This document shows, one piece after another, positions 1-33,973 of a stretch of 33,973 nucleotides of DNA. The stretch covers positions 1 through 33,973 of the IMG/VR virus record IMGVR_UViG_3300045970_000150, one strand, 5' to 3'. Position 1 is the first letter of the stretch; each line of letters begins with the position of its first letter. The stretch comes from a virus. Position numbers and translations under genes: made by a program. Under the pieces are notes generated by a model. That model was not told where the DNA came from and made no database searches. It saw nothing but the letters and a program-made list of their open reading frames with translations.

Positions 1-34
1 AAAATTTCAAAATGCCGGAAAGCATCGGCGGTTC
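1..34. repeat. 34-base terminal overlap with window end
   Basis: Bases 1-34 equal bases 33940-33973. Extending the match fails at base 100 (A) versus the longer repeat register, so 34 is the exact overlap in the correct register. It arises from the 66-bp LRR repeat and closes the LRR frame, consistent with a circular or circularly permuted molecule. Confidence 0.9.
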
Positions 35-161
35 TCTTTACCTCAGTGGCCTGACCTCCATTCCGGAAAATTTCAAAATGCCGGAAAGCATCGGCGGTTA
101 TCTTTACCTCCGTGGCGGTTCATATTCTTTAAATCAATACAAAAATCGAAAGAAAAAATAA
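3..161 (+). CDS. 3' end of leucine-rich-repeat protein (continues from the window end)
   Basis: This is an open frame with no start in the window. It enters at base 3 and stops at TAA 159-161. It encodes the tail of one 22-residue leucine-rich repeat, one complete repeat (unit LSGLTSIPENF then KMPESIGG), a diverged final repeat (GGYLYLRGGSYS) and a basic Lys/Arg-rich tail. Bases 1-34 are identical to the last 34 bases of the window. Joining there places this frame in phase with the gene beginning at 33459 and gives one protein of about 213 residues. It is the C-terminal part of that gene, not a separate one. Four repeat copies remain after joining, but the true number may be larger because identical repeats collapse in assembly. 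The function is unknown; bacterial-type LRRs usually bind proteins. Confidence 0.85.
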   Translation, partial: NFKMPESIGGSLYLSGLTSIPENFKMPESIGGYLYLRGGSYSLNQYKNRKKK

Positions 162-203
162 TCAACGTAAACATTAATAAAAGATGTGAACCTTAATAAC
201 TAT

Positions 204-638
204 ATGAAAATGAACCAAATAAAGAATATTAAGATAAACGACCGGGAATTTATCATCAATATCAACCCGGAAAATGGCATCAATGCCACGCCAATGGTGG
301 AAATTGAGATGATACACCGGGGTAAAAACCCGGTCAAATCCATTGACCTTGATGAACTGATCCGTGACCGGTCATTGTTTGATCATCTGACCGTTTTAAA
401 ATTTGTGGTTGACCGTGATTTAAGATTGCCGACCATTGATGAATCCAGGATGCCATCCATGGTTTGCCAATTGGTGCGTTGCAACAACGCCGAAACGGCC
501 GAAATGCAATTGCCGCCACAAATTGAATTCGCAACGGATCAGAAAGGCCGCCGGCGCAAACCCATTCAATGCAAACATTGCCACGGGTATTTCAGGCCGG
601 ATGGTGCGGGTCAATCCTTATGTCCACAATGCAAATGA
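204..638 (+). CDS. Hypothetical protein with C-terminal zinc ribbon
   Basis: This is a 144-residue protein of unknown function. I chose the ATG at 204; an in-frame GTG lies at 186 and a second ATG at 210. The N-terminal half is a predicted alpha/beta region with no family I recognise. The C-terminus carries two CxxC pairs (CKHCHGYF and CPQCK, the latter at the very end), preceded by a basic KGRRRK patch, which suggests a small zinc ribbon able to touch nucleic acid. Its stop overlaps the start of the next gene (ATGA at 635-638), so the two are probably translationally coupled. It is the first gene downstream of the LRR stop, after about 40 AT-rich bases. I see no clear promoter there. Confidence 0.75.
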   Translation: MKMNQIKNIKINDREFIININPENGINATPMVEIEMIHRGKNPVKSIDLDELIRDRSLFDHLTVLKFVVDRDLRLPTIDESRMPSMVCQLVRCNNAETAEMQLPPQIEFATDQKGRRRKPIQCKHCHGYFRPDGAGQSLCPQCK

Positions 639-997
639 TCACGGCCATGAAACATGATGAACAAACGGCCACAATGATCAACCTGCCATGCGTGGGTGAT
701 GGCATTGACACGGTTGTGCCGGCGTTGATCAACGCGGCCATTGATGCCGACATTGAACTGAAACGCATGTTGAACCAGTTGTCACGGCAAATGGTAAAGA
801 TTGACTGCATCCACCGTGAATTGATGCATGTCATGGATGAAAAACCGGAACATGACCAGATCATGACCAAACTGGAATGTGACATTGCAACCCATGTGAT
901 CCACACCCACGGGGGAATTCCCTATTTGATCCGCTTTCAGATGAATAAAGAATTAGAACCACGTTGGTGGTTGGTAATTAGCGAAATAATAAGATGA
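635..997 (+). CDS. Hypothetical protein
   Basis: This is a 120-residue protein that I do not recognise. The start at 635 overlaps the upstream stop as ATGA. A second in-frame ATG at 647 is the alternative, and starts further upstream would run deep into the previous gene. The protein is rich in His, Met and acidic residues, and residues ~25-80 look helical, with a possible short coiled coil. No catalytic motif or membrane segment is visible. Its stop overlaps the next start (ATGA at 994-997), so it sits in the middle of a tightly coupled early-type operon. Confidence 0.7.
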   Translation: MITAMKHDEQTATMINLPCVGDGIDTVVPALINAAIDADIELKRMLNQLSRQMVKIDCIHRELMHVMDEKPEHDQIMTKLECDIATHVIHTHGGIPYLIRFQMNKELEPRWWLVISEIIR

Positions 998-1191
998 ACG
1001 TAATTGTGATATGTGAGGAATCCCAATCTGTCTGCATGGCGTTCCGTGAACGCGGTCACAATGCCTTTTCATGTGATTTGAAACCATGTTCCGGCGGTCA
1101 TGTTGATTCCATCCAACATCCAAACATCTATTTCAAAAACAACATCCGGGCGTTGTTTCCGGATATTCCAGTAAATAAAACCACCCTATGA
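994..1191 (+). pseudogene. Truncated DNA methylase-like N-terminal fragment
   Basis: The gene encodes only 65 residues. Its first ~40 residues (VIVICEESQSV, FRERGHNAFSCDLKPCSGGH) resemble the SAM-binding start of a phage family of DNA methylase-like proteins of the form VLVACE..G.V..AFR..GH.A.SCD..P. In that family a catalytic region with a PPC-type motif should follow. Here the protein ends after NIYFKNNIRALFPDIPVNKTTL-like sequence without it. The ends are nevertheless coupled by ATGA overlaps with both neighbours (994-997 and 1188-1191). It is either a deletion remnant still read through by the operon or a short SAM-fold protein with a new role. The family match is from memory of the motif and is moderately certain; the truncation is clear if the match is right. 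Confidence 0.6.
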
Positions 1192-1775
1192 AAAAGATTG
1201 TGGCCTATATCGCGCACCCAATTGGCGGTGACGTGGCCGCCAATATGGCCAAACTGCAAACCATTGTCCGTGAAATCAACATGAGAAAACCGCATGTGGT
1301 TCCCTTTGTGCCATATGCCATGGACGTGATGACAACGGATGACAACATCCCGGATGAACGCCAACGTGGCATTGACAACACCATTGAACTGTTCAACCGT
1401 GCATTCATGGATGAATTGTGGTTGTATGGTGACCGGATCACGCGCGGCATGGCCGATGAAATTGTTTTGGCGCATCGGTTGAACATCCCGGTGAAGCCGC
1501 AAACCCGCGAAACATTCATTGAATATTGCCAACGATGGGGTGATGGTGACATGGATGGCCCCGTGATGCGCGTGGTTGTGAATGATGAACCGGATGAATT
1601 GTTGGATTTGGTTGGCGCGCAACCCGATCATGTTGATCGTGTGCGTGATCTATTTATAAAAAAGATGTTGATATATGGTGAAACGTGGATTGTAAATGAC
1701 GTGCAGCTGCTTAATGTTGAACAGATGGATGCATTGGTGAACAAACTGAAATCAAAACGCAAACAACAACAATAG
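1188..1775 (+). CDS. DUF4406 / nucleoside 2-deoxyribosyltransferase-like protein
   Basis: This 195-residue protein matches the small Rossmann-like phage family related to nucleoside 2-deoxyribosyltransferases. YIAHPIGG lies at residues 7-14, a PHVVPFVPY segment at 35-43, DELWLYGDRITRGMADEI at ~75-92 and NIPV at 99-102. The last three correspond to the family's usual D-E-x-W, GM-x-x-E-I and G/N-I-P-V landmarks. Family members bind nucleosides or nucleotides and may exchange bases on deoxyribose, but the exact substrate of the phage versions is generally unknown. Residues ~125-195 form a helical C-terminal extension ending in a basic KSKRKQQQ tail. The gene overlaps the upstream fragment by ATGA. 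Its place just before the glycosyltransferase/methyltransferase cluster makes a role in nucleotide modification possible (inference). Confidence 0.75.
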   Translation: MKKIVAYIAHPIGGDVAANMAKLQTIVREINMRKPHVVPFVPYAMDVMTTDDNIPDERQRGIDNTIELFNRAFMDELWLYGDRITRGMADEIVLAHRLNIPVKPQTRETFIEYCQRWGDGDMDGPVMRVVVNDEPDELLDLVGAQPDHVDRVRDLFIKKMLIYGETWIVNDVQLLNVEQMDALVNKLKSKRKQQQ

Positions 1776-1777
1776 TC

Positions 1778-2002
1778 ATGGCAATCATTATAATCGCGGA
1801 TGAATTGATCCAATTACAACCAACGGTGTTAAATGTGTTGCGTTGCTATTTCAGAACATTTGAACCCATGATTGCAAGGGAAGCGCACACCAAACGGTTT
1901 GCCATCACCGGGCGTGGCGTTCCCATTGATCAAACCGTGGTCAACGTCACTATGCAACAACGCGTGGATGGATCATTGTATGTCCGTGCGGTTCAATGGT
2001 GA
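1778..2002 (+). CDS. Small hypothetical protein
   Basis: This is a 74-residue protein of unknown function that begins two bases after the previous stop. It has a hydrophobic N-terminus (MAIIIIADEL) that reads more like a beta strand than a membrane segment, followed by a basic central part and a C-terminal strand-rich half. No motif is recognised. About 100 non-coding bases follow before the next gene, an unusual gap in this otherwise tightly packed operon. Confidence 0.65.
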   Translation: MAIIIIADELIQLQPTVLNVLRCYFRTFEPMIAREAHTKRFAITGRGVPIDQTVVNVTMQQRVDGSLYVRAVQW

Positions 2003-2103
2003 ATCAAATGGGGATAGGAGGGTGCAAATCCCTGGGGGTCTGATTTTATAATCGGTGGCAGAGGGGGATGGAGTCACATGCAGAATTGGGAAAAACGGGA
2101 AAC

Positions 2104-2703
2104 ATGAATATTCATCAAACTATAGTCGTTTACACATCCATTGTGGGTGGATTTGATCCGCCGCGCACGGATATTTTGAATTTTGACACGCCACCGCACC
2201 CGATGGGGACACCACGGTTGGAATCAAAGTATTTCAAAATGAACCCGCACCGAATTTTCACGCGCGCCATCACCATTTGGTTGGATGGCAACATCCATTT
2301 GAACGTGGATGAATCCCGTTTGGTGGATGACTTTTTGGGGGATGCCGACATTGGCGTGTTCCGCCATCCTTTCCGGCAATCCGTTTGGGAAGAATGTGAC
2401 GCGTGCATCACGTTGGCAAAGGATGACGCCGGGGTGATCCGCAACCAGTTGGCCACATACCGGCGCGCCGGATTCGGCGATGACATGGGGTTGGCCGAAT
2501 GCGGGGTGATCATCCGGCGAAATAACGAACGGGTGCGGGGATTCAACCAAATGTGGTGGTCACACGTTTGCCGCCATTCCATCCGGGATCAGATTTCATT
2601 CCCGTTTGTGATGTGGCAGAACCCGGACGTGAAAATCAAAATTAATGACGGAAACGTGCGCAATGACGCCCGGTTCACATATGTAAACCATTTAAAACCA
2701 TAA
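2104..2703 (+). CDS. DUF616 (TOD1/MUCI70-like) glycosyltransferase
   Basis: This 199-residue protein carries the hallmarks of the DUF616 glycosyltransferase family: an N-terminal YTSIVGGFD strand (9-18), WLDGNIHL (59-66), DIGVFRHPFR with WEEC (82-97), a GxxxxxGLxECGVIIRRN segment (123-140), WW (151-152) and RDQISFPF (161-168). Such enzymes transfer a sugar from a nucleotide donor. No membrane segment is present, so it should act in the cytoplasm. I placed the start at the ATG at 2104, which directly precedes the first strand; an upstream ATG at 2068 would add 12 poorly conserved residues. It opens a run of sugar and DNA modification genes that ends at the terminase. The acceptor cannot be read from sequence. 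Confidence 0.8.
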   Translation: MNIHQTIVVYTSIVGGFDPPRTDILNFDTPPHPMGTPRLESKYFKMNPHRIFTRAITIWLDGNIHLNVDESRLVDDFLGDADIGVFRHPFRQSVWEECDACITLAKDDAGVIRNQLATYRRAGFGDDMGLAECGVIIRRNNERVRGFNQMWWSHVCRHSIRDQISFPFVMWQNPDVKIKINDGNVRNDARFTYVNHLKP

Positions 2704-2704
2704 T

Positions 2705-3415
2705 ATGAAACCAACCATTGAAATCATTTTCGCCGAATTCGGCAACGTCAACGTGGACGTGGAACATTTCCGCCGGTATTTTCCAACGGCAACATTCAAA
2801 CTGATCACCAACCGGGATGCAAATTGTATCAATCCCATTGAAATGGGCGCACGTCCAAACGGATGGGATGAAATTATGGTGGTAAAAAACCATGATCCGT
2901 TCCCATCGGGATCAACCCGGTGGGGAAACCGCATGAATGATTACTGGAAAGCAAAAGGCATGTTGGATTCCACCGCGGATGTGGCCATTGCATTTGATGC
3001 GGACATGCGCATTGTGAGTGGCCAGGTCAGAACTATTGACGCATTGGCGTTAATTTTCGGGGTTGTGTTGCCGGCCAATTCCCGCATGTTGGCACGCGTG
3101 GATGCCACCATTGGCATGGACGGCGGTTTTATTGATGACAAATCCAACGGAAACGGGTATGCATTAAACTGCGGGATCATGGCCATGAGCATGCACCACC
3201 CGTTGGCCGTCAATGCGGTGCGCCGTTTTTGCCACAACATGATAAAACAACCCGCACGCGCGCCGATGGTGTGGTGGAAAACGTTTGTGGAATGCGGCCA
3301 TTCGCCGTGCCTTTTGCCGCAAAACTGGTGCGTGTGCGCGCCCGATGTGGGCATTGGCAATGAAATTGTGTTGCACATTGGTCACGAAAAGGTTAAAAAA
3401 CATTATGAATTATGA
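2705..3415 (+). CDS. Putative GT-A fold glycosyltransferase
   Basis: This 236-residue protein looks like a nucleotide-sugar transferase of GT-A type. It has an N-terminal alternating strand/helix region, then VAIAFDADMRI (residues 93-103), whose D-x-D is the usual divalent metal and nucleotide-sugar site. A later GYALNCGIMAMSMHHP segment is typical of the acceptor side of GT8-like folds. Five Cys lie in the C-terminal third. No signal peptide or membrane segment is present. It starts two bases after the DUF616 stop, and its own stop overlaps the methyltransferase start (ATGA at 3412-3415). I cannot assign a named family with confidence, and the donor and acceptor are unknown. Confidence 0.65.
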   Translation: MKPTIEIIFAEFGNVNVDVEHFRRYFPTATFKLITNRDANCINPIEMGARPNGWDEIMVVKNHDPFPSGSTRWGNRMNDYWKAKGMLDSTADVAIAFDADMRIVSGQVRTIDALALIFGVVLPANSRMLARVDATIGMDGGFIDDKSNGNGYALNCGIMAMSMHHPLAVNAVRRFCHNMIKQPARAPMVWWKTFVECGHSPCLLPQNWCVCAPDVGIGNEIVLHIGHEKVKKHYEL

Positions 3416-4980
3416 AAAACACATACATCACGGTGACGGATCAATTCTGTGGAGCCGGCGGCAGCTCACAAGGTGTTCGTAATATTTCCAAAATCAATGG
3501 GGGTGGCGTTGAAGTGAAACTGGCCTTAAATCATTGGAAGCTGGCCATAGAAACACACAACACCAATTTTCCGGAAACAATACATGACTGTACTGATATA
3601 TCAGCCAGTGATCCGCGCCGCTATCCTTCCACGGATATATTAATTACCAGTCCCGAATGCACAAACCATTCGTTGGCAAAAGGGGTGAAGCGGTCGCAAT
3701 CGCAGATAGATATGTTTGCGGTCGGCAAACTTGATCCGTCAGCAGAACGATCCAGGGCAACAATGTGGGACGTTCCACGGTTTGCGGAATATCACAATTA
3801 CAATTTGATTTTTGTCGAAAATGTAGTTGACGCCAGAGAATGGATCATGTTTGACGCATGGTTACAGGCAATGCATTTGCTTGGGTATAAACATAAATGT
3901 GTTTACATGAACTCCATGTTCTGTCATCCAACACCACAGAGTAGGGATAGAATGTACATTGTATTTTGGAAAAAGGGAAACAGGGAACCAAACCTTGATT
4001 TCAGACCTGATGCCAGGTGCATGAAATGTGAAATGGAAATTCAGGCGGTTCAACGATGGAAGAATCCTTCCAAACAGGCCGGAAAGTATAGAAAGCAATA
4101 CACATATGTTTGCCCGGTTTGTGCCAATGAGGTAACGCCATACTTTTATGCAGCATTCAATTGTATTGATTTCAGTAATATTGGAACCCGGATTGGTGAT
4201 AGAAAAAAACCGCTGAATGAAAACACCATCAAACGAATTGAGTATGGTTTAAAAAAATATGGATCACAGCCATTAAACGTGGTTCATTACACGCCAGGAT
4301 ATACCAAACCATTGTCTGACGTTTTTGGTACTTGCACGTCATCGGATCATCAATCAATAGTTCTACCATTTATCATTAATAATCAACAAACAACCGGCAT
4401 CAGTTTTCGCGTGAATGGTGTCGATGATCGTTTGCCTACTATTTCAACCCAACATGATTTGAATCTAATTACACCATTCATCCTAAAAGAGGAACATTCA
4501 AAGAATACAGAAATTTCCCGTGCAATTGGAGAATCATTACAAACGCAGACCACACGCCAAAGCATGGCACTTGCTATTCCTTACATCGTTCAAATGAATC
4601 GCACCGGCAATGCATTTCCGGTGGACAATGCACTTTCAACTGTGTTGGCCGGTGGAAACCATCACGGCATTGTCACGAATGAAGCCTGGAAAACCTTTAT
4701 AAGTTATTTCTATGGACAATCACAGGCATCCGGATTGGATGAATCAATTGGAACAGTCAGTACAAAGGATCGGTTTGCCCTGGTGAATTATCAGGAACCA
4801 AAGATTGAAGATTGTTATTTCAGAATGCTGAAGCCGCATGAAATCAAATTGGCAATGGCATTTGATCAGAATTACATCGTTTTAGGGTCACAAAAAGATC
4901 AGGTGAAGCAACTTGGTAATGCCGTGACGCCACCCGCAATGCAATGGCTGGTTCAAAGGGGAATTGAATCGTTACAATAA
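3412..4980 (+). CDS. DNA (cytosine-5) methyltransferase
   Basis: This 522-residue protein has the C5-methyltransferase motifs in order: motif I DQFCGAGGSSQG (10-21), motif IV SPECTNHS with probable catalytic Cys83 in place of the common PCQ, motif VI FVENVVD (134-140), motif VIII QSRDRMYIVF (176-185) and motif X QLGNAVTPP (500-508). A zinc ribbon (Cys203, 206, 234, 237) interrupts the region before the target-recognition part. It would methylate cytosine in a site not readable here. The SPECTNH variant is known from phage enzymes. Base and codon use differ from the flanking glycosyltransferase genes, with more A/T at third positions and fewer GCC/GTG/TTG runs, so it was probably acquired separately and inserted into the cluster. 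Confidence 0.93.
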   Translation: MKNTYITVTDQFCGAGGSSQGVRNISKINGGGVEVKLALNHWKLAIETHNTNFPETIHDCTDISASDPRRYPSTDILITSPECTNHSLAKGVKRSQSQIDMFAVGKLDPSAERSRATMWDVPRFAEYHNYNLIFVENVVDAREWIMFDAWLQAMHLLGYKHKCVYMNSMFCHPTPQSRDRMYIVFWKKGNREPNLDFRPDARCMKCEMEIQAVQRWKNPSKQAGKYRKQYTYVCPVCANEVTPYFYAAFNCIDFSNIGTRIGDRKKPLNENTIKRIEYGLKKYGSQPLNVVHYTPGYTKPLSDVFGTCTSSDHQSIVLPFIINNQQTTGISFRVNGVDDRLPTISTQHDLNLITPFILKEEHSKNTEISRAIGESLQTQTTRQSMALAIPYIVQMNRTGNAFPVDNALSTVLAGGNHHGIVTNEAWKTFISYFYGQSQASGLDESIGTVSTKDRFALVNYQEPKIEDCYFRMLKPHEIKLAMAFDQNYIVLGSQKDQVKQLGNAVTPPAMQWLVQRGIESLQ

Positions 4981-4987
4981 TTTTAAA

Positions 4988-5587
4988 ATGAAAAACATCA
5001 AAATCCAAATGGTGATGGCGCACCCGGATGATGAAATCATTTTTGGGTGGCCGGAACTGATGCACGACCGGTTGACATCCATTCTGATTTGCAGCGATGA
5101 CGCCGATAACCCGGAACGGCCATGGTGCCGACACCGGGGTGACGCCCTGGTGGAATTGGGCGCGTTGCTGAACATCCCGGTGCGCGCGTTGGCGTTCAAT
5201 TCCGAATTTTACCGGGCGGAAACCCGCGGGGAAACGTTGAAACGCATGATGCAATCCGTTACCGATGCCATTGATCCGGAAGCGGATGCCATTTTCACCC
5301 ATAATCCGTGGGGTGAATATGGCCATTTAGATCACATTATCATCCACCAGGCGGTCATGGCCACGGGCAAACCGGTGTTTTTCACCGACATTTTCGTGCA
5401 ATCCAATTGGATGCACATGCCAAACCGGCCGCACATCCCATGGATGCATGCCTACAATGCCCGGATTTCATTGCATTTTTACGACCATTTGCGGGCAATT
5501 TATGAACGTCACGGGGTTTGGACATGGAATCAGACACCGATCACGGAATGTTCCGTATATCTAACAAAACCAATTGACAAAATATGA
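4988..5587 (+). CDS. PIG-L / LmbE-family N-acetylglucosaminyl deacetylase-like protein
   Basis: This 199-residue protein has the two zinc motifs of the PIG-L/LmbE family: AHPDDE at residues 11-16 and YGHLDH at 111-116. The size is typical of the family. Members usually remove acetyl groups from N-acetylglucosamine-containing substrates such as GlcNAc-PI, bacillithiol or mycothiol precursors, and glycopeptides. I placed the start at the ATG at 4988, just after the methyltransferase stop and adjacent to the conserved strand; an upstream start at 4964 would overlap that gene. The stop overlaps the next glycosyltransferase as ATGA. The context suggests it trims an amino sugar laid down by the neighbouring transferases (inference). 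Confidence 0.85.
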   Translation: MKNIKIQMVMAHPDDEIIFGWPELMHDRLTSILICSDDADNPERPWCRHRGDALVELGALLNIPVRALAFNSEFYRAETRGETLKRMMQSVTDAIDPEADAIFTHNPWGEYGHLDHIIIHQAVMATGKPVFFTDIFVQSNWMHMPNRPHIPWMHAYNARISLHFYDHLRAIYERHGVWTWNQTPITECSVYLTKPIDKI

Positions 5588-6306
5588 AAGTGATCACGGC
5601 ATGCGACATCAATTTTCGCCACATGGTGGATGGTGCCATCAAAATGAACGCCCAATGCGGCGCGGAAACGTTGGTTTATAATTTAGGCGGGTTGGGCATG
5701 GGAAAACCCTTTGACATCACCGCCGACATGGCCATGATCCACAACGATCCCGGCGTGGTTTACACCGGCGCGGCCAAATCCAAATGCACGTTCAAACCGC
5801 GGATCATCCTGGATGCGATGCACGAAAACCCGGATGAAAAACATTTCGTTTGGGTGGATGCGGACGGGTTTTTGATAAAACCGGTCATGGATGTTTTTGA
5901 TAATGATTTTGATTTGGCGTTCACCATGCGGCGCACGGGTGAAAATCCGCATTCGGTCACGCCCATGTTTGACCAGTACATCAACGCCGGGGTGATTTTT
6001 GTGAAAAACACGGCGGCCGCGCGCAATTTCATCCGGTTGTGGATCAGTTTGATCCCGCACACGTCCACGTTGACGGATCAGCATGCGGTCAATGAATTGT
6101 TGGATAAAATGATAAAATGGAACATTTTTGATGTGCCGCAAAAAACATATTGGGGAAGCGTCATGTTGTTGACCACCGATGTGTTCAATTATTACTATTT
6201 CCCGGATGCACCACATGACAACGCCCGAATTTTACATTTCAAAGGCGAAATTAACCATGCCGCCGGTTATTTTGATCAGTATTTGGCCAAATATCTGAAA
6301 CCATGA
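5584..6306 (+). CDS. Putative nucleotide-sugar glycosyltransferase (GT-A, DxD)
   Basis: This 240-residue protein resembles nucleotide-diphospho-sugar transferases. KVITACDINF starts the first strand, HFVWVDADGFLIKP (residues 87-100) holds the metal-binding DxD, and QYINAGVIFVKN (131-142) followed by a DQHAVNELL segment (165-173) is a common signature of GT-A enzymes that hold an acceptor loop. No membrane segment is present. It is the last gene of the modification cluster. Both its ends overlap neighbours by ATGA (5584-5587 and 6303-6306), so it is co-translated with the deacetylase and the small terminase. The acceptor is unknown; DNA, protein or a lipid-linked glycan are possible. Confidence 0.75.
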   Translation: MKVITACDINFRHMVDGAIKMNAQCGAETLVYNLGGLGMGKPFDITADMAMIHNDPGVVYTGAAKSKCTFKPRIILDAMHENPDEKHFVWVDADGFLIKPVMDVFDNDFDLAFTMRRTGENPHSVTPMFDQYINAGVIFVKNTAAARNFIRLWISLIPHTSTLTDQHAVNELLDKMIKWNIFDVPQKTYWGSVMLLTTDVFNYYYFPDAPHDNARILHFKGEINHAAGYFDQYLAKYLKP

Positions 6307-6821
6307 AAGGACGAAAGAAAAAACCCACGGTGTTGAAAAAATTGTCCGGCACCGATCAGAAATGCCGGATTGATCCCAATGAAATGACCGGTGAATCCAT
6401 CACAAAGATTCCGCCGCCACCGCGTTGGTTTTCCAAAACGGCAAAAAAGATATGGCGCGAAAACACCCGCGCGTTGGTGGATTCAAAGGTGATCCAACAA
6501 TTGGACATGCAGATGTTGGCGGCATATTGCAATGAACTGGCCAAATACCTGGACGCCGAACAGATGATGGAACAGACCGGCGGCGCGGTGATCCATGAGG
6601 TCACCAAATATGGCACCCGCAAAATGGTCAACCCGTGGCACCGGGTGGCCATGGACGCATTGGACAAAGCCCAACGCATCGGATCGGAATTTGGGTTGAC
6701 GCCATCATCCCGCACCAAGGTGTCATCCATCGGGGATGATCCCGTTGATCCGTTCACCGCATTCATCCAACGCAAAAAGGACGTGATAAAACTGACGCCG
6801 GCAAAAACCAACCATGGATAA
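6303..6821 (+). CDS. terS: Terminase small subunit (P27 family, Terminase_4)
   Basis: This 172-residue protein fits the P27-type small terminase. It has a basic GRKKKP start, a PPPPRWFSKTAKKIWRE segment, a central helix pair with AAYCNELAKYLDAE, a GTRKMVNPW segment and the family's C-terminal GLTPSSRTK. The small subunit binds the packaging site on phage DNA and feeds it to the large subunit. The gene overlaps the upstream glycosyltransferase by ATGA and the large terminase by 8 bases, the standard TerS-TerL arrangement. No cos or pac site could be located by eye. Confidence 0.92.
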   Translation: MKGRKKKPTVLKKLSGTDQKCRIDPNEMTGESITKIPPPPRWFSKTAKKIWRENTRALVDSKVIQQLDMQMLAAYCNELAKYLDAEQMMEQTGGAVIHEVTKYGTRKMVNPWHRVAMDALDKAQRIGSEFGLTPSSRTKVSSIGDDPVDPFTAFIQRKKDVIKLTPAKTNHG

Positions 6822-8499
6822 AATTGAACAGACCATCACCGATTACATCAACGGGGTGATTTCCGGGCGCGTGCCGGCGGGGGAACTGATCAAAAAAGCG
6901 GTTCAACGTCACCTGGATGATTTAAAAAGCGCAACGCGCAAAAAAATGACGTTCAACAAATCGGCGGCAAAGCATGCCATTGAATTTTTCGCGTTTCTGA
7001 AACAATCAAAGGATGAATGGGCGGGGGAACCGTTTGTGTTGGAACCATGGCAAATGTTTGTGTTGTGGGTGGTTTTCGGTTGGTACAACAATGACGGCAT
7101 GCGGCGGTTTCATTACATCTATATTGAGGTGGCCAAAAAAAACGGGAAAACCACCTGGATGGCCGGTGTTGGTCTATATTGTTTCATTGCCGATGGCGTT
7201 AACGGCGCGGAAGTTTACACCGCGGCCACATCGCGCAACCAGGCCAAAATATGTTTCCATGAAGCGCAAAACATGGTGCGCCAATCCGATCCGTTGCGCC
7301 GCATCATCACCAATTACACCCACAACATGCACATCGGTGCCACCATGTCCAAATTTCAACCGCTTACGGCGCAATATGAATCCAATGAGGGGATCAACCC
7401 GTCATGCGCCATTGTGGATGAATTCCATGTGCATAAAACCACGGTGGTGTTTGATCTGATTAAATCGGCCATGGGTTCCCGCATGATGCACGGTTCACCG
7501 TCCATGTGGGTCATTACCACCGCCGGGTTTGACAAATCGTTGCCGTGCTATCAATACCGGCATTCATGCATCGAAATATTGAAGGGGATCAAACACCAGG
7601 ACAACACCGCGGTGTTCATTTATGCCATGGACGAGGATGATGATTGGCGCGATCCGGCCAATTGGCCAAAACCCAACCCGAATCTGAACGTTTCGGTGTC
7701 ATTGAAATATTTGCGGGATGAATTCCAAATGGCCATCAACCGCGGCGGTTCCGAGGCGGTGAATTTTAAGACAAAAAATCTGAACATGTGGGTGGATGCA
7801 CAAACCACCTGGATAAAGGATGACCAATGGTTGAAATGCGGCGGCACGATCAACATGGATGAACTGATTGGCCGTCCGTGCTATTTGGGGGTAGATTTAA
7901 CGGAAAAATATGACGTTTCCGCCCTGGCGTTGCTATTTCCGCCGCAAAAACCCGGCGAACGGTTCCTGGTTGTGTGGAAAATGTGGATTCCACAACAAAA
8001 AGTGATTGAAAAACAAGATTTTGTGGATTGGCGCGTGTGGGTTGAGGGCGGCCATGTGACCATGGTGGACGGCAATGTGGTGGATGATGATCTGATGATT
8101 GACGAAATTATGCATTGGGCGGGGTTGGTGGACATCCAAATGTTGGGGTTTGACGAGTGGAACGCCAAGAAATTCATCACCGATCTGATCAAACGGGGGT
8201 TCCCGGAAGAAAAAGTGGACAAAATCCCGCAAGTTTTCAGCCAGTTGAGTGAACCCACAAAATTTTTCTATGGGAAAGTTATTGACGGCCAGTTGTGCCA
8301 TGGGGACAACCCGGTGATCCGGTGGATGGTCAACAACGTGGTCATCAAAACTGACACCAACAACAACGTGCGCATTGACAAGGGCAAATCAAGGGAAAAA
8401 ATTGACGGCGTGTCCGCCGGGATCAATGCCATGGTTGTTTTTCTGAATGAAAACAACGGAAATTCAATAAATGACATCTATTCAGATAATGACCTATGA
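6814..8499 (+). CDS. terL: Terminase large subunit (HK97-like, Terminase_1)
   Basis: This 561-residue packaging motor has an N-terminal ATPase and a C-terminal nuclease. The P-loop is the unusual KKNGKT at residues 108-113. The Walker B strand is CAIVDEFH at 198-205 and the coupling motif VITTAGF lies near 233-239. The nuclease begins with YLGVDLTEKYD at 357-367, where Asp361 is a likely metal ligand, followed by GFDEWN further on. The length is normal for Terminase_1. It cuts concatemeric DNA and pumps it into the prohead through the portal. Its stop overlaps the next small gene by ATGA at 8496-8499. Confidence 0.95.
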   Translation: MDKIEQTITDYINGVISGRVPAGELIKKAVQRHLDDLKSATRKKMTFNKSAAKHAIEFFAFLKQSKDEWAGEPFVLEPWQMFVLWVVFGWYNNDGMRRFHYIYIEVAKKNGKTTWMAGVGLYCFIADGVNGAEVYTAATSRNQAKICFHEAQNMVRQSDPLRRIITNYTHNMHIGATMSKFQPLTAQYESNEGINPSCAIVDEFHVHKTTVVFDLIKSAMGSRMMHGSPSMWVITTAGFDKSLPCYQYRHSCIEILKGIKHQDNTAVFIYAMDEDDDWRDPANWPKPNPNLNVSVSLKYLRDEFQMAINRGGSEAVNFKTKNLNMWVDAQTTWIKDDQWLKCGGTINMDELIGRPCYLGVDLTEKYDVSALALLFPPQKPGERFLVVWKMWIPQQKVIEKQDFVDWRVWVEGGHVTMVDGNVVDDDLMIDEIMHWAGLVDIQMLGFDEWNAKKFITDLIKRGFPEEKVDKIPQVFSQLSEPTKFFYGKVIDGQLCHGDNPVIRWMVNNVVIKTDTNNNVRIDKGKSREKIDGVSAGINAMVVFLNENNGNSINDIYSDNDL

Positions 8500-8696
8500 A
8501 CCATCAAAAAATCAAACGTTTTTCCACCACGTCCGGTTTCATTGCGGAATATTTCGCTAATTTAAAGGTGACCACCACCCAGGTGGATGCCTATGAACGC
8601 ACCGAAAAAGAATTTCTGAAAATATTTGGCCGCCGGAAATACAAAAATTTCGATTCATTCCGCCAAATCAAAAACCGCGGCATCCGCCGGGGTTGA
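8496..8696 (+). CDS. Small basic hypothetical protein
   Basis: This is a 66-residue, Lys/Arg-rich protein between the large terminase and the portal. Coupling to terL by an ATGA overlap and uniform codon use support it as real. I recognise no motif. It may be a small packaging or DNA-binding accessory, but that is position-based guesswork. The gene ends the first long operon; 121 non-coding bases with palindromes follow. Confidence 0.65.
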   Translation: MNHQKIKRFSTTSGFIAEYFANLKVTTTQVDAYERTEKEFLKIFGRRKYKNFDSFRQIKNRGIRRG

Positions 8697-8710
8697 CAAA
8701 CCACCCATTG

Positions 8711-8733
8711 GAACATTGTTACATATAATGTTC
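8711..8733 (+). promoter_or_regulatory. Inverted repeat upstream of the portal gene (operator candidate)
   Basis: GAACATT (8711-8717) and AATGTTC (8727-8733) form a perfect 7-bp inverted repeat with a 9-base centre. Its right half shares the ACAT-ATAATGTT core with the palindrome at 8772-8783. It lies in the only sizeable gap between the packaging and capsid genes. It may be a binding site for a late-gene regulator; this is inferred from symmetry alone. Confidence 0.45.
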
Positions 8734-8761
8734 GCACATTAAGAAAGGGAAAGCGGGTCAA

Positions 8762-8783
8762 TAAATTTGTCACATTATAATGT
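8762..8783 (+). promoter_or_regulatory. Putative late promoter -7 box with overlapping palindrome
   Basis: TAAATTTG (8762-8769) fits the Bacteroidota -7 consensus TAnnTTTG. The perfect 12-bp palindrome ACATTATAATGT (8772-8783) begins three bases later, over the expected transcription start. No convincing -33 TTG/TTTG is seen at the right distance, so an activator binding at 8711-8733 might substitute. The portal start lies 34 bases downstream. Confidence 0.5.
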
Positions 8784-8817
8784 TGGATCATTTCCATAAC
8801 ACGAAAACACCAACAAT

Positions 8818-10110
8818 GTGGCATCAACAGAATTCAAATTTTTAGGCAAAACGATTTTTTCAGTTGAACGGCGCGATGCGTCCGGGTTTTCCACATTGCA
8901 AAACCCAACGGATTGGTTGATCAACGCATTGGGCGGTGCCATGGCGGCCACGGGTGAAAATGTCACACCGGAAATGGCCATGACCGTTCCCGCATTTATC
9001 GGGTGCGTGAAAGTAATTGCCGAAACCCTGGCCATGCAACCGGTCAACATCATCCAGGCCAATGAGGACGGAACCAAGGTGTTTGCCTTTGATGATCCGG
9101 CGCACCAATTGATCCATTTCCGCCCGAATGCCAACATGAACACCTATGTGTGGCGCGAGGCCATGCAATCCAACGCATGCGTCCACGGCAATGCCTATTC
9201 ATTAATACGGCGTGACGCCATGGCGCGGCCGGTTGAACTGGAATTCATCCAAAATCCGCGGACGGTCACGCCGTTCATGTTCCAAAATAAGTTGTTCTAT
9301 AAGGTCAACGGCATGGCCGATGTGGTGGCGTGTGATGACATGTTCCACATTCCCGGTTTGGTGATGGCCGATGAAAACCAGTATATGAACGGGGTGACAG
9401 GCCGGTCACCGGTTTACATACTCAAAAATGTGTTGGGATTGGCGTTGGCCGTGGAAAAATACGGCGGTTTGGTGTTCAACAACGGCGGATCACAACGCAC
9501 CGCGTTTAAATCACCCGGAAAGGTGGACGAGGTCATCCAATCAAAAATCAAAAAACAATGGGCGGAAAAATACGGCACCGCCGCACGTTCCCATGAACCG
9601 GCATTTTTGCAAGGCGGTTTGGATGTGGTCACCATCGGCATCAACCCGGTGGATGCCCAAATGGTGGAACTGAAAAAATATCTGAATGAGGAAATTGCCC
9701 GCGTCATGCGCGTGCAATTGCATCTGATCCAATCCCTGGACAAAGCAACCAACAACAACATTGAAAAGCAATCCCGTGAATTCGTGGATTTCACGATGAT
9801 GCCATGGTTGGTGAAATGGGAAATGGAAATCAACAACAAACTGATTTCATACAAGGATCGCGGACGCAAATATGCCAAATTCAATATGAATTCCCTATTG
9901 CGCGGGGACATCAAAACCCGCGGGGATTGGTACTGGCGGATGATCCAGGGCGGTGTCTATTCACCCAACGATGTGTTGGCAAAGGAAGACGAAAACGCAC
10001 GGCCGGGTGGTGACATCTATCTGACGCCGCAAAACATGATCACCAATCAAGAATTGGAAGAAAAAATAAACGATCTGAAAAACAATGACGCAAATGACCA
10101 AAATGATTAA
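8818..10110 (+). CDS. Portal protein (HK97 family)
   Basis: This 430-residue protein matches HK97-type portals. After a short N-terminus comes VPAFIGCVKVIAETLAMQPVNI, the conserved helix of the family, then WREAMQSNACVHGNAYSLIRR and the clip/stem region with DDMFHIPGL and GRSPVYILKNVLGLA. A C-terminal EIARVMRVQLHLI helix and an acidic tail follow. Twelve copies should form the DNA entry ring of the capsid. The frame starts with GTG at 8818. An ATG two bases earlier is out of frame, and no in-frame ATG precedes the conserved region more plausibly. It overlaps the protease gene by 26 bases. Confidence 0.93.
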   Translation: MASTEFKFLGKTIFSVERRDASGFSTLQNPTDWLINALGGAMAATGENVTPEMAMTVPAFIGCVKVIAETLAMQPVNIIQANEDGTKVFAFDDPAHQLIHFRPNANMNTYVWREAMQSNACVHGNAYSLIRRDAMARPVELEFIQNPRTVTPFMFQNKLFYKVNGMADVVACDDMFHIPGLVMADENQYMNGVTGRSPVYILKNVLGLALAVEKYGGLVFNNGGSQRTAFKSPGKVDEVIQSKIKKQWAEKYGTAARSHEPAFLQGGLDVVTIGINPVDAQMVELKKYLNEEIARVMRVQLHLIQSLDKATNNNIEKQSREFVDFTMMPWLVKWEMEINNKLISYKDRGRKYAKFNMNSLLRGDIKTRGDWYWRMIQGGVYSPNDVLAKEDENARPGGDIYLTPQNMITNQELEEKINDLKNNDANDQND

Positions 10111-10771
10111 AAAAATCGGTGTGATCTGCATGCCCGTCATCACGGGCAAACCGTTTGAATTCCAACCGGAACGCCGCATCATTGAAATGCCGGTTGAAAT
10201 GCGCGCCGCCGGTGATAATTCCCGCATGATCCGTGGCACGGCCGCGGTGATCGGCGCGGAATCCCGCATGTTGGGCGGATGGTTTAAGGAAATTGTTGAA
10301 CCGGGTGCATTTGAGGGGTGCGATTTTTCGGACGTGGCGGCGGTCAAAAACCATGACCGCAATCTGATCCTGGCACGCGTGATCAACGGTTCCGGCACAT
10401 TGAAACTGGTTGTCAATGAAAACGGGTTACATTATGAATTTGAGGCACCCGACACCACCACGGGCAACGATCTGTTGGTGGAAGTGCGCCGGGGTGACAT
10501 TCAACATTCATCCTATATGTTCATTGTCGGCCGGGATTTTTGGACGGTTGATCCCGATGGCATTGAAACCCGCCATATTGAAAAACTTGCACGCGTCATG
10601 GATGTTTCGCCCGTGGTTGATCCGGGATATTACCAAACCAACGTGGATGCACGCATGTTTGAAGTGGCCAAACGGTCGTTTGAAACCAAAAGGAATGAAA
10701 CCGTGACCAACGTGATCCGGCGCAACATTGCCCGGTTGAATGTGACGATACTAAAACATAAATATCAGTAA
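10085..10771 (+). CDS. HK97-family prohead protease
   Basis: This 228-residue protein fits the HK97 prohead serine protease. A conserved GTAAVIG and FKEIVEPGAFE lead into VAAVKNHDRNLILAR, which bears the catalytic His. GDIQHSSYMF follows with the nucleophilic Ser, and the RHIEKLARVMDVSPVVDPGYYQT segment closes the fold. It cleaves the capsid protein's N-terminal domain and itself during maturation. I report the ATG at 10085; internal ATGs at 10094 and 10103 would shorten the overlap with the portal gene to about 8 bases. The C-terminal ~30 basic residues are variable in this family. Confidence 0.92.
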   Translation: MTQMTKMIKKIGVICMPVITGKPFEFQPERRIIEMPVEMRAAGDNSRMIRGTAAVIGAESRMLGGWFKEIVEPGAFEGCDFSDVAAVKNHDRNLILARVINGSGTLKLVVNENGLHYEFEAPDTTTGNDLLVEVRRGDIQHSSYMFIVGRDFWTVDPDGIETRHIEKLARVMDVSPVVDPGYYQTNVDARMFEVAKRSFETKRNETVTNVIRRNIARLNVTILKHKYQ

Positions 10772-10807
10772 TCAAATTAATTATCAAATTCTAAAAAATC
10801 AATCAAA

Positions 10808-12262
10808 ATGAAAAAAATCAATTTAACAAAATTTGTTGCCGCCGCCATCTTTGCGGTGATTGCAACCATGGCGTTTTGCGTCAACCCGGTGTTGGGTGCG
10901 GCCATTTTGGCCATACCGGGTGCCGGGGTGATGTCGGTCAAAACCGTCAATGTGCTGACCGAGCAACGCGGCGGTCTGATCACCCAATTGGATGAATTAG
11001 TCAAAAAGGCGGAAGGGGAAAAACGCGACATCAACGATGATGAAAATGTGATCATTGACCGCATCAACGGGGAAATCCAGGCGTTGAACACCGAAATTGA
11101 ACGCCGGACAAAACTGGAAGCGAACCTGGCCATTGCCGCCGGGGATTATATCAACAAGCGCAACCAGGAAATAGAAGACAAGGAACTGAAACAATTTTCC
11201 TGGTCAAAGTTTTTGCAGGGTGCCATGCGCAATGAATTAAGCGGATTTGAAAAGGAAATGCACATTGAGGCCGAACGCGAAGCAAGGGAAAGCGGTGTCA
11301 TTTTATCGGGTTTCGGCATACCGTCCAAGGTATTGGGAACGGGTGCCAATGCGGTGCGCCGCATGATGGAACGCCGTGATTTAACGGCCGGATCGGCCAC
11401 CAACATGGGTGATCTGATCAATCCCTATCCGATGACGTTCATTGATTCCCTGGTGGCCAAACTGGTCATGGTTGATCTGGGTGCCATCTTTATGAATGGC
11501 CTGGTGGGTGACGTTCCCATGAACAGACTGACCACCGGATCATCGGCCGCATGGGAAGGTGAAGTGGATGCGGGTGCCGAACAGAATCCCGGCATTGTCA
11601 ACACCAAAATGACGCCGCACCGTTTGGGTGCCTATGCACAATTGTCCAAGCAGTTGATTTTCCAAACATCGGGCGTGGCACAAACCATCGTTCAAAATGA
11701 CATTCAGCGCGCCATCCGCGTGGCATTGGAAGCGGCCGCCATCAATGGCGGATCGGGTAGTGAACCCGATGGCATATTGTCCACCACGGGCATCGGATCA
11801 ATCGTTGGCGGCCAAAACGGATTGGCACCCACATGGGCGCACATCACCGGATTGGAAACCGAGGTCGCAATAGACAACGCGGATGTTGGCACATTGGCCT
11901 ATCTGACCAACCCGAAAGCAAAAGGCAAATTGAAAAACACATTGGTGTCATCCACCACGGGCGTGTCATCCACCATGATATGGGGAACCAACGACAACAC
12001 GGTTAATGGATACCGTGCCGCCGTCACCACCAACGTGCCGTCCAACCTGGACAAAGGCACATCAACCGGGGTGTGTTCCGCCATCATATTCGGCAATTTC
12101 AATGACCTGGTCATTGGCAATTGGGCGGGATTGGACATCACCGTTGATCCTTACACCGATGCCAAAAACGCATTGGTGAATGTGATCGTGAATTCCTGGT
12201 GGGATGTGTTTTTGCGCAACCCGGCATCATTTTCCGCCATGAAAGATGCGCTGACCACCTAA
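10808..12262 (+). CDS. Major capsid protein (HK97 fold)
   Basis: This 484-residue capsid protein is preceded by an AT-rich leader without a Shine-Dalgarno. Residues ~60-120 are a charged coiled coil (delta/scaffold domain: LITQLDELVKKAE, DRINGEIQALNTEIERR) of the type removed by the adjacent protease. From about residue 200 it has the HK97 core, with NMGDLINPYPMTFIDSL, SSAAWEGEVDAGAEQ and LGAYAQLSKQLI. Unusually, residues ~9-43 form a long hydrophobic stretch (FVAAAIFAVIATMAF onward) that looks like a signal peptide or membrane anchor placed before the scaffold domain. A strong terminator follows the gene. Confidence 0.94.
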   Translation: MKKINLTKFVAAAIFAVIATMAFCVNPVLGAAILAIPGAGVMSVKTVNVLTEQRGGLITQLDELVKKAEGEKRDINDDENVIIDRINGEIQALNTEIERRTKLEANLAIAAGDYINKRNQEIEDKELKQFSWSKFLQGAMRNELSGFEKEMHIEAEREARESGVILSGFGIPSKVLGTGANAVRRMMERRDLTAGSATNMGDLINPYPMTFIDSLVAKLVMVDLGAIFMNGLVGDVPMNRLTTGSSAAWEGEVDAGAEQNPGIVNTKMTPHRLGAYAQLSKQLIFQTSGVAQTIVQNDIQRAIRVALEAAAINGGSGSEPDGILSTTGIGSIVGGQNGLAPTWAHITGLETEVAIDNADVGTLAYLTNPKAKGKLKNTLVSSTTGVSSTMIWGTNDNTVNGYRAAVTTNVPSNLDKGTSTGVCSAIIFGNFNDLVIGNWAGLDITVDPYTDAKNALVNVIVNSWWDVFLRNPASFSAMKDALTT

Positions 12263-12300
12263 TGCGAAATTTCATTTTTGGTTCATTGATTTAAAGTTTT

Positions 12301-12348
12301 CCACCCGTGCGGCCGGCACGTCCGGCCGCACATCCGGGTGGGATTTTC
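12301..12348 (+). terminator. Strong hairpin terminator after the capsid gene
   Basis: The outer arms CCACCCG (12301-12307) and CGGGTGG (12335-12341) enclose the inner stem TGCGGCCGG (12308-12316) and CCGGCCGCA (12322-12330) around a CACGT loop. A short T run (ATTTT) follows. The stem is very GC-rich compared with its surroundings. It should terminate, or partially terminate, transcription after the capsid gene, a common way to keep capsid mRNA in excess of downstream head-tail genes. Confidence 0.8.
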
Positions 12349-12367
12349 AAACAAAATTTTCAGCACC

Positions 12368-12679
12368 ATGTCAAACGTCACGATAAAATTCATTAAATCA
12401 CCAACCGGCCGGTTTAACCTGGCATATAACGCCGAAGATGTGGTGGATTTCCCGCAAAACCAGGCCGTGGAACTGATTGAAAGCGGATATGCGGTGGCAC
12501 ACACGCCCAACCAACCCGGTCATGATCCGGTGGATTTGCCCGGTGACATCCCAGGACGCGCCAAACTGATTTCCGCCGGAATTTTAACCATGGCGGAACT
12601 AAAAAAATACACCCAATTCAGCGACATCAACGGCATCGGGAAATCATTGGCCGCACAATTGGCCGCATACATGTCATAA
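12368..12679 (+). CDS. Small head protein with helix-hairpin-helix-like C-terminus
   Basis: This is a 103-residue protein between the capsid and connector genes. The ATG at 12368 is preferred because an upstream in-frame start at 12338 would lie inside the terminator stem. The N-terminal half is strand-rich (VTIKFIKSPTGRFNLAY, then a hydrophilic linker). The end (MAELKKYTQFSDINGIGKSLAAQLAAYM) resembles a helix-hairpin-helix with an NGIGKSLA turn, a motif that can bind DNA. The position suggests a head decoration or connector accessory; I cannot name a family. Confidence 0.7.
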   Translation: MSNVTIKFIKSPTGRFNLAYNAEDVVDFPQNQAVELIESGYAVAHTPNQPGHDPVDLPGDIPGRAKLISAGILTMAELKKYTQFSDINGIGKSLAAQLAAYMS

Positions 12680-13243
12680 ATGAAAATCAACGAAAAGACA
12701 CCGGCAACCCTATTGGCCATCACCCTGGACGAGGCAAAAAACCAATGCCGCGTGGTGGGGTCAACCCATGATGCGGTCATCACGTCCATCATCCTGGCGG
12801 CGCAACGGTATGTCCAACGCCGGATGAATTGCACCATCATGACCACCACATGGGAACTGTATTTAGATGCATTCCCGGTGGAAATCGCATTGCCCTATCC
12901 GCCGGTGAAATCGGTTAAAATATACTATATGCCACACGGTTCCACATCCTATGCGGAACTGTCCACCGGAACCTATTATGTGGACAACGTGGCCGCCCTG
13001 GACAATGCGGTGTTGGCCGTCAATGACGGCCAATCCTGGCCGGCGGTGGAAAACCACCGCAATGCCGTTAAGGTGGAATATGTGGCCGGTCAAACCACCG
13101 GTGTGTCCGTGGTGGAAAACGTGCGCCACGCCATCAACATGGTCACCGCGTGGATGTTTGAACACCGCGGTGACGAGGGAATGACCGAAATACCGGCGGC
13201 GGTGGATGACATTATTTTCCCGGAATCCAACATTTGCGTGTGA
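12680..13243 (+). CDS. Head-tail connector (gp6-like adaptor)
   Basis: This 187-residue protein is typical of the gp6-like connector family. It starts with LDEAKNQCRV, then a helical AVITSIILAAQRYVQRRMNC segment, followed by PYPPVKSVKIYY and the strand-rich C-terminal half. Twelve copies usually bind beneath the portal ring and seal the head after packaging. It starts immediately after the previous stop. Its own TGA shares a base with the next ATG (TGATG at 13241-13245). Confidence 0.88.
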   Translation: MKINEKTPATLLAITLDEAKNQCRVVGSTHDAVITSIILAAQRYVQRRMNCTIMTTTWELYLDAFPVEIALPYPPVKSVKIYYMPHGSTSYAELSTGTYYVDNVAALDNAVLAVNDGQSWPAVENHRNAVKVEYVAGQTTGVSVVENVRHAINMVTAWMFEHRGDEGMTEIPAAVDDIIFPESNICV

Positions 13244-13584
13244 TGGCAACCGGCACATTCATATCAATCGGAATGATGGACACGGTGGCGGTGTTGCAGC
13301 AACCCACCGTACAACAAAATATCGACACCGGTCAAAACGTCCGGACGTTCACCACCTATTCCACCGTATATGTGAAACGCGAGGGCGTCAACGCGGTGGA
13401 ATCCGCGGTGGCGGGAAAGAAAACACCCGTCAACCAGGTGGATTTCATCGGCCGGTTTGACGCCAATGTGAATCCAACGTGGCGTTGCGTGGTGGACGGG
13501 ATCACCTTTGAAATCACCGGGGTTGAACCCATTGACGGCCGCCGGCGGTTCATGCGCATTTCATGCAAAACCATGACGGTCTGA
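13243..13584 (+). CDS. Head closure / head-tail joining protein
   Basis: This 113-residue protein is of the SPP1 gp16-like head-tail joining family. It is short, strand-rich and carries a VDFIGRFDANVNPTWRCVVDGITFEITGVEPIDGRRR-type C-terminus, the family's I-R-x...I-x-w-r-i...y-x-I-x-x-v layout. It follows the adaptor as expected. I set the start at 13243, where TGATG couples it to the adaptor; an upstream ATG at 13234 would add only three residues. It is thought to plug the portal channel before tail attachment. Confidence 0.85.
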   Translation: MATGTFISIGMMDTVAVLQQPTVQQNIDTGQNVRTFTTYSTVYVKREGVNAVESAVAGKKTPVNQVDFIGRFDANVNPTWRCVVDGITFEITGVEPIDGRRRFMRISCKTMTV

Positions 13585-14147
13585 TGAAAATATCCACCAA
13601 CATACAGGGATTTGACGAGGCCGTGAAAATACTGGATGCGGTAAATTCCAAACTGCAAAAGCGGGTCATTGAACGCATTTTCAAAAAATCGGTTTTGCCG
13701 TTGCAACAACGCATGAAATCAAATTTGATTTCCCAGGGTGCCAATTTTACCGCCCTGGCCGATGCCATCGGGTTCATCACGGCCAGATCGGAAAAAAACC
13801 ACCCGTTGGTCATTACCGGCATCCGGGTGAAAGGGAAATATAAATACACCGGGTATTATGGTGCCTGGATTGAATATGGCGTCAAAGGTGTGAAAACCAA
13901 AAAATCCGCATCCATCCACAAAGTTGGAAGCGGGGATGACACGTTCCGCATGTGGGTGGCATCCGTTCCCATGGGCGGTGCATACCGTCACGACATCCCG
14001 GAACAACCGTTCATGCGGCCGGCCATTGATGCCATGCATCCAACCGTGCGCATGTCGGCGGAAAACGGGATGCAGACATTTGTTCATTCCGAGGTGCAAA
14101 AGGCGGTGGCGCAAAACAACAAACGGATCATAAAATCAAAGGCGTGA
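13584..14147 (+). CDS. HK97 gp10-like minor head-tail protein
   Basis: This 187-residue protein has the HK97 gp10/tail-completion pattern: an N-terminal FDEAVKILDAVNSKLQKRVIERIFKKS helix, a central GYYGAWIEYGVKGVK strand pair and a C-terminal PFMRPAIDAM motif, which is highly characteristic (R-P-x-x-P-x-x-x-P/A). I set the start at 13584, coupled to the previous stop by TGATG. It should act at the head-tail interface or tail terminator region. Its stop is likewise coupled to the next gene. Confidence 0.85.
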   Translation: MKISTNIQGFDEAVKILDAVNSKLQKRVIERIFKKSVLPLQQRMKSNLISQGANFTALADAIGFITARSEKNHPLVITGIRVKGKYKYTGYYGAWIEYGVKGVKTKKSASIHKVGSGDDTFRMWVASVPMGGAYRHDIPEQPFMRPAIDAMHPTVRMSAENGMQTFVHSEVQKAVAQNNKRIIKSKA

Positions 14148-14560
14148 TGATTGATGACGTGATTTTCATATTGCTCAAAGGGGATGCAACCGTGACCGGA
14201 ATGGTGGGTGCCAATATTTTCCCGGTGATGGCCGATGAAAACAACGCGGAAAAATACATCACCTATAAAACCATTTCCACCACGCCGGAAAACACAAAAG
14301 ATGGTGTTTCAAAACTGGACACCACCCGTGTTCAGCTGAACCTGTACGCGCCCGACAAATGGGATGCGGACGCCATTGCCGCGGCCGTGCGCAACGTGTT
14401 GGATCATTACCACGGCACATTGCGCGGCACATTGAACACCTATGTGGTGGATAGTATTTGGTTTGATGGCCATGACAACGAATTTGATTTGGAATCCAAC
14501 CGGTATGTGGTAGTCAATGACTATTTCATCCGGGAAAAACGTGGAATCATTACAAAATGA
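14147..14560 (+). CDS. Tail completion protein (DUF3168, gp17-like)
   Basis: This protein of about 137 residues matches the DUF3168 layout. It has an N-terminal VIFILLKGDATVTGMVGANIFP, in which the short loop between helix and I-x-P strand is typical. YITYKTISTTPENTKDGVSKLDTTRVQLNLYA holds the paired central strands, and a C-terminal region resembles the family's terminal sheet. The ATG at 14147 overlaps the previous TGA; a GTG at 14144 is the alternative. Members form the tail terminator ring that joins the tail tube to the head. Confidence 0.85.
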   Translation: MIDDVIFILLKGDATVTGMVGANIFPVMADENNAEKYITYKTISTTPENTKDGVSKLDTTRVQLNLYAPDKWDADAIAAAVRNVLDHYHGTLRGTLNTYVVDSIWFDGHDNEFDLESNRYVVVNDYFIREKRGIITK

Positions 14561-14602
14561 ATGAATTGATTTTTTATTGTTAAACAACTAATATTTAATA
14601 AG

Positions 14603-15016
14603 ATGGCGGGAACAGTAGGAATTTTAAACGCAACGGACATCAACATTTACATTGGTGGTGTCAAAATTGCTAATTGCGAAAACGGCACGGTGAAAATTTC
14701 GCGTGAAATGCGGGATTGTTTCACCAAGGATTCCGGCGGATGGGAAGACGCCAAACCCGGAAAAGGAAAATGGGAAATGTCGGGAACGTCAAAGTTTGCC
14801 TTTGATGCCACATTTGGTGCAAGCGATCTGTTGACGGCACAAATCAGCGGAACCGCGTTGGCCATTGCATTCAAAACCGGCGTGACCGGGGATTGGGGAT
14901 TAAGCGGAACCGCTTATGTGGATGATTTTGACATGGCCGGCGGTGCCGAAGAATCCATGGTCTATAATTTCCATTTTTACGGCGTTCAGCAAATCCGCAA
15001 ATACACCCTGGCATAA
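14603..15016 (+). CDS. Major tail tube protein
   Basis: This 137-residue protein fits the siphovirus tail tube fold (TP901-1 type). It begins MAGTVGILNATDINIYIGG, continues with a strand-rich centre (WEMSGTSKFAFDATFGASDLL) and ends with WGLSGTAYVDDFDMAGGAEESMVYNFHFYG. This is the common V-x-D-F/Y...E-x-x-x-Y-x-F-x-x-x-G ending. It polymerises into the tail tube and should be one of the most abundant proteins of the virion. About 42 AT-rich bases precede it and may hold a separate promoter, but no convincing TAnnTTTG box is present. Confidence 0.88.
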   Translation: MAGTVGILNATDINIYIGGVKIANCENGTVKISREMRDCFTKDSGGWEDAKPGKGKWEMSGTSKFAFDATFGASDLLTAQISGTALAIAFKTGVTGDWGLSGTAYVDDFDMAGGAEESMVYNFHFYGVQQIRKYTLA

Positions 15017-15037
15017 ATCACCAAAAACAACGACACC

Positions 15038-15427
15038 ATGATTTTTTTAAGGGAAATAAGTATTGGCGGAAAAATGCGCCCGATAAAAATGGGGTTCAAT
15101 ACCATTGCGCGGTTTGGTGATCTGACCGGCCGCACGTTGGCGCAGATCGACACCATGAATGAAACAACCATGACCGTTTCCGACACGATCCGTTTGTGTT
15201 GGTGTGCCTTGCATGAGGGTGCCAGGTATGCCAAAACCGATTTCATCACCGATGCCGGCGAACCGGTCACCGTGGATGATGTCGGGGATTGGATTGATGA
15301 CAACGAAATGGCATTGGTTGAAATCATGATGGAATTTTCACGGGCGCGCATGGGTGCCGATCCGGCACCCGGCGCAATGACCGGTCAAAAAAAAAGCAAA
15401 CCACCGAATCCAAAAACCCGCCATTGA
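15038..15427 (+). CDS. Tail assembly chaperone, short form (gpG-like)
   Basis: This 129-residue protein lies between the tail tube and tape measure genes, where the tail assembly chaperone belongs. It starts with a strand segment (IFLREISIGGKMRPIKMGF), followed by a mostly helical domain (ARFGDLTGRTLAQID, SDTIRLCWCALHEGARY, DDVGDWIDDNEMALVEIM) typical of these chaperones. The reading frame ends soon after a run of nine A. It would coat the tape measure protein during tail assembly, along with the longer frameshifted form. Confidence 0.85.
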   Translation: MIFLREISIGGKMRPIKMGFNTIARFGDLTGRTLAQIDTMNETTMTVSDTIRLCWCALHEGARYAKTDFITDAGEPVTVDDVGDWIDDNEMALVEIMMEFSRARMGADPAPGAMTGQKKSKPPNPKTRH

Positions 15428-15726
15428 CATGGGCGTGGTTGATAGAAACGGCCACCGGTGCCATGGGCATGACCATGGAAGAATTGGGCAACACCGAACC
15501 ATGGGTGTTCATGTGCCGGTTGGTGGGTTTTCAAAACATGCGGGTGGAAAACGAAAAGGAAAGTTGGCGGCGCGCCATGTTTTCCGCATATGTGATGGAA
15601 TGCCATAACCCGAACATAAAAGAATCACAAAAGGCCGCCACGTTTGATGATTTCATGCGGCGCGGCAAACGGTCACAAATTAAAACGATCACCACGGAAC
15701 AACAATTGGATGCATTCTTAAAATGA
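15038..15726 (+). CDS. Tail assembly chaperone, long form by -1 frameshift (gpGT-like)
   Basis: The second frame, ending at 15726, has no good start of its own. The first possible codon is a TTG at 15424, and the first in-frame ATG comes only about 12 residues later. This frame is open back through the A9 run at 15387-15395 and lies exactly -1 to the upstream gene. A slip there would give a protein of about 229 residues: 119 from the first frame, then 110 (QTTESKNPPLTWAWLIETATG and on, ending TTEQQLDAFLK). This is the arrangement of gpG/gpGT in lambda and many siphoviruses. The C-terminal part is helical and should contact the tape measure protein encoded immediately downstream. Confidence 0.8.
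15387..15395 (+). other. -1 ribosomal frameshift slippery site (A9)
   Basis: Nine consecutive A residues are read in frame 0 as CAA-AAA-AAA-AGC. Both the P- and A-site AAA codons can re-pair after a one-base backward slip, so this satisfies the A-AAA-AAA heptamer. The -1 frame is open from here to 15726. A weak hairpin (CGCC, then AT/AT and GGCG around 15418-15434) lies downstream, but it is not strong enough to rely on. Confidence 0.75.
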
Positions 15727-15733
15727 CATAGAT

Positions 15734-18109
15734 ATGGCCGGCGGCAAATCATTATCATCACTAAATTTCATCCTGGGTGCCAATATAAAGGATTTTCAAA
15801 CCGGGATGCGAAAGGCATCCGATGAACTTAAACTGAATGGAAAGCAGTTTAAGAAATTCGGAAAGGAAATGGCCACCAACGTCACGTTGCCATTGGTCGG
15901 GGTGGTGGCCGGGATCGCGGCCGTCACCATGAAATCGGCCGAATTTGCCGAAAGTATGCATGAAATGCAGATCAAAACCGGGTTGGCCGTTGAAACGTTG
16001 CAGGAATTAAAATTCATTGGCTCACAATCCGGCATTGAAATGGAATCATTGCAAAAGGCGGTTGTCCAGTTGTACAAAAAATTGGGTGCGGCCGATTCCG
16101 GCACGGAAAAAACCGTCAATGCATTTTCCAAATTAGGCGTGAACATCTACGGCGTGGATGGCCGGTTGCGCGGGATCAACGATCTGTTCCCGGAAATCAT
16201 CGGCGCATTGACGCGCATGGACAACCAAACCGAACGCAACGCATTGTCATTTCAGTTGTTTGGCCGCGGTGCCATGGACATTGTGCCGCAATTGTCCAAC
16301 CTGGGTGAATCCGGCATGCGTGAACTCACATTGCGCGCCCATGAATTGGGTTTGGTGATGGGGGAAGAATCCGTGGAAAAGTTTGCCAATTTTAAACATG
16401 CCATGGATGCCACCCATCAGCAATTGCAAGCGGTCGGCCGTGATCTGGCCGTTTCCCTGGCCGATGTGTTCACCCAAAAGGTGATCCCGGTATTGCAATC
16501 AAAGGTGATCCCGGCCATCCGCAGTTTGGGCAAATGGTTTTTGGATTTGTCACCGGCCACCCAAAAATTCATCATGATCGCCACCGGGGTGACCGCCGCC
16601 ATTGCGCCCATGGCCATTGCCATCGGGTGGTTGTCGGCCACGGTGATCCCTGGATTGATCGCCGCGTTGAAATGGCTGACCACGGCATTTTCAACCATGA
16701 TTGCATCCATTGTGGCCAATCCTTATGCGTGGTTGATCGGTGCATTGGCCGTGGTGGTGACATCCCTGGTCATATTCAAAAAGCGCACCAATGAAGCGGC
16801 CACGGCACAACATGAATTGGGAACGGCCATTGAGGGCGTGAATGAAGCGGTGGGAAAACAGTTATGGGATCAGTTGGTCAACAAATATGAAATCGGTGCC
16901 GATGGCGCGGCAAAGATGACCGGTTCCGTTGATAATTTGCGCGATGCCATGGTAAAGATGACGCGCGGGGAACTGGAAAGTTTGAAAGCCTTTTTGGAAA
17001 CCCAATTTTCCGCCGCCACGCGCGATGCCGCCGATCAGACCAACAGTTTAAACGCCCAATTGGGTGCGCAAAATGCGTTGGATTACAAAAATGGGTTGGC
17101 CATTGTCAATGCAGAACTGAATAAATTTCAAACGGCCAACGATGATGCCGTGGAACCGGTGGTGGAATTAAAGGATGAAATATCCGCGTTGGAAAAAAAA
17201 CTGATGGATGAAATCATGGCCAATGATGCCAATGTTTTGTCCACCGCCCGTTTGTTGCGTGCTAAACGGGAACAGAAAAAAGTATATGAGGATTTGGCCA
17301 ACACGTTGACCACATCAATCCCTAAAATGAAACCGCTGACGGCCGACATCCAGGTGGATGCCACCGCCGGCATCAATGCCAATCCGCCGGTTTCCGATCT
17401 GATGCCAACCCGTGATGACATCGGGGTCATTGACACATTCAGCGAAAAATATGCCGGCATGGGCAACGTGGTGGTGGACACCAATAGTGTGATGGCGTCC
17501 GGTTTGTCGGACATGGGAACCATGATTGGCGAAGTGTTTGGCCAGTTGATTGCCGGCACGGCCACCATGGGGGATGTGTTCATGGGGATTTTGCAGATAG
17601 TGGCCAAATTCATCCGGTCGTTTGGCGAAGCATTACTGGCCGCCGCGGTGGGTGCCATTGCCTTTGAACAGTTATTGGCCAACCCGTATGCCGCCGCCGC
17701 GGCCGGGGTGGCATTGATCGCGTTGGCATCGGTGGTGACATCGGTCATGTCAAAGGGGTTGACTGGCGGGGGATCATCCGGTGGCGGCGGTGCAACCGAT
17801 TACAATGGCGGCGGTTTTGAATCCGTGCCACGGTTGGCCGGCGGCGCGGTGGTGGGCAAACCCATGCTGGCCATGGTGGGGGACAATTACAACCCAATTG
17901 GGGACAATCCCGAAATCATCACGCCATTCCGCAAACTGGAATCCTGGTTTCATTCCACCGTGTTGGGCGCGTCCGATGGCATGCGTCAAAATGCGTCCAC
18001 GGATTTGCAACCGGTGATTGTGGATGTGCGGGTGGATGGACAAATGCGGGGTGACACCATCTATTTCACCAATAAAAGATTTATAAACCGATTAAAGCGG
18101 GGAACCTAA
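15734..18109 (+). CDS. Tail tape measure protein
   Basis: This 791-residue protein is the longest of the tail genes and directly follows the tail chaperones. An N-terminal segment (FILGANIKDFQTGMRKASDELK, then AEFAESMHEMQIKTGLAVETLQELK) is typical of PhageMin_Tail-type tape measures. Two hydrophobic regions stand out: residues ~279-347 with several membrane-length helices, and ~616-674, rich in Ala/Gly. The middle part is a helical rod. At roughly 1.5 angstrom per residue it would set a tail of about 0.12 micrometre. No lytic transglycosylase or peptidase motif is visible. A Gly/Ser-rich stretch near 680 precedes the C-terminal tail-tip-binding part. Confidence 0.92.
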   Translation: MAGGKSLSSLNFILGANIKDFQTGMRKASDELKLNGKQFKKFGKEMATNVTLPLVGVVAGIAAVTMKSAEFAESMHEMQIKTGLAVETLQELKFIGSQSGIEMESLQKAVVQLYKKLGAADSGTEKTVNAFSKLGVNIYGVDGRLRGINDLFPEIIGALTRMDNQTERNALSFQLFGRGAMDIVPQLSNLGESGMRELTLRAHELGLVMGEESVEKFANFKHAMDATHQQLQAVGRDLAVSLADVFTQKVIPVLQSKVIPAIRSLGKWFLDLSPATQKFIMIATGVTAAIAPMAIAIGWLSATVIPGLIAALKWLTTAFSTMIASIVANPYAWLIGALAVVVTSLVIFKKRTNEAATAQHELGTAIEGVNEAVGKQLWDQLVNKYEIGADGAAKMTGSVDNLRDAMVKMTRGELESLKAFLETQFSAATRDAADQTNSLNAQLGAQNALDYKNGLAIVNAELNKFQTANDDAVEPVVELKDEISALEKKLMDEIMANDANVLSTARLLRAKREQKKVYEDLANTLTTSIPKMKPLTADIQVDATAGINANPPVSDLMPTRDDIGVIDTFSEKYAGMGNVVVDTNSVMASGLSDMGTMIGEVFGQLIAGTATMGDVFMGILQIVAKFIRSFGEALLAAAVGAIAFEQLLANPYAAAAAGVALIALASVVTSVMSKGLTGGGSSGGGGATDYNGGGFESVPRLAGGAVVGKPMLAMVGDNYNPIGDNPEIITPFRKLESWFHSTVLGASDGMRQNASTDLQPVIVDVRVDGQMRGDTIYFTNKRFINRLKRGT

Positions 18110-20194
18110 ATGGCCGGCGAAGGGATCATATATAGGATTCAATTTTTAGGATCGGACGGGGTGGACAACACCGTGGACATCATTGACGAGGATTTCACCG
18201 GGGACGTCACCTATGTGGCCGGGGGATCACCGCCGGTTGAACTCAATTACCTGGGTGATACAGATGATCCCGGCGCGGTGATTGGATCGGAAATTAAACT
18301 GCAAATGTTCAATGACACCGATCAGCAATTTATGGCCATATTCACCGGCACATGCCGCCGCCACCGTTTGCGGTGGAAACGTGACGGCGGGTTGTTTTGG
18401 ATGGGGTGGGTTGATCCGGATTTCATGAGTGAACAATATATTTGTCCGCCCTATCTGACATCAGTACACGCCACGGATTGTTTGGGTGAATTAAAGGGGA
18501 TTTATTATGAAATCCCGGATGATCCCGCCACGTTCAACAAATCCATAATTTCCATAATTTCCGGCATTTTGGCACAAACCGGGTTTGAATTGCCCATATG
18601 GGTGGCGTGTGATTTTGTGTTCCGCACCCAGGGCGGTGTGATGGTGGATCAGCGCATATTTGAACACGTGACGGTGGATTGGCGCGTGTTCCGAAAGGAT
18701 GACAACACGTTCATGGATTTATATAGCATCTTAGACATGCTATTGGGTGACATGCGCATGCGCATCTATCAGTTGGATGGCCATTGGCAAATTGAAAATA
18801 TGCATCACAAATATGCATCCTATAATGTTGACCGATATTTGTGGACGGGCGTTTACACATTGTCATTTCCGGTGGATTCCAACGTTGATCTGACCGCGCT
18901 GATGGTGGATGACATGGTTAGGGCAAATTCATCGGCCATCCGCACCATTTCACCGGCATTCAAACGGTTTTCCATGATCCAGGATTATGGCAAAAAGGAC
19001 ACGTTTTTATCCGCATTCAACCTGGACGGATTGTTTTGGCCGGACGAGTGGGCAAACCCAACGGATTTGGTGTTTTGGGAAAGGTCACACACCCACACCG
19101 GCGGCGGGGTGACATTGTACTATCTTACCATATATCCGGACATTGAAAATTCCATCCGGTTGGATCAGTTTGTGGACAGTCAGCCATGGAATGAATTTCT
19201 GCAATGCCAAACCGTGACCATCTCACCGCGCGCCGCCATTGCCAAGCTTATGGAAACATGGGATAGGCATGGCGGTGTCCGCATGAAATTGATCTTTGAA
19301 TGCTTTATCCGGGCGGAATCTTTCCAGGACGGAATTGACGATCCCATGACGGTATGGTTGCAAATGTGCGTGCGCAACACATCCGGGGTGATCCTATACG
19401 CCACCAACGGGTGGCCTGGTTATCCGGGATTTCCGGTTGAATTAATGCCGTCATATGCCTATTTTGAGTTTGGGTCTGACCGCATGATCAAACTGGAAAA
19501 GGTGATCCCGAACCAATGGAACAAATTTGAAATCAGCATTGCGACACCGCGCCAACGCACATGGGATTCGGTGGATGACGCCCTGGAATTTTGGTTTAAG
19601 TTTTTCCCGGCGCAAACCACCATGCCCACGGATCATTGGGCGGACGGGGACGGGTTGGTTGTGAAAAACTGCAAATGGGGTTGGGTGGATGAAACTTCAG
19701 AATATACGCGCACCCTGGATGAAATCGTGGACGAATCCAACAAATATGTTCCGTCATCCTACGAATTCAATTTTGGGGAAACACCCGGCGCGTGGGGTGC
19801 GGCCATCCGCGAACATGGCCAACGGTACATGCACCGGTTCAATCTGTATGACACCACCGGGGAATCCATACAAGAATTTTTAACGGTGGGGTCGTTGGAA
19901 ACCACCGGCGGCGGGTTGATCAATTCATGGCACCGGTTGTTCATCCGGGCGGCGCATTCCATCCCGCGGTTCATCCTTAATGCCGAAATATGGGATTTGA
20001 GTGCAACGGTGAACATGGGGTGCATACTGAATGACTATTCCGGAAATAAATATATCCCGTACCGCATGACATTCATGCCGGATTCGGCCACATGGAACGG
20101 GGAATGGTTGCAAATGGCCGTTCCAAAAACCACCGGGACGGATGGGGACGGCGGCGGGTTTTCAAATGGTTTTTCTTCGGGTTTTGATATATAA
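18110..20194 (+). CDS. Tail tip / baseplate protein
   Basis: This 694-residue protein starts directly after the tape measure stop and precedes the fibre. This is the slot of the distal tail/Tal-type baseplate protein. The first ~110 residues (YRIQFLGSDGVDNTVDIID, GSEIKLQMFNDTDQQF, TGTCRRHRLRWKRDGG) resemble the beta-rich N-terminal hub of such proteins in Bacteroidota phages. The middle has a carbohydrate-binding-like jelly-roll character (HGGVRMKLIFECFIRAES, NQWNKFEISIATPRQRTWDSVDDALEFWFKFFP). The end is Gly-rich (GGGFSNGFSSGFDI). Its Trp content is high. I infer the role from position and general character, without a firm family match. Confidence 0.72.
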   Translation: MAGEGIIYRIQFLGSDGVDNTVDIIDEDFTGDVTYVAGGSPPVELNYLGDTDDPGAVIGSEIKLQMFNDTDQQFMAIFTGTCRRHRLRWKRDGGLFWMGWVDPDFMSEQYICPPYLTSVHATDCLGELKGIYYEIPDDPATFNKSIISIISGILAQTGFELPIWVACDFVFRTQGGVMVDQRIFEHVTVDWRVFRKDDNTFMDLYSILDMLLGDMRMRIYQLDGHWQIENMHHKYASYNVDRYLWTGVYTLSFPVDSNVDLTALMVDDMVRANSSAIRTISPAFKRFSMIQDYGKKDTFLSAFNLDGLFWPDEWANPTDLVFWERSHTHTGGGVTLYYLTIYPDIENSIRLDQFVDSQPWNEFLQCQTVTISPRAAIAKLMETWDRHGGVRMKLIFECFIRAESFQDGIDDPMTVWLQMCVRNTSGVILYATNGWPGYPGFPVELMPSYAYFEFGSDRMIKLEKVIPNQWNKFEISIATPRQRTWDSVDDALEFWFKFFPAQTTMPTDHWADGDGLVVKNCKWGWVDETSEYTRTLDEIVDESNKYVPSSYEFNFGETPGAWGAAIREHGQRYMHRFNLYDTTGESIQEFLTVGSLETTGGGLINSWHRLFIRAAHSIPRFILNAEIWDLSATVNMGCILNDYSGNKYIPYRMTFMPDSATWNGEWLQMAVPKTTGTDGDGGGFSNGFSSGFDI

Positions 20195-20198
20195 CTAA

Positions 20199-22763
20199 AT
20201 GACTATGAAAAAAGCGGTTTTGATTTTGATTTTTTCGTTTGCATTCCTGGTGGGAAAATCCCAAACAAGCGATGCGGACATGTTGAATTATAATTCAACC
20301 TACATTTTTGATAACAACATGAATTTGGTGAAACCATCCATGGTTCATACCTTGTTTGACTATGTGATCAATAGTAAGATCAACAAGGATTCCACCTTTG
20401 AGGTGATCCGGTGGAACGGGTTGGACACGTTGGTGTTTTCCATCAAAGGGGTGCGCGACACGTTGGTGATCCCACCGGGTGTGTGGGGTGTGGATGGCAA
20501 TGACATCCACAACACCAATTCCGGGAAAACAACCCTATCCAATGCCTACATTTACCCGTTGCCGCCGGAATCAACCCCGCGCGCCATTGGGCGTGTGATG
20601 GGATTGGAAACCGATGGGCAAATAAAATGGAATCATTTGATTAAAGTATATGATGAAACCATGCGTGAATTGGCGGATTCCGGACGTGCCATCACGCCGG
20701 TTGGCAAAAAATGGGTGATTTTTGGGGATTCGTTTTCTCAATCCCTATCAACACAATGGCCGAAATATGTGATTAATACATTGCAATTAACTGGCACGGT
20801 AAGCAACGCAACACCCGGAAACCGGTTGGATGATCAGTTGGACACCTTAAATGCGCGGATTGCATCCGATCATGATTATTTGGAACAATTTAACATGTTG
20901 ACATTGATGGTTGGCATCAATGATTTTGCGCAAAACATCCCGTTGGGTAAATTATCGGATGTTGCGGGTTCGGCTACCTTTAGCGGATATTTAAAGTCAT
21001 TCATTGAAACGGTTTATTCCAATAATTCGGCCATTGAAATGTTCATCATGACCAATATTCAATGTTATAAACTGATTTATGCCGGCCGAAATTCGGACGG
21101 ATATAATTTGGAAGATATGGCCATCCGGATTTCTCAAATATGTGACATGTATGGGGTTTCGTGCGTTGATTTATACCATTGTTCCGGGATCAATTCAAAG
21201 ACATTCAAATACTATTTGGGCGTGGATAGTTTACACCCATCAACGGCCGGCAATGAACGCATTGCGGAAATAATGAATGATGCATTTGCATCAATTGAGG
21301 CGTTGCAAGGTCAATCATTAAATCATCAAAACATTGTGGTGGATGACAATATCGGAATTGGATTGAATCCATTGTCATCACTAACAACCGGAAATTATAA
21401 CATTGGAATTGGCAGTGGTGCGTTGAAATCCGCAACGACAAGTTTTTACAATATCGGCATTGGATTGGATGCCGGCAACAAAATAACCATGACCGGTTCC
21501 GGAAATGGGTTGGTTGCCATCGGTAAATTTGCATTGAAAAATTCAACGGTTGAAGCCATTGGCATTGGTCAAAATGCGGGATATCTAAACACAACCGGAA
21601 CAAATAATTTATTTATTGGCAGTGATGCCGGGTTCGTTAATACAACAAACCATTATCAAACCATTGTTGGGAATTTTGCGGCAATTTATGCAACGGGTTC
21701 AAACAACACCGGGTTGGGATATGCGGTTTTGCAGGGTTCAAACCCGGCAACGGGATATCAAAACACCGCGGTTGGATCGTTGGCATTATTCAAAAACACA
21801 TCCGGTTCCCGAAATGTAGGTGTTGGATATACATCACTATTCAATAATACAACCGGAACGGGTAGTGTGGCCATTGGTGATGGTGCGGGAAATTCAATGA
21901 TATCATCCGGGGAATTAACGGCCGTTGGCACGGATGCGTTGAACGCGGCCACCAATGAAAACACGGCCATTGGATCATCCGCCGGCAAATTAACAACGAC
22001 CGGTGTTTCAAATTTTTATGGCGGAAAACAAGCCGGATATTATAATTTGACCGGTGATAACAATATTTACATTGGAGCCAAAACCGGTTTATACAACACC
22101 GCGTCATATAATGTGGCCGTTGGTGGTTCCGCGTTGATGGGATCGGCGGGATCAAATGGTGCATACAATTCCGCATTTGGTTCACTGGCATTGAAAGTGA
22201 TCACCACGGGCGCGGGTAATTCCGTTTTTGGGTTCATGGCCGGATATACAAACGCAACGGGAAGTTACAACACATTTTTAGGTGCAACCGCCGGGTATTT
22301 AAGCACCGGCAGTTATAATGTATGGATTGGAAATGATGCGGGAAACAATAGCACATTCGCCGGGTTGTCAAATGTGGGTGGAATAGATGTGACAAATACA
22401 ACCACGCCGTTAATTCAATTTGATTTTGACATAGCTATTAGAAAAACCAAGATCAACGGCAATTTATCATCGGGTGTTGGCACCATCGCAGACAATGACG
22501 CCACCCCGGATGTATCAAAAGCAAATACGTTTATCTATAACGGTACGGCCAATTCGGTCACCGTCACCGATTTGGACAACCCGGTGGTGGGTTCTTACTA
22601 TACCTTTTGGGGAAATTCAAACACGTACACGTTGAATTTTGGCGCGGCCAATTTCATCATGGCCGGCGTGGGTGTCACTTTGGGCGAAGGTGACATGATC
22701 ATGTTCTTTTGCAAAGCAGACAACCAATATTGGATGTGTGGATATCAAAACAACACCCCGTGA
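20199..22763 (+). CDS. Tail fibre with SGNH/GDSL esterase domain and repeat shaft
   Basis: This is an 854-residue protein. The N-terminus (KKAVLILIFSFAFLVGKSQ) is a convincing signal peptide, odd for a virion protein. Residues ~165-365 form an SGNH hydrolase: VIFGDSFSQS with the catalytic Ser178, VGINDF (238-243) and GVDSLHP with the Asp343/His346 pair. From ~385 to ~720 runs a shaft of degenerate repeats with the pattern N-x-G-I/V-G-x-x-A-L/G (NIGIGSGAL, NIGIGLDAGN, NVGVGYTSL), resembling fibre and adhesin beta-repeats. The last ~110 residues form a separate beta-rich tip. The esterase probably deacetylates host surface polysaccharide during adsorption. Confidence 0.85.
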   Translation: MTMKKAVLILIFSFAFLVGKSQTSDADMLNYNSTYIFDNNMNLVKPSMVHTLFDYVINSKINKDSTFEVIRWNGLDTLVFSIKGVRDTLVIPPGVWGVDGNDIHNTNSGKTTLSNAYIYPLPPESTPRAIGRVMGLETDGQIKWNHLIKVYDETMRELADSGRAITPVGKKWVIFGDSFSQSLSTQWPKYVINTLQLTGTVSNATPGNRLDDQLDTLNARIASDHDYLEQFNMLTLMVGINDFAQNIPLGKLSDVAGSATFSGYLKSFIETVYSNNSAIEMFIMTNIQCYKLIYAGRNSDGYNLEDMAIRISQICDMYGVSCVDLYHCSGINSKTFKYYLGVDSLHPSTAGNERIAEIMNDAFASIEALQGQSLNHQNIVVDDNIGIGLNPLSSLTTGNYNIGIGSGALKSATTSFYNIGIGLDAGNKITMTGSGNGLVAIGKFALKNSTVEAIGIGQNAGYLNTTGTNNLFIGSDAGFVNTTNHYQTIVGNFAAIYATGSNNTGLGYAVLQGSNPATGYQNTAVGSLALFKNTSGSRNVGVGYTSLFNNTTGTGSVAIGDGAGNSMISSGELTAVGTDALNAATNENTAIGSSAGKLTTTGVSNFYGGKQAGYYNLTGDNNIYIGAKTGLYNTASYNVAVGGSALMGSAGSNGAYNSAFGSLALKVITTGAGNSVFGFMAGYTNATGSYNTFLGATAGYLSTGSYNVWIGNDAGNNSTFAGLSNVGGIDVTNTTTPLIQFDFDIAIRKTKINGNLSSGVGTIADNDATPDVSKANTFIYNGTANSVTVTDLDNPVVGSYYTFWGNSNTYTLNFGAANFIMAGVGVTLGEGDMIMFFCKADNQYWMCGYQNNTP

Positions 22764-22797
22764 TCATGTTTATTTATTCATCTTGAAATTTAGTCAT

Positions 22798-23040
22798 ATG
22801 AAAAGAGTTGGAATCTTTGAGGAAAAACCGGGGTGGCATTCGGTCAACCGGGTGATCTTTTTTGCCGGGTGCATTTGGACAATGCTATTTGTCACCGCCG
22901 GTGCGTTTTTGTTGAAATGGTCACCGGGTGAAATTGTGGCCGTTTTTTCCGGGTTGATTGTTCCGTTTGTGGGGTTGAAATTGGTTCAAAAATCCATGGA
23001 AAATTCAAAGATTGATCCACCCGAAAACCAACCGTCATGA
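22798..23040 (+). CDS. Holin-like membrane protein
   Basis: This 80-residue protein has two predicted transmembrane helices (VIFFAGCIWTMLFVTAGAFLL and GEIVAVFSGLIVPFVGLKLV) joined by a short loop, with a charged N-terminus and a polar tail. That suits a class II-type holin. The ATG at 22798 gives this compact form; an upstream frame start at 22738 would overlap the fibre gene. It begins the lysis-type cassette after the tail genes and overlaps the next gene by ATGA. No sequence family is assigned, so the call rests on topology and position. Confidence 0.7.
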   Translation: MKRVGIFEEKPGWHSVNRVIFFAGCIWTMLFVTAGAFLLKWSPGEIVAVFSGLIVPFVGLKLVQKSMENSKIDPPENQPS

Positions 23041-23354
23041 ATGCAACCCGCCCACGATCCCAAAACTGGATCGGCCGCAACGGATGGCAGGCGTTGACCG
23101 TGGCCATGCTTTCCATCATCGGCGGGTTGATGGTCGTTTTGATCACATCGGTGAATTCCACGTTGGAAAAACACGAAACCCGCATTGATTCCTATGGTAC
23201 CGACATCAATGATTTGCAGAACATTTGCCGCAACCTGGTGGAAACCTACAATGGCAAACGGGAAGTGGATGCCGAACAGACCAAACAGATCATGGAGTTG
23301 TGGAAATGTCAAAAACGTTCCGGAAGCAACAATAATTCAACATTGATGAAATGA
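23037..23354 (+). CDS. Membrane-anchored coiled-coil protein (lysis cassette)
   Basis: This is a 105-residue protein with one transmembrane helix (LTVAMLSIIGGLMVVLITSV, about residues 20-39) followed by a helical, charged segment (LEKHETRIDSYGTDINDLQ) and a Cys-containing tail. The topology is that of a small spanin component or holin accessory. It sits between the holin-like and spanin-like genes with ATGA overlaps on both sides. The exact role is uncertain. Confidence 0.65.
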   Translation: MNATRPRSQNWIGRNGWQALTVAMLSIIGGLMVVLITSVNSTLEKHETRIDSYGTDINDLQNICRNLVETYNGKREVDAEQTKQIMELWKCQKRSGSNNNSTLMK

Positions 23355-24007
23355 TTGTAATGATAAAAAAATACTGGATGATGGCTAAAACCATCATCCT
23401 GGCGGTGATCCTGGTGGCCGCGGTGGTTTTGTTTTTCCTATGGAAATCTGAACGCACCCAACGCATCCGGTTGGATTCAAACCAAACGGCGTTGTTAGAT
23501 GAAATGCGCACGGATTCCATCACCGGCGCGGCCACCGTTGGCCAGTTGACATTACGCATGCATGAATTCAAAAACGCCACGGATTCCCAAACGGTGGCGT
23601 TGCGTGGCCGCATCACCGATTTGGGCATAAAGTTAAAGCGGGTTCAATCGGCGGGGACGGCATCATTTTACACCACCATCACCGTGGACACGGTGCTGAT
23701 CCCGGCGGGATCATCCACGGGTTGGGACGGATTCGGGATGACACCGGCGGATTCCACGGCCAAACGGTTGGTGATCCACAACCGGTTCCATGATGTGGAT
23801 TTGCTGATCCGCGCCAATGATAGTGTGACCGGGGTGATCATCACGCGCGATACCATGGATCAGATCGTGACCAGGACACCGCGCGGGTGGCCGTGGCAAC
23901 AAAGGTTTTGGCAACCCAGGCGCATGGAACAGACCGTGCATTTTCAAAACCCGGACACGCGCATCACCTATGAACGATATATTGTTATTTCAAAAAAGAA
24001 ACCATGA
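23351..24007 (+). CDS. Spanin-like single-pass membrane protein
   Basis: This 218-residue protein has an N-terminal membrane anchor (IILAVILVAAVVLFFLW, about residues 14-30). A periplasmic-type helical region follows (LDSNQTALLDEMRTDS, LTLRMHEFKNATDS) and then a strand-rich C-terminal domain with GWPWQQRFWQP. The layout resembles the large spanin-like proteins commonly found next to holins in Bacteroidota phages, which would join inner and outer membranes in the last step of lysis. It is the last gene of the late operon. Starts at 23351 and 23360 are both possible. Confidence 0.65.
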   Translation: MIVMIKKYWMMAKTIILAVILVAAVVLFFLWKSERTQRIRLDSNQTALLDEMRTDSITGAATVGQLTLRMHEFKNATDSQTVALRGRITDLGIKLKRVQSAGTASFYTTITVDTVLIPAGSSTGWDGFGMTPADSTAKRLVIHNRFHDVDLLIRANDSVTGVIITRDTMDQIVTRTPRGWPWQQRFWQPRRMEQTVHFQNPDTRITYERYIVISKKKP

Positions 24008-24066
24008 CGGTTTGATGTAATTGGGTGATGATTCCCGCTGAATGCGGGGTCATGGTGTTTGTTTGG

Positions 24067-24096
24067 CCGGCGTGGGGTAAAATCCGCGCCGGTTTT
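24067..24096 (+). terminator. Terminator after the late operon
   Basis: CCGGCG (24067-24072) and CGCCGG (24087-24092) form a 6-bp GC stem followed by TTTTG. A second hairpin just upstream (24028-24053, CCCGC/GCGGG flanked by ATGA/TCAT) lacks a T run. Together they mark the end of the late transcript before the AT-rich regulatory region. The loop is long (14 bases), so strength is uncertain. Confidence 0.55.
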
Positions 24097-24210
24097 GTCG
24101 TAAAAACCCCAAAATGTGACGAAAAAAGGCCGTTTTTTGAGGGCAAAAAAAACACTGTTTGAAAATAAATTTCTACGCTTACAGCATCAACGGTTTCCAA
24201 AGGGGTCTAA

Positions 24211-24243
24211 TTTGATTTAATATCATAAATGATATTATCTTTA
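24211..24243 (+). promoter_or_regulatory. Promoter with embedded operator palindrome (XRE gene pair)
   Basis: TTTG (24211-24214) and TATCTTTA (24236-24243), 21 bases apart, fit the -33/-7 layout of Bacteroidota promoters, with TTTA in place of TTTG. Between them lies a perfect inverted repeat, TAATATCAT-AA-ATGATATTA (24218-24237). A repressor bound there would block the polymerase. The XRE protein encoded downstream at 24512 is the natural candidate for autoregulation, as in toxin-antitoxin or phage repressor operons (inference). Confidence 0.7.
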
Positions 24244-24294
24244 CATCATAAACTTAACACTGGCGGCAACAGGGTAATCACGGCAAAAATTAAA

Positions 24295-24510
24295 ATGACA
24301 ACAATTGCAACGTTCACGATCACCAGGACAACCCGCAACGGTATTTTAGAATTTTTAACCGAACAAGGATTTCGTTCAGAAAATGCCATTTTCGATAACC
24401 GTTTAGAGAAACTTCATTTCACACAGGACGATGGATCGAGAAAAGTAAGAGAATTGCGTTCAAATTGCAGACTTCCAAAATTAGCCAAATCAATCATTCT
24501 GAATTACTAA
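24295..24510 (+). CDS. Small protein of unknown function paired with XRE regulator
   Basis: This is a 71-residue protein starting at the ATG at 24295, about 50 bases downstream of the operator promoter. The same frame extends upstream to 24229, but that would put the start inside the operator. The sequence runs FTITRTTRNGILEFLTEQGF, then SENAIFDNRLEKLHFTQDDGSRKVREL and a basic end. It looks like a small alpha/beta fold rich in Arg and Lys. I recognise no family. Position, one base before an XRE gene under a palindromic operator, resembles a HigBA-type toxin followed by antitoxin, but no RelE signature is evident. It could instead be a regulator partner. The gene is AT-richer than the late genes. 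Confidence 0.65.
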   Translation: MTTIATFTITRTTRNGILEFLTEQGFRSENAIFDNRLEKLHFTQDDGSRKVRELRSNCRLPKLAKSIILNY

Positions 24511-24511
24511 A

Positions 24512-24796
24512 ATGAACCAAGAAAAAATCCAGGAAGCCAGGATAATGCTCTGTCATTACCTGGCTTCTTTAGCCAAAGAAAAGGGTCTGACAACCTATAA
24601 AATTGCAGAAATTACAGGATTTAAACAACCCAATGTCCACCGCATGTTGTCAGGCAGATATGCGCCGAGCCTTGATAATTTCATCAAACTATGCGATGCC
24701 ATTCAGACTTATGTTTTCATCATTGATAAAAATGCGGATGATGATTTGGCGGTGTTGATGAAAAATAGATGGATCGGAAAGGCTAATCAATCGTAA
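24512..24796 (+). CDS. XRE-family helix-turn-helix regulator
   Basis: This 94-residue protein has a clear Cro/CI-type helix-turn-helix at residues ~26-58 (LTTYKIAEITGFKQPNVHRMLSGRYAPSLDNFIKLCDA). Its C-terminal tail has a DKNADDDLAVLMKNRW motif seen in small Bacteroidota XRE proteins. It begins one base after the small gene at 24295-24510, so the two form a single transcript under the promoter-operator at 24211-24243. It is likely a DNA-binding repressor of its own operon, and either an antitoxin or a phage regulator. Confidence 0.85.
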   Translation: MNQEKIQEARIMLCHYLASLAKEKGLTTYKIAEITGFKQPNVHRMLSGRYAPSLDNFIKLCDAIQTYVFIIDKNADDDLAVLMKNRWIGKANQS

Positions 24797-24811
24797 ATAA
24801 AAAAATAATTG

Positions 24812-24819
24812 TACTTTTG
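24812..24819 (+). promoter_or_regulatory. -7 promoter box for a candidate small RNA
   Basis: TACTTTTG matches the Bacteroidota TAnnTTTG -7 consensus exactly and lies 16 bases after the XRE stop, within an AT-rich run. No protein-coding frame of quality follows before a terminator at 24933. The -33 element is not clear. Confidence 0.5.
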
Positions 24820-24837
24820 CGGCGTTGTCACATCGGG

Positions 24838-24845
24838 TGCGTCAC
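24838..24845 (-). repeat. Inverted copy of GTGACGCA site
   Basis: TGCGTCAC is the reverse complement of GTGACGCA, which occurs twice in direct orientation just before integrase 1 (25097-25104 and 25110-25117). Three copies within 280 bases next to an integrase may be arm-type integrase sites or regulator sites. An 8-mer can recur by chance, so the proximity and arrangement carry the weight. Confidence 0.45.
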
Positions 24846-24932
24846 ATTTGCGGCACATCAAAAGGGCAACCAACCGGCAACCGGCACACATGACATGATC
24901 CCGCGGGCGGTCATGTGTCCTGGTCGGACAAC

Positions 24933-24962
24933 AAACGGATCATCCACAATGATCCGTTTTTT
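24933..24962 (+). terminator. Intrinsic terminator
   Basis: AAACGGATCAT (24933-24943), a CCACA loop, then ATGATCCGTTT (24949-24959) form a perfect 11-bp hairpin that runs straight into a T tract (24957-24962). This is a textbook rho-independent terminator, ending either the XRE operon or the candidate small RNA before the integrase promoter. Confidence 0.88.
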
Positions 24963-25061
24963 GTTTATTTCCCTTTCATATCACCGCGATCCCGCCGGTG
25001 ATCCACACAAACCCGGATGAACATATTACCACATTTTCCCGCTTTATTCCGGTTTATGTGT

Positions 25062-25069
25062 TACATTTG
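25062..25069 (+). promoter_or_regulatory. -7 promoter box for integrase 1
   Basis: TACATTTG matches TAnnTTTG and lies about 50 bases upstream of the integrase start, beginning just before a GCGGCACA stretch. The 14-base ACATTTGCGGCACA around it also occurs at 24844-24857, upstream. No clear -33 element is seen at the ideal spacing. Confidence 0.6.
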
Positions 25070-25092
25070 CGGCACACAAACGCCACAATTTC

Positions 25093-25117
25093 AAAAGTGA
25101 CGCATAAAAGTGACGCA
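25093..25117 (+). repeat. Tandem 12-bp direct repeat upstream of integrase 1
   Basis: AAAAGTGACGCA occurs at 25093-25104 and again at 25106-25117, a 13-base period that ends two bases before the integrase ATG at 25120. Its core GTGACGCA recurs inverted at 24838-24845. Candidates are integrase arm-type sites, an excisionase site, or an operator controlling integrase. Confidence 0.6.
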
Positions 25118-25119
25118 CC

Positions 25120-26289
25120 ATGAAAACCCGCTATGTGCTTACATTCGGCCGCACCGGCATTGATGAGGTGGACAACACCGGTTTGGTTCAGTTGAAAATC
25201 TATTTTTCCCGCACCCACCGCATTTTCCGTTCCACCGGCGTGCGCATCACCGCCGATGCCTGGGATGACCGCCGCGGGGTGATCAAACCCAAATCGGCAA
25301 AACACATTCGCGACATGGCCGCCATCAACACCGTGATCCAACGGTTGGATCAGCACGAATTTGATCTGATCCGGGACGGCCGCGCCATGACCGTGGCCGA
25401 TGTGGATCGGATCATGCAACGCGGGGATGATCACCGCGTGTTCAATGCATTCATGGCCGCCGAAATGACGAAGGAAAACGCATTGGCACCATCCACCCGC
25501 CGATCCCATGGCAACACCATCCGGTTTTTCAATCTGTTCAACGCGCGGGTCACGTTTGCGGAACTGACGTTTGACACCATCCGGGAATTTGATAATTTTC
25601 TGCGGGAACAATCGTTGGCCGACAATACCATCCACGCCCACCACAAGCGCATCAAACGCCATATCCAATCCGCGGTTGTGCAAAACATCATCCGGGCGGA
25701 TCAGAACCCGTATAAGGGATTTAAAGCGGTGAAAACTCAAAATGAAATGGTGGCGTTGACCATGGATGAAATCAACGCGGTGGCCGCGCTGAATTATACG
25801 GGTTTTGTGCAGCTGGATTGGGTGCGGGACATGTTTTTGTTTTCGTGTTTCACCGGTTTGCGGTTTTCCGATGTGTCCGCCCTGGAAACCACCCACATCG
25901 AAACGTTGCCATCGGGCGGCCATCAGATCGTGTTGCACCGCATGCGCAAAGTGGCGCGCCCGGTGTTCATCCCGGTGGATCAATTGTTTAATGGCCGCGG
26001 GGAAACCATTTTAAAAAAGTACATGCCGCAATCCGGGGTCATTTTCCCGCCAGTGTCCAACCCGCGATGCAATGAACTGATAAAAATCATCGCGCGGGAT
26101 GCCGGCATCACCCGGCGCGTCACCTTTCACACCGGCCGCCATACATGCGCCACACAAATCGGCGCGAAAACCAACGATCCCATGCTGATCATGGGGATTT
26201 TGGGCATCACAAAGATGGAAACGGCCATGGTTTATATCAAACTTTCTAAAGAAATCATGACGGCAAAGGTGTCACAAATCAATTGGTGA
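25120..26289 (+). CDS. int: Tyrosine integrase (Bacteroidota phage/transposon type)
   Basis: This 389-residue recombinase has an N-terminal arm-binding region (to ~110), a SAM-like core-binding domain (~110-205) and a catalytic domain with Arg248 (TGLRFSDV), Lys277 (HRMRKVA), His337-x-x-Arg340 (FHTGRHT) and nucleophile Tyr372 (VYIKLS). The usual second His (L-G-H) is replaced by Ile363 in LGITKMETAMVY, an uncommon change at a position that normally helps orient the scissile phosphate; some active recombinases tolerate a change here. It follows the repeated 8-bp sites and a promoter box, as expected for a phage integrase next to attP. The 3' end is nearly flush with the convergent gene at 26293. 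Confidence 0.92.
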   Translation: MKTRYVLTFGRTGIDEVDNTGLVQLKIYFSRTHRIFRSTGVRITADAWDDRRGVIKPKSAKHIRDMAAINTVIQRLDQHEFDLIRDGRAMTVADVDRIMQRGDDHRVFNAFMAAEMTKENALAPSTRRSHGNTIRFFNLFNARVTFAELTFDTIREFDNFLREQSLADNTIHAHHKRIKRHIQSAVVQNIIRADQNPYKGFKAVKTQNEMVALTMDEINAVAALNYTGFVQLDWVRDMFLFSCFTGLRFSDVSALETTHIETLPSGGHQIVLHRMRKVARPVFIPVDQLFNGRGETILKKYMPQSGVIFPPVSNPRCNELIKIIARDAGITRRVTFHTGRHTCATQIGAKTNDPMLIMGILGITKMETAMVYIKLSKEIMTAKVSQINW

Positions 26290-26292
26290 CCA

Positions 26293-26781
26293 CTATTGTT
26301 TTGAAAAAGTAACCGGATAGTCATATGATTTTAGAACCGGGTAAAAATCGTTAAACGTTTGGTTCATAATGTTCCCGGAAGATGTGGCATAATGCCAGTC
26401 ATCCCAAATGATATTCGCATCACTAAAGGCAATGGCCGATCCGGCCGACATGCCGGATTGTTTCACCCGGATAATTATGTCGTCACCTGAAAAGGTGATG
26501 TTCATGGTATAATCGTAATGCAATCCCTTTTCCGGCCGTTTGGCATCGGTGACAAGTTGCATGAAATCTAAATCCTTTGTTTTAAAAGTGAATCCGTGAC
26601 TGACCAAATGTTTGCCAAATTCCATGAAATTTGTTTGTGCATTCCGATCCGTTGATATGGTGATTAGGTTGTCACCCTTATGTGCAATGTTGTTTTTTTC
26701 GGCAATATAGTCATCATTATATTGTGAAAAAACATTTCCCGAAAACATAATGCACACAAACATGAGTGTTTTTTGTTTCAT
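26293..26781 (-). CDS. Secreted protein of lysogeny region (possible superinfection exclusion)
   Basis: This 162-residue protein has an N-terminal signal peptide (KTLMFVCIMFSGNVFSQ) ending in SQ, the common Bacteroidota pattern. A single strand-rich domain follows (NLITISTDRNAQTNF, FTFKTKDLDFMQLVTD, YTMNITFSGDDIIIRVKQSG), resembling small periplasmic domains of the DUF4468 type in general pattern. It lies on the minus strand behind the repressor-like gene, 41 bases downstream, so it would be made in lysogens. A secreted product from a lysogeny operon is often for superinfection exclusion or lysogenic conversion (inference). Confidence 0.72.
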   Translation of the reverse strand: MKQKTLMFVCIMFSGNVFSQYNDDYIAEKNNIAHKGDNLITISTDRNAQTNFMEFGKHLVSHGFTFKTKDLDFMQLVTDAKRPEKGLHYDYTMNITFSGDDIIIRVKQSGMSAGSAIAFSDANIIWDDWHYATSSGNIMNQTFNDFYPVLKSYDYPVTFSKQ

Positions 26782-26822
26782 TATTTTAGTTTTTTTAAGC
26801 CAATCAATTAATGTGCCAACAT

Positions 26823-27287
26823 TTATTTATCCGGAACGTTGAATTTCTTGAGTAAATCCATATTTATACCCGCAAGTAATTTGTTTTGTTCCATTAAATT
26901 TTCAACCATTGCCATCAATTTATCCGTTTGTTGATCCTTAAAATATTGTTTTTCGGGTTCCCGTTCATTGAACATTTCAACCACCACGTTGTGTTTCTTT
27001 TCCAGGTTTTTTCCTATCTGAACACCGTCATTTCCAATTATTAGGGATGTTTTCGTGCGCATGTCTATGAGATTGATCAGCAATGCCAATTTCATTTTTT
27101 CTGATATATCAATCAGGTCATGAATAGTGATATTTCCATCTTTGAATTTTCTGTTGAATGTTGTCGGATACCATTCAATCATTGTGATCATTTCACCTAT
27201 GGTCAACCCGCGTGATTTAGCAATTTGAACCAATGCGTTTTTCAGGTGCTTATGGATGGAAACATCAATGTTTGTGCGCGTTTTCAT
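26823..27287 (-). CDS. Repressor-like HTH protein with C-terminal coiled coil
   Basis: This 154-residue protein starts at the ATG at 27287; the frame runs back to 27329, but the first 14 residues there are unlikely. The N-terminal part (IHKHLKNALVQIAKSRGLTIGEMITMIEWYPTTFNRKFKDGNITIHDLIDISEKM) reads as an XRE-type helix-turn-helix. The C-terminal part (DQQTDKLMAMVENLMEQNKLL) is a heptad-like helix for oligomerisation. It is divergent from the early operon at 27433 and shares a ~145-base intergenic region with it, which is the cI/cro geometry. It is the best candidate for the phage repressor. Confidence 0.75.
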   Translation of the reverse strand: MKTRTNIDVSIHKHLKNALVQIAKSRGLTIGEMITMIEWYPTTFNRKFKDGNITIHDLIDISEKMKLALLINLIDMRTKTSLIIGNDGVQIGKNLEKKHNVVVEMFNEREPEKQYFKDQQTDKLMAMVENLMEQNKLLAGINMDLLKKFNVPDK

Positions 27288-27355
27288 TACAATTATATTT
27301 TTTATATGAATTTTAAACAATTTATACACAATGGGCGGTTAATAACTATTAGTCG

Positions 27356-27395
27356 TATTTTTGTTGTTTTGTTCCGATATTTGTGTTTATGTTTG
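27356..27395 (+). promoter_or_regulatory. Early promoter region with two -7 boxes
   Basis: TATTTTTG (27356-27363) and TATGTTTG (27388-27395) both match TAnnTTTG. TTTG at 27368-27371 lies 16 bases before the second box, and TTG at 27364-27366 lies 21 bases before it, either of which could serve as the -33. This is the divergent region between the minus-strand repressor-like gene and the + strand early operon, so repressor sites should lie here. No long palindrome was found. Confidence 0.6.
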
Positions 27396-27432
27396 CGTTT
27401 TGTTTTATTAAAAGTACACAAATTTAATTGCC

Positions 27433-27627
27433 ATGTCAATCGAAATTGAAACAAAACCCATTAAAAAAAGGGACGAGGCCATCCGTTCATATTTTGTTGA
27501 TCGCTACAAAGAAGGTTTAAGAAGCGATGTAATTGTTGATGAAATCAGTGAAAAATATTTTGTCACAAAAAGATGCGCAATTAGAATATTGTCACCAATG
27601 AGGCAATTATTAAGAATCAAAAACTGA
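27433..27627 (+). CDS. Small early DNA-binding protein (Cro-position)
   Basis: This is a 64-residue basic protein (IRSYFVDRYKEGLRSDVIVDEISEKYFVTKRCAIRILSPM) with a pattern consistent with a helix-turn-helix: VIVDEISEKYFVTKRCAIRIL. It is the first gene of the rightward early operon, directly opposite the repressor-like gene, the position of Cro in lambdoid switches. I do not recognise a named family. Its stop is coupled by TGATG to the next gene. Confidence 0.65.
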   Translation: MSIEIETKPIKKRDEAIRSYFVDRYKEGLRSDVIVDEISEKYFVTKRCAIRILSPMRQLLRIKN

Positions 27628-27953
27628 TGGAAACGCAAAACGACATCAAAATGGTTTTAATGACTGAATCCGAGTTGGAACAATTGATCACCCGCGTGAT
27701 CAACCGCGTGATTAACAACATCAACCCAACTTCACACCTATTTCCGCCGCCAACACCACCTGGACAACGTGCGTTTTCTAAACTTTTGACCAAAAAACAA
27801 ATTTGCGAACGCATTGGCATTGGACATACCATTTGGGAAAAATACAAGGATGAATTAATAGTGGCGGGAATGTTCCAACGCGGCGGGTTTGGGTCAACGT
27901 GGTGCATGATGGAAACCGATTTAGAAAGATACATTGAATCAAAAACGAAATAA
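27627..27953 (+). CDS. Excisionase-like HTH protein
   Basis: This 108-residue protein has an N-terminal acidic helix (ESELEQLITRVINRVINNI), a proline-rich linker (FPPPTPPGQ) and a C-terminal winged-helix-like part (LTKKQICERIGIGHTIWEKYKDELIVAGMFQRGG, then a tail with ERYIESK). The latter resembles MerR/excisionase-type DNA-binding domains (HTH_17-like). Within the gene, GATCAC-CCGC-GTGATC (27686-27701) is a small inverted repeat, probably a coding coincidence. In a temperate phage such a protein may direct excision or act as an early regulator. Confidence 0.7.
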   Translation: METQNDIKMVLMTESELEQLITRVINRVINNINPTSHLFPPPTPPGQRAFSKLLTKKQICERIGIGHTIWEKYKDELIVAGMFQRGGFGSTWCMMETDLERYIESKTK

Positions 27954-27974
27954 TCAAACCAAAAATCAACACCT

Positions 27975-28298
27975 ATGAAACGCGAAAAAATCCAAAACTA
28001 TTTCCCGCAATACACCCAGGGGGAAACCGCGGCCATGAAATCGGCCGTGGATGATTTCAAACAATTGCCACCGGATGAACGGGCGAAAATATTACATGAA
28101 TTAAAATGCAAATGCGGTTTGAATATGGCGGATGAAATTTCACGCCACAACGCCCGGTGTTGCCGTGATCTGAAAACACAATCCGTCAAACCCATGTGCG
28201 GGGAACCCATTGAACACAAACGCGGCGAATGGGGAAATTTAATCGTGGCCGTCCAAAAACAGTTTGGTATTGCACCGTCCGAAATCCACGCCCTGTGA
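27975..28298 (+). CDS. Hypothetical early protein
   Basis: This is a 107-residue protein with KREKIQNYFPQYTQGETAAMKSAVDDFKQLPPDERAKILHEL, a helical start, and Cys residues at CKCG, RCC and MCG that could bind zinc. I recognise no family. It has its own short AT-rich leader and is followed by a GTGA-overlapping gene. Confidence 0.7.
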   Translation: MKREKIQNYFPQYTQGETAAMKSAVDDFKQLPPDERAKILHELKCKCGLNMADEISRHNARCCRDLKTQSVKPMCGEPIEHKRGEWGNLIVAVQKQFGIAPSEIHAL

Positions 28299-28489
28299 AC
28301 CGCAAACAAGAAAATGAACGCATTTACAACGTGTTCTGTGAAACGTTCACACCCTATGAAATCAATGCCAACCCGCGTTTGGGAATTTTGTTCCGCGTCA
28401 TCCAGGGCGTGCGGGGAACCTATCGGAAAATTGAATCACGTTTTTTAGATGAACTGACAATTTTAATGATCAAGCATGGCAACAGATAA
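28295..28489 (+). CDS. Small hypothetical protein
   Basis: The GTG at 28295 overlaps the preceding stop (GTGA) and gives 64 residues (NRKQENERIYNVFCETFTPYEI, then RVIQGVRGTYRKIESRF). The start is deduced from this coupling; upstream codons of the same frame lie inside the preceding gene. The protein is basic and helical, with no family recognised. Confidence 0.6.
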   Translation: MNRKQENERIYNVFCETFTPYEINANPRLGILFRVIQGVRGTYRKIESRFLDELTILMIKHGNR

Positions 28490-28748
28490 ACGCATGTCCG
28501 TCCGCATGGCCGTGATTTTGGCCATGGCCAAAATGCCAACGGAATTTTCCATGTTGGCATTCACCCAAAAGGTGCGCGAGTTGTGCGGCCGTCCGCATTT
28601 GATGGACACATCCATTTCGGCCACCATGCGCCGGTGCCGGTCGGCAAAGGAAATCAATTTTGAATGCATTGACAATCGGCGCGCCATTTACCACAAATAT
28701 GAACCGGGTGTTCAGACATCCTTTGATTTTTCGCGCCGGTATGTATAA
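28476..28748 (+). CDS. Hypothetical early protein, possible winged helix
   Basis: This is a 90-residue protein. MAVILAMAKMPTEFSMLAFTQKVRELCG, followed by HLMDTSISATMRRCRSAKEINFECIDNRRAIYHKY, resembles a helix-helix-wing layout of small DNA-binding proteins in phage early regions. It overlaps both neighbours. The call is by shape only. Confidence 0.6.
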   Translation: MATDKRMSVRMAVILAMAKMPTEFSMLAFTQKVRELCGRPHLMDTSISATMRRCRSAKEINFECIDNRRAIYHKYEPGVQTSFDFSRRYV

Positions 28749-29112
28749 ACCATCCATGACCGGAAATAAAAAGTGTGCCACCCGCTATTGTCGCGGGGTG
28801 GTCACCGATTATCACGCCCATTGCGCCAAATGCCGCAAAATTGCCTATAAACAACGCCACCCGGAAAGGTATGCATTTTATGTGTTGAAAAACAACGCCC
28901 GCCGCCGTGGCAAGCCGTTCACGTTGACCATGGATGATTTCAAATCATTGGTGGAAACGTCCGGATATATGTCCGGGCGTGGCCGCGCCGGGGATTGTTT
29001 AAGCATTGACCGCATTGATTCATCAATGGGATATGTTCCCGGCAACGTCCGGGTGATTAGTGTTTCAGAAAATTCACGCAAATCAAACCGGGATAATTAT
29101 TGCCCGTTTTAA
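28741..29112 (+). CDS. HNH-like phage protein with N-terminal zinc motif
   Basis: This protein of about 123 residues starts at the ATG at 28741; 28756 is an alternative. The first part contains four to five Cys/His (CATRYCRG, HAHCAKCRK) resembling a zinc ribbon. The second half has the HNH-like SIDRIDSSMGYVPGNVRVIS motif. The usual first His of HNH is replaced here, so cleavage activity is doubtful. Homing-type HNH genes and HNH-derived DNA-binding proteins are common in early phage regions. Confidence 0.72.
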   Translation: MYKPSMTGNKKCATRYCRGVVTDYHAHCAKCRKIAYKQRHPERYAFYVLKNNARRRGKPFTLTMDDFKSLVETSGYMSGRGRAGDCLSIDRIDSSMGYVPGNVRVISVSENSRKSNRDNYCPF

Positions 29113-29132
29113 CTTAAATCAAACCAACCAAA

Positions 29133-29426
29133 ATGGACGCGAAACAATTTTACAACCATCAGATTTCCATTGGAAACACCAACGTGTTTGACATCATGGA
29201 CAAATATGCAACACATTGCATCACCGAATTCACCACCGATCACGGGGTGCGTGACCTGATGCAACGCCAACAAAACGTCATTAATCACGTCAATGCGGAA
29301 TTGAAGCAATTGCGCCGTGAACTGGCGGACGTGGTGGAAACCGAACTGGAAGATAAAAAAAACCACCACGGGTGCCAGGATGTGACGTGTTGCAAGGAAT
29401 ATTTTGATGCACCTCAAAATACCTGA
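29133..29426 (+). CDS. Hypothetical coiled-coil protein
   Basis: This is a 97-residue protein with a central helix (QRQQNVINHVNAELKQLRRELADVV) that fits a coiled coil, and a Cys/His-rich end (HHGCQDVTCCKEYF) that may bind metal. No family is recognised. It lies immediately before the replication initiator. Confidence 0.65.
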   Translation: MDAKQFYNHQISIGNTNVFDIMDKYATHCITEFTTDHGVRDLMQRQQNVINHVNAELKQLRRELADVVETELEDKKNHHGCQDVTCCKEYFDAPQNT

Positions 29427-29430
29427 TCCA

Positions 29431-30348
29431 ATGGCCAAACGTTTCACCGATCCGTCCAAATGGGAACGCGCATGGTTTCGCCGGTTGACACCGGTTCAAA
29501 AATGCTTTGTGTTATTTTTATTTGACCGGTGCGACAATGCCGGCGTTTGGGTAGTGGATATGGAAACTGCTGAATTTTTCATCGGCGGTGACGTGGGTGA
29601 TCCTTTTTCCTTCATTCCGGATGATTTTCCGGTCATTCCGCTGTGCGGTGGAAATAAATGGTTCATTCCAAAATTTTTATCATTTCAATATCAAAACGGT
29701 TTGAATTCAAAAAAACCGGCCATTGTTTCGGTGGTTAATATGTTGGCGCGTCATGGTTTAATAAAAAAAACAAATGAATTGTTTGGGAATGATTTTCTAA
29801 CAATTACCGAATCATTAACTAATGATTCGGCAATTGTTAAAGACAAGACAAGACAAGAAAAAGATAATAAAGGGGGTGTGGGGGAAAACAACGTGATTGA
29901 TTTTGACGCCATCATCCTGATCAACACCACCAATTTGTTGGAATCAACAATATGGTTGGAACAATTGGCCATTGCCCACAAACTGACCATGGCGCAATTG
30001 AATGACCAGCTTGACGCATTCATCACGGATTTGAAGTTGAAAAAGGATGCACGCCCGTTGAATGAACTGCGAAACCATTTTGTCAACGTAGTCCGAAAAA
30101 ACGCGCCCGTCATCCGCAAAAACGCCGGGATCACCACCGCGCCCGTGGCCAAATCCATGGACACGCGGGACGAACTGGACGCTGAAAGTGCAAAACATCT
30201 GTTCACCATCACCGGCCATGCCATCAGGTTCAAAGATGAACTGACTGAAGAACACCAACGCATTTTGAAAACCTATTGGGCGGGTAAACCCAAAAAAATA
30301 ACCATGGATGCCGCCGCCCTGGCGGATAAATTTTCAATCCAAAAATGA
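29431..30348 (+). CDS. Replication initiator / replisome organiser
   Basis: This protein of about 305 residues starts at the ATG at 29431 (MAKRFTDPSKWERAWFRRL). Its first ~110 residues (W-x-x-x-W-F-R-x-L-x-P, K-C-F-V-L-F-L-F-D-R-C-D-N-A-G-V-W) match the N-terminal winged-helix of phage replication proteins. Conserved cues are CDNAGVW and FQYQNGL. A low-complexity linker (RQEKDNKGGVGENN) leads to a helical C-terminal domain (~175-300). It is the only obvious replication gene; no helicase or polymerase is visible, so host functions must be borrowed. The phage origin is commonly near or inside this gene in such genomes, and the linker region at 29840-29880 is AT- and A-rich. Confidence 0.82.
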   Translation: MAKRFTDPSKWERAWFRRLTPVQKCFVLFLFDRCDNAGVWVVDMETAEFFIGGDVGDPFSFIPDDFPVIPLCGGNKWFIPKFLSFQYQNGLNSKKPAIVSVVNMLARHGLIKKTNELFGNDFLTITESLTNDSAIVKDKTRQEKDNKGGVGENNVIDFDAIILINTTNLLESTIWLEQLAIAHKLTMAQLNDQLDAFITDLKLKKDARPLNELRNHFVNVVRKNAPVIRKNAGITTAPVAKSMDTRDELDAESAKHLFTITGHAIRFKDELTEEHQRILKTYWAGKPKKITMDAAALADKFSIQK

Positions 30349-30349
30349 C

Positions 30350-30637
30350 ATGAAAAAAAACATCATCAGATTTTTATACACCGTTTGGGTTCACATCCTA
30401 TTTCAATACCATAAGCAAATGGCCATTTCTGCGTGGAAGACCACCGGCAAACGCCATTGGGTTGTCATGATCGGCGGCCGCATGCGCGTGGTGGACAATG
30501 CCTATTTGCACCGGTTCAACCGGTTGGCTAAAAAAGAGGGAATCCGGGGTTGGGATTTGATCCGGTTGTCCAATGACGGATTGTTTGCCACACCGCCGGG
30601 AACTTACATGAATCGTAAATATCCTAAAACCAAATAA
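30350..30637 (+). CDS. Hypothetical protein with short hydrophobic N-terminus
   Basis: This is a 95-residue protein with an N-terminal FLYTVWVHILFQY that could be a weak membrane segment, followed by a basic domain (KRHWVVMIGGRMRVVDNAYLHRFNRLAKKEG). It starts just after the replication gene stop. No family is recognised. Confidence 0.65.
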   Translation: MKKNIIRFLYTVWVHILFQYHKQMAISAWKTTGKRHWVVMIGGRMRVVDNAYLHRFNRLAKKEGIRGWDLIRLSNDGLFATPPGTYMNRKYPKTK

Positions 30638-30648
30638 ATCACAATACC

Positions 30649-31680
30649 ATGAAAAAAATTCTGATTGTCACACCCGTTCCGCATGATTCAACATCATTAT
30701 ACCGTGCATTTGGCGTGTTCCAAAACTTGAAAAAACACGCCGACATTGAACTGGTCAACCTGGCCGGCAACCCGTCCGTCACATGGGTTGATCTGATCCA
30801 GGCGGATATATTGTTCATGCACCGCCCGTTCCAACCGGCGCAATTGTCCCTGGCGCAATACTGCAGGAAATTGGGAAAACCGTTGTGGGTGGATTTCGAT
30901 GATGATCTGTTGCATGTGCCGGATCATATGACTTTTGCGCCCATTTACCAAAACCCGGAAAATATCAACGCCTTGGTGGAATGCACTAAAATGGCCGATG
31001 TGGTCACCGTGACCACCACCGGGTTGCGTGATGTCTATTCAAAAATCAATCCCAACGTGCAAATAATTCCCAATGCGCTGAATGATGATTTGTTTGGAAA
31101 AATGCGGGAAACCATCCCGGAAAATGATGAAAAAATAGTGGGGTGGCGCGGATCGGAAACCCATTTCATGGATTTGATGGTGCATGCCGATGCCATCAAT
31201 GCGGCCATCCAATCCACCCGGGGGCAGAAAAAGGCCACCATCATCAACATCAGATCGGGAAAAAACATGGTCAAACCATGGGAATGGGTGTTCATGGGGT
31301 TCCGCCCGTTTTTCATCAACGGCATCAAACACGTTCCGGTCAGCGATCCCATGCCATATTTTGAAAACATCCGCCGGATCAATCCCAAAATCATGATGGT
31401 TCCGTTGATTGACAACACGTTCAACCGGTGCAAATCCAACATCAATGCCATTGAGGCATATTTTTCCGGCGCGGTGCCATTGGTTCCGGATTGGCCGGAA
31501 TGGAACGTGCCGGGTGCGGTGAAATACAAAAACCCGGCGGAATTCGGCGCATTACTGGATGCGCTGATCCGTGGTGATTATAAACTGGAACAACGCGTGG
31601 CCGAGGGATGGAACTGGGTATGGGAAAACCGGTTGTCGGTGACCAATATCAAACGTGCCGAAATACTTAAAAACATTTAA
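30649..31680 (+). CDS. Glycosyltransferase, GT-B fold (GT4-like)
   Basis: This 343-residue protein looks like a GT-B glycosyltransferase. The first half (KILIVTPVPHDSTSLYRAFGVF, PLWVDFDDDLL, ADVVTVTTTGLRDVY) is the N-terminal Rossmann half with the common ADVVTV..T motif. The second half (KIVGWRGSETHFMDL, MVPLIDNTFNRCKSNINAIEAYFSGAVPLV) holds the usual S/K-N-x-x-x-E-A/Y-x-x-x-G-x-P donor-binding segment. It is cytosolic. It sits in the early operon, apart from the other sugar enzymes at 2104-6306, and its codon use matches the phage. Acceptor unknown. Confidence 0.82.
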   Translation: MKKILIVTPVPHDSTSLYRAFGVFQNLKKHADIELVNLAGNPSVTWVDLIQADILFMHRPFQPAQLSLAQYCRKLGKPLWVDFDDDLLHVPDHMTFAPIYQNPENINALVECTKMADVVTVTTTGLRDVYSKINPNVQIIPNALNDDLFGKMRETIPENDEKIVGWRGSETHFMDLMVHADAINAAIQSTRGQKKATIINIRSGKNMVKPWEWVFMGFRPFFINGIKHVPVSDPMPYFENIRRINPKIMMVPLIDNTFNRCKSNINAIEAYFSGAVPLVPDWPEWNVPGAVKYKNPAEFGALLDALIRGDYKLEQRVAEGWNWVWENRLSVTNIKRAEILKNI

Positions 31681-31681
31681 G

Positions 31682-32026
31682 GTGGCCAATTTCCCAAAAC
31701 AAAAACGGCGTTGGTGGCAACCCACACCGGTGGCACAAAGCGGCCGCCGGTTCACCAACCCATTTTATCAATCCAGGCAATGGCGCGCATTGCAAAAGGT
31801 GTTCAAAAAACAACACCCGTGGTGCGTGGAATGTGCCAAAAACGGATTTTCCATACCAACGGCCGTGGTGGATCACATCCGGCCGATCAACCAGGTGGAT
31901 GCCTATGACACCCAGGGCGGAACATATGGTCATCCATTAGAGTGGAAAAATTTGCAATCACTATGTGTGCATTGCCATGCCAAAAAATCCGGATGCGAAA
32001 GACACCAAAAAACCATAAAACCATGA
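31682..32026 (+). CDS. HNH endonuclease
   Basis: This 114-residue protein starts at the GTG at 31682, right after the glycosyltransferase stop, and has the HNH motif (VVDHIRPINQ, then WKNLQSLCVHCHAKKS) with zinc Cys pairs CVEC and CVHC. The FYQSRQWRALQKVF segment is typical of phage HNH nucleases that assist terminase or act as free-standing nucleases. It is separated from the terminase by the LRR and modification genes, which is less usual. A DNA nicking role is likely; partner unknown. Confidence 0.88.
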   Translation: MANFPKQKRRWWQPTPVAQSGRRFTNPFYQSRQWRALQKVFKKQHPWCVECAKNGFSIPTAVVDHIRPINQVDAYDTQGGTYGHPLEWKNLQSLCVHCHAKKSGCERHQKTIKP

Positions 32027-32460
32027 ACATTGAAAAATTGAATGCCGAATTTAGAATTCGTGATGACCAAAAAGAGGTGATTTGTTTGGTTGATTATTCT
32101 AAAAAACAGTTTGATGTCTTCAAAAATTATGATGACAAAAATTTCACATCCAAAGAAATCATGAAATATTACGATCTGATTTGTGCCGGAAAACAATTGG
32201 CGGAACGAGAATTTGATCCATCGCAAACCACGGAATCACGGGTTAAAATCAAAGAAAACGCATCACGGCCGGCCAAAAAACCAAAAGGTGAAAGAATGAT
32301 CAAAAATATCACCGTCACATCTTTGAACACGAAAATTTGCGTCAAATGCAATTTACCATTTGTTCCAAATTCAAACCGGCAAAAGTATTGTTCAGATTGT
32401 ACGTCAAAAACTAAAAACAATGAAACGCATGAAGGAAATGTGGTTGATAATGCAAATTGA
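32023..32460 (+). CDS. Hypothetical protein with C-terminal zinc ribbon
   Basis: This is a 145-residue protein whose ATG at 32023 overlaps the HNH stop (ATGA). The first ~75 residues include a helical MKYYDLICAGKQLAE region. The C-terminus has CVKCNLPFVPNSNRQKYCSDC, a clear four-Cys zinc ribbon of the type that binds nucleic acids. A basic ASRPAKKPKGER linker precedes it. Function unknown. Confidence 0.7.
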   Translation: MNIEKLNAEFRIRDDQKEVICLVDYSKKQFDVFKNYDDKNFTSKEIMKYYDLICAGKQLAEREFDPSQTTESRVKIKENASRPAKKPKGERMIKNITVTSLNTKICVKCNLPFVPNSNRQKYCSDCTSKTKNNETHEGNVVDNAN

Positions 32461-32563
32461 TTTTTGGGGATGGCCGCATATGACCATCATGGTGGTGTTG
32501 TTTGGTGTGGCGGTTTATTGCTTGATAATGGCAATTAGACAGAACAATGAGGACGGAATTTGA
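32450..32563 (+). CDS. Small single-pass membrane protein
   Basis: This is a predicted protein of 37 residues (or 47 if the ATG at 32420 is used) with one transmembrane helix (MTIMVVLFGVAVYCLIMAI) flanked by WGWPH and a polar RQNNEDGI tail. The frame overlaps the preceding gene's end and the start of recombinase 2. Start choice is uncertain. Such small membrane proteins are common in phage early regions. Confidence 0.5.
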   Translation: MQIDFWGWPHMTIMVVLFGVAVYCLIMAIRQNNEDGI

Positions 32564-33455
32564 AACATGGGTGGACGGGTTCATTGGTGACATGAACGCC
32601 ACGGTGGAAACGGTGAAAAACAACCGTTCCATCATGGCCATTTTCACCACCTGGTGCATGGTCAGCGGAATTCATCACAACACCATCACCCGCCCGGTGA
32701 TCATCCGGTTTAAAAATCACCTGGAAGAAACCGGCCACACGCCGTTGACGGTGGATTCCTATATGTCAACGGTCAAACGGTTCTATAAATGGACGGATGC
32801 CAACGCCGTATTTCCGGACGTGGCCGCCGGGGTGAAAACCAAAAACAACCATGGCGGATTCCGAAAAAAACCATTGGATGAAATCCAGGTGAAACAGTTA
32901 TTGGCCACCATTGACCGGGAAACGTTCATTGGCCAACGCAACGCCATCATCATTGAAACCATGTTGTGGTTGGGTTTGCGGTGCATTGAAATTCGCCGGT
33001 TGGACGTGGGGGATGTGGTGGCGATCCCGGCCGGGTTTGCGTTGTCGGTCATGGGAAAGGGTTGCCGGTTCAAAGTGTTGATGAAATTGCCGGATTATAT
33101 CCATGAAATGATTGTCAATTATTTGGCCATCCGAAACGCCATGCCGGATCAGCCATTATTTGTTTCTATATCCAACAACAACCGTGGCGGCCGGATCTCA
33201 ACGCGGAAAATTTCCATGATGATCAAAACACACATGCGCGGCGCCGGCATTGATTCGCCCGAATACACCGCCCATTCATTGCGTCACACATGCGGGGTCA
33301 TGATGATCAACGCCGGACGTGACATGAATGACGTGCGTGCCTATCTGCGACATACCAACACCAACATGACGGTGCATTATATCCGCTACAATGACGCCAA
33401 CCGGCGGTTGTTGGATAATTGGGTAGATCAGCAACGCCAAAAAATGAATAATTAA
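32547..33455 (+). CDS. Second tyrosine recombinase (XerC/D-like)
   Basis: This 302-residue recombinase has a full catalytic set: Arg145 (LGLRCIEIRRL), Lys171 (GKGCRFKV), His243-x-x-Arg246 (HSLRHT), His269 (LRHTN) and Tyr278 (VHYIRY). The N-terminal part (~1-100) is a compact core-binding domain without the arm-binding extension seen in integrase 1. It overlaps a small membrane gene and ends three bases before the LRR gene, suggesting a shared transcript. Candidate jobs are dimer resolution, DNA inversion or a second integration function. Confidence 0.92.
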   Translation: MRTEFETWVDGFIGDMNATVETVKNNRSIMAIFTTWCMVSGIHHNTITRPVIIRFKNHLEETGHTPLTVDSYMSTVKRFYKWTDANAVFPDVAAGVKTKNNHGGFRKKPLDEIQVKQLLATIDRETFIGQRNAIIIETMLWLGLRCIEIRRLDVGDVVAIPAGFALSVMGKGCRFKVLMKLPDYIHEMIVNYLAIRNAMPDQPLFVSISNNNRGGRISTRKISMMIKTHMRGAGIDSPEYTAHSLRHTCGVMMINAGRDMNDVRAYLRHTNTNMTVHYIRYNDANRRLLDNWVDQQRQKMNN

Positions 33456-33458
33456 GTT

Positions 33459-33973
33459 ATGAACCAAAAAAATAAAGTTATGTGCAATTTCTTTTCAGTC
33501 ATCAGCATGGGCAACGGTCACCCTCTATTTTTTGACCTTTCAAAACGGCAAAAACTTAGCCAGGACAACCCGGAAAATTATCAATTCGACAGCCATTCAT
33601 CAATTGCGTCATTTTTCCAAGTCAATGAAGACAAATCAAATAAATTTGAGTTTGATCCGATAACCGGTAAAATAATCATTGATCAGATCAATAATCCGGT
33701 AAATGATTGGAAATTGATTGAAAAATGGTTTGAAAAGTTTGATTTTCAAACATTATGGAATTCAGGTTTATTTGATTTTGACCTCAGTGGCCTGACCTCC
33801 ATTCCGGAAAATTTCAAAATGCCGGAAAGCATCGGCGGTTCTCTTTACCTCAGTGGCCTGACCTCCATTCCGGAAAATTTCAAAATGCCGGAAAGCATCG
33901 GCGGTTCTCTTTACCTCAGTGGCCTGACCTCCATTCCGGAAAATTTCAAAATGCCGGAAAGCATCGGCGGTTC
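33459..33973 (+). CDS. Leucine-rich-repeat protein, 5' part (continues at window start)
   Basis: The gene starts at the ATG at 33459 (or 33480) and is open to the end of the window. The first ~108 residues are a non-repeat domain (CNFFSVISMGN, DSHSSIASFFQVNED, FDPITGKIIID, LIEKWFEKFDF) recognisable as a head found in front of phage and gut-bacterial repeat proteins. It then passes into 22-residue LRR units (LSGLTSIPENF, KMPESIGG) encoded by identical 66-base repeats at 33783, 33849 and 33915. The final unit is cut by the window end and continues at base 35 in frame, giving about 213 residues in all. No signal peptide is present. The function is unknown, probably protein binding. Confidence 0.85.
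   Translation, partial: MNQKNKVMCNFFSVISMGNGHPLFFDLSKRQKLSQDNPENYQFDSHSSIASFFQVNEDKSNKFEFDPITGKIIIDQINNPVNDWKLIEKWFEKFDFQTLWNSGLFDFDLSGLTSIPENFKMPESIGGSLYLSGLTSIPENFKMPESIGGSLYLSGLTSIPENFKMPESIGG
33783..33973 (+). repeat. 66-bp tandem coding repeats (LRR units)
   Basis: Three DNA-identical 66-base units start at 33783, 33849 and 33915 (the last truncated by the window end), and one more almost identical unit plus a partial one lie at 1-107. They encode 22-residue LRR units. DNA-level identity, not only protein-level, implies recent duplication or ongoing slippage. The assembly broke inside them. Confidence 0.95.

Follow-up and report, generated by a model that had tools for sequence, protein, structure and literature searches.

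Glycosylation of the tailed-phage virion has been demonstrated in few groups, mainly mycobacteriophages. Passages in two papers (PMC11600133 and PMC12619734, both citing Freeman 2023) describe the mycobacteriophage capsid and tail tube as modified by phage-encoded transferases. The arrangement given there, tandem phage transferases beside a methyltransferase gene, is also that of the locus described here, which lies in a window of 33,973 bases comprising an entire IMG/VR record. The mycobacteriophage product is a known glycan on capsid and tail-tube proteins and these passages mention no PIG-L step, whereas the window carries a PIG-L gene and a transferase (GT2705) with no annotated relative, and its acceptor is a proposed one. 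In the chlorovirus PBCV-1 virus-encoded transferases likewise act on the major capsid protein, and a second window transferase (GT5584) resembles PDB entry 2p6w in fold (TM-score on the target 0.68); PBCV-1, however, is a virus of a eukaryotic alga with an unrelated capsid, and the identity to GT5584 is about 15%.

Pelagimyophage glycan islands were interpreted as O-antigen modification (PMC7029224). Such islands in pelagimyophages and cyanophages (PMC7029224; Synechococcus phage S-SCSM1) share with the window clustered DUF616-type and other transferases, but they are large, include sugar-nucleotide synthesis and are read as modifying the host O chain, whereas the window set is compact and lies beside the terminase. 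Campylobacter phage IBB_35 shares a phage LmbE/PIG-L gene and radical SAM genes; its LmbE-like gene was proposed to degrade host polysaccharide (PMC3322345), whereas the window PIG-L is tied to three transferases.

The window and its glycan genes

The first and last 34 bases of the window are identical (1–34 and 33940–33973) and form part of a 66-base tandem repeat, whose array spans 33781–33973. It is therefore very likely that the window represents a complete circular genome. The array is part of a leucine-rich-repeat-like gene, and the contig was probably cut there. The closest relative, contig L097, keeps the gene order of the window across the end junction (integrase, then cassette, then terminase). 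The window encodes a tailed phage whose head genes are of HK97 type, together with a tape measure, tail proteins and two tyrosine recombinases (25120–26289 and 32547–33455, both within this one small genome and both conserved in L097), so the phage is probably temperate. A tail-spike or fibre-like protein (20199–22763) has a signal-like N-terminus and a GDSL esterase domain and is a candidate host-glycan esterase.

The evidence for a Bacteroidota host is indirect. Among the nearest prophage terminases are those of Prevotella and Porphyromonadaceae (35–37% identity) and one from a member of the Eubacteriales (38%), and A-rich sequence with no evident ribosome-binding sites stands before the start codons. 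A search for Bacteroides-type promoters gave one site, which is not above chance.

The genes considered are listed below.

2104–2703, + strand: DUF616 (TOD1/MUCI70) glycosyltransferase, short form (PF04765, E = 1.1e-18)
2705–3415, + strand: GT2705, GT-A glycosyltransferase with a GT6-like fold (predicted model; A-x-D-x-D invariant in the homologue alignment)
3412–4980, + strand: C5-cytosine DNA methyltransferase (PF00145, E = 4.7e-25)
4988–5587, + strand: PIG-L (LmbE-type) de-N-acetylase (PF02585, E = 2e-8, 35.4 bits, cut-off 28.2)
5584–6306, + strand: GT5584, GT-A glycosyltransferase, GT34/GT8/GT6-like (PF05637, Glyco_transf_34, 1.2e-6; PF03407, Nucleotid_trans, 1e-5)
6303–6821, + strand: terminase small subunit (TerS), downstream neighbour (PF05119, 7.8e-21)
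6814–8499, + strand: terminase large subunit (TerL; phrog_9, 4.8e-158)
10808–12262, + strand: HK97-type major capsid protein, putative acceptor (phrog_617, 6.8e-61; TIGR01554, 6.3e-27)
30649–31680, + strand: GT-B glycosyltransferase (phrog_7162, E = 1.9e-28)
31655–32026, + strand: HNH endonuclease, found shortly before the terminase in related prophages

A sequence-only reading of the window had described five co-oriented genes before the terminase. All five were found on the + strand, each backed by Pfam except GT2705, which has a modelled GT-A fold. With TerS and TerL they form seven near-gapless genes (2104–8499), mostly overlapping by a few bases. The DUF616 protein belongs to its family (68.1 bits, cut-off 21.4), the match covering the C-terminal half of the profile only; the short form is also present in L097, L091 and L102. 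GT2705 gave no match in Pfam, PHROG, NCBIfam or PDB sequences. Its AlphaFold model (pLDDT 89.9) was closest in Foldseek to the retaining GT6 α1,3-galactosyltransferases (E = 5e-9), a likeness of fold only, at 8–13% identity and with no placement in GT6 by sequence profile. Foldseek matches of GT5584 were glycogenin, BoGT6a and the PBCV-1 capsid glycosyltransferase, and its W-x-D-x-D motif is invariant across homologues; the aspartates of both DxD motifs picked out in the sequence-only reading do not vary among the homologues. The PIG-L protein is a family member in which the zinc-site motifs AHPDDE and THNPWGEYGHLDH (GHLDH-type) are conserved in the alignment; its start is most likely at 4988 rather than 4964. 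As the sequence-only reading had noted, no convincing membrane helix was found in any cassette protein, the highest hydropathy (1.61) lying within the GT2705 fold.

A gene at 1188, formerly labelled deoxyribosyltransferase-like, does exist and matches DUF7768 (phrog_355) instead. The stretch 994–1191 encodes what looks like the remnant of a DNA methyltransferase, a shortened N-terminal part that matches phrog_757 over 54 residues.

The cassette in related phages

Contigs with cassette genes were reached through IMG/VR homologues of DUF616 and of PIG-L. Scans of IMG/VR with a single GT5584 or GT2705 protein gave no relatives and alignment queries were required; the GT2705 alignment retrieved 34 viral contigs. 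No GT2705 was found in 84,980 bacterial and archaeal genomes (GTDB scan, based on short conserved patterns that may miss distant members). In 50,697 phage records GT2705, GT5584 and the other cassette queries were unmatched at the sensitivity used, the exceptions being DUF616 and one partial PIG-L, and megablast of annotated phage records gave no close relative of the window. GT2705 appears to be a virus-only transferase family, having been found in viral contigs only.

L097, with a TerL 58% identical to that of the window, has the same order, DUF616-GT2705-PIG-L-GT5584, minus the methyltransferase and with GT2705 and PIG-L overlapping. Cassette and core genes have diverged about equally between the two (37–58% identity). 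All four genes are present in L093, L103 and L143 in the rotated order GT2705-PIG-L-GT5584-DUF616, and three-gene sets occur in L091, L099, L101 and L102. PIG-L was found, as one copy each, in 13 of 18 GT2705 records tested; of the five others, one contig ends inside the cassette and four are a single marine group. GT2705 was recovered independently when records were retrieved by PIG-L or by GT5584, and the check named beforehand, whether related phages carry DUF616 and PIG-L together, came out positive. Since other phages repeatedly hold the four glycan genes as a group, the cluster is more than a chance assembly and of pathway size, as had been suggested; these genes, leaving the methyltransferase aside, are by their joint inheritance across contigs a real conserved module.

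The GT-B gene at 30649 lies elsewhere, as the sequence-only reading had it, but probably belongs to the pathway as a fifth member, since in L091 its homologue neighbours DUF616, standing shortly before it. In that contig GT-B, DUF616, GT2705 and PIG-L come a short way behind the capsid gene, and in L097 GT-B occupies the same position before HNH as in the window.

Several cassettes contain further genes. Radical SAM (SPASM-like) genes are embedded in those of L090, L094, L101 and L102. In L110 an APS kinase/cytidylyltransferase-like gene (985–1827) in the GT2705-PIG-L cluster suggests possible further decoration of the glycan, and in L102 a GroEL-like chaperonin gene (4676–6025) lies between the capsid gene and the glycan cassette.

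The methyltransferase and DNA modification

The methyltransferase alone differs in base use, in agreement with what had been noted from the sequence: its codon use gives z = 17.5 against 0.4–1.8 for the other cassette genes, and its GC content is 0.42 against 0.48–0.51. GT2705 and PIG-L, which it separates in the window, abut or overlap each other in L091, L097, L104 and L106. PF00145 was found in only two of 17 cassette records, and the methyltransferase shows no consistent linkage to the transferases. Because of this foreign codon use and rarity we judge it to be a passenger, inserted later between GT2705 and PIG-L.

This bears on a reading in which the cluster methyltransferase makes 5-methylcytosine for hypermodification of the phage DNA. 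Glycosylated bases are known in phages, the methyltransferase does lie inside the cluster and L097 also has a C5-methyltransferase, although a different one, beside its cassette. The enzyme is nevertheless foreign in codon use, sits between genes adjacent in relatives and is nearly absent from the other cassettes. A Pfam scan of most window genes gave no TET/JBP, hydroxymethylase or thymidylate-synthase-like entry enzyme. The lack of a TET/JBP or hydroxymethylase-type gene had been noted beforehand and was again observed; the absence of a Tet_JBP match in the window and 17 relatives is a weak argument, the positive control having been silent. A thymidylate-synthase family was found in only two of 14 relatives. 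With the window apparently a complete circle an entry gene is unlikely merely to lie off the contig, although many relatives are fragments. A route from 5-methylcytosine to sugar on DNA was rejected as the main reading, the methyltransferase being a passenger and no entry enzyme having been found (TET control silent); we regard it as highly improbable.

Position among head genes and the proposed acceptor

The cassette was found in the head module in all seven smaller-genome lineages examined, linked to virion morphogenesis genes of different families, the placement having been assessed visually in a fairly small set of contigs and with no formal null model. It precedes TerS in the window and L097, lies between TerL and portal in L180 and next to the portal in L103, between portal and capsid in L145 (whose GT2705 member is distant), between capsid and connector in L093 and the L101 group, and after the capsid gene in L091 and L102. 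The capsid families are phrog_617 (window), phrog_267 (L091), phrog_1328 (L102), phrog_10 (L093) and phrog_212 (L145); the capsid candidate of the L101 group is phrog_24071, a phrog of unknown function, and the portal of L103 and L180 is phrog_10963. In two related Bacteroidota prophages HNH stands shortly before the terminase, while in the window the cassette block intervenes between HNH and TerS. The transferases are phage-encoded and soluble, as in virion-protein glycosylation systems.

That unrelated phages repeatedly carry this set amid their head-building genes makes the particle, and not the DNA, its most likely target. The sequence-only reading had left DNA, a virion protein and a host glycan as acceptors; repeated head-module placement favours the virion option, and the later insertion and near absence elsewhere of the methyltransferase speak against the DNA option. 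On the sequence evidence we consider a virion protein the rather probable acceptor. Acceptor, sugars, order of steps and benefit are inferred from gene content and location. DUF616, GT2705, PIG-L and GT5584, with the probable GT-B, would form a virus-specific cytoplasmic pathway positioned for expression with the packaging and head genes. Acting in turn, the transferases would assemble a short glycan on a protein of the virion, with the major capsid protein as the likeliest acceptor: one would add an N-acetylhexosamine, PIG-L would strip off its acetyl group and leave a free amine, and a further transferase would extend or cap the deacetylated sugar. The proposed benefit is a change in the surface charge of the particle or in how it is recognised. 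Comparison of the capsid proteins gave no shared acceptor motif and no obvious common Ser/Thr-rich segment.

The main rival is that the cassette alters a host surface glycan (lipopolysaccharide or capsule), either in the lysogen or during infection, and so keeps out competing phages or conceals the host. Three points give it this rank: the phage is temperate, with its two tyrosine recombinases, an integrase precedes the block, and similar islands have been so read (PMC7029224). The block follows the integrase in the window and L097, a usual site of lysogenic conversion genes. Homologues in large phages lie in glycan islands with epimerases, sugar-nucleotide enzymes and many other genes, away from the head genes; this and the integrase-adjacent site count against the virion reading, as does the possibility that insertion sites in late operons draw in cargo of unrelated function. 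The GDSL esterase domain of the tail protein indicates that host surface glycans matter to the phage. On the other side, the cassette has no flippase, bactoprenol transferase or membrane transferase and does not resemble serotype-conversion (gtr) clusters, its genes overlap or abut one another and the terminase, and it occupies the head module in different phage lineages. We consider host-surface modification unlikely, but a serious candidate.

In thiol biosynthesis, small glycosides are substrates of PIG-L enzymes. By that precedent, and with the virion acceptor a proposed one, the cassette might instead produce a small glycoside that diffuses, or act on some cytoplasmic target outside the virion, as in counter-defence. 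The best match to the mycothiol deacetylase MshB scored 16.5 bits (cut-off 224), however, no ligase partner of a mycothiol- or bacillithiol-type pathway was found, and the head-module placement would be left unexplained; we give this reading little chance.

If a virion protein is the acceptor, the recurrence of this compact cassette in head modules of unrelated environmental phages, with a viral-only transferase family and a dedicated deacetylase, would suggest that particle glycosylation is commoner and of richer chemistry than known, and the cassette offers a sequence marker for finding cultivable examples. Tentatively, and with less confidence than in the acceptor itself, it may be a mobile modular capsid-coating pathway of many uncultivated, unrelated phages, with a core of virus-only transferase and amine-exposing deacetylase and lineage-specific add-ons (radical SAM enzymes, methyltransferases, the L110 APS-kinase-like gene) that would make the sugar coat chemically tunable.

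PIG-L domains were also observed in other settings. In Thiohalocapsa phage MD04 (L006, 7437–8501) the domain is joined to a tail-fibre-like N-terminus, and in L155–L157 and similar IMG/VR loci PIG-L matches lie inside very long reading frames of about 1,200 residues; perhaps these represent a second, virion-borne use of PIG-L.

Follow-up and report, generated by a model that had tools for sequence, protein, structure and literature searches.

A probable self-repressing phage operon with interchangeable cargo and a conserved 5' leader motif

What kind of unit places an orphan small protein directly before an XRE regulator, behind a promoter that carries a perfect palindrome? The question is raised by a viral record of 33,973 bases, analysed in full and hereafter called the window, which encodes a terminase, a portal protein, a C5 methylase, an HNH protein and two tyrosine recombinases (Table 1). 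The upstream neighbour of the gene pair is a DUF6549 gene. The other flank is an integrase with the domains Phage_int_SAM_5 and Arm-DNA-bind_5, which we take to be typical of Bacteroidota integrases, and its relatives come mostly from unassigned gut phages and Bacteroides phages. A sequence-only reading had described the unit as AT-rich and operator-controlled, with the architecture of a toxin-antitoxin pair or a compact immunity system. The composition agrees with this description: the GC content is approximately 0.35-0.39 versus 0.5-0.58 in the neighbours, and GC3 of the two genes is 0.35 and 0.44 versus 0.60-0.68.

Table 1. Positions in the window of the predicted elements of the gene pair and of the recombinase genes.
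Feature	Position	Strand	Remark
-33 box TTTG, Bacteroidota-type promoter	24211..24214	+	21 nt spacing to -7 box
Palindromic operator TAATATCAT-AA-ATGATATTA, predicted XRE binding site	24218..24237	.	Same 25-bp block in L002
-7 box TATCTTTA (consensus TAnnTTTG)	24236..24243	+	L002: TATCTTTG at equivalent position
5' leader RNA motif CTG-GCGGCAA-CAG-GGTAATCA-CGGC...ATG	24260..24297	+	3-bp stem, heptaloop, CGGC, start codon
71-aa basic orphan protein (cargo)	24295..24510	+	ATG start 24295, stop TAA
94-aa XRE/Cro-CI HTH regulator, predicted autorepressor	24512..24796	+	HTH_26, HTH_3 matches
Intrinsic-terminator-like hairpin closing the unit	24933..24968	+	Weak: 1.2 expected in shuffles of the region
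Two distinct genes for tyrosine recombinases	25120-26289 and 32547-33455		

The first gene encodes a protein with a pI of 9.8, which is as basic and as free of family matches as had been claimed. It gave no match in Pfam, NCBIfam or PADLOC and no significant match in the PDB. Toxin families of the RelE/HigB/HicA type were likewise without a match in these four libraries, and phrog_6052 was reached at an E-value of 0.03 only. Searches of viral contigs, of 84,980 species genomes, and of phages and plasmids found no relatives. AlphaFold models made without alignments were too poor for a fold search, with a pLDDT of 60 for this protein and 54 for its counterpart in the related locus L002 described below. 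ATG-initiated ORFs of at least 71 codons arose in 36 of 3000 shuffles of the same stretch (about 1%). A single nucleotide separates the TAA of the ORF from the ATG of the XRE gene at 24512, as previously described, and this one-base spacing makes a genuine gene more likely. The ORF is thus probably coding. A hydrophobic 47-aa ORF was also seen on the minus strand (24246-24389), antisense to the start of this gene. Antisense ORFs of at least that length occurred in 355 of 3000 shuffles (about 12%), and we therefore regard it as probably due to chance.

The product of the second gene matches HTH_26 (E 3e-6) and HTH_3 (E 9e-6). Its closest relative is encoded by locus L002, part of a 57.5-kb viral contig, and is 64% identical over the full length; in the collections searched, these two make up the close XRE family. 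A distant full-length relative is found in phage Pan5 (26% identity, E 5e-8), where two small genes lie upstream and the C-terminal motif Y-F-IDK...L...M..RW is shared. No relatives were found in 245 genomes of one phylum (that of G001). The viral contig loci L003-L006, L011, L012 and L023 were rejected as close XRE relatives, L023 encoding a tail protein. Two further operons, of Bacteroides phage BF1-TP2 (gp73-gp74, adjoining an integrase) and of record MT835681, were reached via XRE similarity alone.

The palindrome has 9-bp arms without mismatch and is located within a TTTG-N21-TATCTTTA promoter, the -7 box of which matches TAnnTTTG at seven of eight positions. It had been placed exactly between the two boxes. 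The perfect repeat was confirmed, but not its exact placement, as it takes up the spacer and extends 2 bp into the -7 box. By itself the repeat is weak evidence, because the window has seven sites with perfect inverted repeats of at least 9 bp and loops of at most 4 (shuffle mean 2.6). Local shuffling of 101 bp produced such a repeat in just 6 of 3000 cases. The 20-mer of the operator occurs once in the window, against 0.01 expected, and the 10-kb L002 locus likewise has one operator, as a self-regulator would have. A 25-bp block spanning the operator and the -7 box, TAATATCATAAATGATATTATCTTT, is letter-identical before the homologous XRE operon in L002, with diverged flanks. This conservation gives good support, at the level of sequence, to the earlier claim of operator control, and the XRE very probably represses its own operon via the palindrome.

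The same arrangement recurs in related operons. We scanned the window, Pan5, 50 kb of BF1-TP2, L002 and L019 with the promoter pattern TTG-N17..24-TAnnTTT[GA]. A perfect palindrome of at least 8 bp was present at 4 of the 37 promoter-like sites in these five sequences, and all four belong to small-gene/XRE operons. The palindrome of the Pan5 XRE operon has 10-bp arms and covers the -33 region. In BF1-TP2 and MT835681 the space between TTG and TAnnTTTG holds a palindrome, the TGATA half-site of which resembles that of the window; read outward from the centre, the half-sites in the comparison of window, BF1-TP2 and MT835681 are AATGATATTA, TTTGATATTA and TATGATAGTA. Beyond L002, a search of all genomes and viral contigs with the operator pattern gave one viral contig match and one genome match, in unrelated sequence. 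A further match is in MED-G176 (L009, 1490-1513), where a palindrome and -7 box, ATATCATTTATGATATTATCTTTA, precede a GH16-like gene, which we read as chance or an unrelated regulator.

The first gene is not kept along with regulator and operator. In L002 it encodes an 88-aa protein dissimilar to the 71-aa protein (nothing by BLAST at E 100; shuffle z 0.1), and the rest of that contig yielded no copy of the 71-aa gene either. The XREs of BF1-TP2 and MT835681 are 73% identical and their leaders share 27 identical nt, while their cargo proteins have no significant similarity against shuffles, the best being a blastp-short match of the first residues at E 0.009. The exchange of cargo is seen in these two pairs, a number limited by the single close XRE relative in the collections searched. 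No cargo had a functional match. The RhuM-XRE loci (L014, L027, L030) served as a negative control; they lack both operator and leader, indicating that not every related XRE works in this manner. A Chryseobacterium plasmid (L029, 910-1404 and 813-850) encodes a 164-aa protein in which a cargo-like N-terminus is fused to an HTH. It is preceded by the leader and by an inverted repeat with 17-bp arms, which stands immediately 5' of the -7 box.

Based on these observations, we suggest that the unit belongs to the acr-aca type, as a phage operon that represses itself and combines a conserved regulator and operator with interchangeable cargo, and we put the probability of this reading at roughly 0.6. 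Operons of this type have been searched for as same-strand genes of less than 200 aa, separated by less than 250 bp and including an HTH protein of less than 150 aa (PMC9765179). Our unit encodes 71 and 94 aa on one strand with a 1-nt gap, the orphan small protein coming first and the HTH last. Aca families have an inverted repeat inside the core promoter (PMC9410906), where the palindrome of the window is located, and one aca family is paired with different acr genes (PMC9410906, PMC9765179), as the XREs of window/L002 and BF1-TP2/MT835681 are with different cargo. Fused Acr-Aca proteins exist (PMC9410906), and the cargo-HTH fusion of L029 resembles their layout. The unit differs in its Bacteroidota promoter and its extra RNA leader motif. 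Against the reading, the libraries searched (Pfam, NCBIfam, PADLOC and PDB) place no operon protein in a known Acr or Aca family, no chain named Aca was among the 60 PDB matches listed, and no Aca model was among the Pfam and NCBIfam matches. Furthermore, XRE autoregulation with a small gene upstream is a general layout, in which any kind of protein may be the cargo. For the present unit, a counter-defence protein or some other early accessory protein is the most likely cargo; that the cargo acts against defence in particular is a tentative assignment, at somewhat below even odds.

In brief, the operon would be a self-limiting switch, as acr-aca operons are, and would work as follows. Upon phage entry the promoter, free of repressor, would fire and the 71-aa cargo would be made at once. 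XRE translated from the same mRNA would accumulate, dimerise on the palindrome inside the core promoter and shut the operon off, and the cargo would stay low in the lysogen. The RNA hairpin 5' of the cargo start may provide a second control, probably translational, via a host factor or the ribosome.

The best surviving alternative is a plain autoregulated accessory (moron) operon, the cargo of which serves lysogen or phage physiology rather than defence. The AT-rich, foreign composition between late genes and integrase fits such an operon, as does the lack of a functional match for any cargo, and nothing speaks directly against it. The exchange of small cargo proteins is, however, the style of anti-defence cassettes, though not exclusive to them, and we consider the moron operon unlikely.

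Less likely still is a type II toxin-antitoxin module in HigBA-like order, with the 71-aa protein as toxin and the XRE as antitoxin and autorepressor. As in HigBA, the small gene comes first, the HTH gene follows in tight coupling and the operator is palindromic. The XRE resembles HigA at the HTH; its profile matches HigA 6af3 at E 9e-6, and at 2e-8 when made from three members, and dnstrm_HI1420 is matched weakly. The three-member profile nevertheless has its best match to a solved structure in C.BclI (E 9e-9), and other repressors score well too. Toxin and antitoxin would be expected to move together, yet L002 keeps XRE and operator with an unrelated partner. The first genes of related operons also encode oppositely charged proteins, with pI values from 4.1 to 10.0, and no RelE/HigB family is detectable in the partner. 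The toxin-antitoxin proposal of the sequence-only reading is thus disfavoured. The C proteins of restriction-modification systems, C.BclI and C.AhdI, are autoregulators like the predicted XRE, but the operon here contains no restriction-modification genes, and the C5 methylase of the window is located approximately 20 kb away.

The leader of the window reads CTGGCGGCAACAGGGTAATCACGGC...ATG. The general motif is N3-GYGGCAA-N3'-(4-8 nt)-CRGC-(about 8-12 nt)-ATG, located 19-24 nt before the start codon. It was found in six further small-gene/XRE operons, one of them found only by a leader model. Besides this one, copies are present in BF1-TP2, MT835681, a second P. distasonis plasmid, the Chryseobacterium plasmid and two genes of one L011 operon, and an identical copy of the BF1-TP2 leader is present in a Parabacteroides plasmid. 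All leader-bearing operons end in, or are fused to, an XRE/HTH gene, a link that is in part ascertainment, as the records were reached through XRE similarity.

The stem occurs as CUG/CAG, CCG/CGG, GUG/CAC and AGG/CCU, and all cells pair. The covariation score was reached in none of 500 shuffles for the seven training sequences and in 1 of 500 with an eighth. The copies of the window, BF1-TP2, MT835681, P. distasonis and Chryseobacterium were seen first; L011a and L011b come from a scan that required pairing and therefore count less. Folding was no better than in shuffles, so the case for the leader rests on conservation and the covarying 3-bp stem. No Rfam family matches it.

We applied the seven-copy model to 13 records with a combined length of about 1.1 Mb. 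Leaving aside the copies used for training and the identical one on the plasmid, a single additional strong match, of 31.2 bits, came up in record G248. This match lies directly behind TATCTTTG and before a small gene, and the run of small genes ends in an XRE gene. G248 thereby holds three copies of the motif in two separate small-gene/XRE operons (L011 3918-4256; L051 262-298). The remainder of the searched records, more than 1 megabase, had no other strong match. In Pan5 a weak match (17.2 bits, E 0.02) coincides exactly with the start of the gene that opens the XRE operon. Across 167 genomes of another phylum (that of G002), three matches of 27.7-29.1 bits were obtained, none of them followed closely by the start of a small gene; the weakest of the true copies therefore come close to the noise of large genomes, given the 31.2 bits of the G248 copy.

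The spacing between leader and start codon suggests translational control, which the leader probably adds. Aca2 is known to repress its own operon at both DNA and RNA levels, and the unit resembles that system in having an operator and a 5' leader hairpin in one operon. If the XRE, like Aca2, acted as a repressor on both the DNA palindrome and the RNA hairpin, this would agree with the covarying hairpin that operons of this class have 19-24 nt ahead of the cargo start codon. Unlike in Aca2, the leader does not track the XRE lineage. L002, which has the closest XRE and an identical operator, lacks the motif, whereas XREs only 28-33% identical to that of the window share it. Double repression by the XRE is for this reason improbable, and the leader is probably read by the ribosome or a host factor.

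A phage immunity (CI/Cro-like) switch with the XRE as lysogeny regulator would suit a Cro/CI-type XRE near an integrase but is very improbable, as the window has one operator site and no divergent promoter, the regulator lies downstream of the cargo gene, and in BF1-TP2 another gene, gp78, distinct from the XRE unit, is annotated as a repressor. As for the compact immunity system proposed earlier, it is possible but agrees less well with the data than an anti-defence cargo operon.

A large structured-RNA screen of the human microbiome counts HTH-XRE genes as some of the most frequent neighbours of the RNAs it proposes (PMC8040213). The leader may represent a short cis-regulatory RNA of a class not described before, a mark of self-repressing, probably anti-defence, cargo operons of Bacteroidota phages and plasmids, an interpretation that we offer with more reserve than the anti-defence role of the cargo itself. 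Two handles, the regulator with a palindrome in a TAnnTTTG promoter and the RNA leader, pick out operons with orphan small first genes, and the leader model alone found the operon in G248 that protein searches had missed. To our knowledge, Bacteroidota have so far supplied few anti-CRISPR regulators. Should the cargos turn out to act against defence, leader and operator would be a discovery tool and a bait for new anti-defence genes in this phylum. If not, the autorepressed cargo operon would still be a common control unit of these phages, with a new 5' leader to explain.

Some minor observations were made along the way. Both strands of a P. distasonis plasmid (L028, 1990-2123) matched Thr_leader, at 36.7 and 31 bits, below the gathering threshold of 55; the matches probably reflect a terminator-like hairpin. 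Small GC-rich hairpins are found between genes in L002 (4960-4995), L013 (1206-1230, 1462-1488) and L011 (4160-4190, 4963-4982), possibly attenuators between cargo and XRE. In the window, repeated (A/C)..TTTGCGGC elements are located 5' of the integrase (24812-24854 and approximately 25063); two of these fit TAnnTTTG, and they are possibly tandem promoters. Pan5 (L024, ON968456.1) is recorded from the cyanobacterium Pseudanabaena; at 25323-25440 it has a TATCTTTG promoter box and a Bacteroidota-type XRE operon, and its host assignment may deserve a check.
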